Origin: Crocinitomix sp. | Lineage (GTDB): Bacteria; Bacteroidota; Bacteroidia; Flavobacteriales_D; Crocinitomicaceae | NCBI GenBank assembly: GCA_013138735.1 | Contig: WTCE01000026.1 | Location: 62,001-126,000 of the forward strand | Reading direction: 5' to 3' | Length of the DNA stretch: 64,000 bases | In this document: one piece after another, positions 1 through 64,000 of the stretch | Position numbering within the stretch: position 1 is the first letter of the stretch | Layout: every line of letters starts with the position of its first letter | Translations under genes and position numbers: made by a program | Notes under the pieces: generated by a model | What the model saw: only the letters and a program-made list of their open reading frames with translations | Told to the model about the DNA's origin: nothing | The model's database searches: none

Positions 1-1411
1 CTAAGTCATGTGAAATTCGTCTCACATCTTGTACTGCTTCACTTAACATACCGTTTACTTTATCAAACAAATCACGGTTTTCACTTTTAATCTCGTCGAT
101 CTTTTGATCCATTAATCCAAAATGTACTTTTACTGCAGCTAACGTACCACCCAATTGATCATGTAAGTCTTGTGCGATTCTTTCACGCTCGGCATTTTGT
201 CCTTCTAATAAAGCTGCATAAGACTTCGCTTCTTGCGTTTTGAGGAGGGTGTTTATTTCTTGATTTTTCACGTCTACTTCGAGAGAGTTGAGTTTTGATT
301 TTTGTTTGGTGTTACGGCGCCAGAAGAAGAGAGCGATTGCGATTATTCCGAAGGCGCTTAGGAGGAGGTAGATTGTTAGGCGTTTGTTTGCGTCCTCGGC
401 TTGAAATTTTTCTTTTTCGGTTCTTTCGAATTGGCCTTTTTGTTGAGCTTCTTGGGTTTGATATTTAGCCTCGTATTCGGCTGTAGCATCTATTATCGCC
501 ACTTGCTTTTCAATTGAGTAAACGGAATCTCGGTATGAAATATATTCGTCAAACATGCTAACAGCTGAATCCGAATAATTCAATTTTACGTAGACCTCTG
601 CTTTGGACAAAATTATGTAATCCAAATTTTCAAAATTCCCAGTCTGTTCAACTATTCTTTCCGCTTCTTGAAAGAGGTAAAGCGCTGAATCATACTGCCC
701 CAATTCATATTTGCAAACACCAAGATCAATCACGGGTGAGATTGTCCTACCGAACGCACCTAATTCTAGATACTTTGCACGAGACAATCTATAATAAAAA
801 ATGGCCCTTTCTAACCGATCGTTATTGTACTCAATATTTCCGAGATTTGTATATGCCGTAGCGACTCCTTCGGTATCATTTTGATCAATATATATTTGCA
901 ATGCTTGAGTATGATAAAATAGTGCACTATCATAATTCTCAAGATTAAAATGAACGTTTCCAAGCCCCGAGTACAAACCTTTCAAATAATTTGGATTCCC
1001 GTCTTGTTTTTTTATGGTTAGGCTTTTATATAGATGCACTAAACCGAGGCTATCTTCTCCTAATGATAAGAGTAATCTAGAGAGATACTCGTGACTTGAA
1101 GCCGCATGAAGACTATATCCAAACTCCATGCGTATTTCAAGGGCGTTCTCTAGATAAATCTGCGCCGAATCTGGTTTTGCCGTAACACGATATATTTCAC
1201 CTAAAATCGAATAACACTTTGATTTAAAATATGGACTTTTTTCAACTTCCGATAACTTAAGAAATTTAAGCAATTTTCCCTTAACGATTTCGGGTTCATC
1301 ATATTTTATCCCTGAGCAATCATTTATTGCAGTTTCCAATTGAGTGGAATCCATTTTACAGTATCCACCGCGAGAAAGTATTAATAATAATATGATTATA
1401 AACTGTTTCAA
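1..1411 (-). CDS. TPR-containing sensor histidine kinase (HisKA_3/NarL type), partial
   Basis: Two-component sensor kinase cut by the left edge. A reading frame open to base 1 begins at a TTG at 1411, giving a hydrophobic signal peptide (MKQFIIILLLILS); the next in-frame ATG (1354) would remove it. Several tetratricopeptide repeats fill the exported part, a transmembrane helix lies near residues 340-365, and a coiled coil leads to a HisKA_3 dimerisation box ERERIAQDLHDQLGG. The phosphoacceptor is His417 by the TTG start. The ATPase domain lies outside the window. The gene starts 12 bp after the lipoprotein gene at 1424-1999, so the two are probably cotranscribed. Kinases of this type normally pair with a LuxR/NarL regulator, which is not visible here. 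Confidence 0.88.
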   Translation of the reverse strand, partial: MKQFIIILLLILSRGGYCKMDSTQLETAINDCSGIKYDEPEIVKGKLLKFLKLSEVEKSPYFKSKCYSILGEIYRVTAKPDSAQIYLENALEIRMEFGYSLHAASSHEYLSRLLLSLGEDSLGLVHLYKSLTIKKQDGNPNYLKGLYSGLGNVHFNLENYDSALFYHTQALQIYIDQNDTEGVATAYTNLGNIEYNNDRLERAIFYYRLSRAKYLELGAFGRTISPVIDLGVCKYELGQYDSALYLFQEAERIVEQTGNFENLDYIILSKAEVYVKLNYSDSAVSMFDEYISYRDSVYSIEKQVAIIDATAEYEAKYQTQEAQQKGQFERTEKEKFQAEDANKRLTIYLLLSAFGIIAIALFFWRRNTKQKSKLNSLEVDVKNQEINTLLKTQEAKSYAALLEGQNAERERIAQDLHDQLGGTLAAVKVHFGLMDQKIDEIKSENRDLFDKVNGMLSEAVQDVRRISHDL

Positions 1412-1423
1412 ATCTGCGGTTCT

Positions 1424-1999
1424 TTAGTATGCTGGTTCTGGATGAGTAGTTGGATTGGCTGCAACAACTTTTTTCTTTCGCCCACCATTATCGCTCGTAT
1501 AAACTGTAAAAAACTCATATTTACCCCAGTGAGATTGCGTCAAAGTATATGAAAATGATTCAACACTTGGACTTAGTTTAGACTGTTTATAACCTAGCTC
1601 TAAATCAAATATGAATTGATTATTCAGACAATCAGAAGTTGTCGTATCAACTTCACGGATTACAACTTTTTTAATATAGATATTCGCAGGTAATTGAACA
1701 ACAAAAGATATATCATCATTATTAGAATTGCTATCAGTCATATCTGATTCTGACGGCAATGACATCCAAACTATGTCATCTGTTGCTCGGCTTTCATTGA
1801 GAGTTTTATTTTGAATTACTATCCAGTTTAAAACTTCACTTGGGTAGTCCAATGTATCAAGAATAGTGCCTGGGTCATCACAGATCTGTAATGTAGTATC
1901 TGAACTTACAATTTCTTTATTTTGATTCTCACTATGTTCATCATTCGAGCATGCGGTAATAAGGAAAGTTATTAGGCACAAATAAAATATATTTTTCAT
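1424..1999 (-). CDS. small lipoprotein with KKKVVAAN C-terminal tail
   Basis: Unrecognised 191-residue lipoprotein. The N-terminus is a short signal peptide ending in a lipobox (LITAC, Cys17) followed by an acidic, Ser/Asn-rich segment, so it should be anchored in the cell envelope. The rest has the alternating pattern of a beta-sandwich. The last ~20 residues carry KKKVVAANP, nearly the same as the tail of the next gene upstream (2126-2557), which has no signal peptide. It sits 12 bp ahead of the TPR sensor kinase, so a ligand or signalling role for that kinase is possible but is only inferred from position. Confidence 0.7.
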   Translation of the reverse strand: MKNIFYLCLITFLITACSNDEHSENQNKEIVSSDTTLQICDDPGTILDTLDYPSEVLNWIVIQNKTLNESRATDDIVWMSLPSESDMTDSNSNNDDISFVVQLPANIYIKKVVIREVDTTTSDCLNNQFIFDLELGYKQSKLSPSVESFSYTLTQSHWGKYEFFTVYTSDNGGRKKKVVAANPTTHPEPAY

Positions 2000-2125
2000 A
2001 ATTATATTTTTTTTTAAAAATTTATCATCAATTCCTCACTAGAGAAAACTCGCAGTCATATAGAGTTAGTTAGAGTAACTCGATACGTCCCAGTTATTTG
2101 CATTTGAATCACTTTTACTCAAGAG

Positions 2126-2557
2126 TTATTTCTTTTTATCGGGCTGAACATTTGCATTTGCGGCAACAACCTTCTTTTTAGGTGAACCGCTCACAGATGG
2201 ATCAGTAAATGTTACATAATGAATATTTTCAGAAACATTAGTGATTCCTATTGTCACCTCAATCAATCTTCGGCTAGCCGCAGAATTCGAACTATCATCA
2301 ATTAGCGGTGTGACTAAGTCTAAGATTTCGATCGCATTATTATTATTATGACTTGTTGTTCTTACCGCTGTATTAGTAATTGTTCCAACTTTCTTGCTTT
2401 TAGGGATATCAAAAAAACAATTTAGAATTAGATCAGAACCGACTGTATAATTAGGGTTAATATCACGCACGAAAATTTCGAATGAATTCGGGTCCTGTAT
2501 CAAAGAGGGTTTAAAAATGTTATTCGCGGGCATTGTCTGTGTAATCGTAGTTGGCAT
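2126..2557 (-). CDS. hypothetical protein with KKKVVAAN tail, no signal peptide
   Basis: Unrecognised 143-residue protein. No hydrophobic leader is present (it begins MPTTITQTMP), so it is probably cytoplasmic or exported by another route. Beta-rich pattern through the body. The end, from about residue 113 (HYVTFTDPSVSGSPKKKVVA), continues into an AANANVQPDKKK tail that resembles the end of the lipoprotein at 1424-1999, so the two genes look like diverged duplicates in their C-terminal part. It starts 227 bp from the divergent repeat-protein gene at 2785, so promoters for both directions should lie between 2558 and 2784. Confidence 0.6.
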   Translation of the reverse strand: MPTTITQTMPANNIFKPSLIQDPNSFEIFVRDINPNYTVGSDLILNCFFDIPKSKKVGTITNTAVRTTSHNNNNAIEILDLVTPLIDDSSNSAASRRLIEVTIGITNVSENIHYVTFTDPSVSGSPKKKVVAANANVQPDKKK

Positions 2558-2784
2558 AATCTTTTAGTTTTAATTAGTTAGTGTTTCCTAAAGTACAAAT
2601 TTATTCAACATCTCATTTTTGCGCATCACCAGCAACCTTGATTTTTTTTCTCCCTGTTTTCAGGGATATGTTTTTGACCATTTCGAGTGAGTTTTAAAAA
2701 GCATTTTGTCCTGAAATTTGTACCGATCGAAATTGTTAACCGATCCTTTAAACGAAATAAGTAAATCACAAAAACAAATAAATT

Positions 2785-3702
2785 ATGTCAGAAACAAATA
2801 ACAAGATCCAAGAGCGCGTAGAAGCGATTAAAGAAAAATTTGAAAACCGTGTAGAAGCCATCCGAAAAAATGGAGCTGAGAAAATTAAAACAATTAACGA
2901 AGATGCACCCGACCCTTCAAATACGGAAGCTGCGCTCAACTTTACTTTTGATGTCAAATATCGGATTACATCTATCAAATTTGATGTCCCAAAATTTTCT
3001 ATGGAACGAGAAGTGATCAAATTTGATATTCCAGAAGTACGCATGGAAACAGAAGAAATCAAGTTTGATGTGCCAGCAACCCGAATGAAAAGGAAATGCG
3101 TTGCGAAAAAACCGGAATTTCACGGATTCAAAGTAAAATGGAAATGTATTTACATGCACGTCCCAGAAGTCTATAAGAAGAGAATTACTATCAAAACAGA
3201 TATTCCAAAATTCACTAGCAAACGTGTTGAAATAACGTTTGACAAGCCTGTCGTTAAAATGGATACCATTGAAGTTAAAATGCATTTGCCTCAATTCTAT
3301 TTGAAAAAAGTAGATGTTCAAATTGATGAACATAAAAATGAGATTGAAGATGTGGCCACAGATATGACTTCTGAAATTGCCGTTTTGCAAAACGAAATGA
3401 AGAGAAGTCTTACTGAAGAAATTTCAGAGGAAATAGACTTGATGTTTGATACATTACGCGAAGACATCCTAAAAGAAAGAGAAGCCATTAGCGCCAATTA
3501 CGATAAGGCTATAATGGAAACAAAATCGGCGATAAAGCGTCTAAAAGAAAATAATGCGACAGCTAAGGTTAAAAACCTTGAAGAAAAGCTAAGCCAATTG
3601 GTGAGTGAATATAAATTGGTTTTAACTGATTTAGACAAAGCGCTAGAAGGACTTAATCAGCAGGAGGAAGAATCAATCCGTAGTCTTAAAATTTCTGCAT
3701 AA
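2785..3702 (+). CDS. coiled-coil protein with 14-16-residue FDxP beta-repeats
   Basis: 305 residues, no signal peptide or membrane segment. Residues 1-45 are a charged helical segment. From about 55 to 200 there are roughly nine units of 14-16 residues with consensus IKFDxPxxxMxxx (for example IKFDVPKFSMERE, IKFDIPEVRMETE, ITIKTDIPKFTSKR), an alternation expected of a stacked beta structure. From about 200 to the end it is a long, strongly charged coiled coil. The function is not known to me. It heads a plus-strand group with the tyrosinase-family gene (4054) and a membrane protein (4994), suggesting one module, but a 351-bp gap follows it and cotranscription is uncertain. Confidence 0.75.
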   Translation: MSETNNKIQERVEAIKEKFENRVEAIRKNGAEKIKTINEDAPDPSNTEAALNFTFDVKYRITSIKFDVPKFSMEREVIKFDIPEVRMETEEIKFDVPATRMKRKCVAKKPEFHGFKVKWKCIYMHVPEVYKKRITIKTDIPKFTSKRVEITFDKPVVKMDTIEVKMHLPQFYLKKVDVQIDEHKNEIEDVATDMTSEIAVLQNEMKRSLTEEISEEIDLMFDTLREDILKEREAISANYDKAIMETKSAIKRLKENNATAKVKNLEEKLSQLVSEYKLVLTDLDKALEGLNQQEEESIRSLKISA

Positions 3703-4053
3703 TTAATTCACAAGCTTCACTCATCTGAAGCATCCAAAAAGCGGTTTTATATCTACGATTTGATGTTCTTAGGTGACGAAGTATATATATATCCCTGGAT
3801 TAAAATCCAAATCTCTTCACCTAATGAATAAAAACAAATTTAGGCAGTCTAAAAAAGCATGCCTAAACTATTGACGACACGGTGTACAGGAGTTTTATCG
3901 CGGAATTTGGAGAGCAGATAAATCAACAGCCTTAGCTGATCCGTTGCGACACCAATCGAAAAATGGTCACCCAGTGGATGTAGAAGTTGAGCAAAAACAG
4001 ATGATGCACTTATCAATCACCGAATTTCAGGCTTAAAATTAAAAATATAAAAT
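3703..4053. other. intergenic stretch with relic of the ATL 3' end
   Basis: Gap of 351 bp before the tyrosinase gene. Bases 3703-3802 hold nothing I recognise. From 3803 on, the sequence resembles the terminator and 3' end of the alkyltransferase-like gene found at 5603-5840 (see the pseudogene entry). A plus-strand frame of about 50 codons from 3888 to the stop at 4034-4036 is also open, ending 17 nt before the tyrosinase ATG, but it has no start codon and overlaps the relic on the other strand. Confidence 0.6.
3849..3985 (-). pseudogene. fragment of an alkyltransferase-like (MGMT/ATL) gene
   Basis: Read on the minus strand, 3849-3900 encodes DKTPVHRVVNSLGML followed by a residue and a stop, matching the active-site region IIIPAHRVVNRLGML of the intact ATL gene at 5668-6003. 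At DNA level 3868-3898 matches 5807-5837 at 24 of 31 positions. The frame stays open to about 3985, but similarity further upstream is weak. Just outside the stop, 3806-3847 also matches the sequence downstream of the intact gene (CCAAATCTCTTnACCTA and GGCAGTC shared). No start codon and no full domain: a decayed partial copy. Confidence 0.6.
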
Positions 4054-4851
4054 ATGTATACAAGAAAAGAAGCACTGCAATATGAGTATTGGGCAGAATT
4101 TATAGATGCCATTTATAAACTCGAAAATAATGGTAACCAGTATACGAAAATGGTTAACCACCACATGAATATGCAACACAATATGCATACTATGGGAAGC
4201 ATTCAGCAAATTGCTAATGGTCCGATAAAAGTGCCTTCCGGCACACAACGGTTTCTACCTTGGCATAGACAGTATTTATTAGAGTTCGAAAAACTTTTAC
4301 AGACTATCAACCCTAAGCTTTACATTCCCTATTGGGACTGGTCCTTGAATCGAGATTTCCCAAAAGAATTGAAAGATCTACTACTTGATTTGACTTTTAA
4401 GATAAGTAATAGACGTGGTGGTTTTGAAATCGTAAAGACGAAATCTATTCAAAGAAGATTCCCTTTTAACTCTTCTGCTTTACCAAATATTGCGGAAGTG
4501 CAAGGTGCCATGAATGAAACAAATTATGTCAATTTTAGTGTTGAACTTGAAGGACGAGGAATAATTGATGACAACACAGGAGAATTTATACCTTTTGGCA
4601 GATGGTCTGCCGGTTTGCATAACTTGGTGCACGGTTTAGTTGGGGGTATTATGGGAAATACTCAATTATCGCCTGCTGACCCCGTATTTTGGCTACATCA
4701 TGCCTATTGCGATAAAATTTGGTGGGATTGGCAAAAGCAAAACCCGAATGAAGGACCGACACTGACTGGTCAGGACAAAATACTTGATCCTTGGACTGTC
4801 AACGTTGACGAATTAAATTCACCCTCAACTTTGCCTTATACATACATTTAA
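4054..4851 (+). CDS. tyrosinase-family copper oxidase, divergent CuA site
   Basis: Type-3 copper protein of the tyrosinase family (265 residues), which oxidises phenols to quinones in well-studied members. The CuA region shows FLPWHRQYLLEFE (His71) and PYWDW; the CuB region shows LHNLVHGLVGG (His189, His193) and DPVFWLHHAYCDKIWWDW (His215/216). In typical bacterial enzymes the middle CuA histidine lies nine residues before the WHR histidine; that position is Ser62 here, though several histidines lie nearby at 36, 37, 42 and 45. Cofactor loading or activity may therefore be altered. No signal peptide, so cytoplasmic unless helped by a partner. The membrane protein at 4994 follows in the same direction. 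Confidence 0.88.
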   Translation: MYTRKEALQYEYWAEFIDAIYKLENNGNQYTKMVNHHMNMQHNMHTMGSIQQIANGPIKVPSGTQRFLPWHRQYLLEFEKLLQTINPKLYIPYWDWSLNRDFPKELKDLLLDLTFKISNRRGGFEIVKTKSIQRRFPFNSSALPNIAEVQGAMNETNYVNFSVELEGRGIIDDNTGEFIPFGRWSAGLHNLVHGLVGGIMGNTQLSPADPVFWLHHAYCDKIWWDWQKQNPNEGPTLTGQDKILDPWTVNVDELNSPSTLPYTYI

Positions 4852-4993
4852 ACGCTAAAATTCAGCAAGAAGCACACCAAATTAACACCTTTATGGGTAG
4901 GGCTTTCCTTAGAACTTTTACATGAGGAAAAATGAACCAGCCTGCTAAACGGCTAGTTCGTTTTACCTCTAAATAATTTACTAAAACTCAATT

Positions 4994-5599
4994 ATGACTA
5001 TTCAAGATCCAATAATTCTAGGCATCTCAATTGCTCTAGCAGCTATATTTTTTTCAATTGTCCTTTTTACGGGATTCAGAACTAGTATTTTAAGAGAATC
5101 CGGAAAAAAAGGTGCTCCATGTAGTCTTGCACGATTTCAAATCTGGTTATGGACGCTAATCATTCCAGGAATAGCAATTATAAATTGGGCGTTAAGACCC
5201 AATGACCCCTTTACCTTAAATGAAACATGTCTAATTCTACTAGGTATTTCAGTAGGAATTGGTGTAACGTCTAAAGTTATTGTTTCTTCTAAAAAAGCCA
5301 GTAAATCTAATATTTATGCTTTTAAAGATGATCTCCAAAAAGGTAGTTGGTACAATGAATTGATTATGGACGAAAACGGGGATTTTTCCATGAGTCGTCT
5401 CCAAAATCTTATTTTCACTTTTGTCTTTATAGCTGTTTTTATTATTGGTTTTATCCATCAAGAAAAACTCCCGAATTTTGAATATCAAGCCTATGTTTTA
5501 ATGGGGATATCAGGAGGGACTTATTTAACAACGAAAGGTATCAATAGAAAAAGGGAAGATTCAATTCAAGAAACTAATAAACAAGTTGATACGAATTAA
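4994..5599 (+). CDS. four-helix integral membrane protein
   Basis: 201 residues with four hydrophobic segments at about 7-27, 50-66, 77-97 and 136-158, plus a weaker one at 165-180. Two similar halves can be seen: SLARFQIWLWTLIIPG near residue 43 and SMSRLQNLIFTFVFIAV near residue 133, each followed by LLGISVG or LMGISGG, so it looks like an internal duplication. The function is not known to me. It follows the tyrosinase gene by 142 bp on the same strand and ends before a bidirectional terminator at 5636-5665. It may provide a membrane partner for that module; this rests on position alone. Confidence 0.72.
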   Translation: MTIQDPIILGISIALAAIFFSIVLFTGFRTSILRESGKKGAPCSLARFQIWLWTLIIPGIAIINWALRPNDPFTLNETCLILLGISVGIGVTSKVIVSSKKASKSNIYAFKDDLQKGSWYNELIMDENGDFSMSRLQNLIFTFVFIAVFIIGFIHQEKLPNFEYQAYVLMGISGGTYLTTKGINRKREDSIQETNKQVDTN

Positions 5600-5635
5600 T
5601 CACATCCCAAATCTCTTAACCTATCAATTCACGAT

Positions 5636-5666
5636 AAGGCAGTCCATAAAAAAGGCTGCCTTTTTT
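5636..5666. terminator. bidirectional terminator between convergent genes
   Basis: Inverted repeat AAGGCAG (5636-5642) and CTGCCTT (5656-5662) with a T run on the plus strand and A-rich loop; it lies between the stop of the plus-strand membrane protein and the stop of the minus-strand ATL gene. Confidence 0.75.
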
Positions 5667-5667
5667 C

Positions 5668-6003
5668 TTACCCCAATTCCACTAACGGATCCCAATAAAC
5701 TTCCTTAAAATCGACAATTTGATTATTCACAATTTCATGCCCTTCGGCAGTTAACCGTTCTTCCATTGCCGTAGGTGTGGGAAAATGCATAGCGCCTGAC
5801 AACATACCTAAGCGATTAACAACACGGTGTGCGGGAATTATTATTGGGCTTTTGAATGATGCATTTAGTGCCCAACCAACTAAACGGCTTGAACGGGCTG
5901 CACCCAAATATTTGGCAATGGCCCCATAAGATGTTACGCGACCTTCTGGAATTAACTCTACGACTTGGAAGACGTCTTTGAAGAAATCCTTTTTTTGATC
6001 CAA
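5668..6003 (-). CDS. alkyltransferase-like protein (ATL)
   Basis: Homologue of the C-terminal domain of O6-alkylguanine-DNA alkyltransferase (111 residues). GRVTSYGAIA and the helix-turn-helix/active-site region IIIPAHRVVN are clear, but the acceptor Cys of PCHR is replaced by Ala58 (PAHR). By analogy with Atl1/eAtl proteins it should bind alkylated guanine and hand it to nucleotide excision repair rather than repair it directly. The only plausible start is a TTG at 6003 that overlaps the end of the preceding gene by 46 nt, so the two are likely translated from one message. A broken partial copy lies at 3849-3985. Confidence 0.9.
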   Translation of the reverse strand: MDQKKDFFKDVFQVVELIPEGRVTSYGAIAKYLGAARSSRLVGWALNASFKSPIIIPAHRVVNRLGMLSGAMHFPTPTAMEERLTAEGHEIVNNQIVDFKEVYWDPLVELG

Positions 6004-6497
6004 TTGAATATGTTTTTAAACTTGAAACGTGGTGAGCGATCTTCTTCTAGTAAAGAATCGTTTAATAAATAATAAACGTGCGGCCCAACTTGTGCAAACA
6101 ATAAAGGTTCAGTCTCAATTGCATAAAATTTATTCCCTGGCATTAAGACGAAAAAACCTTTGAATTCGGTTTCTAAACGGCGTTGCTCGCTTTTAATTTC
6201 GAGTATTGTACTAATAGAATAATCGTCTTGAAATTTTACAGAATCAACTAATTTGCATCTGCTAAAAAAGTATTTATTTGAGATTTGTTTTTTGGAGAAA
6301 ACACGGTCAATATTTAACCGATTCATATTAACGTCCGTAATTTCACTATTGTTTGGGCTATAGATTTCAACTAAAATTTGTTCTTCAGTCAATTGATCCT
6401 GAAAAAACAGATTTTTAATCTCCCCTATGGCTTCATCAGCACATGAAAATCGGATAGAAGACAACTCTTCCTCAATATTAAATCGTTTTAGCTCCAC
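5958..6497 (-). CDS. hypothetical protein
   Basis: 179 residues, not recognised. It begins at a GTG (6497), has no signal peptide or membrane helix, is mixed alpha/beta in pattern, and ends in a very basic tail (NWIKKRISSKTSSKS). It lies between trmB (77 bp upstream) and the ATL gene, whose start it overlaps by 46 nt, so it is part of a four-gene minus-strand run beginning at 7803. Nothing in the sequence points to a function. Confidence 0.65.
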   Translation of the reverse strand: MELKRFNIEEELSSIRFSCADEAIGEIKNLFFQDQLTEEQILVEIYSPNNSEITDVNMNRLNIDRVFSKKQISNKYFFSRCKLVDSVKFQDDYSISTILEIKSEQRRLETEFKGFFVLMPGNKFYAIETEPLLFAQVGPHVYYLLNDSLLEEDRSPRFKFKNIFNWIKKRISSKTSSKS

Positions 6498-6574
6498 TTT
6501 TTTCTTGATTCCTTTATATAATAACGCTTACCGCCCTACTACAGTTGCCAAAAGTATAAAAAAAAGAGGGTTAT

Positions 6575-7255
6575 TTAACCAATTCTGAATTTACAATACT
6601 TTATTTTAAAGCCTTTTGCAGAAAAAATGGTCTCGTAATGGGTGCGAATGGTCAAAATTTCGCGCGTTGCTTGATCTAAATCTTCAGGCATTTCTTTGTA
6701 TAAATCCCAGCTATGCTCGATCATTTCGTAACCATGCTCTGCAATTTCTTCCAAGGTTGATTCAAACAGAACATCACTGTCTGTTTTTAAATGAATTATT
6801 CCTCCGGGTTTTAAGAATTGGCGATAACGATCAATAAAAATCTTTGAACTTAAGCGTTTATTGGGCTTACTAGGTTGCGGATCAGAAAAGGTTAACCAAA
6901 TTTCATCTACCTCAGCTTTAGCAAAAAAGGCATGCACATAATCGATTTTTGCGCGAACAAAAGCAACATTTTTAAGTCCTAAACTGCGAACCTCATTTGC
7001 GCCTTCCCATATTCTAGCGCCTTTAATATCTATTCCAATATAATTACGTTTGGGATATAGCTTACCCAAACCAACGGCATATTCGCCTTTACCACAACCT
7101 AATTCAACTATAATAGGATTATCATTTTTAAAATAATCAGCATGCCAATTTCCCTTTAAAGGAAAAGAATCGGCCATAGCGGTTTCTAAATTGGGTTGAA
7201 AAACGCAATCCATTGTGGCATTATCCGCGAATCTTCTCAATTTATTTTTCGCCAT
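6575..7255 (-). CDS. trmB: tRNA (guanine-N7)-methyltransferase
   Basis: SAM-dependent methyltransferase that makes m7G46 in the tRNA variable loop. 226 residues, normal for the family. The Rossmann SAM-binding motif is VELGCGKGEYAVGLG (about 51-65), followed by NYIGIDIKGARIW and the TrmB hallmark DEIWLTFSDPQPSKPNKR (about 117-134) with the catalytic Asp of FSDPQP. The C-terminal THYETIFSAKGF is also typical. The start ATG is 2 bp after the stop of the HEAT-like gene, so they are cotranscribed. Confidence 0.97.
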   Translation of the reverse strand: MAKNKLRRFADNATMDCVFQPNLETAMADSFPLKGNWHADYFKNDNPIIVELGCGKGEYAVGLGKLYPKRNYIGIDIKGARIWEGANEVRSLGLKNVAFVRAKIDYVHAFFAKAEVDEIWLTFSDPQPSKPNKRLSSKIFIDRYRQFLKPGGIIHLKTDSDVLFESTLEEIAEHGYEMIEHSWDLYKEMPEDLDQATREILTIRTHYETIFSAKGFKIKYCKFRIG

Positions 7256-7257
7256 TT

Positions 7258-7803
7258 TTAAAGCATGTTATTGATATTCTGCAGCGTGGCAGTAACTTCT
7301 CTAATCAATTCTAATTTTGGGCCATCATCTTGTGTGCTTCCCAAATATTCTGTCAAAACAATTAAAGGCTCAAAAAGTTGATCTTCGGTCATTTCACCTT
7401 CAATATTTTCGATAATTGTAATACATTCTAAGGCATCCATCATTTCTCCTTCTGTTCCAGCAGTCACAATTTCTGCCAAATAAGGGCGATAATCTAAGCC
7501 TGAATTCCAAATGGTTGTCAATAAAGTATGGCGAATGTCCACGAAACGTTTATCCACTAAAGCTTTCGCAATTTCTGCTGGTACTTTGCTTGATTTCGGT
7601 GTATTTAACAAATCAACAATTTCGCTATAAACTGTGTCGCTAGGGTTATTGGCTAAAACAACCAAGAGTGATTCAATTATTGTTTCGTTACCGTGCACTT
7701 TTAATCCTTGCACAGCCTTTACCTGCTCCTTATTGTCTCCATTTAATAGGTCTGACAATAGTTCCTTTGTTTTCTTCTGCTTTACTGTTTCTTTTTTCTC
7801 CAT
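7258..7803 (-). CDS. HEAT-like repeat protein
   Basis: 181 residues, acidic and almost entirely helical in pattern. Repeated units such as EQVKAVQGLKVHGNETIIES and PAEIAKALVDKRFVDIRHTL alternate in the way HEAT/ARM repeats do, so it is probably a protein-binding scaffold in the cytoplasm. The N-terminus is Lys-rich. Similar small proteins occur beside trmB in flavobacteria, but their role is not known to me. First gene of the run 7803 to 5668. Confidence 0.75.
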   Translation of the reverse strand: MEKKETVKQKKTKELLSDLLNGDNKEQVKAVQGLKVHGNETIIESLLVVLANNPSDTVYSEIVDLLNTPKSSKVPAEIAKALVDKRFVDIRHTLLTTIWNSGLDYRPYLAEIVTAGTEGEMMDALECITIIENIEGEMTEDQLFEPLIVLTEYLGSTQDDGPKLELIREVTATLQNINNML

Positions 7804-7915
7804 TCTGCCAAATTATTTTGCAAAGATATAAATTCTTGATAACCTGAGTCAATATCCTCAACTCGACAAAAAAATAAGCTCTCTGCTAGACTTAATCTAA
7901 CGGAGAACTTAAAAA

Positions 7916-8327
7916 TAATAAACCTATAAGCCGGGTCCTGTTTTCCAGACTTGCGTCTGAAAATCTTGCCATTTATCTAGACCCCAAATCACTCTGGGGT
8001 TCAATCCATCTACCCTCCAAGTTCAGCCGAGCAAGCTTCAAGCCTTGGTTTACATGATGTTGCAACTCATAAGGTTTACCCTGCCACCCAAGTCGCCTTG
8101 AGCGCGGTGAGCTCTTACTTTCATCCACCGAAGTGGCTTTATCCCTCACAAAGGAGGGCTCACCTTTTCACCCTTACCCTGACCTTGCGGCCGAGGCGGT
8201 ATATTTTCTGCGGCACTAGCTGTATTCGCCTAAGGCGAATCCTTCCAGTTAGGAAGTATGATGCTCTTTGTTGCCCGGACTTTCCTCGAAGACAATTAAT
8301 GTCTGCGCGACAAGACGGTTTACTAAT
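7916..8327 (-). ncRNA. rnpB: RNase P RNA, bacterial type A
   Basis: Catalytic RNA of ribonuclease P, which matures tRNA 5' ends. On the minus strand the 5' part carries the CR-I core around GAGGAAAGTCCGGGC (about 8270-8288) and the 3' end carries ACCCGGCTTATAGG (near 7921-7934). The terminal P1 helix pairs TAGTAAACC (8318-8326) with GGTTTATTA (about 7916-7924), which sets the ends; the ~410-nt length fits type A. A perfect bacteroidete -7 box lies just upstream. Protein frames across this interval are spurious. Confidence 0.97.
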
Positions 8328-8329
8328 AG

Positions 8330-8337
8330 CAAAGATA
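8330..8337 (-). promoter_or_regulatory. -7 promoter element of rnpB
   Basis: Minus-strand TATCTTTG matches the bacteroidete consensus TAnnTTTG exactly and lies about 4-7 nt before the P1 helix that begins the RNA. Confidence 0.7.
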
Positions 8338-8371
8338 AACGGATTTAGAAATGTAAGGTTGGTTCTGAACG

Positions 8372-9460
8372 CTATTCTATGATAATTTGCTCGGTATATA
8401 CGCCATCCGCTTGTGTGATGAGGACAATATAACTGCCTGGGGCCAATTGTGAAACATTTAAAATACCTGACTTTTTAGTCCAAATATCTTGCATGCTGAT
8501 TGCACCTGTAAGCGAATAAATTTGAATGTTTTGAATTTCAGATTCACTAATAATATTAATGAAATCGGCGGATGGAACAGGGAATAAAGTAATATTTGGT
8601 TGATTAGTTGGTGATTCAGCAATACCAACATCACTTAGGTCACGATCTTTATACTCAACGCTTGTAATGGTTTCTGTCCCTCCAATATCCTGAGCAACTA
8701 CTTGCAGTACAGGAATCTTTTGATCTTCGGCCCACCAAGAGTAAACAACTTGACTTGGTGTTGGTAATTCAATCCACGTTGTAATTTCTCCAAATGAAAT
8801 GCGTAAAGAATCTGTAAAATCAAGAAAAGATTTTGTGCGGACTACTTCAAAAGTTCCAAAAGGTGTCGTCACTTCTCCCCAACCATCAACTTCTGAGGTT
8901 CTTTCTTGATGTCTTCTTAAAATCCCGTCAAATGCAGGATTTAAATCAACTTCAAAAAATGAAGTGGACTCCCACTCATCACCATAACTCATTGGTAATT
9001 CGTATTCTACATCAATTATTTCATTTTTGATTGGCACTTTGATTCCGGATATTTCTAAGCCTACACCAATAATTTCAACTTTATCTGTTTCAATTTTTGT
9101 AAAACCTACAGGATTTCCTATTGGAACAGCGTCCGTTTCTGGAAAGGCAAAATTTAATAAGGGCGTAAAATAATCTGCTTGATAATCGGGATCAAACCAA
9201 CCGTTATTGAAAATAATCTGGTAAAGTATATCTGCATCATCAATGTCAAAAAAAGTATCGATTCTTTGATCGGTCATGTTCAAAGCATCATAATTCCAAT
9301 CATAATCTGCTCCACTGGAAACAAAATCATATTCAAAATCACTAGAGACGCTAACAAGAACAGTGTCTCCGCCTTCTGGAAAATCAGACGAGGTAACAGT
9401 AATTTGACTAAATAATGGAATGCTCGCAACTAAAAAAGCGAATAGTAAACTGTTTTTCAT
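8372..9460 (-). CDS. T9SS type A sorting-domain secreted protein
   Basis: 362 residues. Signal peptide 1-18 (MKNSLLFAFLVASIPLFSQ), a beta-rich body with no family I recognise, and a C-terminal sorting domain of about 75 residues with the marks of T9SS cargo: ITLFPVPSADFINI, IQIYSLTGAI, LAPGSYIVLITQADG and a short final strand. It should pass the outer membrane through the type IX secretion system and be surface-attached or released. Last gene of the sigma-factor operon (12960 to 8372), 12 bp after the lipoprotein gene. Confidence 0.85.
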   Translation of the reverse strand: MKNSLLFAFLVASIPLFSQITVTSSDFPEGGDTVLVSVSSDFEYDFVSSGADYDWNYDALNMTDQRIDTFFDIDDADILYQIIFNNGWFDPDYQADYFTPLLNFAFPETDAVPIGNPVGFTKIETDKVEIIGVGLEISGIKVPIKNEIIDVEYELPMSYGDEWESTSFFEVDLNPAFDGILRRHQERTSEVDGWGEVTTPFGTFEVVRTKSFLDFTDSLRISFGEITTWIELPTPSQVVYSWWAEDQKIPVLQVVAQDIGGTETITSVEYKDRDLSDVGIAESPTNQPNITLFPVPSADFINIISESEIQNIQIYSLTGAISMQDIWTKKSGILNVSQLAPGSYIVLITQADGVYTEQIIIE

Positions 9461-9472
9461 GGTATGCTAATT

Positions 9473-10546
9473 TTACTCTAAACCTACAACAAATTTTCCA
9501 CCCATATTAGATAGGCTCAAAGAATCCGACATGCTATCATTTAAAAGCATGGCGTCAAAATCAATATCAAAAGCAACTAAAGGTAGTTCGCCTTGCCCTA
9601 AGGACACTAATTCAACATTTTCAATTTTTGCATTGCTCCCTTTGTTTCCAACTGCGCGATCAGAACTGTACCATTCTCCGTTTTTAAACATGGAAACAAT
9701 TACTCTTCCATAGTTGTATGTCTCAAATGGGTACTCTTCTTTATAAACAATTTTCATTTCCCAAATTTGTTTACCACCGTTAAAACGCACCAAACGATCC
9801 GTTTCACTTTGGTTACTATTTATATCCATTACACGGTGATTAATACGGTGAATACCTGTACTAATCGGGCCATCATAATTCTTATCTGTACCAACTAATA
9901 AACCATCAATATACCATTCATTAAATGGATATTCCCCCTCTGAATTTAAATGAATTGAATCCTCGCCTCCGAAACTTCCGAACATTGAAACCAATTCGCT
10001 ATTCTCAAAACCATTTTTAATTGTAAAATTGTATTGTTGAAGTCCAACATCACGAAACCGTCCTTTAAAGTGCAGGTATCCGAATTCATCTAATTCATGT
10101 TCTCCGCTATTTTTCACCTCTGGTCCACCTTCAGGCTCAAAGGTAAAGAAACCATCCTGTCCTCCTCCAAATGCACCAAAATCAAAACTAATTTTAGTCG
10201 GTTCATGCACCATAAACGGAACCGTTAATCCATTAAACACTTCTGTTCGACCAGCTGCCAAGGGCGTTTCTAATTGAATAAATTCAACTCTAATTTTTTC
10301 ATTATTAGTAACAGATTCCATTTCACCGTAATAGGATACAAGACCACTTTCATTCTTCACCCCTCTGTTCAACACAACAGATTCTAATCCTACGCTATAG
10401 TCTATTTCCACTCCGTCTATTTGCCCTTTAAGCGTGTAAATTGGATCGTTCCCCTCTGGCAATTCTGGTATAGGCGTTTTATTGCATGCTGTTAAAGCAA
10501 ACCCCACAAATATCAGTATGATATACCGCACTTTCATCTTCCTCAT
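9473..10546 (-). CDS. lipoprotein in sigma-factor operon
   Basis: 357 residues. Signal peptide with lipobox (FALTAC, Cys21) and then PIPELPEGNDP, so a lipid-anchored envelope protein. The rest is beta-rich with repeated short strand pairs and no recognised domain. The start overlaps the stop of the barrel/repeat protein gene by 4 nt (10543-10546), which implies translational coupling; an in-frame ATG at 10537 is an alternative. Function unknown; the context suggests an envelope protein under the control of the adjacent ECF sigma factor. Confidence 0.8.
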   Translation of the reverse strand: MRKMKVRYIILIFVGFALTACNKTPIPELPEGNDPIYTLKGQIDGVEIDYSVGLESVVLNRGVKNESGLVSYYGEMESVTNNEKIRVEFIQLETPLAAGRTEVFNGLTVPFMVHEPTKISFDFGAFGGGQDGFFTFEPEGGPEVKNSGEHELDEFGYLHFKGRFRDVGLQQYNFTIKNGFENSELVSMFGSFGGEDSIHLNSEGEYPFNEWYIDGLLVGTDKNYDGPISTGIHRINHRVMDINSNQSETDRLVRFNGGKQIWEMKIVYKEEYPFETYNYGRVIVSMFKNGEWYSSDRAVGNKGSNAKIENVELVSLGQGELPLVAFDIDFDAMLLNDSMSDSLSLSNMGGKFVVGLE

Positions 10547-12387
10547 TTTACAATTCTAAATAAATTATATTTTAATCCTATTGTTACATTTCGCTCATTA
10601 TCAAATACCGATTGGTAATCAGCAGAAATGTTATTATTTTGAAAATCTACGTCATTGGTACGATCAAACAGACCGTATTTCCCCGTAACCTGAATACTAA
10701 ACCTTCTATTTATTTGAAATTCATATCCTAATGATAAGCTTAAATCCAATTGATTAAGACCATCCGGTATTCCGTTATTACCATTTCTAATATCGAATTT
10801 GCTACCTAAATAAACATAATCATTACTCTCTTTATCACCTCTAAAGTTTGACGCTACATTTGAATGAGCACTAAGGACTCTAGATAATCCAATTCCAAAT
10901 CTTAATTTGTGCTTAGCCACAAATTCATAACTGGTATTTAAATTTAAGTTTAGGTAATACAATTGACGCACGTTGACCTTTACATAACGAGTTTCTTTTA
11001 GTGTATTCGGTAAATAAAATGCTGTCGTCTTTTCTTGTCTCAAATCTTCATGGTCGCTATAGTTCAACAATACATTTGCCCCAAATTCGAATTTTCTTAA
11101 TTTGCCATGCCCATTTCTATTATAAGCTAATCCGCCGTACATTCTATTTGTCCAAATGGGTGATTCTGAACCATAACCAATTCCTTTACCGCCACCAGCA
11201 AGTATTGAGAATGTATGTACGTTCCGCGTTTTTGGCGCTTCGATTGTTGCCAATAATGTATTTGGCATTTCCTTTGATTCAAATTCAATCAACGATCTTG
11301 GCAAAGCCAATCGATTAATAAAATAATGACCGGCTTCTGAACTATTATTCACTTCCGGCTGTTCAGGTCGTGGTTCTTGATTACCATTGTTCAATCCGAT
11401 ATTTTGATTCGCCAGATTATTCTCCATTCCTCTATCTAAAGGATTGTTAATATTCGTACCATCATTTATTTGTACTATTGGATTTGGACGAATCGCGTCT
11501 GGATTTACATCCTCAGGCATCCTATCTTGAATGTTCGCATTATTCGGCTCATCTGGATTAACGGCTGTATTATTCGCGTCATCCGAAGTTGCATTATTGT
11601 TTTCAGTATTGTTAGATTCATCACTATTATCTGCAACTAAGCTGTGATGTCCTAGTGCATTATTAATATCCAAATTGTTTTCATTGTCATCAGCGATCGC
11701 ATCAACAACATTCATTTGATCGTCATTCAATTGAACAAGCGCATCATTTTCATTACTCTGATTTTCGATAAGTTGCGCTAATCTATTTTCATTTAAATCA
11801 TTCAAGCCATTTGACATCCGTTGACCAGAAATTACATCACCTCCAATACTACCGCCATAAATGCCAAGCATTGAAATCAATAATAAAAGAGCTGCAGCTC
11901 CAGTCCATTTTGTAAAGAAAGATTTTTTATCAGCGTTATCCAACAAGGTTTTTGCCTCATTCCAATACGCCGAGTTATATTCATAGTGTAGGCCTTCATT
12001 TTCAAGCGCCGAATTAGCAGCACCCCAATAAACAGGATTATAACTTGCTTTTAATTCTTTTGACGCATCCATAAAAGCATCATCCATCTGCAAATCAGGC
12101 AAAGTAGCTTGCAAGGCTGCCCAATGTGCACTGCTATAAGTAGCACTTGCCTCAGTAGCGGCTTCTTGAAAAGCATCATCCATAAATGCATCACCCAGCG
12201 AAGCAGACGCCAAAGCGATACCCGCCGTTGTGCCAGATTGGTCAGCTGCATTACGGAACGCTTCATCTAAAGCATCATTTTCTAAATTTGCTTGAGCATC
12301 CTGCCAAAAAGAATTATCGTAAGAAGCATTTAAGTCCTCACTCATCTTTTTAAAGCTATCATCCATATGTTTATTCTCCTCGCTCAT
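10543..12387 (-). CDS. repeat/TM/outer-membrane-barrel protein, putative sigma regulator
   Basis: 614 residues with unusual architecture. Residues 8-152 hold 33-residue repeats beginning MDDxFxxA and continuing AxYxxxxWxxAxxxLE (8-40, 69-101, 101-133, and a partial unit 134-152). There is no signal peptide. A single TM helix lies at about 163-184. Residues 195-350 are Asn/Asp-rich and low-complexity, like a periplasmic spacer. Residues 380-614 show alternating amphipathic strands ending KYNLFRIVK, typical of an outer-membrane beta-barrel. It starts 3 bp after the ECF sigma gene. I infer that the cytoplasmic repeats restrain the sigma factor while the barrel senses the outer membrane; no classical anti-sigma domain is visible. 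Confidence 0.8.
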   Translation of the reverse strand: MSEENKHMDDSFKKMSEDLNASYDNSFWQDAQANLENDALDEAFRNAADQSGTTAGIALASASLGDAFMDDAFQEAATEASATYSSAHWAALQATLPDLQMDDAFMDASKELKASYNPVYWGAANSALENEGLHYEYNSAYWNEAKTLLDNADKKSFFTKWTGAAALLLLISMLGIYGGSIGGDVISGQRMSNGLNDLNENRLAQLIENQSNENDALVQLNDDQMNVVDAIADDNENNLDINNALGHHSLVADNSDESNNTENNNATSDDANNTAVNPDEPNNANIQDRMPEDVNPDAIRPNPIVQINDGTNINNPLDRGMENNLANQNIGLNNGNQEPRPEQPEVNNSSEAGHYFINRLALPRSLIEFESKEMPNTLLATIEAPKTRNVHTFSILAGGGKGIGYGSESPIWTNRMYGGLAYNRNGHGKLRKFEFGANVLLNYSDHEDLRQEKTTAFYLPNTLKETRYVKVNVRQLYYLNLNLNTSYEFVAKHKLRFGIGLSRVLSAHSNVASNFRGDKESNDYVYLGSKFDIRNGNNGIPDGLNQLDLSLSLGYEFQINRRFSIQVTGKYGLFDRTNDVDFQNNNISADYQSVFDNERNVTIGLKYNLFRIVK

Positions 12388-12390
12388 TGT

Positions 12391-12960
12391 CTACGCCCAC
12401 ATTTCTCTATTTTCTGAGAGTTTAATTTTATTCACCATTTCTCTTAACAATTTTCGTGCATTTGAAAGGTGCCATTTTGAAGTACCGTCTGAAATATCTA
12501 ATAAATTACCAATTTCTTTATGTGTGTATCCATCAATTACATATAAGTTGAACACTTTACGTGAAATGTCTGGAAGGCGTTTTAGTAAGCCCATTAAAAC
12601 ATCCATTTCTAATTTTGACCAAACACCATTTTCAACCGTAGTCACATGAATTTCTAATTCACGATCGGTTTCTTTTGAATCTACTAATTGAAGGTAATTT
12701 TTGTTTTTTCTAAATTCGTCAATAATTGTGTTCATCACAATTCTTCTTACCCACGCCTCAAAAGGCGTAGCTTCTTTTAACTTATCCAAGTTTTTACAAA
12801 TCTTGACAAAGCCTAAATTAAGAATTGAACGAGCGTCTTCCTCATTTCTATGGTAGCGCATACAAGTTGGCATTAATTTCACATAACACCACTCGTAGAG
12901 CTTCTCTTGAGCTCGACGGTCATTTTTCTTACAGGCCTCAATTATCTTGTGGTCAATCAT
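12391..12960 (-). CDS. ECF-family RNA polymerase sigma factor
   Basis: 189-residue group IV sigma factor. Region 2 spans about 10-85 (NLGFVKICKNLDKLKEATPF, WVRRIVMNTIIDEFRKNK) and region 4 about 120-175, with the helix-turn-helix seen in YTHKEIGNLLDISDGTSKWH followed by LSNARKLLREM. It would direct RNA polymerase to its own regulon from the cytoplasm. First gene of a tight operon: the next gene starts 3 bp downstream. The leader carries a GC-rich hairpin (12984-13009) and a 9-bp palindrome (13031-13061). Confidence 0.95.
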   Translation of the reverse strand: MIDHKIIEACKKNDRRAQEKLYEWCYVKLMPTCMRYHRNEEDARSILNLGFVKICKNLDKLKEATPFEAWVRRIVMNTIIDEFRKNKNYLQLVDSKETDRELEIHVTTVENGVWSKLEMDVLMGLLKRLPDISRKVFNLYVIDGYTHKEIGNLLDISDGTSKWHLSNARKLLREMVNKIKLSENREMWA

Positions 12961-12983
12961 ACGTTCACTTTTGTTGACAAAAG

Positions 12984-13009
12984 GACCAGCCGGGCAAGCC
13001 CAGCTGGTC
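12984..13009 (-). promoter_or_regulatory. GC-rich hairpin in leader of the sigma operon
   Basis: Inverted repeat GACCAGC/GCTGGTC with an inner GGGC/GCCC stem, unusually GC-rich for the surroundings, centred about 35 bp before the sigma start. The minus strand continues CCTTTTG, so it could act as an attenuator-like stem. A palindrome TTTATCATA/TATGATAAA lies further upstream (13031-13061) and could be an operator. Confidence 0.4.
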
Positions 13010-13129
13010 TGAATAAGTAGTTTGATTCACTTTATCATAATAAACCCATAACTATGATAAACTTCTCAATTAATATAACGGGAATTGTTAATTTAGGGTT
13101 GGTGAAAATCGCACTTTTTTTTTAAGTCT

Positions 13130-13615
13130 ATGTTAAAACTATATCTATTAAGGCACGGAAAGGCCGTAAACCCTGAGAAGTCGACGGATGACTTTAAACG
13201 AAAATTAAACAAAAAAGGTACGGCGCAAGCCAACCAAATCGGATTTATTTTCAAACGAGATGAATTTCAGGTTGATCAGATCATAGCATCTGGTGCTCAA
13301 AGAACGCAAGAAACTGCCGAAATAATGAATTATTATTTATGGAGAAAACCCATAATTTTTGATGACTCACTCTATTTGGCGAGCCGTGAAAAGATTCAAG
13401 CAGTGTTGCAAGAAAAAGCCAATGGTAAAAACATATTATTAACTGGCCATAATTTTGGCTTATCAGATTTTGTTAATTATTTGGTGGATGATCAGCTTGT
13501 AATGTCTACCGGCATGTTAGTGCAAATTAATTTTAACTTTGATGATTGGAAATTACTAGGTGCAAATACTGGCACGATTGAAAAAATAATTGAACCACAA
13601 GTACACTCTTTTTGA
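13130..13615 (+). CDS. histidine phosphatase family protein (SixA-like)
   Basis: 161 residues of the phosphoglycerate-mutase-like superfamily. The catalytic LRHGKA motif is at residues 7-12 (nucleophile His9); the second arginine lies in SGAQRTQET and the late histidine in LLTGHNFG. Small members such as SixA remove phosphate from phosphohistidine on histidine phosphotransfer proteins; other substrates are possible. Cytoplasmic. Its stop overlaps the ruvC start by 4 nt. Confidence 0.9.
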   Translation: MLKLYLLRHGKAVNPEKSTDDFKRKLNKKGTAQANQIGFIFKRDEFQVDQIIASGAQRTQETAEIMNYYLWRKPIIFDDSLYLASREKIQAVLQEKANGKNILLTGHNFGLSDFVNYLVDDQLVMSTGMLVQINFNFDDWKLLGANTGTIEKIIEPQVHSF

Positions 13616-14181
13616 AAAAAACCGTTGTCGATAAAATAATCTTGGGAATAGATCCAGGTACTTCTATTATGGGGTATGGAATTATTCATGTCCGCAACAA
13701 AGAATTAAGACTCATTACTTATGGCGTTATTCATCTCAGTAAACTGGCTACACATCCCGATAAGTTGAAACGAATTTTTGATCGGGTAGATCAGCTCATT
13801 TTAGAATATAAACCAGACGAAATGGCAATAGAAGCGCCCTTCTTTGGTAAAAACGTTCAGTCCATGTTAAAATTGGGAAGAGCGCAAGGCGTCTCAATTG
13901 CGGCAGCCTTAAACAGAAATCTACCTTTTGAAGAATATGCTCCGAAAAAGATAAAACAATCCATTACGGGAAGTGGTAATGCCTCAAAAGAGCAAGTGGC
14001 TGCCATGTTAATGCGTTTATTCAATTTAAAAGAACTCCCTAAACATTTAGATGCTACGGACGGTTTAGCTGCAGCAGTTTGCCATCATTTTCAAGGTGGT
14101 GTTGGTGAACATAATAAATCAAAATCTGGATCATGGAAAGCCTTTGTCTCAGATAATCCGAAACGCTTAAAGAAAAGTTAG
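13612..14181 (+). CDS. ruvC: Holliday junction endonuclease RuvC
   Basis: Resolves Holliday junctions with RuvAB in recombinational repair. 189 residues. The catalytic acidic residues are all present: Asp14 in LGIDPGT, Glu74 in MAIEAPFF, and Asp147 and Asp150 in HLDATDGLAAA. It begins at a TTG (13612) that overlaps the preceding stop by 4 nt; the leader MKKTVVDK fits the family. The sensor-kinase ATG follows directly after the stop codon with no gap. Confidence 0.96.
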   Translation: MKKTVVDKIILGIDPGTSIMGYGIIHVRNKELRLITYGVIHLSKLATHPDKLKRIFDRVDQLILEYKPDEMAIEAPFFGKNVQSMLKLGRAQGVSIAAALNRNLPFEEYAPKKIKQSITGSGNASKEQVAAMLMRLFNLKELPKHLDATDGLAAAVCHHFQGGVGEHNKSKSGSWKAFVSDNPKRLKKS

Positions 14182-16008
14182 ATGCTATACAGATATCTTT
14201 TCTTCCTTTTAATTTTTGGTTTGCCTCTCAATTCATTAGCGGGTGCCATTAATTATGACAGCTTATTAGTTATTGCTCAGAATTCAGATGACAGAGCCGA
14301 TTTTATTATAATCGAATCTGTTATTAGAACTGAAGAAAACGAGTATAGCACAGCGGCGGCTAAAGAACTTATTATATACTGTTCAAGTCGCACAAAGGAG
14401 TTGAACTTTGAGTTTTTGCATGGGCAATTTAGATTTCACGAATCTATCATTAACACGGTGCATGGAGACATAGGAGTGGCCATGCAAATGGTTAATGAGT
14501 CCTTGGTGATTTTTTCAAAGTATCATACAATAGAAGCTGCGCGTTGCTACAACACTATGGGTAGTATGACTGCAGGGCAGGGTGATTATGAAACAGCCTT
14601 AGAATATTTGAATAAAGCTGATCTTATCTGTGAACATTTTAAAGAGGCGCCTCGCTATTCGTATATGCACTGCGATAATTTACTTGTTACGGCCTATATC
14701 TATATTCTTGCCGAGGATTATGAAAATGCAATTATCTATATGGAGCAATGTTTGGATTTAGGTCTTAAAATTGGATATGACCTATCTGTTAATTCCTGCT
14801 ATTTAAATTTTGCAGATGTTTATCGGCTTCAAAAAAAGTTTCCGGAAGCTTTAGAAATGGCCGAACGATCAATTGATTTGTCACATGAAGCGGGTGCTTT
14901 AAATCTAGCATGCGTTGGACAGTACAGAAAAGGTCAGATCTATTATGACATGGGTAAGCCTGATTCTTCGCTTTATTATTACTATAATGCTGAAACAATT
15001 GGCCTTGAACAAAATATTAATTCAAGATTACTTGGTATTTATAAAGCCTGCACCCAAATTTATACAGAAAAAAAAGACTTTAAAAAAGCTTCAGAATATC
15101 AAGCCAGGTATATCAATCTTTCTGCAGAAGTTGCAGCCCAGGATCGAGATTCGCGCTTAGAAATGATGAACATTAAATTTAAAGTGGATGAAAAAATATC
15201 TCAAATTAATACGTTAGCCCTCGAAAATGATTACGAAGCTGATCGAAATAAGCTACTTACCATAGCCATTGTAATTACTGTTGCCGCCTCTGTCCTCCTT
15301 ATTTTTATCATTATTCTAATATTTAATCGTTATCGCCTAAATCGTAAAATCCAAATTGAAAGACAACAGAAAGAGATGTCTCACCACCAATTAACTTCTT
15401 TGAAATCGCAAATGAATCCGCATTTTACTTTTAACGCCTTGAACTCTATACAGGACCTGATTTTAAAAGAAGACTCGGAAGAATCGTATAATTATATCGC
15501 CAAATTTGCTGATCTGATCCGCAAAACTTTAAATCATTCGAGTCAAGAGTTTATTGAGATTGAGGATGAAATGGCTTCATTGCAATTGTATTTAGAGTTA
15601 GAGAAATTACGATTTGACAATGATTTAACGATTGAATTTGAGACCAACGGAATCAGCAAGGTATTAATTCCACCGTTACTCATTCAACCCTTTATTGAAA
15701 ACTCTATTAAACATGGCCTATTTCATAAAGAAGGCCCGAAACATTTGCGGGTACAATTTAAATTGAAAGAAGATTTGATTTGCACGATTAGTGATAATGG
15801 AATTGGACGAGAAGCCTCACAAGAAATACAAAAAAGACGGATAAAAAGCCATACTTCATTCGCGGTAGATTCGATTGAACAACGGTTTAAATTATTGCGA
15901 CAAATTTATGGTAATAATTTAGGCGTTACTTATATCGACCTAAAATCTGATCATAAGGCTGCAGGAACTACGGTTGTAATTAGTTTGCCATTTAAAAAAG
16001 CTGATTAA
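14182..16008 (+). CDS. TPR-containing LytS/YehU-type sensor histidine kinase
   Basis: 608 residues. Signal peptide 1-20, then TPR repeats to about 330 (for example YETALEYLNKADLICEHF, PDSSLYYYYNAETIG), one TM helix at about 358-380, and a His_kinase domain beginning QMNPHFTFNALNSIQD with phosphoacceptor His414. An HATPase_c domain follows (PFIENSIKHGL, ISDNGIGREAS, GTTVVISLPF). It should signal to the LytTR regulator encoded 41 bp downstream. Members sense envelope or nutrient cues; the ligand here is unknown. The start ATG abuts the ruvC stop. Confidence 0.95.
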   Translation: MLYRYLFFLLIFGLPLNSLAGAINYDSLLVIAQNSDDRADFIIIESVIRTEENEYSTAAAKELIIYCSSRTKELNFEFLHGQFRFHESIINTVHGDIGVAMQMVNESLVIFSKYHTIEAARCYNTMGSMTAGQGDYETALEYLNKADLICEHFKEAPRYSYMHCDNLLVTAYIYILAEDYENAIIYMEQCLDLGLKIGYDLSVNSCYLNFADVYRLQKKFPEALEMAERSIDLSHEAGALNLACVGQYRKGQIYYDMGKPDSSLYYYYNAETIGLEQNINSRLLGIYKACTQIYTEKKDFKKASEYQARYINLSAEVAAQDRDSRLEMMNIKFKVDEKISQINTLALENDYEADRNKLLTIAIVITVAASVLLIFIIILIFNRYRLNRKIQIERQQKEMSHHQLTSLKSQMNPHFTFNALNSIQDLILKEDSEESYNYIAKFADLIRKTLNHSSQEFIEIEDEMASLQLYLELEKLRFDNDLTIEFETNGISKVLIPPLLIQPFIENSIKHGLFHKEGPKHLRVQFKLKEDLICTISDNGIGREASQEIQKRRIKSHTSFAVDSIEQRFKLLRQIYGNNLGVTYIDLKSDHKAAGTTVVISLPFKKAD

Positions 16009-16049
16009 TTGCAAAACAAGACATACACGCATACAAAACAAGTTAACAA

Positions 16050-16808
16050 ATGACCATATACGACGCAATTATTGTTGATGACGAGAGAAGCGCAAGGGAG
16101 ATATTATCGGGATTAGTTGTACGTTTTTGCCCGCAACTGAAGATTGTGGATAAATGCACAGGATTAAAAGAAGCTGTTGAATCGATAAAAAAAAATAAAC
16201 CAGCTTTAGTTTTTTTGGATATAGAAATGCCGAATTATGCCGGTTATGAAATTGTTTCATTTTTTGAAGAAATAGATTTTGAAATTATTTTTGTGACGGC
16301 CTACGATCAATATGCGATTAAGGCCTTTGAAGTGTCTGCGGTAGATTATTTATTAAAACCAGTAACAATTGACCGCTTAAAGGCTTCAGTGGCACGTTTT
16401 GTTGAGAAACAAAAGCGAACGAATTCGCATAAATCTTATACGGCTTTAAAGGATAATATCAACAGTCCTATATTATCTAAAATTATTATTCCGCATTTAG
16501 GATCGCAAAAGATAATCCCCATTTCAACTATATTGGCTTTTGAGGCGAAGGAAGCTTATTCAACCATACACCTGTTGAACGGTGAAAAATATATGGTGAG
16601 TAAGAATTTAAAGCACTTCGAGAATTTATTGGAGGAAAATGGAACCTTTTTTAGATCGCATAAATCTTGGTTAGTCAATATCAGTCGTGTTAAAACCTAT
16701 TCAAAATCTCAATTAACGATCACTTTAGAAAATGATTTGAGTTGCAAACTGTCAAAATACAAGAAACCAAATTTTGAAGACCTATTCAAGAAGAATGCGG
16801 ACTTGTAG
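16050..16808 (+). CDS. LytTR-family response regulator
   Basis: 252 residues. Receiver domain at about 4-120 with acidic pair DDE near residues 10-12, phosphoacceptor Asp57 in VFLDIEMP, the threonine in VTAYDQYA and the lysine in LLKPVT. A LytTR DNA-binding domain occupies about 150-248 (ILAFEAKEAYSTIHLLNG, FFRSHKSWLVNISRV). It is the cognate regulator of the kinase just upstream and acts as a transcription factor in the cytoplasm. No target is evident, though the next gene (16981) is on the same strand 172 bp downstream. Confidence 0.96.
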   Translation: MTIYDAIIVDDERSAREILSGLVVRFCPQLKIVDKCTGLKEAVESIKKNKPALVFLDIEMPNYAGYEIVSFFEEIDFEIIFVTAYDQYAIKAFEVSAVDYLLKPVTIDRLKASVARFVEKQKRTNSHKSYTALKDNINSPILSKIIIPHLGSQKIIPISTILAFEAKEAYSTIHLLNGEKYMVSKNLKHFENLLEENGTFFRSHKSWLVNISRVKTYSKSQLTITLENDLSCKLSKYKKPNFEDLFKKNADL

Positions 16809-16980
16809 GAGTTTGGTATGAGGATTGCAATTAGGGTTTTAAGAATTCGTGTCTGTTCGGAAATGCACCGAAATTAAAAATGAACTTTTTAAGTCTGTTT
16901 CTGACCACGCATGAAGTAAAAACAAAATTGGGATGAACTCAATTTTAAGTATTTTAATTATCTTCGAAAAAAAAATAAAA

Positions 16981-18108
16981 ATGAAAAAGATTTTATTCGC
17001 ATTAATTTTAAGCTTTGGCTTTATAAATGCAAATTCTCAAATCGTGGAAGAGTATGGCGGTGGGTATGTTTCAGACAATACAGTATTGGATAAAATAGAC
17101 ATTGAGGAAGTAGGCAGATCCATTCATGTTGCTTCTGTAGAGGAAGGCAAATTAAGAGTGAGACGTTTCTATAGAGGGAAATGGGAAGAGTTTGATCAAA
17201 CACCAATTGAGGGCATTTTCAAATTGAAAGCACTGGAAATTTTTGCATACAAAGCAGTTCCTTATGTGTTTTGCTATTATGATGATAAAATGTCAGTAAT
17301 AAGAGCGATTGATGATAAATGGGAATATGTAGGTGAAAAAGATTTTGGAGTTGGAAGTATTAATAATCCTGAATTTTCGGTAATTGGTGAAGAGGCATAT
17401 GTTATTTATGAAGACAAGGATTATGAAATGATTCGTATGTTTTCGCTTTTAGACGAGACATGGTATGATGTTGATGTTATGCCTATGGAAGGTGTAAAAT
17501 CGTATAAACTTGCTGCAAATTTTCGTGGTGATTTATTTATGGCGGTGATGGATGCAGAGGGCATTATCATCAAAGAAGTTGATCAATTGATCGCCTCTAT
17601 GGATGAATGGAACGATTTGACTAAAAAAATCAAACTAGAGGATATTGCAAGAATTGATGATTTTGAGTTTGTTGAAAACAAGGCTTATATCACTTATTCA
17701 ACTACTACTGGCCCTGTTATTATTTCATTAGAAGACTTGTCGAAAAAATGGGAAACTATTGAAGATGCAGCTGATGCAGAGGTTCCTTTTGAATTGGGTA
17801 AAGCAGATTATAACTTGAATATTTCTGAATACCATTTCTTTACTTCAATGAGCAGTACGGGAATTCCACAATACGTTAAGAACAACAAAAGAGGTGTTTG
17901 GGGTGCAGTAACAAATCTTTCAGATAAGAAAGCTAAGTCACTTGCATCTTGCGAATACCGTAACATAATTTACGCGGCTTATGTTGATAATGCCACGGGT
18001 AAATTAATGGTAAAGAAAATTGAAAAGGGCGAATTAGAGGATAACAAAAAACCTGTAGTTCCGACTAAAGACGACAAGAAAGACGACAAGAAGAAAAAGA
18101 AGAAGTAA
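16981..18108 (+). CDS. secreted protein with Lys-rich tail
   Basis: 375 residues from the ATG at 16981, which gives a clean signal peptide (MKKILFALILSFGFINANSQ); a start at 16933 would put 16 residues in front of it. The body has repeated Trp/Tyr-containing beta units about 45 residues long (GKWEEFDQTPIEGIFKLKAL, DKWEYVGEKDFGVGSI, ETWYDVDVMPMEGVKSYKLA), consistent with a beta-propeller. The last 20 residues are almost only Lys and Asp. No T9SS domain. Function unknown. It is followed by a tandem hairpin array. A target of the neighbouring LytTR system is possible. Confidence 0.75.
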   Translation: MKKILFALILSFGFINANSQIVEEYGGGYVSDNTVLDKIDIEEVGRSIHVASVEEGKLRVRRFYRGKWEEFDQTPIEGIFKLKALEIFAYKAVPYVFCYYDDKMSVIRAIDDKWEYVGEKDFGVGSINNPEFSVIGEEAYVIYEDKDYEMIRMFSLLDETWYDVDVMPMEGVKSYKLAANFRGDLFMAVMDAEGIIIKEVDQLIASMDEWNDLTKKIKLEDIARIDDFEFVENKAYITYSTTTGPVIISLEDLSKKWETIEDAADAEVPFELGKADYNLNISEYHFFTSMSSTGIPQYVKNNKRGVWGAVTNLSDKKAKSLASCEYRNIIYAAYVDNATGKLMVKKIEKGELEDNKKPVVPTKDDKKDDKKKKKK

Positions 18109-18120
18109 GAAAATAGAAAA

Positions 18121-18505
18121 GTCCCAGTAGCGCATTTCGAGAACCTCAATGTGCTACTGGGACTTAATTCAATACTTCTATAAACTTAGCACAACGTAGC
18201 GCATTTCGAGAGCCTCAATGTGCTACGGGCACTTAATTCAACACTTTAATATTCTTAGCAAAGCGCAGATCAACAACCTAACCTCAATGTGCTACTGGTA
18301 CTTAATTCAATACTTTAATAATCTTAGCACGGCGCATTTCGAGAGCCTCAATGTGCTACGGGCACTTAATCAATAGTTCTATAAACGCGACACAGCTAAT
18401 CATCTCAACCTCAATGTGCAACGGGATTTTATTCAACACTTGTATAAACTTAGCACGGCGCAGCTCATCAACCTAAAGTCAATGCGCTACTAGTACTTTT
18501 TTTAA
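18121..18505 (+). repeat. six tandem ~66-bp hairpin repeats
   Basis: Six degenerate copies of a unit containing TCAATGTGCTAC, at 18146, 18215, 18284, 18348, 18411 and (as TCAATGCGCTAC) 18479, so periods of 69, 69, 64, 63 and 68 bp. Copies 1, 2 and 4 also hold GCGCATTTCGAG on the left, so the unit folds as GTAGCGCA/TGTGCTAC; in copy 1 the stem extends outward to CCCAG/CTGGG. Spacers share ACTTAATTCAA and ATAAACTTAGCAC. The array fills most of the 477-bp gap between convergent genes; no protein is encoded. Confidence 0.8.
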
Positions 18506-18526
18506 ATCTTAGAAATAGATATACCT

Positions 18527-18552
18527 GCTCAGTTTGAAACTGGGCTTTTTTT
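18527..18552 (+). terminator. rho-independent terminator
   Basis: Stem GCTCAGTT/AACTGGGC followed by seven T; it ends the plus-strand unit after the tandem hairpin array. Confidence 0.75.
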
Positions 18553-18585
18553 ATGCTGTGAAATTTGATGTTAATCTGAGTTAAA

Positions 18586-18981
18586 TTATTTTGCTGTGCT
18601 TATATCGAAAGCAATTTTCTTCAATTCATCTTGTGAAAGTGTGAGTTTTTCATTTGCAAAATTCATATCAGCCATTTGATTAATTGGCACTAAATGAATA
18701 TGTGCATGTGGAACTTCTAACCCGATAACCGTTACACCAATTCGATTAAATGATGGAAACACGAGTTTAATTTTGTGTGCAACTTGTTTTGCGAAAATCA
18801 TCATTTCTCCCAATAATTCATCTTCCACATCAAAGATATAGTCCACTTCTTTTTTAGGAATCACTAAGGTGTGCCCTTTCTGCAAAGGTGAAATATCAAG
18901 AAAAGCGAAAAATTTATCATTCTCCGCAACTACGTGCGCCGGTATCTCTCCGTTAATGATTTTTGTAAAAATTGAGGCCAT
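18586..18981 (-). CDS. HIT family nucleotide-binding protein
   Basis: 131 residues of the histidine-triad superfamily (Hint/FHIT-like), which hydrolyse AMP or ADP conjugates. The catalytic triad is HAHIHLVPI near residues 96-104; the N-terminal MASIFTKIINGEIPAHVVAE and LVIPKKEVDYIFD are typical Hint features. Cytoplasmic. The start overlaps the last base of the greA stop codon, so the pair is cotranscribed. Confidence 0.94.
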   Translation of the reverse strand: MASIFTKIINGEIPAHVVAENDKFFAFLDISPLQKGHTLVIPKKEVDYIFDVEDELLGEMMIFAKQVAHKIKLVFPSFNRIGVTVIGLEVPHAHIHLVPINQMADMNFANEKLTLSQDELKKIAFDISTAK

Positions 18982-19454
18982 TATCTCGTGATTTCTAAAA
19001 TTTCGAATTGCATTATGCCATTTGGCACTTGAATGTCAGCAATATCACCAACAGTTTTACCTAACAGTCCTTTTCCTATTGGAGAGTCTACTGATATTTT
19101 CTTTGCCTTAAGGTCAGCTTCATTTTCAGCAACCAAGGTGTAAACTAATTCCATTCCGTTTCCAACGTTTTTAATTTTGACATTACTCAAAATTAAGGCC
19201 TTGGATGTATCTAAGTCCGAATCATCTAATACTCGGGCATTGGAAACAATGTTTTCTAATTTATTTATTTTAGCTTCTAATAAGCCTTGGGCTTCTTTCG
19301 CTGCATCATATTCGGCATTTTCTGATAAATCTCCTTTATCAATTGCTTCTCCAATTTGCTCGGAAAGACTAGGACGAAGCACAGTTTTCATATGCTTCAA
19401 TTCAGCCTTCAATTTATCGTATCCCTCTTGGGTATAATAGTCTAATTCTGACAT
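18981..19454 (-). CDS. greA: transcription elongation factor GreA
   Basis: 157 residues, normal length. The N-terminal coiled coil (about 8-75) carries the family signature GDLSENAEYDAAKEAQG with the acidic tip residues that stimulate transcript cleavage in backtracked RNA polymerase; the C-terminal FKBP-like domain shows SPIGKGLLGKTVGD. A perfect -7 box (19510-19517) and a hairpin at the presumed mRNA 5' end precede it. The HIT gene follows in the same transcript. Confidence 0.97.
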   Translation of the reverse strand: MSELDYYTQEGYDKLKAELKHMKTVLRPSLSEQIGEAIDKGDLSENAEYDAAKEAQGLLEAKINKLENIVSNARVLDDSDLDTSKALILSNVKIKNVGNGMELVYTLVAENEADLKAKKISVDSPIGKGLLGKTVGDIADIQVPNGIMQFEILEITR

Positions 19455-19476
19455 CTTTATTGTTTTTAAAACGTAA

Positions 19477-19517
19477 CAAGAGAGCCTTTGTTAAGACTCT
19501 CTTGAATAACAAATATA
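19477..19517 (-). promoter_or_regulatory. greA promoter -7 box and 5' hairpin
   Basis: Minus-strand TATATTTG (19510-19517) matches TAnnTTTG. Directly downstream, CAAGAGAG (19497-19504 read on minus) pairs with CTCTCTTG (19477-19484), an 8-bp perfect stem with a 12-nt loop. The stem could instead be a weak terminator for the PorV-like gene that ends at 19599. Confidence 0.5.
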
Positions 19518-19598
19518 TGAAATAAATTTTACCTATCCTAGCATTTAATGGATCGCTCTCCCTGTCAATAATTGCTAGATTTCAACAACGAATTCTAG

Positions 19599-20627
19599 TT
19601 ACTCTAATTGAAATTTAAGCCCAAATGAATGCATCCCTGCAAATAATCTCGTTTGCCTATAGGCATAGTGAAGCCCTAATTTATTCTGATCATTTGAATC
19701 CACAATATTTATGGAAAATCCAGCCGTCAAACCAGTCCCATTTAAATTGGGAATACTCCCATGCGTATAAAAATCAAGGGATAGATTTTCGTATACATAA
19801 CCTACCATAGCATTCAAATGCATTATTTCAAGCTTCTTTTTGTAATGAAAACCTAGTTTAAACTGATTCTTATAAAAGGGAGTAAGCGAAGTTGCTGCCG
19901 CAACTGTTACTTCCCGCCTCCTTTGCATTTTAAATTCATAGCTCCCTCCAACACTAAAAAGTGCTGGCATTTCTGCCGCCAAACCTTGTAATGAATCTGG
20001 CGTATTGCCAAGGACAAAGAAACTTCCCTTTTCTCCAAACCTCAGATCAGGACCAATATTTTTTACGGTGGCACCAATTTTAAACTGATTGTTTTTACCT
20101 GCCACATATTGCACACCTGCATCAAATGCTATTCCACTTCCACGGATATTAAACGCAGTTTGAGAAATATATTTCACATTGATTCCGGTGGAAACTGAAT
20201 TAGAGAACTGTCTGGCAAAACCAATGTTCAAGTTGGAATAATGCGACGTCGTTATCAATGACTGACCAATTGGGTTAACCGTTTCCTCATTGCGAGAACT
20301 TGTCGTCATTCCAGTTACAGCGATTGTATTCTTTTCGCCTATTTTTTGCGCAAAACCCAAATTATTTGATCGAATTCCGAACGAACCTAGTCCAGTAATT
20401 CGATCAAAAGTTAGTTCTGTTCCATTAACTGAGGTTAAACCTGCAATATTCAAATGAACCGCATTTAATCCTTCGACTCCTGCCACATTTGCACCTGCCC
20501 ATGCCGCTGAATTCGAATATGGATTGACTAAAAGCTCCATAGCACCCACTTTATTCCCTTGACATAGCGCTGCGCTTGTCAAGAAACAGGCGGTGGTCAA
20601 TAAAACATTTTTCAGAATCAAATTCAT
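19599..20627 (-). CDS. PorV/PorQ family outer-membrane protein (copy 2)
   Basis: 342 residues from the ATG at 20627 (a TTG at 20636 is also in frame). Signal peptide ending near ALCQG, then the family opening GAMELLVNPYSNSAAWAGAN and a beta-barrel of alternating strands ending SFGLKFQLE. PorV-type barrels shuttle T9SS cargo to the attachment complex on the outer membrane, and many paralogues accompany single cargo proteins. It lies 19 bp after the large secreted protein gene at 20647 and is a paralogue of the copy at 25271, sharing SNLNIGFARQFSNS and YRQTRLFAGMHS. Confidence 0.88.
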   Translation of the reverse strand: MNLILKNVLLTTACFLTSAALCQGNKVGAMELLVNPYSNSAAWAGANVAGVEGLNAVHLNIAGLTSVNGTELTFDRITGLGSFGIRSNNLGFAQKIGEKNTIAVTGMTTSSRNEETVNPIGQSLITTSHYSNLNIGFARQFSNSVSTGINVKYISQTAFNIRGSGIAFDAGVQYVAGKNNQFKIGATVKNIGPDLRFGEKGSFFVLGNTPDSLQGLAAEMPALFSVGGSYEFKMQRRREVTVAAATSLTPFYKNQFKLGFHYKKKLEIMHLNAMVGYVYENLSLDFYTHGSIPNLNGTGLTAGFSINIVDSNDQNKLGLHYAYRQTRLFAGMHSFGLKFQLE

Positions 20628-20646
20628 GCAGGTCAATATTATTGTT

Positions 20647-23600
20647 TTATAAGTTATCTAAATCTGGTTGTCTCAGCACACCAAACCATTTCATAATCTT
20701 TTCGTGCTCAACCATGTTTCCATTTTCATCTGGTACTTCAATTTTAACGTGAATTATGTAGGCTCCACCTGCAATGGGTATGCTTCTATGATTCCGTAAG
20801 TCCCAATCAAGAGAGGTTAATGGATCGTCCTTAACGAACCTGCGTACTAAGGCACCTTGCATATTGAAAATCGTCACTTCACAGCGCTCAGGCAAGTTTG
20901 TGAATTTTACGCGATTATCCCGTTTGCCAGTTTCATAAGAGCTATACGCGTAATATGGATTTGGCACAACGTTTATATTATCAATTACTGAGATCAATCG
21001 ATTCGCATCATTTGTATAGGAAGGATTTTCAAATCCAAATTGATACATTGGAAAGCCTTCATTTTCACCATTGACCATACGTTCAACATAAGGCATCTTA
21101 ATTCTTGCGCTAATCTTCACATCAGTTGCCAATAAATCTTGATTTTCTGCCAACATTGGCTCCGTTACCCACAAACACGTTTTCCACGCTTTTCTGTACT
21201 CTACTCTTTTAAGATCATCATCCAGTTCAGATTCAAAACGTGCACGTAGCCATTCTCCATGATCATAGGCCGTCGCGCTGTTAACGCCTTCGGCTTTTTC
21301 CCCAAAAACATAAACATAATGCATCCCTCCAAATAATGGATTACCCGCATTGTCGCTATAATTTGAGGTAGGGTTCCAAATCATGTCGTCGCCATTGTCA
21401 CCTTTTAACCATGAATTTTCAGCAAATACCATGTTTAAACGAGCACCTGTGCTTACATCCATAGCATAACCTGGAAACCAACCCATACCTGTTTCATTTG
21501 TTAAATTTGCTTCGCTAGCCACACCGCCTTGGGCCGCACTCAATCCTTGTTTATCGACAGATGCATCACTACGCGGCTGCAAAATATAATCGCCGTGTTC
21601 TGTATTAATCGGATTATCATTAATCTCTATCACTGGACATCTAGACCATTTTGACTTATCTGATGTCATGATAATATCTACATCATGCAATTCTTCTAAA
21701 GACAAGGCTGTTTGAATTTCATCTACCCCTAAAAACCACGATTCATTATTTCTAAACCAAGATGTACTTGGATCATCTCCAGGAAAACCAAATGGACTGC
21801 CATAAACGCCTTTTGCTACAAATTTAAATGGCGCAATTCCTCCATCCAGCATTTGTTCATACAACTGGTCGGTTTTATCCAAGGTTGTATGATCATCATA
21901 ATGCCCTGGCTGATAAATCCATCTCGCTGGAATATTTTCCGGGTTATCGTCAGGATCTGATTGATACTCATCACTATTCCCGGTTAAAATCCAATTTGAT
22001 GGATAAAAGCTATCATCATCTTGAACGAAACTCACCCATCTTTCTGAAGAATCTAAAAAGGAGATTGTTGCTCCTATTGGTTCAGTATATGCCAAGGATT
22101 TGTTGCCAATATAATAATGCTGATTGATTCGAACAGAGATTCCCCATTCCAAAATCAGCTGTTCACGCGAAACCGAAATTTCTTTTTCAGAGTAAATGGT
22201 GTCACGTTGTCCATCTGATAAGCGTTCAATCCAATAAAGATCTTCATTTATACTAGCTGAATCTTTACCAAAACCTAAAGTATATTGTCCTCCTTTAAGG
22301 TTTAGGGGATCGATTACTTTAACATCAATTGGACCAGCACCACTTTTGTAGGTTGGATGATCCACATGCCCATTGGCTAAAATTTGTGTAACTGTTTCTT
22401 GAGACAGCTCTGTAAATGCACCACCATTTCCTAATCCTTCAATTAGTGTGATTTCGGGTTGGAAACCATAACTAGTTGTAAATACTCGTCCGTCAGCTTC
22501 TGGTGAAGGATCGTGTGGAATTCCAACCACGGATTCTATTGACGATCCAGTTGCTGTTATACGCGATCTAAAATAGGGTTGTTTCTGACCGTAAATCCCA
22601 ATTGGATCATCCGCCACATACTTTAAAAATTCATTTTGCGCATAAGAAACTGCAAGGAAATAATATTTCTGATGATTCACCAAGACGCGATCTTCAAAAG
22701 CGAATAAATCCTCAGTAACAGTGAACGATCTACGAATACCGGCATCCAATGGAAACTCCCCAGCAGGCTCAACCATAACAGCTGGAATCGACAATCCAAT
22801 TTCTTCATCAAAGGTATAGTTGACCAATTTACCAACACCATTTTTAACGTCAGTTTGGGCCACTAATCTTGCTTTATCTAAATTACCGATATCAGTAATG
22901 GATGATACAGCATCTCGCATTTGATAAATTTGAAATCCTTCAAATCTAAATTTATTATCATATACAATTCCTGAATCAAGTAACTCGTCTGGTGTTTTGA
23001 TTCTAAAATCTTCAGCAACATAATCCTCTATTGCGGGAACACCATTCGGGTCAGACAAGAATAGAATAAGTTCATTTTCCATTTCTTGAATTGTTAAAAC
23101 GGGGGGCAATGGCGGCTCTAGTACCTCAAAACAGTTGTCAAATAAATCCTGTGCTTTGGTATCTGCCCTTTTTAATGCTCGAATTGGTGCTTCAACATCC
23201 GTTTCGGAACTTTGGCCAATAACCACACCAACTGTGATGTTATTTACAGCACCTGGTTTTAGTTCGAACGGTCCTGCAGATTGAATGAACCTTCTATCTT
23301 CTGGAGGTGTATCTGCCGTTATTTCTGACCAATTTGCCGGAGCCGGAACTGCCGCTGGATAGGTTGACCAGCCCAATGGATCTGAATCACCGGGAAACAT
23401 AAAGCGCGTAGGCACATCTGAAGAACCTCCGTTAAAACCATCACCACCATAAGTCATAGGTTGGCCATTCCGCCATAAACCTTTCATATAATTATAATGT
23501 TCTGCTGCAGTTGTCGGATCACCATTATTGCCAGTTGAATTGTTATAATAAACAAAGCGTTGCATTCCAAATCGTTCATTATCTGGAACTCCATCACCAT

Positions 23601-24888
23601 AACCAATTCCTAAACCAGCGTAGGGCATTCCTTTTTTCGCATATACCAGTGGCATTAGCGCAATAGGTTCTGTCGAGTCAGGCACTTCTTTATAAAGTGG
23701 ATTATCTATGCCATCCTTATCTTGATAAGGACCTTCGAAAAAATCAATCCCTACAGCAGGCACATTGTTTCCGTAAGGAGTTTGTGCACCTTGTCCAATA
23801 TCAGTTACATCTGCATTGTAGCAATAGCCCAGTCCTCGTTTCACATCACAACCAACATAGTCATTTTTGGCAAAACCAATATCTGGATCAACGTACTGAC
23901 CGAAATAGGTGTTTTTTAATGTTTGTGTTCCTCTGTTGATTAATTCATAGTTATAGAAGGTCATATCATTTACTTCATCATCAGTTGCAAAGGAAAAGGC
24001 TTGAGCTCGTATTTCCATCCCAATAGGATCTCCACCTGTTTCGGTATGAATATTTCCTTTATCATTAAATACCCACCAGTGTGTTTCATCACCATAAAGT
24101 GTCACTCTACGATCATTTTTACAGCTCACATCTCCTTCGAGATCAAACCAAGGGTAATCTCCATCTTCCATTGGCCGATAGAGTCCATTTGCTGGTTGAC
24201 CTGGTGATGAATTATCGTAAAAAGGTGCAAGGTATTTATCCTGTCCTATTGATTCGTCGCCATGTGCCGGCCAGTCTCTTATTTTGTCCATCAATGCCTC
24301 ATCAGGGTATAGTACTTCCTCACAATCTTCTAAACTAGAATGTCCGCGATCACAATTCCACCAACGGATGAATTCCTCAACTTCTACTTTTCGAATTGAG
24401 AAAAATTTGTCATATTCATTGCAAAATGAATCAAAAATTATAGCGGATCCGAAGGGTCTTACCATATTTACATCAGAGTCTTGCGGAATAGAAGGATCGT
24501 AATTCCCATCACTTTGATTCAGTTCTTGTAGGGGTCCTGGCCAAAAGTCATTTCCATCTTGTCGGTATCTGTGCGCTGCCAATTTTAACTGACCGTTAGG
24601 ATCTTCTCCCCCCATCCATAGGGCACCAGAAAAAATAACGAAGCTATTGCTTCCCTTTGGATATTCATACCCTGCCTGAGATGTAGCACGATCTTCCCAA
24701 AGAAACCCAGCGGTTTCAACAACGGCACGAATGTTATTTAATTCAAGAAAGATCTTTTCGCTTGCTGGCGAACAAACCGCTGCCCTTGAATCTGTTGACG
24801 GAGTTGAATTTCGGGAATTGATAAATATGTCCGCAAAGACCAGATTTGCACTAAAAATGGCAAAAACAATTAAAATCGACTTTTTCAT
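20647..24888 (-). CDS. large secreted surface protein (copy 2)
   Basis: 1413 residues. Signal peptide 1-19, then an extracellular beta-rich protein with many Asp/Gly-Asp motifs (GDGVPDNERFGMQRFVYYNN, GDDSFYP), which may bind calcium. The C-terminal ~110 residues resemble a FlgD/T9SS-type beta domain (INVVPNPYYAYSSYETGKRD, CEVTIFNMQGALVR, IPIAGGAYIIHVKI) but carry an extra tail FGVLRQPDLDNL. It is a full-length paralogue of 26382-30593, with identical runs such as CEVTIFNMQGALVR and VGIPHDPSPEADGRVFTTSY. Paired with the PorV/PorQ-like gene directly downstream, which suggests a cargo-barrel pair. Substrate unknown. Confidence 0.85.
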   Translation of the reverse strand: MKKSILIVFAIFSANLVFADIFINSRNSTPSTDSRAAVCSPASEKIFLELNNIRAVVETAGFLWEDRATSQAGYEYPKGSNSFVIFSGALWMGGEDPNGQLKLAAHRYRQDGNDFWPGPLQELNQSDGNYDPSIPQDSDVNMVRPFGSAIIFDSFCNEYDKFFSIRKVEVEEFIRWWNCDRGHSSLEDCEEVLYPDEALMDKIRDWPAHGDESIGQDKYLAPFYDNSSPGQPANGLYRPMEDGDYPWFDLEGDVSCKNDRRVTLYGDETHWWVFNDKGNIHTETGGDPIGMEIRAQAFSFATDDEVNDMTFYNYELINRGTQTLKNTYFGQYVDPDIGFAKNDYVGCDVKRGLGYCYNADVTDIGQGAQTPYGNNVPAVGIDFFEGPYQDKDGIDNPLYKEVPDSTEPIALMPLVYAKKGMPYAGLGIGYGDGVPDNERFGMQRFVYYNNSTGNNGDPTTAAEHYNYMKGLWRNGQPMTYGGDGFNGGSSDVPTRFMFPGDSDPLGWSTYPAAVPAPANWSEITADTPPEDRRFIQSAGPFELKPGAVNNITVGVVIGQSSETDVEAPIRALKRADTKAQDLFDNCFEVLEPPLPPVLTIQEMENELILFLSDPNGVPAIEDYVAEDFRIKTPDELLDSGIVYDNKFRFEGFQIYQMRDAVSSITDIGNLDKARLVAQTDVKNGVGKLVNYTFDEEIGLSIPAVMVEPAGEFPLDAGIRRSFTVTEDLFAFEDRVLVNHQKYYFLAVSYAQNEFLKYVADDPIGIYGQKQPYFRSRITATGSSIESVVGIPHDPSPEADGRVFTTSYGFQPEITLIEGLGNGGAFTELSQETVTQILANGHVDHPTYKSGAGPIDVKVIDPLNLKGGQYTLGFGKDSASINEDLYWIERLSDGQRDTIYSEKEISVSREQLILEWGISVRINQHYYIGNKSLAYTEPIGATISFLDSSERWVSFVQDDDSFYPSNWILTGNSDEYQSDPDDNPENIPARWIYQPGHYDDHTTLDKTDQLYEQMLDGGIAPFKFVAKGVYGSPFGFPGDDPSTSWFRNNESWFLGVDEIQTALSLEELHDVDIIMTSDKSKWSRCPVIEINDNPINTEHGDYILQPRSDASVDKQGLSAAQGGVASEANLTNETGMGWFPGYAMDVSTGARLNMVFAENSWLKGDNGDDMIWNPTSNYSDNAGNPLFGGMHYVYVFGEKAEGVNSATAYDHGEWLRARFESELDDDLKRVEYRKAWKTCLWVTEPMLAENQDLLATDVKISARIKMPYVERMVNGENEGFPMYQFGFENPSYTNDANRLISVIDNINVVPNPYYAYSSYETGKRDNRVKFTNLPERCEVTIFNMQGALVRRFVKDDPLTSLDWDLRNHRSIPIAGGAYIIHVKIEVPDENGNMVEHEKIMKWFGVLRQPDLDNL

Positions 24889-25270
24889 AACCTTTATATT
24901 TAGTTAATAGATAAAAGTCGAACCTACACCTAGATTGAAAAATGGGCAAACTAACGCTAAATAATCCTCTATAAAATCGCAGAAGAGCGTTAGTTCTTTA
25001 AATGGAATAGAAAGAATTTAGGAAAGAATGATCGCAATTTCCAAAAATTGATTCGCTTATCGCAATAAAACGAATACCTTTTAATCTATTTCAATTAAAA
25101 GTCGAACATACACCTGATCTAACTGTAAAGGATGCTAGCCTGATGCTAGCGTGAAAGCGTGCTCAATGCACTTCTGGGTTAATGACCACCTTGGGGCGGT
25201 TATTGTTTTAATTCTTATTCTGCCATCCTTACATTCGCATTAGTAAGGATGGCGGAATAAGTAATACTTA
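24889..25270. other. intergenic region with inverted repeats and receptor-tail-like repeats
   Basis: 382 bp between the two cargo/barrel pairs. It contains an IR AACTAACGCT/AGCGTTAGTT (24949-24995), a doubled GATGCTAGC (25133, 25144), and a 16-bp IR beginning ATTCTGCCATCC (arms 25217-25232 and 25243-25258, one mismatch) that may terminate transcription after the barrel gene. TAAAAGTCGAACCTACACCT (24912) recurs at 25098 with one mismatch; both resemble the coding end of the TonB receptor at 30627. No ORF of note. Confidence 0.6.
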
Positions 25271-26347
25271 TTATAATATTTCTATTGACAATCCAATTGA
25301 GTGAACTCCATTGAACAATCTTGTTTGGCGATAAGAATATTGAATTCCTAACATACTTTTACTTTTTCCAACAATTGCATCAACTGAAACTCCTGCTGTT
25401 AAACCACTCAACGCTGTTACACGTGAATTATATCCAAACTCTTTTTGAAACAAACCTGTTTCATATACATAACCAGCCATTAAATTAAATCTTGCTTTCT
25501 CTAATTCCATTCCATAATTCAAACCTAGGCGGTATTGATCACTTGAAAAAGAGTTAGCAGAAAAAGCTAAAGCTAAAGTTAACTGATTTGTTTCAGTAAA
25601 GTTAAAGTCATAAGATCCACCAATTGAAAGTAGTGAAGGCATCTCAAACGTAGCTGATCTTTGCTCCAACGTTGCTAAATCACCTGTATTAGGGTACATC
25701 ACTTGAATTCCAAGTCCATCACCATTAAAGCTCATTGTTGGTCCGATATTTTTTAAAGCAATACCGAATTTCATTTGATCTTCTTCACCAGTTACATATC
25801 TAATTCCAGCATCAATTGCAACTCCAGTACCTTTTAAATCAGCAATAGATTCAGAAATTACTTTGAAATTAATTCCACCGTAAATAGAATTAGAGAATTC
25901 ACGTGCATATCCAACATTAAAGTTTGAATATGTTGGTGAAAACGATCCAATTCCTCCTTCAGGTAGTGCTACCGTTGTAATATCGATATCGCCAAAAGTC
26001 ATTGCCATTACCGTTACTGAAATTACACTACTTTCAGAAATTCGCTGAGCGAAACCTGCAGAGTTAATATTGATTCCAGCACCGCCTAGCCAATTCGTTC
26101 TATCAAATCGAATTTGTGTCTTGTCCGTAAAGGCAAGGCCTGCGATATTTGTGAACACGGCATCTATGCCATTTGCACAAGCAACTCCTGCATCTCCCCA
26201 AGCCGCACTGCGCGCCCAAGGATTGATGAGCAATTCAGTTGCTCCCGCAGAACCAACTCTATCACCATTCCCAGCAAAGGCCGCACTACTCAAACCGAGT
26301 GCTACTGTTGCTAAAAATGTGTTTTTAATTAATTTATTTACTTTCAT
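25271..26347 (-). CDS. PorV/PorQ family outer-membrane protein (copy 1)
   Basis: 358 residues from the ATG at 26347 (a TTG at 26353 is in frame). Signal peptide ending AAFAG, then GATELLINPWARSAAWGDAG, the same opening as the copy at 19599, and a barrel ending SIGLSIEIL. Expected role: outer-membrane carrier of T9SS cargo, most likely for the large secreted protein whose gene ends 34 bp upstream. Gene order receptor, cargo, barrel on one strand suggests an operon from 34388. Confidence 0.88.
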   Translation of the reverse strand: MKVNKLIKNTFLATVALGLSSAAFAGNGDRVGSAGATELLINPWARSAAWGDAGVACANGIDAVFTNIAGLAFTDKTQIRFDRTNWLGGAGININSAGFAQRISESSVISVTVMAMTFGDIDITTVALPEGGIGSFSPTYSNFNVGYAREFSNSIYGGINFKVISESIADLKGTGVAIDAGIRYVTGEEDQMKFGIALKNIGPTMSFNGDGLGIQVMYPNTGDLATLEQRSATFEMPSLLSIGGSYDFNFTETNQLTLALAFSANSFSSDQYRLGLNYGMELEKARFNLMAGYVYETGLFQKEFGYNSRVTALSGLTAGVSVDAIVGKSKSMLGIQYSYRQTRLFNGVHSIGLSIEIL

Positions 26348-26381
26348 CTTCAATGAATTTCAAATTAATACTTTAAATATC

Positions 26382-29300
26382 TTACAAGTTATCCAAGTCT
26401 GGTTGTCTTAATACACCATACCATTTCAGGATTTTTTCATGCTCTACGATATTTCCACTTTCGTCTGGAATTTCAATCGTGACATGCACGATATACATTC
26501 CTCCTGCAATTGGAATACTTTGGTGATTTTTTAGATCCCAATCAATAGATGTCAAAGGATCATCTTTCACATAGTTTCTAACCAATGCACCTTGCATGTT
26601 GAAGATCGTTACTTCACATCTTTCTGGAAGGTTTGTGATTTTAACTCTGTTATCTCTTTTACCCGTTTCATACTCACTGTAAGCATAATATGGATTTGGT
26701 ACAATATTAATATTGTCAAGTACAGAAGTTAAACGATCACCGTCACCAACCTCTGAAGGGTTATCGAAACTGAATCGGTAAAGAGGGTATCCCTCATTTT
26801 CAAGATCCACTTCACGTTCTTCATAAGGCTTATTGATACGTGCACTGATTTTAACATCAGTAGCTAACAACTCTTGTCCAAACGTTAAACGTGGTTCCAT
26901 TACCCACATACATGTTTTCCATGATTCTAAGTAATCACCATTGTCTCCGTTTCCAGCTCCGTTTACCTCCCACATAGTTCTTAACCAAGATCCGCCATCA
27001 TAAGCAGTTCCATCACCGTCAACATCAGCACCAAAAACATAAACATAATGCATTCCACCGAATAATGGTGCTCCTGAATTATCATTAAAACTTGAAGTTG
27101 GATTCCAAATCATATCATCTCCATTGTCTCCTTTTAACCAAGAGTTTTCAGAAAATGCCATGTTCAATCTTGTTCCAGTAATTACGTCAATTGCATAACC
27201 TGGGAACCAACCCATACCTGTACCATCTCCATCAGGAAGTCCATCTTTTCCAACAGAAGCATCCGATCTTGGAGTGATTACCTGATCACCATGTTCTGTT
27301 TGAACTATTATGTTATTGATTTCCAATACAGGACATCTTGTCCATTTCGATTGATCATCAGTAAGAATGATATCAACACTATGTAAATCAACCATTGAAA
27401 TCTGATTCTGAAGAGAAGATGCAGTAGAAAACCATGTTTCTATTGTGCCTTCGTACCAAGGTGTATTGGTATTATCATTAGGGAATCCAAATGGACTTCC
27501 GTAAGGTGCCTTCGCAACAAATTTAAATGGTGCAATTCCACCTTCAAGCATTTGCTCATATAATTGATTTTCGGCATCTATTCCACCATCATCATAATGA
27601 CATGGTTGATAAATCCAACTCTCTGGAATACAGTTTACGTTCGGATCAGTTGCATGATTATTTGCTTCTTCACTATTACCAACGCGGATCCAGTTACTTG
27701 GATAGAATGAATCATCATCTTGAATAAACGACAACCACATTGCTGAAGAATCTGCAAAATCAATAGTTGCTCCAATTGGTTCAGTATAAGCATTCACACC
27801 AGCATTTGTATAATACTGTTGATTAATTTGAACTGAAATACCCCAATTTAAGATCAATTGTTCTCTAACAACGTCAATAGCTCCATAAGAAAATACTGTA
27901 TCACTTTCACCATCAGCAAGTTTCGCTAACCACCATGTTGTTTCGTCAATATCACTAATCGTATTGTTAAACCCTAAAGTATATGCTCCACCTTTTAAGT
28001 TTAATGGATCAACAACTTTAATATCGATTGGTCCAGAACCACTTTGGTAAGTTGGATGCTTAACTGAATTGTTCGCTAAAATATCTGTTACAGTTCCAGC
28101 TGTCAATTCTAAGAATTCACCACCGTTTCCTTCACCTTCAATTTGCGTAATCTCTGGTTGGAAACCATAAGAAGTAGTAAATACTCTACCGTCTGCCTCA
28201 GGAGATGGATCATGTGGGATACCAACTACTGATTCAATACCTGCACCTGTTGCAGAAATTCTTGAACGTAAGTAAGGATTCTTTTGACCATCTAATAAGG
28301 TAGGATCATTTGGATCGTATTCTTTATATTGATTATAAGCATAAGAAACAGCTAAGTAATAGTATTTCTTGTGATTAACCAATGTTCTATCACCAGTCGC
28401 AAATAAATCTTCTGTTACTGAGAATGAACGACGTAAACCTTCATCCAAATCATTTGATCCAACTGGTTCTACCATTACAGCAGGAATTGAAATATCCAAT
28501 TCTTCGTCATAGGTATAGTTAACCAATTTCCCAATGCCATTTTCTAAATCACTCTGCGCTACTAAACGCGCTTTTGATAGATTTGCAAGTTCAGTAATTG
28601 ATGCTAATTCATCAGCCATTTGATAAACTTGGAATCCTTCAAAACGGAAAATATTATCGTAAAAAATTCCCATTTCAATTAATTCATCTGGCGTAATAAT
28701 ATTAATATTATCTTCCTCTGTATACTCCTCTAAAGGATCAATTCCTGCAGGATCTGATAAGAAAAGGATTAATTGATTTTCCATTTCTTGAATTGTCAAC
28801 AATGGCGCAACTGGCGGATCAACTAATTCGAAACAGTTATCAAACAAAGCCTGTGCTTTTGTATCTGCTGTTTTTAATGCTCTAACTGGTGCTTCTAAAT
28901 CAGATTCAGAACTTTGACCAATTACAACACCAACTGTAATGTTATTTACCGCTCCTGGACGAAGGATAAATGGACCAGCTGATTGTAAAAAACGTCTATC
29001 TCCTACCGGGTTATTATCACTAATTTCTGACCATGGATCAGTAGTAGGTAATGCACTTGGGTAAGTTCCCCATCCTAATGGATCTGAATCATCTGGGAAC
29101 ATAAATTTAGTTGGAATTCCTGAACCACTTGTGTTACCGTTTCCACCAAATTGCATATTCGATCCATTTTTCCAAATACCTCTTAAATAGTTATAGAAAT
29201 CGGCAGCAGAGTTTGGATCCGCGTAAGGACCAGCTCCAATATCGTGATACACGAAACGTTGCATTCCGAAACGCTCGTTATCTACAACACCATCTCCATA

Positions 29301-30593
29301 TCCTATTCCCAAACCTGGGTAAGGGATACCTTTTCCAGCAAAAACCTCTGGTAAAAGAACTGCGGGTCCTGCATCATCAGAAACTGCTTTATACAATGGA
29401 TTATCAATATTGTCATTATCTAAATAAGGGCCCTCAAAGAAATCAACACCTACAGCTGGAATATTGGCACCATAACCTGGTTGACCACCTGCTCCACCTT
29501 CATCATTTAAATCTCCGTTATAGGCATAACCTAAACCTCTACCAACATCACAACCAACATAATCATCATTTGCCAAACCAACATCTGAATCTACCCATTG
29601 TCCGAAATACGTTTCATACAATGTCTGAGTTCCTCTATTGATCAACTCATAGTTATAGAATGTCATGTCATTAATTTCATCATCAGTAGCGAAAGAAAAC
29701 GCCTGCGCTCTAATTTCCATCCCAATTGGATCTCCACCAGATTCAGTATGAATATTTCCTTTATCATTAAATACCCACCAATGTGTTTCATCACCAAATA
29801 ACGTTACACGTCTATCGTTTCTACAATCAATTTCCTCTTCAAAATCATACCAAGGGTAATCACCATCATTCATTGGATCATAAATTCCATTTGGAGTTTC
29901 ACCTTCTTTTGTGTTATCATAGAATGGTGCTAAATAGAAATCTTGCCCTAAAGACTCATCTCCATGTGCTGGCCAATTTCTAATTTTTTCCAAAGTTTCT
30001 TCACTTGGACGTACTACTTCTTCACAATCTTCAGGCTCGCTTATACCGTTCTCACATTTCCACCATGATATAAATTGTTTAACTTCTGCTTTTCGAATTG
30101 AAAAGAAGTTATCATACTCAGTACATACGTCAGGGAAAATCTCAGCAGCACCATAATCTCTTATTAGTGTAGCATCCGCATTTTGAGGAACAAAAGGATT
30201 ATAGTTTCCTGTTCCTTCAATTAAATCTCCCAAAGGTCCAGACCAAAAGTCATTTCCTTGACGGAACATGTGCGCTGCTAATTTCAACTGACCATTGATA
30301 TCTTCTCCACCCATCCATAGGGCTCCAGAATAAATCAAGTGGTTTTCACTTCCTTTAGGATACTCATATGATGGATTACTGTTAGATCTATCCTGCCAAA
30401 GTGACCCTCCAGTCTCAACTAATGCTCTCACATTGTTGAATTCCATGAAAATCTTTTCGTTTGCAGGAGAACATCCAGCTGCACGTGAATCTGTGTCAGA
30501 GTCAACTAAAGGTCCGTGATGTCCCTCCCATTTGAGAGCATACATTCCGTTCGCAAGCCCCAACACTAAAATACTTAATAATAGCTTCTTCAT
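26382..30593 (-). CDS. large secreted surface protein (copy 1)
   Basis: 1403 residues. Signal peptide 1-19 (MKKLLLSILVLGLANGMYA). The N-terminal region SRAAGCSPANEKIFMEFNN, the Gly/Asp-rich middle and the C-terminal FlgD/T9SS-like domain (INIVPNPYYAYSEYETGKRD, IPIAGGMYIVHVTI, ending VLRQPDLDNL) are shared with the paralogue at 20647 over the full length. It starts 33 bp after the TonB-dependent receptor and precedes the barrel gene by 34 bp. No catalytic motif was recognised; a structural or binding surface protein is likely. Confidence 0.86.
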   Translation of the reverse strand: MKKLLLSILVLGLANGMYALKWEGHHGPLVDSDTDSRAAGCSPANEKIFMEFNNVRALVETGGSLWQDRSNSNPSYEYPKGSENHLIYSGALWMGGEDINGQLKLAAHMFRQGNDFWSGPLGDLIEGTGNYNPFVPQNADATLIRDYGAAEIFPDVCTEYDNFFSIRKAEVKQFISWWKCENGISEPEDCEEVVRPSEETLEKIRNWPAHGDESLGQDFYLAPFYDNTKEGETPNGIYDPMNDGDYPWYDFEEEIDCRNDRRVTLFGDETHWWVFNDKGNIHTESGGDPIGMEIRAQAFSFATDDEINDMTFYNYELINRGTQTLYETYFGQWVDSDVGLANDDYVGCDVGRGLGYAYNGDLNDEGGAGGQPGYGANIPAVGVDFFEGPYLDNDNIDNPLYKAVSDDAGPAVLLPEVFAGKGIPYPGLGIGYGDGVVDNERFGMQRFVYHDIGAGPYADPNSAADFYNYLRGIWKNGSNMQFGGNGNTSGSGIPTKFMFPDDSDPLGWGTYPSALPTTDPWSEISDNNPVGDRRFLQSAGPFILRPGAVNNITVGVVIGQSSESDLEAPVRALKTADTKAQALFDNCFELVDPPVAPLLTIQEMENQLILFLSDPAGIDPLEEYTEEDNINIITPDELIEMGIFYDNIFRFEGFQVYQMADELASITELANLSKARLVAQSDLENGIGKLVNYTYDEELDISIPAVMVEPVGSNDLDEGLRRSFSVTEDLFATGDRTLVNHKKYYYLAVSYAYNQYKEYDPNDPTLLDGQKNPYLRSRISATGAGIESVVGIPHDPSPEADGRVFTTSYGFQPEITQIEGEGNGGEFLELTAGTVTDILANNSVKHPTYQSGSGPIDIKVVDPLNLKGGAYTLGFNNTISDIDETTWWLAKLADGESDTVFSYGAIDVVREQLILNWGISVQINQQYYTNAGVNAYTEPIGATIDFADSSAMWLSFIQDDDSFYPSNWIRVGNSEEANNHATDPNVNCIPESWIYQPCHYDDGGIDAENQLYEQMLEGGIAPFKFVAKAPYGSPFGFPNDNTNTPWYEGTIETWFSTASSLQNQISMVDLHSVDIILTDDQSKWTRCPVLEINNIIVQTEHGDQVITPRSDASVGKDGLPDGDGTGMGWFPGYAIDVITGTRLNMAFSENSWLKGDNGDDMIWNPTSSFNDNSGAPLFGGMHYVYVFGADVDGDGTAYDGGSWLRTMWEVNGAGNGDNGDYLESWKTCMWVMEPRLTFGQELLATDVKISARINKPYEEREVDLENEGYPLYRFSFDNPSEVGDGDRLTSVLDNINIVPNPYYAYSEYETGKRDNRVKITNLPERCEVTIFNMQGALVRNYVKDDPLTSIDWDLKNHQSIPIAGGMYIVHVTIEIPDESGNIVEHEKILKWYGVLRQPDLDNL

Positions 30594-30626
30594 AATTTCT
30601 TTATTAAACTTCTCCGTTTAAACTTC

Positions 30627-33600
30627 TTAAAAGTCAAATTTAACACCTAATCTAATCGTTCTAGGTAATCCATAGTTGAAAGGGTTTTGAACCTTCAACG
30701 CATAGAAATCTCTGAAAGATTGCTCATCCAATTGATTCTGAATAGATGATTGGAATTGAGATGCAGCTAAATAACCATCATCATCAGGGTTACCAGTTGC
30801 TCTATAAACGTTCAATACGTTTACAATATTAAATATGTTTGTAACACGTACATAAACATTCAAATAAGCTGATTTTTTCTTGTTCTCATCATCTCCAAAT
30901 TCCAACATGATGTTTCTGTCCAACTGAAGATCAACTCTGTACTGCCAAGGTTTTCTTGAACCGTTTAATGATCCGTCCAATTGTGAAGAACCGCCTGCTA
31001 ACAACGCTTCTCCAGCTGCTTGCTTAAATGCTGAATAAGGTGTACCTGAACCAATTTGAGTTACAATATTCAACCCCGTGTTTTCTAGCACGCCAAAGTC
31101 ACCAATTACTGGTCCGTTATAATCCTTACCATCTCCGTATCTATAATCAAACACAATATTGAAACCATGTCTTTGATCATAATTGTAAGGGAAGATAGTT
31201 CTTAAGTTCGGCTCACCTGAGTTCACTAAAGTAAGTGCTGAATTTGCATCAGAACCAGTACCGTTTGCGAATTGAAGTGTATAAGAAGCTGTCATTCTAA
31301 TGTTACCTGTTCTTCTTAGATCGTAAGAAACAGTTAATCCTTTCACTGTTCCGAAATCTCTGTTTCCATACGAACGATATGTGTTAGGATATGCAGAGAA
31401 TACATTTACTAATTGTACTTGATCTCTTTGCTCTTTATAGAAAGCAGATATTTTTAAAGATGAAGTTTTCGTTAGTACTTGTTGGAAACCTAATTCGTAA
31501 TCAATTGTTTTTTCCGGTTTTAAGTTCGGGTTATTGATGATTACGTTACGATCTTGCAAGAATTGGTATTCAATAGGATCGAATCTATTTCCAGTTGTTG
31601 GTCGTTTTGTTAAGATATCATAATGTGCAAAGAAAGATGCCTCATCTGAGATAGGGAATGAAAATGCAACCCTTGGCATAACGTTAATTTGTGGTTGATA
31701 ATCTTCGAATGCATCTGCAGTAGGCGAAGTCAACGTATTATCTTGTAACCAAGGAGCAATACCTTTACTACCTTCTAATACTGTTGGATCAGACACTTCA
31801 ACTCCTGAAGCATCATACCATGTATCACCGTTTCTATATCCGTTAATTGAAGTTGGATTATCCACATCATTCACATAAACAACGAAATCATCTCCCATGT
31901 TCTCAGGGTGCTCAATTGTAATTCCGCTCTCATATTGATCTACTTCTTGTACTGTTTTAGCTTCATACAATAAGTATTTATCTTTCAATACTGGTTGGTT
32001 GGCATCAAACACATCAACACGTAAACCTACGTTGAAGATGATATCGTCAAATGCAAACTTGTCCATTAAATATCCTGAGATATAAATTGGTTGAAAAGCA
32101 CCAATTGTTCTTGCATAGTTTTTATCACTATTGAATTCATTGAAGTATTTATTGATATCTGTATTACCACGTACTTTTTCTCCAGTATGATCAAACCCAT
32201 ACCAAGTGAAGTAGTTATTACCTGAATTCAATAATTCATCCGCACTAAACATATCTAGTGTAAAGAAATCAGGATCTAATTCATCAATATCAACATAATA
32301 AGTTCCATCTGTTCCTCCTTCGCCAAGATCCCAGCCATTTTCAATTAACTTTCTTCTTACGTTATAATCAAAGAAATACTGTGCATCATCATTTTCTTGT
32401 CCACCAAACTCACCTTCTGAGGCATTCAAACGCTCATAAGTAATTCTTGGGAAAGTTCCATAATAATCAAATGAAGACTTGCTTAAATCTAACTCTTGAA
32501 TATGACTATTCATGTACTGACGTGCAATTGTCCAAATTCCAATCGGTCCCGATCTTCCTGAAGAGAATGCTCTATCCCATCTTTGTTCGTACTCAAATCC
32601 TAATGAAATTGCGTGGTCATTCAAGTTGATTGTGCCAGAACCAGTAATACGGAATTGATCATTTTGTCTTACTCTATATCCGTTAAACGGTGTTCCTACG
32701 TTATCCCAAATACCATAAACACTTTGAGGAAGATCACCATTTCTTAGTGCATTCCCTTGTTCAATTTGAAAAAGGTTTTCAAAGTTACCGAAAGGGTTTC
32801 CTGCGTAGATATCGAAGTACTGCTCTGTAATAGATGCAAATGCTGCATTATTTGTAGAAGGCGTAAATCTTACCAATGTATCTCTGAAACCATTATGAAT
32901 TAAACTATCACTATTTCCGTTGAATTCATATGTTGTTTCTCTGAACGTCTCAAATTTACCTACGTGACCGTAGTTAAATAATCGATCTTCGTGATTTGAA
33001 TCCCAAAGTCTATTGTGAGATTGCGAGTAATCAACCATTAATGAATAGTATGCGCTTTTAATTTTAGAAGATGAACCTTCTGTATTATTATTAAAACGTT
33101 GTGTAAACCTTCCATATACTCTCCAGTCAATATTTCTCTCTACACCAAAATTCTCAAAATTGAATAATGAATTTCTATAACTATAATTATTTCTATTGTT
33201 ATATGCCATATTACCACCAAATGTTAAGTTAATATTTGGTCCGGCGTTCACATCAATTTTACCAGCAGCCGAGAAAGAAGTTCCTCTAGCGTTCATTCTC
33301 CAAGGCACCTGCTCGAAATCAGATAATGCTGGATCAGTAGAATTTCTTAAGAAGTCTGTATTATAATAAGCTCCACCGCCTTCTTGTCCAGTTGGGCGTA
33401 AAGGATTTGCAAGTAATGAATCTCTTACCTCTTGCTTAACACGGTAACCACCGCCATTAGCTACTGGTCTTCCATCTAAAACGTCTGTGTAGTTAGCAGA
33501 AAGGAAAAAGCCTAAAAGAGGTTTTTGAGGTGCACCCGCAGAATCCTTCTTCATTAATAAAGGACCAGATATCATACCTTCAAGTAAGTTGTAAGCATAT

Positions 33601-34388
33601 TTATCTAAACCAATTACTTTACCGTCATATCCAATTGGATCTTGTCCGTTAAAATAAAAACCTGATGTTACTCCTTCAAATGATCCAAAATACTTAGCCG
33701 AAGGACCACGAGTAGTAATTGAAATAATTCCACCAGTCAAATCACCATAATTTGCAGGAACCCCTCCAGTAATTACAGCAACCTCTTGTATTGCAGATTT
33801 TGGTAATGAAGATGAACCCCTTACCTTAATCCCATCAATATAATAATAAGTGGCATCTGATCGTGCCCCACGAATACTTAAACCTTCGGTACCTTCCGCG
33901 TTATATACACCACCAACTGTGGCTGCAATACCTGCGGCAGATCGTGTTGGCATCTTAGAGATGTCGTCACGTGTAACAACCGCTCCAGAAGCACCACCAT
34001 CTTTGTCAATTAAAGGAACTTCATAATAAGTTACTTCAACGACATCTAACATTTCGTCAGAGGTAGTTAACTCAAGTGGTAAACTTGTCAATTTGTCCGA
34101 ACTAACTAGGACACCTTCTTTTCGAATTGATGTATAACCAACAAAACGAACCTCGACAGCATAATTCCCTGGAGGTAAAGATGAAATTTTGAATTTTCCG
34201 TCAAAATCTGTCTGAGCAAACCCTTTCTGTTGCCCACCTTGGAAAGCAACCACTTTCACAAATGGCAAGCCTTCACCCGAAGCTTTGTCCTTTACAGTAC
34301 CTTTAATAGACCCGGTACCTGTTTGAGCAAAACCTGAACTCACTGAAAGCAAGAGTATTGCAAGTAATAATTTTAGTTTTTTAAGCAT
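30627..34388 (-). CDS. TonB-dependent receptor (SusC/OmpA-link type)
   Basis: 1253 residues. Signal peptide 1-21, a carboxypeptidase-regulatory-like domain at about 25-110 (GSIKGTVKDKASGEGLPFVK), a plug at about 130-235 (VVTRDDISKMPTRSAAGIAA, GLSIRGARSDATYYYIDGIK, GGVPANYGDLTGGIISITTR), and a 22-strand-type barrel ending RTIRLGVKFDF with a terminal Phe. It would import a ligand across the outer membrane with TonB energy or act in assembly with the surface proteins downstream. No SusD gene is adjacent; the cargo/barrel pairs take that place. First gene of the locus. Confidence 0.93.
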   Translation of the reverse strand: MLKKLKLLLAILLLSVSSGFAQTGTGSIKGTVKDKASGEGLPFVKVVAFQGGQQKGFAQTDFDGKFKISSLPPGNYAVEVRFVGYTSIRKEGVLVSSDKLTSLPLELTTSDEMLDVVEVTYYEVPLIDKDGGASGAVVTRDDISKMPTRSAAGIAATVGGVYNAEGTEGLSIRGARSDATYYYIDGIKVRGSSSLPKSAIQEVAVITGGVPANYGDLTGGIISITTRGPSAKYFGSFEGVTSGFYFNGQDPIGYDGKVIGLDKYAYNLLEGMISGPLLMKKDSAGAPQKPLLGFFLSANYTDVLDGRPVANGGGYRVKQEVRDSLLANPLRPTGQEGGGAYYNTDFLRNSTDPALSDFEQVPWRMNARGTSFSAAGKIDVNAGPNINLTFGGNMAYNNRNNYSYRNSLFNFENFGVERNIDWRVYGRFTQRFNNNTEGSSSKIKSAYYSLMVDYSQSHNRLWDSNHEDRLFNYGHVGKFETFRETTYEFNGNSDSLIHNGFRDTLVRFTPSTNNAAFASITEQYFDIYAGNPFGNFENLFQIEQGNALRNGDLPQSVYGIWDNVGTPFNGYRVRQNDQFRITGSGTINLNDHAISLGFEYEQRWDRAFSSGRSGPIGIWTIARQYMNSHIQELDLSKSSFDYYGTFPRITYERLNASEGEFGGQENDDAQYFFDYNVRRKLIENGWDLGEGGTDGTYYVDIDELDPDFFTLDMFSADELLNSGNNYFTWYGFDHTGEKVRGNTDINKYFNEFNSDKNYARTIGAFQPIYISGYLMDKFAFDDIIFNVGLRVDVFDANQPVLKDKYLLYEAKTVQEVDQYESGITIEHPENMGDDFVVYVNDVDNPTSINGYRNGDTWYDASGVEVSDPTVLEGSKGIAPWLQDNTLTSPTADAFEDYQPQINVMPRVAFSFPISDEASFFAHYDILTKRPTTGNRFDPIEYQFLQDRNVIINNPNLKPEKTIDYELGFQQVLTKTSSLKISAFYKEQRDQVQLVNVFSAYPNTYRSYGNRDFGTVKGLTVSYDLRRTGNIRMTASYTLQFANGTGSDANSALTLVNSGEPNLRTIFPYNYDQRHGFNIVFDYRYGDGKDYNGPVIGDFGVLENTGLNIVTQIGSGTPYSAFKQAAGEALLAGGSSQLDGSLNGSRKPWQYRVDLQLDRNIMLEFGDDENKKKSAYLNVYVRVTNIFNIVNVLNVYRATGNPDDDGYLAASQFQSSIQNQLDEQSFRDFYALKVQNPFNYGLPRTIRLGVKFDF

Positions 34389-34431
34389 AAGTAAGCGTGT
34401 TTGTTAAAAAATCTTAAAATACAATAGCCCG

Positions 34432-34439
34432 TAAATATA
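34432..34439 (-). promoter_or_regulatory. candidate -7 element for the TonB receptor operon
   Basis: Minus-strand TATATTTA differs from TAnnTTTG at the last base, with TTG (from TGTTGAATT) about 15 nt upstream. It lies about 44 bp before the start codon. Confidence 0.35.
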
Positions 34440-34561
34440 GGCAATTTAATAATTCAACAGCCAAAATTAAATGACAAAAGTGTAATAGGTTAAAACCCAC
34501 TCACAAATATATGTTGACAATAATGAAAAAGAAAGGTGTATAGATAACAATTCAGATCAAA

Positions 34562-34852
34562 TTATACTAGTCTATTGTTCTTCATTGGCTTCCCCTTTTG
34601 ACGTCTTCTAGCGTTTTTAGCGGCACGTTTCATTCTTTTTCGTGTTGCTTTATCCTGGTTTTTCCAATGTTTCTTACGCGTTCTTTTTTGCTTCTTATAG
34701 GTACTCTTAACGCGCTTACCCTTACTCCCTTTATCGCCCGACTTTACGCTCTTCGCACCTCGATCCTGCAAAAACCCATTTTGGGGAACTACAATGACTG
34801 ATGCAATAATTATGAGTATTTTCGTTATAGTTTTATACAATCGTCTCTCCAT
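34562..34852 (-). CDS. small basic signal-anchored protein
   Basis: 96 residues from the ATG at 34852 (MERRLYKTITKILIIIASVI). One hydrophobic segment at about 8-25, then a strongly basic tail rich in Lys and Arg (KKQKRTRKKHWKNQDKATRK), which could bind nucleic acid or acidic polymers in the periplasm. A longer frame starting at 34957 is open but its extra residues look non-coding and overlap the divergent lipoprotein. Its ATG shares CATG with the start of that gene. Function unknown. Confidence 0.65.
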   Translation of the reverse strand: MERRLYKTITKILIIIASVIVVPQNGFLQDRGAKSVKSGDKGSKGKRVKSTYKKQKRTRKKHWKNQDKATRKRMKRAAKNARRRQKGKPMKNNRLV

Positions 34853-35285
34853 GCAACAAATATATTTAAGATACTTTTTATTTGGGCTACTTTTCACAAG
34901 TTTATTTCTAACATCTTGTAAAGAGAGTGAATATCCTATCCCAAATGTACCTGTCAACCTTAGCTTGAACCTAGATTTACCGTCATATACAGCGTTAAAT
35001 TCACCTGGAGGTTATGCTTATGTAAATGGAGGATCACGTGGAATTGTCGTTTACCGCAACTTTGATGAGTTCGTTGCCCTAGATAGACATTCAACTTATG
35101 ATTCGCAAAACGAGTGTGCTGTTGTGGAGGTTAATATAGACAACCCCTTTGAATTAGTTGATACATGCTCAGGTTCTGTTTTTAGCATCCTAAGTGGAGT
35201 TGTGCTAGTTGGACCAGCGCAATATGGTTTGAGACGATACAATGCTATCTGGGATGGAGCTTACACCGTAACAGTGTACAATTAG
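34851..35285 (+). CDS. lipoprotein with Rieske-like fold, cluster ligands reduced
   Basis: 144 residues from the ATG at 34851: signal peptide with lipobox LTSC (Cys21). The rest follows the pattern of Rieske-type lipoproteins of bacteroidetes: GGYAYVNGGSRGIVVYRNFD, then DRHSTYD, DTCSGSVFSILSGVVLVGPA and QYGLRRY. Of the four usual iron-sulfur ligands (CxH and CxxH) only a His in DRHS and a Cys in DTCSGS remain, so it probably does not hold a [2Fe-2S] cluster. A start at 34794 would bury the signal peptide. Ends before the terminator at 35339. Confidence 0.7.
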   Translation: MQQIYLRYFLFGLLFTSLFLTSCKESEYPIPNVPVNLSLNLDLPSYTALNSPGGYAYVNGGSRGIVVYRNFDEFVALDRHSTYDSQNECAVVEVNIDNPFELVDTCSGSVFSILSGVVLVGPAQYGLRRYNAIWDGAYTVTVYN

Positions 35286-35338
35286 TTCTTGTTCGAGGCG
35301 CTTCTTAAGATTACTTAGCTTTAATTTTACGCATAAAA

Positions 35339-35370
35339 AAAGCGAGAACCTTTTTAGATCCTCGCTTTCT
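35339..35370. terminator. bidirectional terminator
   Basis: AAAGCGAG (35339-35346) pairs with CTCGCTTT (35361-35368), with A and T runs outside; it separates the convergent lipoprotein and ahcY genes. Confidence 0.8.
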
Positions 35371-35387
35371 ATAAAAACTTTTATCGA

Positions 35388-36698
35388 CTAATAACGATAG
35401 TGTTCTGGTTTGTAAGGACCTTCGACTTTAACTCCGATATAATCAGCTTGATCTTTAGATAATTCAGTTAATTGTACTCCAATTTTAGCTAAATGAAGTT
35501 TTGCAACTTTTTCATCTAAGTGTTTCGGCAACATATAAACTTCATTTTTGTCATAAGCAGTTAAGTTAGTCCAAAGTTCAATTTGAGCCAAAGTTTGGTT
35601 AGCAAATGAATTACTCATTACAAATGATGGATGTCCCGTAGCACAACCTAAGTTTACTAATCTTCCTTCTGCAAGTAAGATTATATCTTTACCATTTACA
35701 TCATAAATATCAACTTGTGGCTTAATTTCAATTTTTTCAAAACCATTGTTCAACCAAGCTACATCAATTTCATTGTCAAAGTGACCAATGTTACAAACGA
35801 TAGCTTTGTCTTTCATTGCTTCAAAATGCTCTCCTCTGATAATATCTTTGTTACCCGTAGTTGTAACAATGATATCAGCTTCAGCAACTGCATTTTCCAT
35901 AGTTCTTACAGCATAACCGTCCATTGCAGCTTGAAGTGCACAAATTGGATCAATTTCAGTTACAATAACTCTTGCTCCAGCACCACTTAATGAAGCTGCA
36001 GATCCTTTACCTACATCTCCGTATCCTGCAACAACAGCAACTTTACCAGCCATCATTGTATCAGTAGCTCTTCTAATTGCATCAACTAATGATTCTTTAC
36101 ATCCGTATTTGTTATCAAATTTAGATTTAGTAACTGAATCGTTTACATTGATTGCTGGCATTACAAGCGAACCATTCTTCATTCTTTCGTATAATCTGTG
36201 AACTCCAGTTGTAGTTTCTTCAGATAAACCATTAATTCCAGCAGTCAACTCAGGATAATGATCAAATACCATGTTAGTTAAATCTCCACCATCATCCAAA
36301 ATCATGTTTAAAGGCTTTCCACCTTCAAATCCCTTGATAGTTTGGTCAATACACCATTCAAACTCTTCTTCATTCATGCCTTTCCAAGCATAAACTGGAA
36401 CGCCTGTAACAGCAATAGCTGCTGCTGCTTGATCTTGAGTTGAAAAGATATTACATGAAGACCAAGTAACCTCAGCGCCTAATGCAGTTAATGTTTCAAT
36501 TAAAACAGCTGTTTGAATTGTCATGTGTAGACATCCAGCAATTCTAGCACCCGCAAGTGGCTTTGATTCACCAAACTCTTCTCTTAACGACATCAATCCA
36601 GGCATCTCAGCCTCAGCCAATCGAATCTCTTTTCTTCCCCAGTCGGCAAGACTTATGTCTGCAACTTTATACTTCACTTGTTCTTGTGTATTACTCAT
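35388..36698 (-). CDS. ahcY: adenosylhomocysteinase
   Basis: Hydrolyses S-adenosylhomocysteine to adenosine and homocysteine, removing the product of methyltransferases. 436 residues from the ATG at 36698 ([20 protein letters not shown]); the frame extends to 36761 but the added 21 residues are not conserved-looking. Family motifs: [16 protein letters not shown], the NAD-binding loop [26 protein letters not shown], and the C-terminal KPEHYRY with the conserved Lys and Tyr. Cytoplasmic. The promoter overlaps an 11-bp inverted repeat (36721-36762) shared with the divergent gene at 36767. Confidence 0.98.
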
Positions 36699-36720
36699 TT
36701 TTTTAAATTTTTCTTTAAAA

Positions 36721-36762
36721 GATGGTGCAAAAGTACAAAACAAGTTTCTAATTTGCACCATC
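36721..36762. promoter_or_regulatory. divergent promoter region with 11-bp inverted repeat
   Basis: GATGGTGCAAA (36721-36731) and TTTGCACCATC (36752-36762) are perfect inverted repeats. The left arm overlaps TACTTTTG, the ahcY -7 box (minus strand, 36728-36735), and the right arm ends 4 bp before the TTG start of the divergent gene. A dimeric repressor or an mRNA 5' hairpin could use it. Confidence 0.55.
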
Positions 36763-36766
36763 TAAA

Positions 36767-37402
36767 TTGAAAGCATTGAATTTTGAAATTGATGATATAA
36801 TTGAAAATGACGAATTAAGCGTTAAAGTCTTGACTTATAAAGATTGCGCGATTGATTCAATTGATTTAACACGACTGAGTGCGGGTGAGCGAGAACGATT
36901 TAAAGGTTTTGGTGCAAAAAAGCGCAAGCTAGAGTATTATTTTACACGTGTTTTATGGCGTGCATTTACGGTGCACCAACCAATCAAATACACTAAAACC
37001 GGAAAACCATGTATTGAAAATGGCTTTATTAGTATTTCTCATTCAAGTAAGACAGTTGCCATATCCTATTCGGTTTTACATCCAATCGGATTAGACATAG
37101 AACACTTTAATCCTAAAATTTGGCGCATTCAAGATAAATTTTTATCGTTAATAGAAAAAAATCGATTTGATTTAAACAACGAGCAAAGCCTTACGACCTT
37201 ATGGAGCATTAAAGAAGCTGTCTATAAATTACTTGATATCGAAGGTTTAAGTTTTAAAAGAGACATTGAAGTACTAGAAGTTGGGGTCATTAACCGTGTT
37301 AGCGTGCAAATAGGCGCAACAAGTAAGGCATTCACTTTTTCAAGAATCGTCTTTGATAGCTTCATCCTTATATACTGCACTAACACTTTTTGGAAACAAT
37401 AA
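36767..37402 (+). CDS. 4'-phosphopantetheinyl transferase superfamily protein
   Basis: 211 residues, Sfp-type. It would move phosphopantetheine from CoA to a serine of a carrier protein. Marks: YTKTGKPCIENGFISISHSS, the Mg-binding GLDIEHF and WSIKEAVYKLLDIEGLSFKR. It starts at a TTG (36767), divergent from ahcY. No polyketide or peptide synthetase is in the window, so the target is probably elsewhere, for example fatty-acid ACP. Confidence 0.85.
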   Translation: MKALNFEIDDIIENDELSVKVLTYKDCAIDSIDLTRLSAGERERFKGFGAKKRKLEYYFTRVLWRAFTVHQPIKYTKTGKPCIENGFISISHSSKTVAISYSVLHPIGLDIEHFNPKIWRIQDKFLSLIEKNRFDLNNEQSLTTLWSIKEAVYKLLDIEGLSFKRDIEVLEVGVINRVSVQIGATSKAFTFSRIVFDSFILIYCTNTFWKQ

Positions 37403-37443
37403 TCTCCCCCATTTCAATATATCAATAAGTTAAAAATATTTGA

Positions 37444-37451
37444 TATCTTTG
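37444..37451 (+). promoter_or_regulatory. -7 promoter element before the kelch gene
   Basis: TATCTTTG, an exact TAnnTTTG match, 65 bp before the start codon at 37517 and the first such element in this plus-strand run. Confidence 0.5.
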
Positions 37452-37516
37452 ATAATTAGTCAATTCGCAGCCAACCATTTGATAAAATGAACGTTTTTTA
37501 TTAACACCATTAGATT

Positions 37517-38737
37517 ATGAATTTACACAAGTGTTTGATCATATTTTTAGCCTTAATCGCTCTACCTGAGACTGCTAGTGCTGTCAGTAGGTTTTGGCAT
37601 CAAAAAGCGCATATTGGCGGAGACGCTAGGCACAGATGCACAGCATTTGAAATTGGAAATAAAGGCTACTACGGCGGAGGACACATAAATTCTGGAACTG
37701 CTATTACCTATCAAGATTATTGGGAATATGATCCTGCGACAAATTCATGGACTCAAATTGCAAATTATGGAGGCGGCTTACGTTACCATTCAAGTGCCTT
37801 TACAATTGGCAATGCGGCCTATGTAGGTTGTGGAGAAAACGGAAGTCATTCTTATACGAATGATTGGTGGAAATATGTACCTGAAGTTAACACATGGTTT
37901 CCAATTGCAGATTTACCAGCAATTGAAAGACGCGGGGGAACTGCCTTTGCGATAGATGGTAAAGGCTATTTTGGTACAGGGCAATCAGACGACGGATATC
38001 GTATAGACTTCTTCTCTTATAGTCCTGAGACGGACACTTGGATAGAATTGTCCGAATTCCCTGGCGAACATAGAAGTGCCGCGGTTAGTTTTAGTCATGA
38101 TGGAAAAGGTTATGTAGGGACTGGCCATAAAACGGGTTCGGCTTTAAGTGATTTTTACGAATACGACCCTTCAACTGATACTTGGACCACCAAAGCAAGT
38201 GTTGGAGGTTCAATTAGACAGGATGCAATGGCGTTTGTTATTGATGGAAAAGGATATATTGGAACTGGCGACGATAGTTTAGATAACGATCTCCGTGATG
38301 TTTGGGAATATGATTTTGACGCAGACACTTGGACACAAATTGGTGATTTTGGAGGAGCGAAAAGGCATTATGCAACTACATTTGTAATTGATAACATTGT
38401 ATACTTAGCTGGCGGTACGGACGGCACAAACTTAAAAGACCTTTGGGCTTTTGCACCTACCACATCAATCGAAGAGATTCTTTTGAACGAGGTTCAAATC
38501 AATCTTTACCCTAATCCTTCTACAGACGTTATAACAATAGCCGCAGATATCCCCACTGAATTGCAAGACCAATTATCGGTTCAAATTACAGATATAACTG
38601 GGAGGACAATTTTTCAAAGCCAAGTGCTTAACTCGCCATTAAAACTTTACAAGTCTGATTTTGGAAACGGTATTTACTTCTTGAATATCATGCACAATCA
38701 AGCAATCGTTAATACTCAAAAATTCATTTTCAATTAA
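37517..38737 (+). CDS. kelch-repeat T9SS-secreted protein
   Basis: 406 residues. Signal peptide 1-22, then about six kelch units of ~50 residues, each with a Gly pair and YxxDPxTxxWT (for example YWEYDPATNSWTQIANYGGG, FYEYDPSTDTWTTKASVGGS), which should form a six-bladed propeller. The C-terminal ~75 residues are a T9SS type A sorting domain (INLYPNPSTDVITI, DFGNGIYFLNI). Surface or secreted binding protein. Its stop overlaps the ATG of the GGGP synthase gene by one base. Confidence 0.92.
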   Translation: MNLHKCLIIFLALIALPETASAVSRFWHQKAHIGGDARHRCTAFEIGNKGYYGGGHINSGTAITYQDYWEYDPATNSWTQIANYGGGLRYHSSAFTIGNAAYVGCGENGSHSYTNDWWKYVPEVNTWFPIADLPAIERRGGTAFAIDGKGYFGTGQSDDGYRIDFFSYSPETDTWIELSEFPGEHRSAAVSFSHDGKGYVGTGHKTGSALSDFYEYDPSTDTWTTKASVGGSIRQDAMAFVIDGKGYIGTGDDSLDNDLRDVWEYDFDADTWTQIGDFGGAKRHYATTFVIDNIVYLAGGTDGTNLKDLWAFAPTTSIEEILLNEVQINLYPNPSTDVITIAADIPTELQDQLSVQITDITGRTIFQSQVLNSPLKLYKSDFGNGIYFLNIMHNQAIVNTQKFIFN

Positions 38738-39498
38738 TGCAATTGTCTTTGGACGAAATATTGAAACGAGGCGATAAGAAAATTGCAATTCTAGTTGACC
38801 CTGACAAGGTTAATTCGACTGGAGATTTAGAACCTTTAATTAAAAAAATTGAGGCCCTCGAATCTGCAATTATATTTGTTGGAGGAAGCACGGTAGATCC
38901 AGTAGATTTTGAGAATTGCGTTTCGGCAATTAAAGAGAAATGTGATATTCCAGTCATTCTATTTCCTGGCTCGTCGCAACAAATTAGCGATAAAGCAGAC
39001 GGCATATTGTTTTTAACTCTTATTTCTGGAAGGAATCCAGATTTTTTAATTGGTCACCAAATTGAATCTGCACATTTGATCAAAAAAATGGACCTTGAAG
39101 TAATTCCCACGGGCTATTTATTAGTGGATGGTGGCAAAACTTCATCTGTTTCCTATGTTAGTCAAACAACGCCTATTCCTACAGACCAAATAACAATAGC
39201 AGTAAAAACTGCAATTGCAGGCGAAATGTTAGGGCTTAAAGCTCTTTTCATGGATGCAGGAAGTGGCGCAGACACGCCTGTTAGCGGAGAAATGATTGCA
39301 GCTGTAAAGAAAAATATTAGTATCCCGCTAATTATTGGCGGAGGATTAAAAACTATAGCAGACATAGAAACCGCATTGGGGGCTGGTGCCGATTTAGTTG
39401 TAATTGGTAATAGAATAGAAGAAGATACCAACTTCCTGTTAGACATCAAATCTTTGATGAAAAAGGAGCAATTCTACTCACTTAAGAACATGAATTAA
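38737..39498 (+). CDS. geranylgeranylglyceryl-phosphate synthase family protein
   Basis: 253-residue TIM barrel of the PcrB/GGGPS family (group II, as found in bacteroidetes). Motifs: ILVDPDKVN near the N-terminus, FVGGSTVDP, PGSSQQIS, IPTGYLLVDGG, MDAGSGADTPV and the phosphate-binding LIIGGGLKT plus VIGNRIEE. Members join glycerol-1-phosphate to a polyprenyl diphosphate by an ether bond, the first committed step of archaeal-type lipids; product and role in bacteroidetes are less clear. Starts within the stop of the kelch gene (TAATG). Confidence 0.93.
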   Translation: MQLSLDEILKRGDKKIAILVDPDKVNSTGDLEPLIKKIEALESAIIFVGGSTVDPVDFENCVSAIKEKCDIPVILFPGSSQQISDKADGILFLTLISGRNPDFLIGHQIESAHLIKKMDLEVIPTGYLLVDGGKTSSVSYVSQTTPIPTDQITIAVKTAIAGEMLGLKALFMDAGSGADTPVSGEMIAAVKKNISIPLIIGGGLKTIADIETALGAGADLVVIGNRIEEDTNFLLDIKSLMKKEQFYSLKNMN

Positions 39499-39505
39499 TT
39501 TGATT

Positions 39506-42124
39506 ATGAATAAAAAATATGCGTTACTACTCGTTTTAATTTACGCCAACTTTTCCGCTCTGGCACAGGTGCTTGCTCCGCCAACTCCAAGTATTGAAGC
39601 TGGAATTTATACAAGTGCAGTTAATTTAGAATTATCTCATATCGAAGGTGGTGTTTCCATTTTTTACACACTAAACGGAGACGATCCAACAGTTTCTGAC
39701 AATTTATATAGTGGTCCACTCGTTCTAGATAATATAGAAGATGAACCAGACGTATTCTCAATAATCCCCACTAACCCAAATTTAACTTACCCATACGGAA
39801 CGTATAGTGCCGGTAGAGCGAGCAGCAGAGGTTGGGTCCCACCTTATACTGATGGCTACAAAGTAAATATTATTAGATACAAGGCTTTTAAACCTGGCTT
39901 TGCTCCAAGTCCAACAGTTACACAAACATTTATTGTTGACCCAAGTGGAACAGATCTTTATACAATGCCAATTGTTTCTATTGCCATGGATTATCGCGAT
40001 ATTTTTTCTGATGCCGAGGGTATTTATGTCTATGGCGATCATGAAGATGGTAATTACGAGCAAAAAGGTGCGGATTGGGAAAAAATAATGAGTTTCGAAT
40101 ATATTGATGAATTCGGAGACCTGACTGTATCACAAGATTCAAGAACTCGTATTCATGGAGGAGGTAGTAGACATGCTCCTAAAAAAACGTTTCGAATATA
40201 TGGCGAAACAGATAGTTCAAAGAACATTAAATATCCCTTTTTTACAGATACTGAAATTGACAAATACAAACGTATCTTGCTAAAAGCAGGTGGTCACCGC
40301 CCAGATTGTTTTCCGCGTGATGATTTAGGTAATATGTTAACAAAAGGGGTAAATGTTGAGCAGCAGCATTTCAGACATGTAATTGTATTCATTAATGGAG
40401 AATATTGGGGAATCCACTCGATAAAAGAAAGAATGGATAATTACTTTATTCAAAACCTTTATGGAATCGACGACAACGACATCACCATGTTAGATCAGGA
40501 GTATGACATCCAAGGTGATGGACATGCTGCGGATAGTGCAAAAATGAAAAATCTAGAAGGCTTTGTGGATGTCAATGACATGAATGATCCTACAAATTAC
40601 GCCTACGTTTTAGACCGAATGGATGTAGACAACTATATTGACTATATGGCCTCGGAAATATTCTTAAGTAATGAAGATTGGGTTTATTCTAACGTTAACA
40701 TTTGGAGAAAAAATGGAGATTTTGATCCTTCCAAACCAGCTGGACATGACGGGAAATTTAGATGGGCAATTTATGATTTAGATGGTGCCTTTGGAGGTTC
40801 ATGTTCTAACGCGTTTTATACGGTTAATACCTTGGCATCTGCAACAATTATTGGCGGAGACTTCTCTTCCTACTCAAGATTTTTTAGAGGAATGTTGGGA
40901 AGTGATGAGTTTAAATACAAGTATATAAACCGAATGAATGATTTGGCCAATTCATGGTTCAGAACTGAAGTAATGGATGCGAAAATGGATTCTATGTATG
41001 CCATGACAACACCAGAAGTATTTGAGAACGCCGAAAGATGGCGTTATCCGTCATTCGCGTCCAATTTAGAAGATCGATATGACGAAGTACCAGGCATAGA
41101 TCGTTGGAACGAACTATGGGACTTATTACATTTATTTGCAGAACGCCGTGGAAGAAAAGTACGCGAACACATGATGGAAAAGTGGGAATATCCAGACGAT
41201 ACCACAACTGTTACTATTGATGTAAATGATGTTGATATGGGACGCGTAAAAGTGAATTCAATTTTGATTAACAGAAATTTACCTGGTGTTGAAGGTGATA
41301 TTTACCCTTGGACTGGTATTTATATTAATACAGTCACAGTGCCATTAATTGCCGTTCCTTTACCTGGCTATCGTTTTATTGAATGGATGGAGACAGGTGA
41401 AACGAATGACACCATTTCTTGGAATCCATCTACAGAAGTTACTTACACTGCTGTTTTTGGCATAGATGCCGATTATCAATCTGTGCTCATCAATGAATTG
41501 ATGCCTGCAAATCAAGATTATTCTGAAGATAATTTTGGTCAAAATGATGATTGGTTAGAGCTTTACAATCCAAATACTTATGCGGTGAACCTTTCTGGAT
41601 GTAAATTACGCCGTGACGGTATTTTATGGACTTTACCAAACGATTTCATTATTCCACCCAATGATTATCTCATCTTTTGGCATGACAACGAAACATACCA
41701 AGGAAATAATCATGTCAATTTCAAACTTTCCAACATAATAGATACCGTTTTCTTAATCTCTCCACAGGGAATTGAAATGGATAATATGCGTTACCCTGTT
41801 ACTACAACTGACAATTCATATGGAAGGTATCCTAATGGAAGTGAAACTTTTTCAAGCTTCACCTACCCTACTCCATTGGCAAATAATGATATTTCAGGCT
41901 TGAATGAAACGGTAACAATTTTAACACCATTGACGGCATATCCAAATCCAGCAAGTGAATTGGTTACTCTAAATAAAGTTGTTAATTTTGAACTATATGA
42001 TTTAAAAGGCGATTTGATTATGACTGGTAACAACCAGCAACAATTTAATGTTTCAAATCTTAAAAAAGGTGTCTATATTATAAGGACAGACGACTTTGAG
42101 ACAATAAAAATAATTGTACAATAG
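39506..42124 (+). CDS. CotH-kinase-domain T9SS surface protein
   Basis: 872 residues from the ATG at 39506 (a TTG at 39500 is in frame). Order of parts: signal peptide 1-20; chitobiase/hexosaminidase C-terminal-type domain with GGVSIFYTLNGDDPTVSDN (about 35-120); CotH kinase domain about 150-520 (RIHGGGSRHAPKKTFRIYGE, GEYWGIHSIKERMDNYFI, YDLDGAFGGS); a beta linker; lamin-tail domain about 650-755 (INELMPANQDYSEDN, DDWLELYNPN); T9SS tail (LTAYPNPASELVTL, LKKGVYIIRTD). CotH domains phosphorylate proteins in spore coats; the substrate here is unknown. Confidence 0.92.
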   Translation: MNKKYALLLVLIYANFSALAQVLAPPTPSIEAGIYTSAVNLELSHIEGGVSIFYTLNGDDPTVSDNLYSGPLVLDNIEDEPDVFSIIPTNPNLTYPYGTYSAGRASSRGWVPPYTDGYKVNIIRYKAFKPGFAPSPTVTQTFIVDPSGTDLYTMPIVSIAMDYRDIFSDAEGIYVYGDHEDGNYEQKGADWEKIMSFEYIDEFGDLTVSQDSRTRIHGGGSRHAPKKTFRIYGETDSSKNIKYPFFTDTEIDKYKRILLKAGGHRPDCFPRDDLGNMLTKGVNVEQQHFRHVIVFINGEYWGIHSIKERMDNYFIQNLYGIDDNDITMLDQEYDIQGDGHAADSAKMKNLEGFVDVNDMNDPTNYAYVLDRMDVDNYIDYMASEIFLSNEDWVYSNVNIWRKNGDFDPSKPAGHDGKFRWAIYDLDGAFGGSCSNAFYTVNTLASATIIGGDFSSYSRFFRGMLGSDEFKYKYINRMNDLANSWFRTEVMDAKMDSMYAMTTPEVFENAERWRYPSFASNLEDRYDEVPGIDRWNELWDLLHLFAERRGRKVREHMMEKWEYPDDTTTVTIDVNDVDMGRVKVNSILINRNLPGVEGDIYPWTGIYINTVTVPLIAVPLPGYRFIEWMETGETNDTISWNPSTEVTYTAVFGIDADYQSVLINELMPANQDYSEDNFGQNDDWLELYNPNTYAVNLSGCKLRRDGILWTLPNDFIIPPNDYLIFWHDNETYQGNNHVNFKLSNIIDTVFLISPQGIEMDNMRYPVTTTDNSYGRYPNGSETFSSFTYPTPLANNDISGLNETVTILTPLTAYPNPASELVTLNKVVNFELYDLKGDLIMTGNNQQQFNVSNLKKGVYIIRTDDFETIKIIVQ

Positions 42125-42141
42125 TCTAGATTTTTGCTACC

Positions 42142-44457
42142 ATGAAATATTTAATCCTACTTCTAACATTTACAATATCTGGCCTCAGTATTGGGCAGAT
42201 TTTTTCCGAATTAATTAAGGTTGTTGCGGATGACCGTGAATCTCAAGATCGATTTGGATGGTCCGTTGATATTTCAGGGAACTATGCCATTGTTGGTGCC
42301 TATGCAGATGATTTTGGAGGAACAAACCCAAATATGGGTTCGGCCTATATTTTTGAAAAAGAAGGTATTGCAGATTGGGCATTGGTTCAAAAAATATTTA
42401 ATTCCGATCAGGACGATTATGATCGTTTCGGGTGGTCAGTAGCAATAGATGGGGACTATGTTGTTGTAGGTGCCTATGCAGAAGATCATAATTTAGATGA
42501 TGCAGATAACCAATCAAAAGCAGGATCAGCTTATATTTTTGAACGTGGAGGCGACGGTGTTTGGGACGAAGTTCAAAAAATTATTGCGAGTGATCGCGCT
42601 GCAAGTGACGAATTTGGATGGTCTGTTGACATTTCAGGAACTACGCTAGTAGTTGGCGCTCATTTCGAAGATGAAAATGCTGGAGGAGGTGCATCTATTT
42701 ACAATGCAGGTTCAGCCTACATTTTTGATCGTGAAGTTGATGGCACTTGGACAGAAACTCAAAAAATAGTAGGCTCAGGCCGTGCTCCAGATATAGATTT
42801 TCCTGATGGCGGCGGAGGCGACGAGCTTTCAGACTTATTCGGTGGTTCTGTTTCAATTTCAGGCGATCGCTTAATCATAGGAGCACATCACAGTGATTTT
42901 GATGAATTTGATGGCGCACCATTGAATGAAGCAGGTGCAGCTTATATTTTTGAGCGCTCGGGTCCAACGTGGTCTGAAGTAGCTAAATTAGATAATTCGG
43001 ATCGCGCAACCGAAGATCGTTTTGGGTTTTCAGTAAGCATTGATGGCGATTTTGCAGTAGTCAGTGCTTATAGCGAAGATCAAAATGCTGGTGGCGCAAC
43101 AACTATGGCCAATTCAGGATCGGCTTACATTTTTGAACGTGATGGAGGCGGTAGTTGGTCTCAAACGCAAAAAATTGTAGCGAGTGATCGTAGTCCCGGA
43201 GATCGTTTTGGTTGGGATATTTATTTAGATGGTGAAACATTAGTTGCTGGAGCACTAGAAACGAATGGAGACGAGGACGACGAAAGTCCACTTTCAAATG
43301 CTGGTGCTGCTTATGCTTTTTCTTATGATGGCGATAGCGGCACGTGGATAGAGATTAATAAAATGGATGCTTCTGACCGCCAAATTGATGATGAACTAGG
43401 TGTTAGTGTTGCCATTTCTGGCACAGGAATAATATTAGGCGCTTATCAGCAAAATTTCGACGAGACCGGCGCTGGTGATATTCATGATGCAGGAGCAGCC
43501 TATTTCTATAGTCAAGAAGAATGCACACCAAGTTTTAGTAGTCAAACCTTAACATTGTGCGAAGGTCAAGTTGTTGAAGTTGGCCCATACACGCATGACG
43601 AAACAGGTACCTATACGGATGTTATATTTTCTGAAAGTGGCTGCGATAGCACCGTTACAACAAATCTAACAATCACTCCTGCACCTAGTGCATCTTACGA
43701 AGCTTCTATTTGTTTTGGATATTCATATGAAATTGGTGGTTCTTCCTATACTGAATCTGGTACTTATGTTGACGCAGTTTCATCTGATGATGGATGCGAC
43801 AGTTTGATTACAACAATCTTAACCATTAGTCCAGAAAATGCCGTTACACAAGATGTTACCATTTGTTGGGGCGAAACATACATAATTGGCGCCTCAACCT
43901 ATGAAGCAGCTGGAGTTTATACTGACGTTGTTACCTCATGGGCTTTATGCGATTGCACCATAACAACAAATTTGATGGTACAATTACCGGTTGATAATTC
44001 TGTGAGTCAAAGCTTAAACACATTAATGGCGGGATCTGATGATGCTACATATCAATGGATTAAATGTAGTCCGTTTGAAGAAATACCAGGTGCAACAGAT
44101 CAAACTTACGTGGCGCCAGCAATTGGTCAATATGCAGTTATTGTAACTGAAGGAGTCTGTTCTGACACCTCATCTTGTCTGTACGTTGATATTCTGTCCA
44201 ACCCCTCATATTTGGTTGATGAGAATTTTAAAATTTATCCCAATCCAAGCAATGGAAACTTTACGATCTCCTTTGAAAATCCGAATTCGAACCAATATGA
44301 AGGTGTCATTTTCAATGCACTTGGAGAGGTTATTCACGAATTTCAATTAAAAAAACCTACCAATTCTTTTGATTTAAACAACCTTCCAAAGGGAGTTTAC
44401 GTTTTAAGTATTGTGGGAGATGATTCCGCCGATTCATATAGGTTAGTCATCCAATAA
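42142..44457 (+). CDS. FG-GAP propeller T9SS protein, paralogue 1
   Basis: 771 residues. Signal peptide 1-18. About seven FG-GAP-type blades of 55-65 residues each with (D/E)RFGWSVxISGxxxxVGAxxED and AGSAYIF (about 25-455) make a seven-bladed propeller of the integrin-alpha kind. Then three ~50-residue modules with GxYxDxxxxxxGCDSxxTTxLT (Cys pairs), an Ig-like segment (YQWIKCSPFEEIPGATDQTY) and a T9SS tail (FKIYPNPSNGNFTI). Probable adhesin or polymer-binding surface protein. First of four paralogues in the same direction. Confidence 0.9.
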   Translation: MKYLILLLTFTISGLSIGQIFSELIKVVADDRESQDRFGWSVDISGNYAIVGAYADDFGGTNPNMGSAYIFEKEGIADWALVQKIFNSDQDDYDRFGWSVAIDGDYVVVGAYAEDHNLDDADNQSKAGSAYIFERGGDGVWDEVQKIIASDRAASDEFGWSVDISGTTLVVGAHFEDENAGGGASIYNAGSAYIFDREVDGTWTETQKIVGSGRAPDIDFPDGGGGDELSDLFGGSVSISGDRLIIGAHHSDFDEFDGAPLNEAGAAYIFERSGPTWSEVAKLDNSDRATEDRFGFSVSIDGDFAVVSAYSEDQNAGGATTMANSGSAYIFERDGGGSWSQTQKIVASDRSPGDRFGWDIYLDGETLVAGALETNGDEDDESPLSNAGAAYAFSYDGDSGTWIEINKMDASDRQIDDELGVSVAISGTGIILGAYQQNFDETGAGDIHDAGAAYFYSQEECTPSFSSQTLTLCEGQVVEVGPYTHDETGTYTDVIFSESGCDSTVTTNLTITPAPSASYEASICFGYSYEIGGSSYTESGTYVDAVSSDDGCDSLITTILTISPENAVTQDVTICWGETYIIGASTYEAAGVYTDVVTSWALCDCTITTNLMVQLPVDNSVSQSLNTLMAGSDDATYQWIKCSPFEEIPGATDQTYVAPAIGQYAVIVTEGVCSDTSSCLYVDILSNPSYLVDENFKIYPNPSNGNFTISFENPNSNQYEGVIFNALGEVIHEFQLKKPTNSFDLNNLPKGVYVLSIVGDDSADSYRLVIQ

Positions 44458-44506
44458 ATAAACCTTTACCTACTAAAGAAATTAATTAATTGCAACTCTT
44501 ACTACT

Positions 44507-46636
44507 ATGATTAAAAATATTATTTGCACAGTAACGCTACTACTCTCGTTAGGTGCTGTTGCACAAGATTTCGAAGAATTAATGATGGTTGTCGCGGATG
44601 ATCGCGATACGGAAGACCGATTAGGTTGGTCATGCGATATTGAAGGCGATTTTGCCGTTGTTGGTGCTTATGCGGATGATTATGGCGCAACCAATCCTAA
44701 TATGGGTTCTGCTTACGTCTATGAAAGAACTGGTGGTGAGTGGATTCAAATTCAAAAATTATCCAATTCAGATCAAGACGATTATGACCGTTTTGGTTGG
44801 GATGTTGAAATCAGTGGTGATTTCATTATCGTTGGTGCTTATGGTGAAGATCATGATACGGATGACGGTGCTTTGATGTCGAAAGCAGGTTCGGCATATA
44901 TCTTTGAAAGAGGTGTTGATGGCGTTTTCGAGGAAGTTCAAAAATTAGTTGCTGCAGATAGAGCTGCGAATGATGAATTTGGATGGTCTGTTTCAATTTA
45001 TGGCACTACAGCAATTGTTGGCGCACATATTGACGATAAAAACGCATTTGGTATGGGTTCATTTTATCATGCAGGATCGGCTTATATTTTCGATCGTGAA
45101 GATGATGGATCTTGGACACAAACTCAAAAAATTGTAGCTTCTGACAGAAGCCCTGGAACGGTTTATGCGCCAGACCATGAAGATTGGAATGATCGTTTTG
45201 GGGAATCAGTTTCTATTTGGGATGACTATTTAGTGGTTGGCGGCCCATTCGCTTCAAAAGCATACGCATTTGAGCGAACTGGAGATACTTGGACACAAGT
45301 TGCATTTTTGACATACCCTGGGATTTCGTGGTTAGATCGTGCTGCGCCAGTTGATATTCAAAATAACACAATAGTACTTGGAGCCCAAACTGAAGATTTA
45401 AATGCAGACATGGAAGAATCAATTTTGAATTCTGGTGGAGCTGCCGTGTTTACAAGAGTAGACGGAACTTGGGGCTATTTACAAAGACTTTCTCCTGGAG
45501 ACCGTGATGCAGGTGATCATTTTGGAATAAGTGTAGGAGTTGATGGCGATTATATTGTTGTTGGTGCACACTCTGATAATCATGATGAAGATGGCGGTGC
45601 AGAAATTGAAAATACAGGATCTGTTTATATTTTTGAATTACAAGATGATGGAACTTATGATGAATTAATCAAATTAGATGCTTCTGACCGAGCGATTGAT
45701 GATGAATTAGGCATAAGCGTTGCCATTTCGGAAAGCACAATTATTGTAGGTGCATTTCAACAAGACGAAGACCCAGATGGTGGCACCTATTTAGAGGATG
45801 CTGGTGCAGCATATTTTTACACCAATCTAGATGGCGGCGGCGGTTGTGACGACGTATTTTTCAGTCAAGAAATAGACCTTTGTGCAGGCGAAGAAATTGT
45901 AGTTGGCGAAAGTGTTTATGATGAATCAGGCGTGTATACAGATGTTATAACCACAGATTTAGGTTGTGATAGTGTTATCACAACAATTTTAGATATAGCT
46001 GAAGAAATTGAGGTTGAACAAGAATTATTTGTTTGCAATGGTGGATTCGTTTGGGTTGGTGACTCGTACTATGATGAAACAGGATCTTATATTGACATGT
46101 TTGAATCGGTTGATGGTTGCGATAGTCTTGTATTTACCTATTTAGAAGTTGGAGATGCTATTGATACAGATGTTACTGTTGATGAGGCAACTTTAGAGGC
46201 TGTTTTGTCTGGCATGGATTACCAATGGATTACTTGTGATCCGTTTGAGATAATCGACGGTGCAACAGCACAAGCGTTTATCGCTGCCGAAAGTGGCGAC
46301 TATGCTGTAATCATTACGGACGGTGATTGCGCTGACACATCTGACTGCTATACTATTGTTATTGATGATGATCCAGGAAGTGGGATTGAGGAAACCGCGT
46401 TTAGTGCTTCAATTACGATTTATCCGAATCCAAGTAATGGAACTTTCATAATTAATGGTGAAATGCTAGTTGGTTCTCAAATTCAAATTTATAATTCGAT
46501 TGGGGCATTAGTTTACGAAACTATTGCAAATTCAAATACTCAGTCTGTTACTTTAACGAATCAAGCTGCTGGAATTTATGTATTAAAAGTAACGAGCGAA
46601 TATGGTTCAAAAATTGAAAAAATCAGTCTTAAATAG
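44507..46636 (+). CDS. FG-GAP propeller T9SS protein, paralogue 2
   Basis: 709 residues, same plan as paralogue 1: signal peptide 1-19, FG-GAP blades to about 440 (DRFGWDVEISGDFIIVGAYG), CDS-type Cys modules, Ig-like YQWITCDPFEIIDGATAQAF and T9SS tail ITIYPNPSNGTFII. It has only two Cys modules where the others have three, and blade 4 is shortened, which accounts for the smaller size. 49 bp after paralogue 1, probably cotranscribed. Confidence 0.9.
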   Translation: MIKNIICTVTLLLSLGAVAQDFEELMMVVADDRDTEDRLGWSCDIEGDFAVVGAYADDYGATNPNMGSAYVYERTGGEWIQIQKLSNSDQDDYDRFGWDVEISGDFIIVGAYGEDHDTDDGALMSKAGSAYIFERGVDGVFEEVQKLVAADRAANDEFGWSVSIYGTTAIVGAHIDDKNAFGMGSFYHAGSAYIFDREDDGSWTQTQKIVASDRSPGTVYAPDHEDWNDRFGESVSIWDDYLVVGGPFASKAYAFERTGDTWTQVAFLTYPGISWLDRAAPVDIQNNTIVLGAQTEDLNADMEESILNSGGAAVFTRVDGTWGYLQRLSPGDRDAGDHFGISVGVDGDYIVVGAHSDNHDEDGGAEIENTGSVYIFELQDDGTYDELIKLDASDRAIDDELGISVAISESTIIVGAFQQDEDPDGGTYLEDAGAAYFYTNLDGGGGCDDVFFSQEIDLCAGEEIVVGESVYDESGVYTDVITTDLGCDSVITTILDIAEEIEVEQELFVCNGGFVWVGDSYYDETGSYIDMFESVDGCDSLVFTYLEVGDAIDTDVTVDEATLEAVLSGMDYQWITCDPFEIIDGATAQAFIAAESGDYAVIITDGDCADTSDCYTIVIDDDPGSGIEETAFSASITIYPNPSNGTFIINGEMLVGSQIQIYNSIGALVYETIANSNTQSVTLTNQAAGIYVLKVTSEYGSKIEKISLK

Positions 46637-46701
46637 ATTCTGTTATCGGTGAAGCACACGTTTAAATCGATTAAATAGTTTTTTCTTTCTTGCGACTTAA
46701 C

Positions 46702-46766
46702 TATATTTGCTGCGTAACCACGTGAGGTCCATCTTTTAATTGAAACCCTATTCAGTTAAAAGATGG
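46702..46766 (+). promoter_or_regulatory. -7 box and leader hairpin of paralogue 3
   Basis: TATATTTG (46702-46709) is an exact -7 match. Downstream, CCATCTTTTAA (46729-46739) and TTAAAAGATGG (46756-46766) form a perfect 11-bp stem ending 20 bp before the chosen start codon at 46787. Confidence 0.5.
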
Positions 46767-46786
46767 TTCATTTTAATACGCTACAG

Positions 46787-49129
46787 ATGAAATTGCTACT
46801 TTCTACTACTCTAATGATAGTTTGCGCTATCGGATTTTCTCAAACGTTTACCGAAATTTTTAAAGCCGCTGGATTTGACCGCGAATCGGAAGATCGAATG
46901 GGCTATTCTTTGGACATATCAGGTGATTATGCAATTATTGGCGCTTACGGTGATGATTTTGGAGCTACCAACCCAAATATGGGATCAGCATATATCTTCG
47001 AAAAAACCGGAATTGAAGATTGGGAATTTGTACAAAAAATTAATAATTCAGATCAGGACGATTATGACCGTTTTGGTTATTCTGTTGCCATTAATGGAAA
47101 CTATGCCGTAATTGGTGCCTATGGTGAGGATCATGACACTGACGACGGAGCTTCCATGTCGAAAGCAGGTTCAGCCTATATTTTCGAAAGAGGTATTGAT
47201 GGTACATGGACAGAAATGCAGAAAATAGTTGCTTCTGACCGAATTGCAGATGCAGAATTTGGCTGGTCAGTAGATATTTATGAAACAACAGTTATTATTG
47301 GTGCACATCATGAAGGGTATGATGAAGCCGGATTAGATTTTGAATACCACGCAGGCGCAGTATACACATATACGCTTGATGGTGGTATTTGGTCTGAAAC
47401 ACAAAAGCTAGTGCCATCTGACCGCTCTGATGATCATGTCTATCCTTCTGGAAGACCTGATCCTACTGATGAAGATTTTTCTGATTTATTTGGCGGAAGT
47501 GTAGCCATTTGGGGAGACTACCTTATTGCAGGTTGCCACATGCATGACTATGGTGCTGGTGGAGTTGGAACAGGATATTCTTGGAATGCTGGAACTGCTT
47601 ATATTTTTGAAAGAACGGGTGATACCTGGACAGAAGTGGAAAAATTATTACCAGCTATCCGTAATCCTTATGATAGATTTGGTTACGCGGTAGATATTGA
47701 TTCCAGTATAATTGTAATAGGTGTTTATTCTGAAGATGAAAGTGAATTCGAAGGTGCATCACTAATGAATGCTGGAGGAGCCTATATCTTTGAAAGAGAT
47801 GGTGGTGGCGATTGGTCACAAATCCAAAAATTGGATGCGAGTGACAGAACTGCCGGAGATCACTTTGGAAAAGACGTTGCTATTGATGATAGCTACCTTG
47901 TAATTGGCGCAGAACATGAAGATGAATTTTTAGGAGATGGAAGTCCTGGAGATGAGCTTATTCACTCTGGCGCGGCTTATATCTTCGAAAAAGATGTTGA
48001 TGGTGTTTGGTCAGAAATTCAAAAAATCGCGAATTCCGATCGGAATATTGAAGATTTATTTGGAGAAGCCGTTGCAATTTCTGAAAACACCATTTTTGTT
48101 GGAGCTTGGCAGCAAGATTTAGATTCTGCTGGTGCGGCTTATGCTGAAGATGCAGGTGCAGGGTATTTCTATAGTGCCGTGGTTTGTGAAGAAGAAACAA
48201 GTGAGCAAGATATTACTGTTTGTTATGGTGAGACATATGAAATTGGAGATAATATATATGATGCAACAGGCACTTATACTGACACCCTTCTGAATATTGA
48301 TGCCTGTGATAGTATTGTAACGACAACTCTTGTTGTGAATGACTCTATTTCTGAATCCCAAACTATTGAACTTTGCTTTGGTGAAACTTACACAATTGGA
48401 GGCAGCACTTATGACATGACAGGATCATATGTAGATACTTTGTCAACTATTGAAGGTTGCGATAGTATAGTACATACAGAACTTTTCATTGAAGAAGAAA
48501 ATGTATTTGAACAAGAAATGACTATTTGCGCAGGCGAATCAGTATCAGTAGGAGCTTCAACTTATGACGAGACTGGTTCATATGAAGATGTTTTGGTCTC
48601 AGCCACATTATGTGATAGTACAGTTCTTACTACATTAACAGTGTTACCAGCGATTGATGTAAGCATTTCAATGGTAGATGAATTGACTTTAACAGGTGGC
48701 GATCCTGGTGTTGAAACAACCACCTTCCAATGGATTAAATGTGATCCTTTTGAGGTTATAGATGGCGCAACAGAAGATACATACACAGCAACTGAAAATG
48801 GTTCTTATGCCATTGTTATAACTGATGGCGATTGTGTTGACACTTCGGCATGCATGGATATTAATAGCGTAGGTATTAACAGCTATTTACAAGACCTTGT
48901 AGCTATCTATCCAAATCCAACAACTGGCCAGTTTATTGTTGACGCTGGAGGTTGGGCTAACACGAACTTTACGATAACAATTACCAACCAAGTTGGTGAA
49001 TTGGTTTATCATTTGTCCACATCAAAATCTAAAACAAACATAGACTTAAGCCACCTATCAAGCGGTATTTATATCATTAAATTGATAGACGGTGAACGAA
49101 CTATTCTTAAAAAGTTGAGTAAATTATAA
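46787..49129 (+). CDS. FG-GAP propeller T9SS protein, paralogue 3
   Basis: 780 residues from the ATG at 46787, which gives the usual signal peptide (MKLLLSTTLMIVCAIGFSQ); an ATG at 46763 is in frame but lies inside the leader hairpin. FG-GAP blades run to about 455, then three Cys modules (TGTYTDTLLNIDACDSIVTT, TGSYVDTLSTIEGCDSIVHT, TGSYEDVLVSATLCDSTVLT), an Ig-like part with FQWIKCDPFEVIDGATEDTY and a T9SS tail (VAIYPNPTTGQFIV). Closest to paralogue 4. It has its own promoter-like -7 box and is followed by a terminator. Confidence 0.9.
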   Translation: MKLLLSTTLMIVCAIGFSQTFTEIFKAAGFDRESEDRMGYSLDISGDYAIIGAYGDDFGATNPNMGSAYIFEKTGIEDWEFVQKINNSDQDDYDRFGYSVAINGNYAVIGAYGEDHDTDDGASMSKAGSAYIFERGIDGTWTEMQKIVASDRIADAEFGWSVDIYETTVIIGAHHEGYDEAGLDFEYHAGAVYTYTLDGGIWSETQKLVPSDRSDDHVYPSGRPDPTDEDFSDLFGGSVAIWGDYLIAGCHMHDYGAGGVGTGYSWNAGTAYIFERTGDTWTEVEKLLPAIRNPYDRFGYAVDIDSSIIVIGVYSEDESEFEGASLMNAGGAYIFERDGGGDWSQIQKLDASDRTAGDHFGKDVAIDDSYLVIGAEHEDEFLGDGSPGDELIHSGAAYIFEKDVDGVWSEIQKIANSDRNIEDLFGEAVAISENTIFVGAWQQDLDSAGAAYAEDAGAGYFYSAVVCEEETSEQDITVCYGETYEIGDNIYDATGTYTDTLLNIDACDSIVTTTLVVNDSISESQTIELCFGETYTIGGSTYDMTGSYVDTLSTIEGCDSIVHTELFIEEENVFEQEMTICAGESVSVGASTYDETGSYEDVLVSATLCDSTVLTTLTVLPAIDVSISMVDELTLTGGDPGVETTTFQWIKCDPFEVIDGATEDTYTATENGSYAIVITDGDCVDTSACMDINSVGINSYLQDLVAIYPNPTTGQFIVDAGGWANTNFTITITNQVGELVYHLSTSKSKTNIDLSHLSSGIYIIKLIDGERTILKKLSKL

Positions 49130-49156
49130 GGAATATACCTTAAAAGTAAAAAAAAT

Positions 49157-49194
49157 AGGATTTATAAATTAGTTTATGAATCCTATTTTTTTTT
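49157..49194 (+). terminator. 28-bp terminator hairpin, copy 1
   Basis: AGGATTTATAAA/TTTATGAATCCT with a 4-nt loop, an A run before it and about ten T after it. It ends paralogue 3 and lies 22 bp before the antiporter ATG. A copy with two differences lies at 51556-51583. Confidence 0.8.
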
Positions 49195-49206
49195 ACCTTA
49201 ACTAGC

Positions 49207-51447
49207 ATGAAATTAAAATTGACGGCTTTGTTTCTATTATTAAGTTGGTTTACGCCTCCTAATTTTAGTTATGCAATTGAGTCGGTTAATCATGACGATC
49301 ACGAAATTAAAACAGAAATTTCAACTGATGACTCTCTTCATGAGGGAGCAAGTGTTCATGAAGAACATCATACTGATGTAAGTCCATTGCTGTTTATTGT
49401 GTTTGCATTGGTGATTGGCGCCGCAACTCGTCATTTTTTATCAAAAATTGGTCTGCCTTATACGGTTGTATTATTATTAATAGGTATTGGTTTAGGTGTT
49501 TTAGGAAGAACAGGCGTTTTTGAAGGATTTAATATGTTTGATGGGGTCGTTGATTTATCAATTTTTGATCAATCAATAGATTGGGCAGCTAATTTTGATC
49601 CACATCTCATATTGTATATTTTTTTACCGATTTTGATATTCGAAGCGGCGTTTGCAATGGATGTGCATACATTTAAAAAAACCTTTACAAATTCTGCTTT
49701 ATTAGCTGTGCCCGGTATTTTGGTGGCTATCTTTTTAACAGCAGGAATAATTTGGATGATTGTTAGTTATGGATTTGGACTAACAACTTGGTCATGGGAA
49801 GTGGTGTTACTGTTCGGAGCAGTGATAAGCGCTACCGATCCAGTCGCTGTAGTGTCAATATTAAAAGAATTAGGAGCAAGTAAAAAAATAAGCACATTAA
49901 TTGAAGGAGAGTCTTTAATGAATGACGGGACTGCTATTGTTATTTTCATGGTAATCTTTTTAGGTTTAACTGGTAATGCAATTGACCATTCACCAATTCT
50001 CGAGTTTTTTAGAGTAGCTTTTGGAGGTGTATTAATTGGGTACATCATTGGTAAAATTGCATTGTTTTGGATTAAAAGGGTGAATAAAGATATTTTGGTA
50101 GAGGCAACAATAATTGTAGTGTCTGCTTATTTAACCTTCTTTGTAGGTGAGCATGTTTTTGGAGTTTCTGGAGTGTTAGGCTTAGTTACTTTGGGTATTT
50201 TAATGTCAGGACCAGGAAGAACAAGGATAAGTACAGAGGTACAACACTTTATTCACGAGTTTTGGGAGTTTACAGCATTTGCCGCTAATACTTTAATTTT
50301 CTTGATTGTTGGAGTTGTGATTGCAAAGCGTACGGTTTTCACTATGAATGATGTGTGGATGCTGTTAGCACTATATGTGATTATTCATCTTGTGAGGATT
50401 GTAGTGATTGCTTTATTGTTTCCATTAATGAAAAGAAATGGATACGGAATGACGGTGACTGATGCTAAGGTATTGTGGTGGGGCGCGTTAAGAGGAGCAA
50501 TTGGATTGGCTTTGGCGTTGATTGTTGAGTCAAGCCCACATATTGATCAAAAAGTAGGTGAAGAATTTTTATTTCTAACCGCTGGTATTGTGACTTTAAC
50601 GTTGTTAATTAACGCCACTACAATGAAAGCTCTAGCTAATTTTTTAGGAATGACTAAAGTCTCTCCTGAAAAGAGAAATGTTCTAATACAAGCACAAGCT
50701 TATATTGATTCGAGTAAAGATAAAGCAGTGAACCGATTAAAAGAGGATAGATTCTTTAAAAAAGTAGACTGGACAAAAGTAGAAGACTATGTAGATTTAA
50801 GTGTATTAAAATCTGATAGTTTAAATTCTGAAGGCTTGTCTCAAGATAAGGAGTTTAGGATAAGAATGCTTGAAAAGGAAAAAAGTAGCTATTGGGCACA
50901 GTTTGAGGATGGGACTCTTTCTGAAGGTGGCTACGTTTTATTGATGGAAGAGGTTAATGGTATTTTAGATTCTCAAGGTGAAAAGTCTTTGTCAGCGAGA
51001 GAAGATTTGGAAGAATTATTAAGTACTAGAACCAAAATGAAAGGTAGTTTTATTCAAAAATTATTTAAAAAATCAAATATTGCTAAGTTGGAAACTAGTT
51101 TTGATGCAGCAAAAGGTTTTTACACAGCTCAAATGGCCTGTATAAATTTGTTAGAAAGTATGTACAGAACAGCTAATGACAGCGAAATTGTGATCTTAAA
51201 AAAGATTGAAGATGAGATTGAAGAAAATAAAATTCAAGCGTTAACTTACTTAAGAAATTTCAAAAGAGAATTTTTAGAGATTTATAAGCATGTCTCAACG
51301 AAACAAGCAACTCAAACACTTTTAAATCAGGAAAAGAAAACGACCGATCGATTATTTAAGCAAGGGAGAATTACTGCTAGTGAAAAATCTAAGATGTATA
51401 AATTAATTGATGATAAAATAATAAAGCTGAAAAGGGAAGGGATGTAG
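49207..51447 (+). CDS. CPA1-family Na+/H+ antiporter with long C-terminal domain
   Basis: 746 residues. A signal-like leader (1-24) is followed by an acidic, His-rich segment (about 28-58) and then 12 or so TM helices to about 480. Transport-site marks: VISATDPVAVVSILKELG and EGESLMNDGTAIVIFMVIF, as in NhaP/NHE proteins, and GALRGAIGLALALIVESS. The last ~250 residues are a helical cytoplasmic domain. It should exchange Na+ or K+ for H+ at the inner membrane. It interrupts a tandem set of FG-GAP genes and is flanked by duplicated terminator hairpins. Confidence 0.93.
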   Translation: MKLKLTALFLLLSWFTPPNFSYAIESVNHDDHEIKTEISTDDSLHEGASVHEEHHTDVSPLLFIVFALVIGAATRHFLSKIGLPYTVVLLLIGIGLGVLGRTGVFEGFNMFDGVVDLSIFDQSIDWAANFDPHLILYIFLPILIFEAAFAMDVHTFKKTFTNSALLAVPGILVAIFLTAGIIWMIVSYGFGLTTWSWEVVLLFGAVISATDPVAVVSILKELGASKKISTLIEGESLMNDGTAIVIFMVIFLGLTGNAIDHSPILEFFRVAFGGVLIGYIIGKIALFWIKRVNKDILVEATIIVVSAYLTFFVGEHVFGVSGVLGLVTLGILMSGPGRTRISTEVQHFIHEFWEFTAFAANTLIFLIVGVVIAKRTVFTMNDVWMLLALYVIIHLVRIVVIALLFPLMKRNGYGMTVTDAKVLWWGALRGAIGLALALIVESSPHIDQKVGEEFLFLTAGIVTLTLLINATTMKALANFLGMTKVSPEKRNVLIQAQAYIDSSKDKAVNRLKEDRFFKKVDWTKVEDYVDLSVLKSDSLNSEGLSQDKEFRIRMLEKEKSSYWAQFEDGTLSEGGYVLLMEEVNGILDSQGEKSLSAREDLEELLSTRTKMKGSFIQKLFKKSNIAKLETSFDAAKGFYTAQMACINLLESMYRTANDSEIVILKKIEDEIEENKIQALTYLRNFKREFLEIYKHVSTKQATQTLLNQEKKTTDRLFKQGRITASEKSKMYKLIDDKIIKLKREGM

Positions 51448-51555
51448 TTGATGTCTTTGTTCTCACGAAAAACAGCGAATAAATAAAGTCATAACGAATG
51501 CGCATCCAAAGGTTTGTGAAATTTACCATATATTTGATTTGAAAACAAACGAGGT

Positions 51556-51593
51556 AGGATTTATGAATTAGTTTATAAATCCTATTTTTTTTA
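51556..51593 (+). terminator. 28-bp terminator hairpin, copy 2
   Basis: AGGATTTATGAA/TTTATAAATCCT followed by a T run; 26 of 28 bases agree with 49157-49184 in the same orientation. It lies 20 bp before the ATG of FG-GAP paralogue 4 and ends the antiporter transcript. Confidence 0.8.
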
Positions 51594-51603
51594 ACCTACT
51601 ACT

Positions 51604-53940
51604 ATGAAATTATTCACACTTATCATTTTAAGTACCGCTTCTATTCTTACACAGGCGCAAACTTTTACTGAGGTCATAAAGGCCTCTGCATTCGATCGTT
51701 CGGCGGAAGACCGAATGGGATACGCTGTAGACATATCTGGCGACTATGCTATTGTTGGAGCCTATGGAGACGATTTTAGTGAGTTTGACCCGAATATGGG
51801 ATCAGCATACATTTTTGAAAAAACAGGGATCGAGGATTGGGCTTTTGTCCAAAAAATAAACAATTCTGATCAAGATGATTATGACCGTTTTGGTTGGTCG
51901 GTTGCCATTGATGGTGATTATGCAGTGGTAGGCGCGTATGGAGAAGATCATGATGTAGATGACGATAATTCAATGTCTAAGGCAGGTTCAGCCTATATTT
52001 TTGAACGAGACGCATTTGGCAGTTGGAATGAAGTTCAGAAAATTGTTGCTTCGGATCGTGACACAAGTGATGAATATGGGTGGACAGTAGACGTGTCTGA
52101 CAATACAATTATTGTAGGTGCTCATCAAGAAGACCATGATGCAGTTGGAGGAGATTTTATTTTTAGATCTGGTTCAGTTTACGTTTATGATCGTGGTGAT
52201 GATGGTGTTTGGACAGAAACGCAAAAAGTTGTAGCATGGGATCGTCAAGCAGATTCAGGCGGCGGAGATGAGGATTTAGACATCTGGCATTATCAAGACA
52301 TTGATTATGGCGATCTTTTTGGATGTTCAATTGGTCTTTCTGGCGATTATATGATTGTTGGGGCACATAATGGCGATTATAATGTAGATGGAGTGTGGGG
52401 AATAGATCAAGCCGGAGCCGCGTATATTTTTAAACGTGATGCAGGTGTTTGGGGTGCAGATCAGAAAGTAATTGCTACTGTTCGTGGCGGATGGGATCGT
52501 TATGGCTATTCAGTAGCCATTGATTCAAATGTAGCTGTTGTTGGGGCAAAAGCAGAAGATCATAGTGAATTTGAAGGTGCTTTTTTACATAATGCAGGTT
52601 CGGCATACATTTACACTAGAGACATAGCTGGAGTTTGGGGCGTGCAAAAAATTGATGCTAGCGACAGAGATGTGGGTGATCATTTTGGAATTGAAGTGGC
52701 TATTGATGGCAATTACATGGTAATTGGAGCAGATGCGCAAAATTATGATGAGGACGTTGCAGACGAATTGAGCAATGCTGGTGCCGCATATATTTTTGAA
52801 AAAGCTGGGGATGACTCCTGGGAAGAGATTCAAAAAATAGATGCTAGTGATAGAGATAGCCTGGATGTGTTTGGTGATGCAGTCGCTATTTCAGGACATA
52901 CCATTTTAGTTGGAGCTTGGCAACAGGATTTAGATTCAGCTTCATTGCTTTATACAGAGGATGCAGGTGCAGCTTATTTCTTTAGTTCCATAACATGCAC
53001 GGCCGAAACATTTACGCAAGATGTTGACCTATGCGCTGGAGAATCAATTGAGGTTGGCTTATCTGTATATACCGAAACAGGAACTTATGTAGATACTTTA
53101 TTAAATAGTGACGCCTGCGATAGTATTGTCACCACTAACCTATCTGTAGCTCCTGTAATTACGAGTTCAGAAACTGTTGATTTATGCTTTGGCGAGACTT
53201 ACGAAATTGGTGGCTCTGTTTACGACGAATCAGGCACATATCTCGACACACTTATGAGCGATATAGGATGCGATAGCCTTGTCACTACCGAATTAACTAT
53301 TGCAGCGGATAATCTTGTTGAGCAATCATTTAATATTTGTTCTGGCGAATCAGTGAATGTTGGAGAATCCGTCTATACAGAATCTGGAACATACACAGAT
53401 ATATTTGAATTTGATGATGCCTGTGATAGTACTGTAATTACGACAGTTGATGTAATTACAGACATTGACATCACGCTTGATGATTCTGATTTACCCGACT
53501 TAACTTCTAATGAACCCGAGGGCGGATCTACGAGTTATCAATGGATAAAATGCGATCCATTTGAAATAATTGATGGTGCTACGGAAATTAGCTATACACC
53601 AACTGAGGACGGTGAATATGCGGTTATTATTGAAAAAGACTTTTGTATTGACACTTCAGCATGTTATTCTGTTGAAGGTGTAGGCATTCAAGTTTCATTG
53701 TTCAATGAAGTGCGCATTTATCCCAATCCTAGTAAGGGGCAACTAACGATTGAATTAGCACAGGGTATGGAAAACGGTCAAATCACACTTTATAATAACC
53801 TTGGTGCCATTGTTTCTCAAGTTTATATCGAAAACAAAACAGCTACATTTGATTTTTCAGCTTTGGCCAATGGCATTTATTTTGTTCACATAATTTCAGA
53901 AGGAAAAACAAGCTATTCTAAAATCAGAATTACTAAGTAG
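51604..53940 (+). CDS. FG-GAP propeller T9SS protein, paralogue 4
   Basis: 778 residues. Signal peptide 1-18 (MKLFTLIILSTASILTQA), FG-GAP blades to about 455 (DRFGWSVAIDGDYAVVGAYG), three CDS-type Cys modules, Ig-like YQWIKCDPFEIIDGATEISY and T9SS tail VRIYPNPSKGQLTI. Nearest to paralogue 3: the second blade linker and the Cys modules agree closely. Separated from it only by the antiporter gene. Probable surface binding protein. Confidence 0.9.
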   Translation: MKLFTLIILSTASILTQAQTFTEVIKASAFDRSAEDRMGYAVDISGDYAIVGAYGDDFSEFDPNMGSAYIFEKTGIEDWAFVQKINNSDQDDYDRFGWSVAIDGDYAVVGAYGEDHDVDDDNSMSKAGSAYIFERDAFGSWNEVQKIVASDRDTSDEYGWTVDVSDNTIIVGAHQEDHDAVGGDFIFRSGSVYVYDRGDDGVWTETQKVVAWDRQADSGGGDEDLDIWHYQDIDYGDLFGCSIGLSGDYMIVGAHNGDYNVDGVWGIDQAGAAYIFKRDAGVWGADQKVIATVRGGWDRYGYSVAIDSNVAVVGAKAEDHSEFEGAFLHNAGSAYIYTRDIAGVWGVQKIDASDRDVGDHFGIEVAIDGNYMVIGADAQNYDEDVADELSNAGAAYIFEKAGDDSWEEIQKIDASDRDSLDVFGDAVAISGHTILVGAWQQDLDSASLLYTEDAGAAYFFSSITCTAETFTQDVDLCAGESIEVGLSVYTETGTYVDTLLNSDACDSIVTTNLSVAPVITSSETVDLCFGETYEIGGSVYDESGTYLDTLMSDIGCDSLVTTELTIAADNLVEQSFNICSGESVNVGESVYTESGTYTDIFEFDDACDSTVITTVDVITDIDITLDDSDLPDLTSNEPEGGSTSYQWIKCDPFEIIDGATEISYTPTEDGEYAVIIEKDFCIDTSACYSVEGVGIQVSLFNEVRIYPNPSKGQLTIELAQGMENGQITLYNNLGAIVSQVYIENKTATFDFSALANGIYFVHIISEGKTSYSKIRITK

Positions 53941-54035
53941 TGTCTGACTTTAACCTCCACTACCCCTTTATTTATCGAAGGCAAGACAGTACCTCCACTT
54001 ATTAAACATCCAATATTGGTAGCTACACAACCACT

Positions 54036-54084
54036 CTATACTCCGCCAAAAGTATAGTTTTTAAGGTGATTTGGCGGAGTATAG
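54036..54084 (+). repeat. 49-bp palindromic element A
   Basis: Left arm CTATACTCCGCCAAA (54036-54050), right arm TTTGGCGGAGTATAG (54070-54084), perfect 15-bp pairing, loop of 19 nt beginning AGTATAG. Identical in all 49 bases to element C beyond the ATPase gene. Confidence 0.92.
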
Positions 54085-54111
54085 CACATGTTCCTCTGAA
54101 ACAAAAGCATC

Positions 54112-54160
54112 CTATACTCCGCCAAAAGTGATTTTTTTTTGTAGGTTTGGCGTAGTATAG
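54112..54160 (+). repeat. 49-bp palindromic element B, abutting the ATPase start
   Basis: Arms CTATACTCCGCCAAA and TTTGGCGTAGTATAG (one mismatch), 19-nt loop beginning AGTGA and rich in T. It begins 76 bp after the start of element A and ends 8 bp before the ATPase ATG (54169), so the right arm covers the usual ribosome-binding region. Confidence 0.92.
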
Positions 54161-54168
54161 GATAAGAT

Positions 54169-55584
54169 ATGAGGGAAATTGTAGGCAGAAAAAAAGAAAT
54201 AAAACTACTTAAAGGCACATTACTAAGCGACCGTTCAGAATTAGTAGTTGTGTATGGTCGCAGGCGTGTTGGGAAGACTTTTTTATTGCGAAAAACGTTT
54301 GAAAAACAAATAGAATTTGAAATAACTGGAATGTTTGAAGGCAACCTTGCCGATCAACTAGAGAATTTCACCAACGAAATTCGTGTACGAACAAATAAAC
54401 CAGAGACAAAGCGTCCTAAAAAATGGATTGAAGCCTTTGTCCTTTTACAACATTACATTGAACAACTTCCAAAAAGGGGAAAGAAAGTCATTTTCATTGA
54501 CGAGTTTCCATGGATTGCCACTCAGCGTTCAAAATTCTTAATGGCATTTGAAAACTTTTGGAATAGTTATGCCACAAAAAGAGATGATTTAATTGTTGTT
54601 ATCTGTGGTTCCGCAGCATCATATATGGTACAAAAAATCATTAAAAATAGAGGAGGACTTCATAACAGAATTTCAACTAAAATAAGGCTACAACCATTCA
54701 CATTAGGAGAAACACAGCAGTTTCTAAAAAGCAGAAACATCAATTATACTCAATATGACATCCTTCAACTTTACATGGCCATTGGAGGAATTCCTCATTA
54801 TTTGGAACATGTGCAAAGAGGGCTTAGTATTGCTCAAAATATAGATCAACTCTGTTTTGAGAAAAATGGGCCACTTAATGATGAATTCAATCAACTATTT
54901 GCTTCATTATTTGACAATTCAGAGCGCCACATCATTATTATTAAAGCTTTAGCAAAAGTTAGGCAAGGAGTTACGCGTAAAAAACTCATTGACAGCACAA
55001 AGATTACCAGTGGCGGCGACTTTAGCAGAAAACTAGCGGAATTAATTGAATCCGGATTCATTTCAGAGTCCACTTATTATCAAAAAAAGACAAAACAAAC
55101 GCTTTATCGCCTTTCAGATGAGTACACCCTATTCTACCTGAAATTTATAGAACCAAATAAACATACTGGGCCAGGAACTTGGACCAACCTATTTACCTCA
55201 CAATCTTACACCTCTTGGTCGGGATTTAGTTTTGAGACTATCTGCCTCAAGCATATTCAAAACATCAAGAAAGGATTGAAAATTGAAGGTATAATGTCTT
55301 CAAACAACAGTTGGTTTAACGAAAATGCACAAATTGACCTGCTAATCGACCGTGAAGACAGAGTAATTAATTTATGTGAAATAAAATTTACTCAAGCGCC
55401 ATTTGAAATTACAAAGAGCTACCACAAAAACCTTCTAAACAAAATAAATGCATTCAAATTAGACACCGAAACCAATAAAAATATATTCTTAACAATGCTT
55501 ACAACTGCCGGTATTAAACAAAATAAATACAGTCTTGAAATCGTTGAAAGTGAACTAACTTCTGCTTGCTTATTTAAAGACTAG
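54169..55584 (+). CDS. AAA-type ATPase fused to PD-(D/E)xK-like nuclease domain (DUF234 type)
   Basis: 471 residues of the archaeal-type ATPase family. Walker A GRRRVGKT at 30-37, Walker B VIFIDEFPW with Asp111-Glu112, sensor region VVICGSAASYM, a winged-helix segment at about 255-320 (VRQGVTRKKLIDSTKITSGG), and a C-terminal DUF234-like domain with QIDLLIDRED and CEIKFT that supplies Asp390, Glu404 and Lys406, the layout of a PD-(D/E)xK nuclease. No signal peptide. It is bracketed by five 49-bp palindromes, one only 8 bp upstream, so mobility or self-recognition of those repeats is plausible. The biological role of this family is not settled. Confidence 0.88.
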   Translation: MREIVGRKKEIKLLKGTLLSDRSELVVVYGRRRVGKTFLLRKTFEKQIEFEITGMFEGNLADQLENFTNEIRVRTNKPETKRPKKWIEAFVLLQHYIEQLPKRGKKVIFIDEFPWIATQRSKFLMAFENFWNSYATKRDDLIVVICGSAASYMVQKIIKNRGGLHNRISTKIRLQPFTLGETQQFLKSRNINYTQYDILQLYMAIGGIPHYLEHVQRGLSIAQNIDQLCFEKNGPLNDEFNQLFASLFDNSERHIIIIKALAKVRQGVTRKKLIDSTKITSGGDFSRKLAELIESGFISESTYYQKKTKQTLYRLSDEYTLFYLKFIEPNKHTGPGTWTNLFTSQSYTSWSGFSFETICLKHIQNIKKGLKIEGIMSSNNSWFNENAQIDLLIDREDRVINLCEIKFTQAPFEITKSYHKNLLNKINAFKLDTETNKNIFLTMLTTAGIKQNKYSLEIVESELTSACLFKD

Positions 55585-55588
55585 AGCG

Positions 55589-55637
55589 CTATACTCCGCC
55601 AAAAGTATAGTTTTTAAGGTGATTTGGCGGAGTATAG
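55589..55637 (+). repeat. 49-bp palindromic element C
   Basis: Identical to element A over 49 bases, same orientation, beginning 4 bp after the ATPase stop codon. Confidence 0.92.
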
Positions 55638-55664
55638 AGGTGTTAATAACAATTCGAATGGCAC

Positions 55665-55713
55665 CTATAACCAGCCAAAAGTGAATTTTTTAGTGAATTT
55701 TGGCTGAGTATAG
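55665..55713 (+). repeat. 49-bp palindromic element D, diverged
   Basis: Arms CTATAACCAGCCAAA and TTTGGCTGAGTATAG with a 19-nt loop. The ninth base of the left arm changed C to A and the partner base changed G to T, keeping the pair; two other arm positions no longer pair. It begins 76 bp after element C starts, the same step as A to B. Confidence 0.85.
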
Positions 55714-55735
55714 ATACACAAGCAAAAAAACAACT

Positions 55736-55784
55736 CTATACTCCGCCAAAAGTGTCAATTTTAGCAAGATTTGGCGGAGTATAG
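55736..55784 (+). repeat. 49-bp palindromic element E
   Basis: Perfect 15-bp arms (CTATACTCCGCCAAA/TTTGGCGGAGTATAG) and a 19-nt loop beginning AGTGT; 71 bp after the start of element D. The short frames that cross it are by-products of the palindrome. The rest of the gap to 55975 holds nothing I recognise. Confidence 0.92.
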
Positions 55785-55975
55785 CGCGTGTGAAATAAAG
55801 TGATTACAGATTCGATAAATAGAAATCGCATCACTAAATAGCATGAAAATTCGTCTTCAGTTTGAATTGTATTAGCCGTTGAATGTATGTGATACAAATG
55901 TTTTGACATCTGCCAAAACACCTACTCCGCTCCAAGGGACAAAGCCAGCAATTGATAATATGAATGGCCTTTTAA

Positions 55976-56608
55976 TCATTGAATGGTTTCTACAAATGTG
56001 AAATATTTTCTCCAAATATTGCCTAACATAGCGTATCCTTCAAACCCCAAATCTTTACACATTTCAATCCGATTATTATCGATTCCGCCAAGCGCAATTA
56101 TCTTGTGATCTGTTTCCTTCAAAAATGCCGTTAAAATTTCATGATCATCAAAAGCCGAGTGATAATCAAGCTTGGAAATGCTATCAAATATTGGACTTAA
56201 AAAAACATAATCCGTTTGAAAAGGGAGCTGCTGAATTTCGCCAAATCTATGTGCCGAGTATGAAATTAAGTCTGGGCGTTCTCCATGTACATAAATCTGT
56301 CCATCTCGTAAACATAAGTCCCGCATATCACATGCAGAAGTCAACTCATCTGGATAGGACAAATTGGCCATAGTCTTTGCGTTGATATTAATTCCAGCCA
56401 AATTAAACTCATGGACCAATTCAAAATGCGAATGCAATACAACTTTATGTTGGTGACTGGGAATAAGTTCTAAAAAATTAACCATTTCTTCTTTCGAATA
56501 ATCCGGTTTACGCACGTGCAAAAAATCCCACTCTTCCTCCATTAAATTTTGCAAAAGGAGTGTTTCATGCGGCAAGGCCTCTGGATATGTGAATAGAATT
56601 TTTAACAT
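55976..56608 (-). CDS. thiamine phosphate synthase/TenI-like barrel
   Basis: 210 residues, TIM-barrel of the ThiE/TenI family. The pattern of FLHVRKPDYSKEEM, VVLHSHFELVHEFNLAGINI, DYVFLSPIFDSISK and IIALGGIDNNRIEMCKDLGF, ending YAMLGNIW, follows ThiE: substrate-binding Arg-Lys, a phosphate loop and a Gly-Gly near the end. The thiazole and pyrimidine contact residues are partly changed, so a TenI-like role is possible. No other thiamine gene is in the window. It follows a second, shorter ThiE-like gene by 24 bp. Confidence 0.8.
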   Translation of the reverse strand: MLKILFTYPEALPHETLLLQNLMEEEWDFLHVRKPDYSKEEMVNFLELIPSHQHKVVLHSHFELVHEFNLAGININAKTMANLSYPDELTSACDMRDLCLRDGQIYVHGERPDLISYSAHRFGEIQQLPFQTDYVFLSPIFDSISKLDYHSAFDDHEILTAFLKETDHKIIALGGIDNNRIEMCKDLGFEGYAMLGNIWRKYFTFVETIQ

Positions 56609-56632
56609 GGCAGTTATTTCTAAGCTACGTTT

Positions 56633-57169
56633 TTATTCAAAAATATTTGAAACCTGCTTAATCCGTTCTTCCAAACTGAATTTTTGCTCAAAATGTTTGG
56701 TGAAAACCACGCCAGATACATTTGTTTTGTCATAGACTAATTTTAGCTCTTCAAAATCCGCCACGCCCAATACAAATACCGGTTTATTTAGACTTAAAAC
56801 CATCCAACCATATTCTTCCTCACGCGGAATGATATCTTGTAAAAGTTCACTTCCTAGAATAACAACTTGTTGTGAACCATTTTCTGGCATAAAGAATTGA
56901 ATAAAATCAACTCCTTTCATTTCCCAATTCTTACAATCTGCAAGATCATAGGCTAATCCACCTATCAATAAATTGGGATGAGATATGCGAATACTCGAAA
57001 GATCCCTTTCAAGATCAGAAATGAGCACTCCATCTAATCCAAGTTTATCTGCCAGGTCAACATCATCTTTCACAAGATAGTTTACTTTGTTTGATCTTTT
57101 TTCTTGCCTGAAATCGCTCTCTTTGCCAACAAGAATTTGAATTTTTGCTAATGGCTTATTCACTTCCAA
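56633..57169 (-). CDS. short ThiE/TenI-like protein
   Basis: 178 residues beginning at a TTG (57169) or an in-frame GTG (57163). The middle reads VNYLVKDDVDLADKLGLDGV, then LLIGGLAYDLADCKNWEMKG and VDFIQF, which follows the ThiE order of NDxxDLAxxxxADGVHLGQ, IIGxSxHxxxEAxxA and ADYI. The first two strands and the final Gly-Gly phosphate loop are missing or unlike ThiE, so it is probably not a full synthase. It overlaps or abuts the preceding gene (stop at 57172). Confidence 0.6.
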   Translation of the reverse strand: MEVNKPLAKIQILVGKESDFRQEKRSNKVNYLVKDDVDLADKLGLDGVLISDLERDLSSIRISHPNLLIGGLAYDLADCKNWEMKGVDFIQFFMPENGSQQVVILGSELLQDIIPREEEYGWMVLSLNKPVFVLGVADFEELKLVYDKTNVSGVVFTKHFEQKFSLEERIKQVSNIFE

Positions 57170-57171
57170 GC

Positions 57172-57576
57172 CTAGTTAGATTCTTGGCCGGCGTGAAAGT
57201 TCCCCAAAGACCCTATAATTGCATTGAATTCCTTATTGACTTGACTAACGCCAATTACTCCGCCAACTACTCCTGAAGCTTCTTTGTAAAATGTAAGTTT
57301 CGAATACTCTCCGTCTGATTCAACTGTAACTTTCCAAGCAAATCTTTTAATAAAAGCACCTAATAGTATCCGCCCAACACGACTTCCTTTGCCATACTTT
57401 GCATCAAACACAGTTCCTTCTTCAATTTTGTAGCCTTTCTTTTTTAGGAAAGTCTCTACTTTTGTTGCTAATTCATCTTTAGTCAATTTTGAAAATCTAA
57501 AAACTCCTTTGCTCTTGTCAATAACTGGCGCATTTGTCTTTGTTACGCTCATATCGTTGTCTAATACTTCTTCCAT
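57172..57576 (-). CDS. hypothetical protein
   Basis: 134 residues, not recognised. No signal peptide. An acidic N-terminus is followed by FRFSKLTKDELATKVETFLK and a compact alpha/beta stretch (GRILLGAFIKRFAWKVTV) ending in a Gly-rich segment VVGGVIGVSQVNKEF. Cotranscribed with the two ThiE-like genes downstream (gap of 2 bp). Function unknown. Confidence 0.65.
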   Translation of the reverse strand: MEEVLDNDMSVTKTNAPVIDKSKGVFRFSKLTKDELATKVETFLKKKGYKIEEGTVFDAKYGKGSRVGRILLGAFIKRFAWKVTVESDGEYSKLTFYKEASGVVGGVIGVSQVNKEFNAIIGSLGNFHAGQESN

Positions 57577-57736
57577 AGTTTAAATTTTTATTTAACTCCG
57601 GTTTGATTATTTGGTGGTTTTAGTGGTTCAATGGCTAATTATCAATTTTTTAATGAAAATACGCAATATATTTCATCTCCCCAACATCAGTCTAATAGCA
57701 AAGCGTTCTGCGTATTAACAGCCTTTTTTCCTATGG

Positions 57737-58531
57737 TTATAATTTTAAATGCTCTAATTTAATTTTATCGCCATAGAAGCGACTTGTTGATTCTTGGAAA
57801 CCTTCAGTAATATCTGATACATAAAAATGATTATCGGCCTTTTTTTTGTCACTCATCAAATTCTCAGATTCAAAGACATCAAGGATTTTATGTGCTACAA
57901 TATCCGTAGAATCGTATAGGGTGACTTTGCCATTAAAAAAATCATTGATTTCATCTTTGATCAATACGTAATGCGTGCATCCCAAAATTAGACTATCAAT
58001 ACCCTCAAAAACAGGGTTAGATAAATAATTCTCAATTACCGTTTTACTGATCTTATCCTTGCTAAATCCTTCTTCAATCATTGGTGCAAGCAAAGGCGTT
58101 GGCAATACCGCCATGGATATTTCGGGATTGCGACGATTTATTTTCTCTTGATAAACACCTGATTTCACTGTCGCCTTAGTGGCTATCAAACCAATTTTTT
58201 TATGCGTGCCATTCTCCGCCACAGCTTCTACTATGGGATCAATCACATTTATAATTGGAACGTTACCCGCATATTTATCGCGTAGGTATTCGTAAGAGAC
58301 CGCCGAAGCAGTATTACAGGCAATAACTATCGTTTTACAATTATTGGCTATTAAAAATTTTGAAATGCCCTTAGAGTACTTAAGAATTGCTTCGTTTGAC
58401 TTATCGCCATAAGGTAAATGAGCGGTATCTCCAAAATAGATAAAACGTTCATTTGGCAAGATTCGTGAAATAGCTTTTGCCACCGTCAAGCCTCCTATAC
58501 CCGAATCAAATATACCTATTGGTCGTTCCAC
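57737..58531 (-). CDS. murI: glutamate racemase
   Basis: Makes D-glutamate for peptidoglycan. 264 residues, typical length. It starts at a GTG (58531). Asp9 and the loop FDSGIGGLTV, catalytic Cys72 in IACNTAS, Cys185 in LGCTHY, and YFGDTAHLPYG are all present. It is the last member of the uppS-bamA-ompH-ompH-murI cluster common in flavobacteria, though a terminator (58549-58575) separates it from the ompH genes, so it probably has its own promoter. Cytoplasmic. Confidence 0.97.
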   Translation of the reverse strand: MERPIGIFDSGIGGLTVAKAISRILPNERFIYFGDTAHLPYGDKSNEAILKYSKGISKFLIANNCKTIVIACNTASAVSYEYLRDKYAGNVPIINVIDPIVEAVAENGTHKKIGLIATKATVKSGVYQEKINRRNPEISMAVLPTPLLAPMIEEGFSKDKISKTVIENYLSNPVFEGIDSLILGCTHYVLIKDEINDFFNGKVTLYDSTDIVAHKILDVFESENLMSDKKKADNHFYVSDITEGFQESTSRFYGDKIKLEHLKL

Positions 58532-58548
58532 AACGCTAAATTATAAAA

Positions 58549-58575
58549 AAAGGCCGCTCAATGGCGACCTTTTTC
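58549..58575 (-). terminator. terminator after the bamA-ompH genes
   Basis: Minus-strand stem AAAAAGGTCGC/GCGGCCTTTTT with a short loop and a T run, 40 bp after the stop of the second ompH gene. Confidence 0.8.
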
Positions 58576-58614
58576 AAAAACTTGTAATTGATTTATTATT
58601 TTTTGAATAACTAA

Positions 58615-59160
58615 TTATCCTCCAGGCGTTAAAATTGGGTTTGCCTTTTCTGTTTTTTTCATCTCGGCAATTACAGCCATAGTAATGTCAACTCCTTTAT
58701 CAGGATTTACCCAAAACACTGAACTTTGCTCGTCATAGTAAAGGACATAATCTAATCCTTTTGCCTTACCTACAATAGCAACTGCTTGTTTCAACCAATC
58801 TTCAAGTGGCGTATAGTAACGTTCTTGAATAAGCTGCAAGCTTCTTTGGTATTCTTGTTGCTTCGCTTCACTTAATTGTTGGATCTGATATAATTCTTGC
58901 TCTTTTAATTCTCTTAAAATTGCAGGTAAAGTATCCATTCCATTTTGATAATCCGTAGCTTTTCTTTGATAATCATCTTGAAGATACTTCATAGTTTCTT
59001 CAAACTCGGCTTGTACGTCCTCCCCTTTTTTATTCGCCAATTGATATGTATCAATGCTATCCATTACCTGAATATAATTCAAATGCCCAATTTTTTGAGC
59101 TGAAGCTGAAAATGCTCCGAAAGTAAAAAGTGCTACTATTGCTATTATTAATTTTTTCAT
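58615..59160 (-). CDS. OmpH/Skp-family periplasmic chaperone (second)
   Basis: 181 residues. Signal peptide 1-21 (MKKLIIAIVALFTFGAFSAS), then the family opening KIGHLNYIQVMDS and a long helical tentacle region (about 55-130, EYQRSLQLIQERYYTPLEDW) and the C-terminal strand DYVLYYDEQSSVFW. Skp-type trimers carry unfolded outer-membrane proteins through the periplasm to BamA, whose gene lies upstream. Paralogue of the gene at 59187. Confidence 0.93.
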   Translation of the reverse strand: MKKLIIAIVALFTFGAFSASAQKIGHLNYIQVMDSIDTYQLANKKGEDVQAEFEETMKYLQDDYQRKATDYQNGMDTLPAILRELKEQELYQIQQLSEAKQQEYQRSLQLIQERYYTPLEDWLKQAVAIVGKAKGLDYVLYYDEQSSVFWVNPDKGVDITMAVIAEMKKTEKANPILTPGG

Positions 59161-59186
59161 CTTTTAATTGTTTCCTTGTTTCTGTT

Positions 59187-59711
59187 TTACTTATTATCAA
59201 TTTTGATGCCCATTTTTCTAAGCACCTGTTCGCTGATGTCATATTTTGGGTCAGCATACAATAAATTAGACTGATTGGCTTTGTCAAATACGAATGCATA
59301 ACTTCGTTCCGAAGAGATTTCTTGAATGGCATTAAAGATCTTATCCTGAATGGGTTTGATCAGCTCTGCACGCTTTGCAAATAAATCTCCACCCACACCA
59401 AAACGTTTCTTCTGCATGTCTTTTGCACGAGTTTCTGCTTCTTGAATTTCTTTTTCTCTTTGCTTTTTAATTTCGGCTGGAAGTAAGATTGCTTCCGCAG
59501 CAAAGTCTTTTCTTTTTTTCTCAGCGTCTAAAAACAATACCTCAATTTCATTTTGCCATTGCTCTGAAGCATTGTCTAATTCAACCTGCGCTTCACCATA
59601 CTCTGGCATTTGATCTAATATGTATTGCGTATCAACATAAGCATAACGCTGTGCAAAGGCACTACTCATCATACCAACTAAGAGGAAAAATGCTAAAACT
59701 ACTTTTTTCAT
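59187..59711 (-). CDS. OmpH/Skp-family periplasmic chaperone (first)
   Basis: 174 residues. Signal peptide 1-20, RYAYVDTQYILDQMPEYGEA, a coiled-coil hairpin (about 40-125, KKRKDFAAEAILLPAEIKKQ) and SERSYAFVFDKANQSNLLYA. Same role as the next gene: a periplasmic holdase for outer-membrane proteins. It lies 67 bp after bamA and 26 bp before the second ompH, the usual order. Confidence 0.94.
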   Translation of the reverse strand: MKKVVLAFFLLVGMMSSAFAQRYAYVDTQYILDQMPEYGEAQVELDNASEQWQNEIEVLFLDAEKKRKDFAAEAILLPAEIKKQREKEIQEAETRAKDMQKKRFGVGGDLFAKRAELIKPIQDKIFNAIQEISSERSYAFVFDKANQSNLLYADPKYDISEQVLRKMGIKIDNK

Positions 59712-59778
59712 TTATCTTATTTTATGCCTGTTCTTTCAATACAATGATCAAAAGATTCGGCGAATTTAATATTTTATC

Positions 59779-62385
59779 TTATAAATCTCCAATATTCATA
59801 CCAATGATTGGGAAGAATCCAAAAGTATACCCTTTTATATTTGATCCTGGATCAGCAGAAGGGTCACCAGCTCCTAAAGCTCCTACATCTAACGGATCAA
59901 ATCCCCAAGCGAAATCAACTCCTAACATTCCAAACATTGGCAAGAATAGACGTACACCAACTCCTGCAGACCTCTTAACGTTAAAAGGATCGAATTTATT
60001 GAATGCGTCCCAAGTATTTCCTGCTTCTGCAAACATTAACCCATATATAGTAGCACTTGGATTTAATGAAAGTGGGTAACGTAACTCTAGTGAGTACTTG
60101 GCGATTACGGTCCCTCCTGTCTCAGCTGAAACTGGTGTTTGTCCTGTATATCCTCTTAAAGAAATAATTTCTCTTCCATCAAATTGCCATGTACCATTTA
60201 AGCCACTTCCACCTAAATAAAAACGTTCGAAGGGTGAATAACCTTTCGCTGAATTATAAGCTCCTAAGAAACCAAATCCAAATTTAGGATGTAGAATCAA
60301 CTTCTTGTTTTTATCCAATGGCGCATACCATTCGCCCGTAAATTTAATTTTATAATATTCAGCAAATTTATAACGTTCTTGATCTGAAAGCCCAGGATAA
60401 TCAGCATCTTCTAATCCGTCAAACGAAGAATAAGGAAGTGTTGCTTTAGCAGTTAAGGTAAATTTAGAACCATTTCTTGGGTAAATTGGATCACCTATTG
60501 AAGTTCTAGTTAACACGCCTTTTAAAGAGATGTTATTTGAATATCCGTCTGTAAAGATAAAATATTGCGATCTTGTTAAATCATAATATTGATAATTGAA
60601 CTCTCCATAGATTTGGAAATAATCATCAGGCCATTTTAAACGCGAACCTAAACCAACACCAACAGATGTAATTGAAGTTCCACTATAAGTCTCAGCATCC
60701 TTAGCAACACTGTTTGTTAACAATGAATAAGAACTAAACACAGTAAATGACGTTGGCTTTTTACCACCTAACCAAGGCTCAGTAAATGATAAGTTGTAAG
60801 ATTGATAACCACGTCCATAAGTTTGACCTCTTAAACTCAAGCGTTGACCATCTCCAGCAGGTAATGGTTGCCATGCACCTTTTTTAAAGAAGTTCTTTGT
60901 TGAGAAGTTCGTAAATGAAAGACCTACCGTACCAATTAATCGACCACCACCAAATCCACCAGAAAGTTCGATTTGATCTGATGATTTTTCCACAACTGTA
61001 TACTCAATATCTACCGTTCCATCTACTGGATTAGGAATTGGGTTAACACCAAATTGCTCTGGATCAAAATAACCAAGGTTTGCCAATTCACGTTGTGTAC
61101 GAATAATGTCATTACGGTTGAATAGGTCACCAGGCTTAGTTCTAATTTCTCTTAAAATTACGTGATCATTCGTTTTTGTATTTCCTTTTAGAATGATGTT
61201 ACGAATTCGAGCTTCTTTCCCCTCATTAATTCGCATTTCATAATTTATTTTATTGTCAGCAGTAATACTTGTTTCTACTGGAATTACATTAAAGAAAAGG
61301 TGTCCACGATCCATGTACAATGATGTAATGTCTCGCCCATCTTGACTTCCGAATAAACGTTGTTCAATTAATCCACTGTCAAATACATCTCCGTTATCAA
61401 TCCCCATTAAGGTATCTAATTGTCCGTCTCTATATTTTGAATTACCAACCCATGTAATATCTCCGAAATAATATTCTTCTCCTTTTTCAATGTAAATATC
61501 AATTCCCATGTGCTTTTCATCAATTACATAAACTGAATCTTTCACAATGGCTGCATCACGCAAACCAACGGCATTGTATTTATCAATAATTGCTGCCTTA
61601 TCACGTGCGTAAGCTGTAAGGTTGAATTTAGAGCGTTTAAAAAGGCGCATAATCCCCTTCTGCTTCGTATCCTTCATTGTTCTTCTGATACCATTATCAG
61701 AATAACTTACTTTAGTTTTAATTTTAGTGTAGGTTGAAGCATCCGAAGATTCATTTATTACCTCATTGTCATAGACATTAATATGCGCGATTTTAATTCG
61801 CTCTTTTTTGTCAACTTTAATAATAAAATTTCTAGAATTAAAATTGTTAGTGTCCTGCTCTTGGATGATATCAATTTTCGCACGATAAAACCCTTTTTCG
61901 TTATAATATCCTTTGATAATGTTTTTTGTATTCTGAATTAAAGACTCCGTAATGGTTTTTCCTTCATACAAATCAATAATCTCCTTCAAATTATCCTCTT
62001 CTCCTTTACGAATACCACCGGCAAATTTAAACTTGTTTAATTTGGGACGTCCTTGCAATTTAATTGTCAGAAATATATCATCTCCAATAACCTTGTCAGA
62101 CAAAATTTGAACATCAGAAAAATACTCTTGTTCCCATAAGGTTTGAATCGCTTTAGAAATATCTTGTCCTGGAATAGTAATTTCTTTCCCTACAGTCAGA
62201 CCAGAAACTAGTCGAATGGCATCTGTATCCAAATGATCAACGCCTACAATTTGGCAAGCGGCAATGGTATACTTTTTGGGTTCTAAAAAAGAATTGTCAC
62301 CACCAATGATGTTCTCCCCTTTAATTTGGGCAAAAATTCCACCAGAAAAGGCTATGGAAACGAGTACTATAAGATATTTAATCAT
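59779..62385 (-). CDS. bamA: outer-membrane protein assembly factor BamA
   Basis: Omp85-family core of the BAM machine, which inserts beta-barrels into the outer membrane. 868 residues: signal peptide 1-19, five POTRA domains (about 25-440, ending YTVVEKSSDQIELSGGFGGG), and a 16-strand barrel ending GFFPIIGMNIGDL. The lid-loop motif appears as ISLRGY near the end, where other BamA proteins have VRGF. The insertion-site region of strand 1 follows GFGGGRLIGTVGLSF. Its start overlaps the uppS stop by 8 nt, so the two are coupled. Confidence 0.95.
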   Translation of the reverse strand: MIKYLIVLVSIAFSGGIFAQIKGENIIGGDNSFLEPKKYTIAACQIVGVDHLDTDAIRLVSGLTVGKEITIPGQDISKAIQTLWEQEYFSDVQILSDKVIGDDIFLTIKLQGRPKLNKFKFAGGIRKGEEDNLKEIIDLYEGKTITESLIQNTKNIIKGYYNEKGFYRAKIDIIQEQDTNNFNSRNFIIKVDKKERIKIAHINVYDNEVINESSDASTYTKIKTKVSYSDNGIRRTMKDTKQKGIMRLFKRSKFNLTAYARDKAAIIDKYNAVGLRDAAIVKDSVYVIDEKHMGIDIYIEKGEEYYFGDITWVGNSKYRDGQLDTLMGIDNGDVFDSGLIEQRLFGSQDGRDITSLYMDRGHLFFNVIPVETSITADNKINYEMRINEGKEARIRNIILKGNTKTNDHVILREIRTKPGDLFNRNDIIRTQRELANLGYFDPEQFGVNPIPNPVDGTVDIEYTVVEKSSDQIELSGGFGGGRLIGTVGLSFTNFSTKNFFKKGAWQPLPAGDGQRLSLRGQTYGRGYQSYNLSFTEPWLGGKKPTSFTVFSSYSLLTNSVAKDAETYSGTSITSVGVGLGSRLKWPDDYFQIYGEFNYQYYDLTRSQYFIFTDGYSNNISLKGVLTRTSIGDPIYPRNGSKFTLTAKATLPYSSFDGLEDADYPGLSDQERYKFAEYYKIKFTGEWYAPLDKNKKLILHPKFGFGFLGAYNSAKGYSPFERFYLGGSGLNGTWQFDGREIISLRGYTGQTPVSAETGGTVIAKYSLELRYPLSLNPSATIYGLMFAEAGNTWDAFNKFDPFNVKRSAGVGVRLFLPMFGMLGVDFAWGFDPLDVGALGAGDPSADPGSNIKGYTFGFFPIIGMNIGDL

Positions 62386-63136
62386 TCTTGTCTAATTCGT
62401 TCAACTGTCCACCTATTAAACCAAACCTACGCTCTCGCGTTTGGTATTCATAGACAGCTCTGTAAAAATCTTCTTTTTTAAAATCTGGCCAAAAGACGGG
62501 CGTAAAATGCAATTCGCTATAAGCTAACTGCCACAATAAGAAATTGCTAATTCTAATTTCGCCACTTGTTCTGATCATTAATTCAGGATCAGGTATTCCG
62601 GCAGTATATAAATGATTTGCAACGAGGTTGTCATCAATATCGTCCAACTCAATGTCTCCCGACTTATACTTTTCAGCTATGCGTTTGATGGCTTGCTTCA
62701 TTTCAGACTTGGCACTATAATTTAACGCTAAGACTAAAACAGTTCCTTTATTCGTCTCTGTTCGTTTAATCGCATTTAACAACTCCTTTCTACAACTGTC
62801 TGGTAAATCAGCTGTATTACCAATTGTTAAAAGGCGAACGTCATTATTATTTAATGATTCAATTTCATTTGAAATGGTGTTGACTAAAAGATCCATTAGA
62901 CCATCAACCTCTTCTTTTGGTCGATTCCAGTTTTCGGTAGAAAAAGCGTACAAAGTCAAATACTTAACATTGATCTCGCTTGCTGCCGTTAATGCCTCAC
63001 GAACTGATTCAACACCAGTTGCATGACCAACCAGGCGCATTTGCCCTTTTTCTGTTGCCCAGCGTCCATTGCCGTCCATAATAATGGCTACGTGCTCCGG
63101 AATATTGTCTTTATCTAATTTGTCTTTATAGTCCAT
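62378..63136 (-). CDS. uppS: isoprenyl (undecaprenyl) diphosphate synthase
   Basis: Builds the C55 lipid carrier for peptidoglycan from farnesyl and isopentenyl diphosphate. 252 residues from the ATG at 63136; a start at 63154 is possible but adds MFFSIE. The catalytic Asp21 lies in IIMDGNGRWA; LTLYAFSTENWNRP and ELMIRTSGEIRISNFLLW are the other substrate motifs. Cytoplasmic, membrane-associated. First gene of the bamA operon. Confidence 0.96.
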   Translation of the reverse strand: MDYKDKLDKDNIPEHVAIIMDGNGRWATEKGQMRLVGHATGVESVREALTAASEINVKYLTLYAFSTENWNRPKEEVDGLMDLLVNTISNEIESLNNNDVRLLTIGNTADLPDSCRKELLNAIKRTETNKGTVLVLALNYSAKSEMKQAIKRIAEKYKSGDIELDDIDDNLVANHLYTAGIPDPELMIRTSGEIRISNFLLWQLAYSELHFTPVFWPDFKKEDFYRAVYEYQTRERRFGLIGGQLNELDKND

Positions 63137-63292
63137 TTCTATTGAGAAGAACAAATTTGCATGATTTTTTCCACAAATCCACGCATTCTAAACGGGATTA
63201 TGTGTTTTAAATTGTTTTATTAACAAAGCTTAACAGCGCCTAGTTCAATTTCGAACGCAAACACTGAGCTGCTCATGCATACTGTATAATAC

Positions 63293-63330
63293 CAAAAAAA
63301 GGGATCACCTTTAGTTGGGACCCCTTTTAA
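63293..63330 (-). terminator. terminator after atpC
   Basis: Minus strand AAAAGGGGTCCC pairs with GATCCCTTTTTTT (loop about 13 nt), 17 bp after the atpC stop. Confidence 0.75.
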
Positions 63331-63346
63331 ATTATTCGTTTCTAGT

Positions 63347-63637
63347 TTATTCGGCCAATACAATAACGCTATTGTCTTTTACCTCAATAATGCCACCGTT
63401 TATTTCAAATTCAAAACTTTCTTTGCCTTTGAATTCCTCATTGTACTTACCTACAAACTCCTCGCTTTCGTTTTCAGTTACTAATTGGTCCACTTTTACT
63501 GAACCTTTTGCTAAAGCAGAAATCATTGGAGCATGGCCATTTAAGATTCCAAAAGAACCGTCAATGCCAGGTAAAACAACATGAGAAATGTTGCCTCTGA
63601 ATAATGTTTCGTCTGGTGTGATTACCTCTAATAACAT
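63347..63637 (-). CDS. atpC: F1Fo ATP synthase subunit epsilon
   Basis: 96 residues: the N-terminal beta-sandwich domain of epsilon (MLLEVITPDETLFRGNISHV, LPGIDGSFGILNGHAPMISA) without most of the C-terminal helical hairpin found in E. coli, which is usual in bacteroidetes. It couples rotor and catalytic head at the inner membrane and can inhibit ATP hydrolysis; without the hairpin that inhibition is probably weaker. Starts 13 bp after atpD. Confidence 0.95.
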   Translation of the reverse strand: MLLEVITPDETLFRGNISHVVLPGIDGSFGILNGHAPMISALAKGSVKVDQLVTENESEEFVGKYNEEFKGKESFEFEINGGIIEVKDNSVIVLAE

Positions 63638-63650
63638 TTTATTCTATTTT

Positions 63651-64000
<350 letters not shown>

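Follow-up and report, generated by a model that had tools for sequence, protein, structure and literature searches.

A PDC-S27 family gene of Crocinitomix bracketed by palindromes that are probably its own operators

The C proteins of restriction-modification systems and other self-regulated toxins and nucleases are cases in which the promoter of a DNA-cutting system holds the operators of its own regulator. Archaeal Orc1/Cdc6 proteins with their ORB repeats join an AAA+ domain to a winged helix and have inverted sites beside their own gene. Among the candidate phage-defence systems in PADLOC, PDC-S27 (Pfam ATPase_2 plus DUF234) and the related PDC-S01 (AAA_14 plus DUF4143) are ATPase domains fused to PD-(D/E)-X-K members; both are especially abundant in Archaea, S27 being also common in Bacteria, and most PDCs are without experimental validation (PMC12988326). 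In the main text of that paper the string "palindrom" occurs 0 times, and the passages on PDC-S27 there make no mention of operators (PMC12988326). Among the papers listed by literature searches on this protein family, with or without palindromes or inverted repeats, none appears to describe such an arrangement, going by the titles and the first lines of the abstracts; the searches did not extend to preprints or to most subscription papers.

The locus described here lies in a window of 64,000 nucleotides from Crocinitomix sp. (contig WTCE01000026.1) and encodes a protein that matches PDC-S27 over nearly its full length and PDC-S01 through weak PADLOC cross-matches. It differs from the C proteins in that the ATPase-nuclease would itself contain the regulator and that candidate operators also follow the gene, and from Orc1/Cdc6 in the added PD-(D/E)xK-type domain and in the several divergent family copies per genome. 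With REP/RAYT pairs it shares palindromes around the gene of a DNA-acting enzyme, while the enzyme is different and dispersed copies are lacking.

The gene and five palindromes in the window

Features of the locus are listed in Table 1. The encoded protein was matched by Pfam ATPase_2 (E 3e-23) and DUF234 (E 5.5e-6) and, over residues 1-469 of 471, by the PDC-S27 model PDLC04984 of PADLOC (E 2.7e-194); by these matches, an ATPase domain is joined to a PD-(D/E)xK-type domain. The Walker A and B motifs and the likely nuclease site Asp390, Glu404 and Lys406 proposed in the initial annotation are present, with D390 conserved in at least 90% of 30 aligned sequences and E404 and K406 invariant, and the protein is a putative nuclease. 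The winged helix predicted between these domains was matched by weak profiles only (HTH_34, E 0.01; MJ223, E 0.021). The best match in a sequence search of the PDB was VchTnsC (E 1.1e-5). No transposase family, Y1 HUH included, matched the protein in Pfam up to E 1, and no other recombinase gene was found between the palindromes.

Table 1. Coordinates of features at the locus, in positions of the window
Feature	Position	Strand	Remarks
Palindrome A	54036..54084	+	distal upstream copy; arms perfect over 15 nt; 19-nt loop
Palindrome B	54112..54160	+	start-proximal, overlaps candidate promoter box; one arm mismatch
TAGGTTTG, match to the TAnnTTTG box	54142..54149	+	its TTTG begins the right arm of B
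AAA+ ATPase / winged helix / PD-(D/E)xK gene	54169..55584	+	471 aa; PDC-S27 family
ATPase_2 domain, residues 5-215	54181..54813	+	Walker A GRRRVGKT, Walker B FIDE
Predicted winged helix, residues 256-322	54934..55134	+	weak profile matches and covariation
Residues 281-291	55009-55041	+	contain several of the strongest covarying columns
DUF234 / PD-(D/E)xK-like match, residues 343-409	55195..55395	+	includes D390, E404, K406
Palindrome C	55589..55637	+	starts 5 bp past the stop codon; identical to A over 49 nt
Palindrome D	55665..55713	+	imperfect
Palindrome E	55736..55784	+	arms perfect over 15 nt
thiD remnant	55847..56015	-	residues 1-62 in two frames (frameshifted); edge of thiamine operon

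The five palindromes bracket the gene in a single orientation with start-to-start steps of 76 bp (A to B), 76 bp (C to D) and 71 bp (D to E), and the coordinates, the spacings and the identity of A and C were reproduced as first annotated. All five loops are 19 nt long and open with AGTA or AGTG, in agreement with the AGTR given for them. The description of every element as 15-bp arms around CTATACTCCGCCAAA, the half-site of the window palindromes, holds for A, C and E; B departs from it by a single mismatch within an 18-nt arm, and for D, with arms CTATAACCAGCCAAA / TTTGGCTGAGTATAG, it is too loose. Because all 7 exact matches to the 15-nt arm in the 6.84-Mb assembly fall at the window locus, the array there is not a product of chance. 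Allowing one mismatch in the 15-mer added 3 matches, 2 at the window locus and 1 elsewhere. A reading of the palindromes as dispersed repeats is contradicted by this confinement of the exact arm, and the genome-wide occurrence that the initial annotation had named as evidence against its proposal was not found in the assembly.

The source genome carries four full copies of the family and one fragment. The other three full copies also have tandem palindromic repeats by the start, different for each copy, with periods of 58, 77 and 53.

Palindromes and half-sites beside homologues

Homologues, mostly from Bacteroidota by the titles of the named records, were gathered by searches of the genus, the family and named genomes. 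Of 114 loci, 113 were matched (L037 was missed) and 98 were kept after 9 duplicates (first 200 aa) and 6 loci without the N-terminus were dropped. The distribution is patchy: at E up to 1e-40, 44/240 genomes of the family and 20/394 of the phylum had a match, counting the source genome. The phylum sample gave 20 new loci, 19 of which were read (L193 is a fragment). Three members (L005, L036 and L037) are broken or partial; two are C-terminal fragments and the third is interrupted by an in-frame TAG. Family homologues also occur on phage WO and other viral contigs (L150, L195-L201) and on 147 plasmid records, the last being mostly distant relatives.

A strong palindrome (score of at least 22) within 110 bp upstream of the start was found in 73/98 homologues versus 8/92 control ORFs (at least 150 aa, from the same loci) and 11/980 shuffles, and a palindrome just downstream of the gene in 34/88 homologues versus 12/91 control ORFs and 3/880 shuffles. 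Flanking palindromes, which the initial annotation had suggested looking for in all homologues, are common upstream, less so downstream, and not universal on either side. Scores fell below 20 for 18 homologues, several of which by eye have imperfect pairs or a misplaced start; a clear proximal pair was absent by eye at L117, L084, L088 and L058. A more lenient detector found a proximal palindrome, and took a half-site, in 17/19 loci of the phylum-wide sample, the remaining two being L175, apparently on the same contig as L119, and L180. The sequences of the palindromes differ among homologues and their position is the same. Outside Bacteroidota, palindromes precede homologues in Butyrivibrio, Wolbachia phage WO, Vibrio and Rhizobium and in a MAG labelled Planctomycetota, with weaker pairs in Malaciobacter and Desulfosarcina; two haloarchaeal homologues had nothing above threshold and, by eye, a short dyad only. 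Among plasmid and phage homologues, 10 of the 12 examined among 33 matches listed had a palindrome with a score of at least 20 within 400 bp upstream, a count made without a control.

A proximal candidate was present in 88/98 homologues, and 81 half-sites were obtained after removal of 5 by hand and 2 by score. Half-sites downstream of the gene were compared with the upstream half-site of the same locus in 73 of the 81 loci. Matches were found in 35/73, forming an inverted pair at 16 of these loci, versus 0/73 with a shuffled core. Matching half-sites were missing in the other 38/73, and bracketing by palindromes is therefore not obligatory. The spacing of half-sites, outer to outer, was 33-34 bp in 141/148 exact NNCCAAA/TTTGGNN pairs (63/67 proximal, 36/39 distal, 42/42 downstream) and in none from shuffled flanks. 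Where several palindromes stand in tandem upstream, as at several loci, their centre spacings are mostly 52-54, 64-66 or 76-78 bp, as if quantised.

The -7 promoter box of Bacteroidota has the consensus TAnnTTTG. Of the proximal elements, 71/88 had a full match (10/88 when the other strand was read), versus 12/76 distal and 13/52 downstream elements; the proximal copy is enriched even though TTTG comes from arms common to all copies. The proximal palindrome is centred at -34, a value obtained with a lenient threshold when centres were restricted to -46 to -20. In phage WO, TATAAT lies within the loop of both upstream copies. Judged by match to the consensus only, the start-proximal palindrome appears to overlap the promoter of the gene.

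For pairs of loci, half-site similarity was set against protein identity in sliding 30-residue windows, corrected for whole-protein identity; 75 loci were entered, incomplete proteins and L143 being left out. The covariation peaked at residues 266-295 (r 0.39), and the top six windows all start at residues 256-281. The same peak was obtained in 43 representatives of less than 70% identity (r 0.35, 0/500 permutations) and, after the set was enlarged, in 49 representatives (r 0.28, 0/1000 permutations), with permutations that do not preserve phylogeny. When all 92 loci were used, the window 161-190 in the ATPase domain ranked highest (0.295) and 266-295 second (0.272); as whole domains, ATPase and winged helix correlated about equally (0.564 and 0.549). 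The link between enzyme and palindromes, a guess in the initial annotation, is well supported by this covariation with the predicted winged-helix region and by the palindromes that stand in the same place beside homologues.

At single residues, 58 of the 75 loci could be anchored on the CC of the half-site, and residue 284 was compared with the bases before it: D occurred with CG in 25/25, T or Q with AG in 19/19 and R or K with TT or TG in 6/6, the two exceptions in this first set being G284 with CG and S284 with AG. A code based on residue 284 alone was rejected, as it fails in a later clade with R or G284 alongside GGCC or CGCC; there, residue 287 tracks the site (R with GGCC in 6/7, one unscored; D, Q or K with CGCC in 4/4). 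A pairing of D281 with GCGG was also dropped and its count left unused; the base pattern also caught arms of another class. A tree built without the winged helix contains only 3-4 changes of residue or site class. The independent events behind the residue tables are thus few, and the single-residue rules are therefore best taken as leads; the window-level peak is the stronger result.

Flanks and spread

Loci L044 and L045 are 92.1% identical in DNA and lie in unrelated flanks, with common DNA only from -118 to +38, which corresponds within a few bases to the stretch bounded by the two outermost palindromes. L105, L107, L109 and L110 (94-96%) share a block that begins between -212 and -252 and ends between +80 and +198, beyond which the flanks are unrelated. 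Other close pairs differ: L074/L076 and L051/L053 share more, and L135/L136/L138 end elsewhere. Because some pairs of 92-96% identity have unrelated flanks, palindromes and gene travel together between genomes, in some pairs. This much remains of the mobile system first proposed: gene plus palindromes at 92-96% DNA identity in unrelated contexts in some pairs, and nothing beyond that. Simple repeats of the GAGGTTGAGG type adjoin the unit at L044, L045 and L069.

Copies within one genome (44 pairs from 17 genomes) were at most 57.9% identical, a figure to be read with the caution that drafts and MAGs can collapse near-identical copies; the own-genome fragment L005 and two fragment-bearing genomes (G069, G153) were left out. 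The flanks and these pairs fit horizontal spread of the unit and not transposition within a genome. Exclusion of like specificities from one genome was considered and rejected: half-site similarity reached at least 10 in 1/20 same-genome versus 83/415 cross-genome pairs, but a rank test showed no difference (p 0.68), 20 of the 44 same-genome pairs having usable half-sites at both loci.

Synteny on the thiE side of the window locus was compared within the genus (9/9 genomes with a match; neighbouring stretches of seven compared and junctions of five read). In G007 and G008, thiD-thiE-thiG-thiH (named from translations) stand where the window block lies, and other sequence is present at the site in G004, G005 and G006. 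Comparison with relatives lacking the gene, which the initial annotation had proposed, showed through the thiD remnant that the block marks a replaced operon, but gave no clean junction. Likewise, no clean empty site was found in the genus at the window locus, where there is replacement instead, and no contiguous one for L044 and its flanks among the 13 genomes of its genus.

Targeting of tRNA genes was rejected, as a tRNA lay within 600 bp of 5/98 genes versus about 3 expected, with 3 of the 5 in one clade and none in the window. At L105, L110 and L134, the gene ends 114-228 bp from a tRNA-Asn gene, and at the related L107, L109 and L112 a short end resembling GCTCCCC is retained, by eye, on one side or on both.

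Readings of the array

We consider it probable that the gene is a self-contained, self-controlled ATPase-nuclease unit and that the palindromes are its private operators, read as duplex DNA by the encoded protein. The winged helix (residues ~256-322) would bind the inverted half-sites at their fixed spacing and, since the gene-adjoining copy overlaps the gene's own promoter by consensus match, binding would most likely repress transcription. The extra upstream and downstream copies may add occupancy (by cooperativity, looping or titration) and may also keep the protein at its own locus; clades with different half-sites would allow several units to coexist in one genome, operators and gene would pass together between genomes, and phage defence might be triggered once the protein leaves its operators. 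Computed support consists of the recurrent anatomy, the fixed spacing, the covariation, the promoter-box overlap and the co-transfer in some pairs; from these we infer the binding itself and the autorepression, while nuclease activity and a role in phage defence are likewise putative.

Under a rather unlikely alternative, the unit is a mobile element that ends at the outer palindromes and is moved as a palindrome-gene-palindrome block by its ATPase-nuclease, loosely like TnsA plus TnsC. The L044/L045 block bounded by the outer palindromes, the L105/L107/L109/L110 block in unrelated flanks, the position of the window block in place of the thiamine operon found in G007 and G008, VchTnsC as top PDB match and the patchy distribution would all suit it. 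It is opposed by the divergence of the same-genome pairs, subject to possible assembly collapse, by the failure of genus comparisons to yield an exact empty site, by close pairs that share more DNA or end elsewhere and by the lack of another recombinase gene between the palindromes, while promoter overlap and varying half-sites are unexpected for termini.

The long stems, T-rich loops, tandem copies ahead of the gene and leader position could instead indicate RNA hairpins, acting as the RNA antitoxin of a type III toxin-antitoxin system, as attenuators or as processing signals. On indirect evidence this is very unlikely, as arm mismatches have no clear bias towards G.T (57, versus 41 A.C and 118 others; 48 versus 33 upstream, 9 versus 8 downstream), half-site spacing is fixed and half-sites covary with a predicted DNA-binding fold. 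In addition, with the -7 box inside the proximal copy, most of that copy's left arm would be untranscribed from that promoter, and no Rfam match up to E 1 was obtained in 53900-56000. Least probable by far are dispersed palindromes of the REP/RAYT kind flanking the gene by accident. The analogy, drawn in the initial annotation from palindromic units beside the gene for a DNA-acting enzyme, finds no support: dispersed copies are absent from the assembly and a Y1 transposase domain from the protein, and the palindromes keep their place and change their sequence among homologues. As the proximal copy overlaps the promoter box, the palindromes are undispersed and same-genome copies are divergent, the array is therefore better read as protein-read operators than as repeats that are maintained or copied.

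As private operators, the palindromes offer a concrete and cheap handle on the self-regulation of a single-gene nuclease and on the coexistence of several copies, and the homologues form a ready-made set of DNA-reading winged helices, each with its site. Restraint of the nuclease on its sites, with release on infection, is conjecture; if it is true that the array also restrains the nuclease, defence would be under an unusual kind of control. A broader form of the conjecture, which we regard as unlikely though less so than the alternatives above, is that such genes form a family of movable nuclease units, each made of a single gene and palindromes that serve as its private address. The AAA+ nuclease would sit inactive on its own bracketing palindromes until invading DNA or phage takeover upset their occupancy and set it free, and addresses would have diversified so that many units can coexist. 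PDC-S01 ATPases may share the design. Among 30 PDC-S01 relatives (L224-L253; a DUF4143 sample out of a longer match list, with starts placed roughly), an upstream palindrome with a score of at least 22 was present in 8/30 loci, in contrast to the window family a minority and mostly with shorter loops. At L225 and L233, matching copies lie on both sides of the gene.
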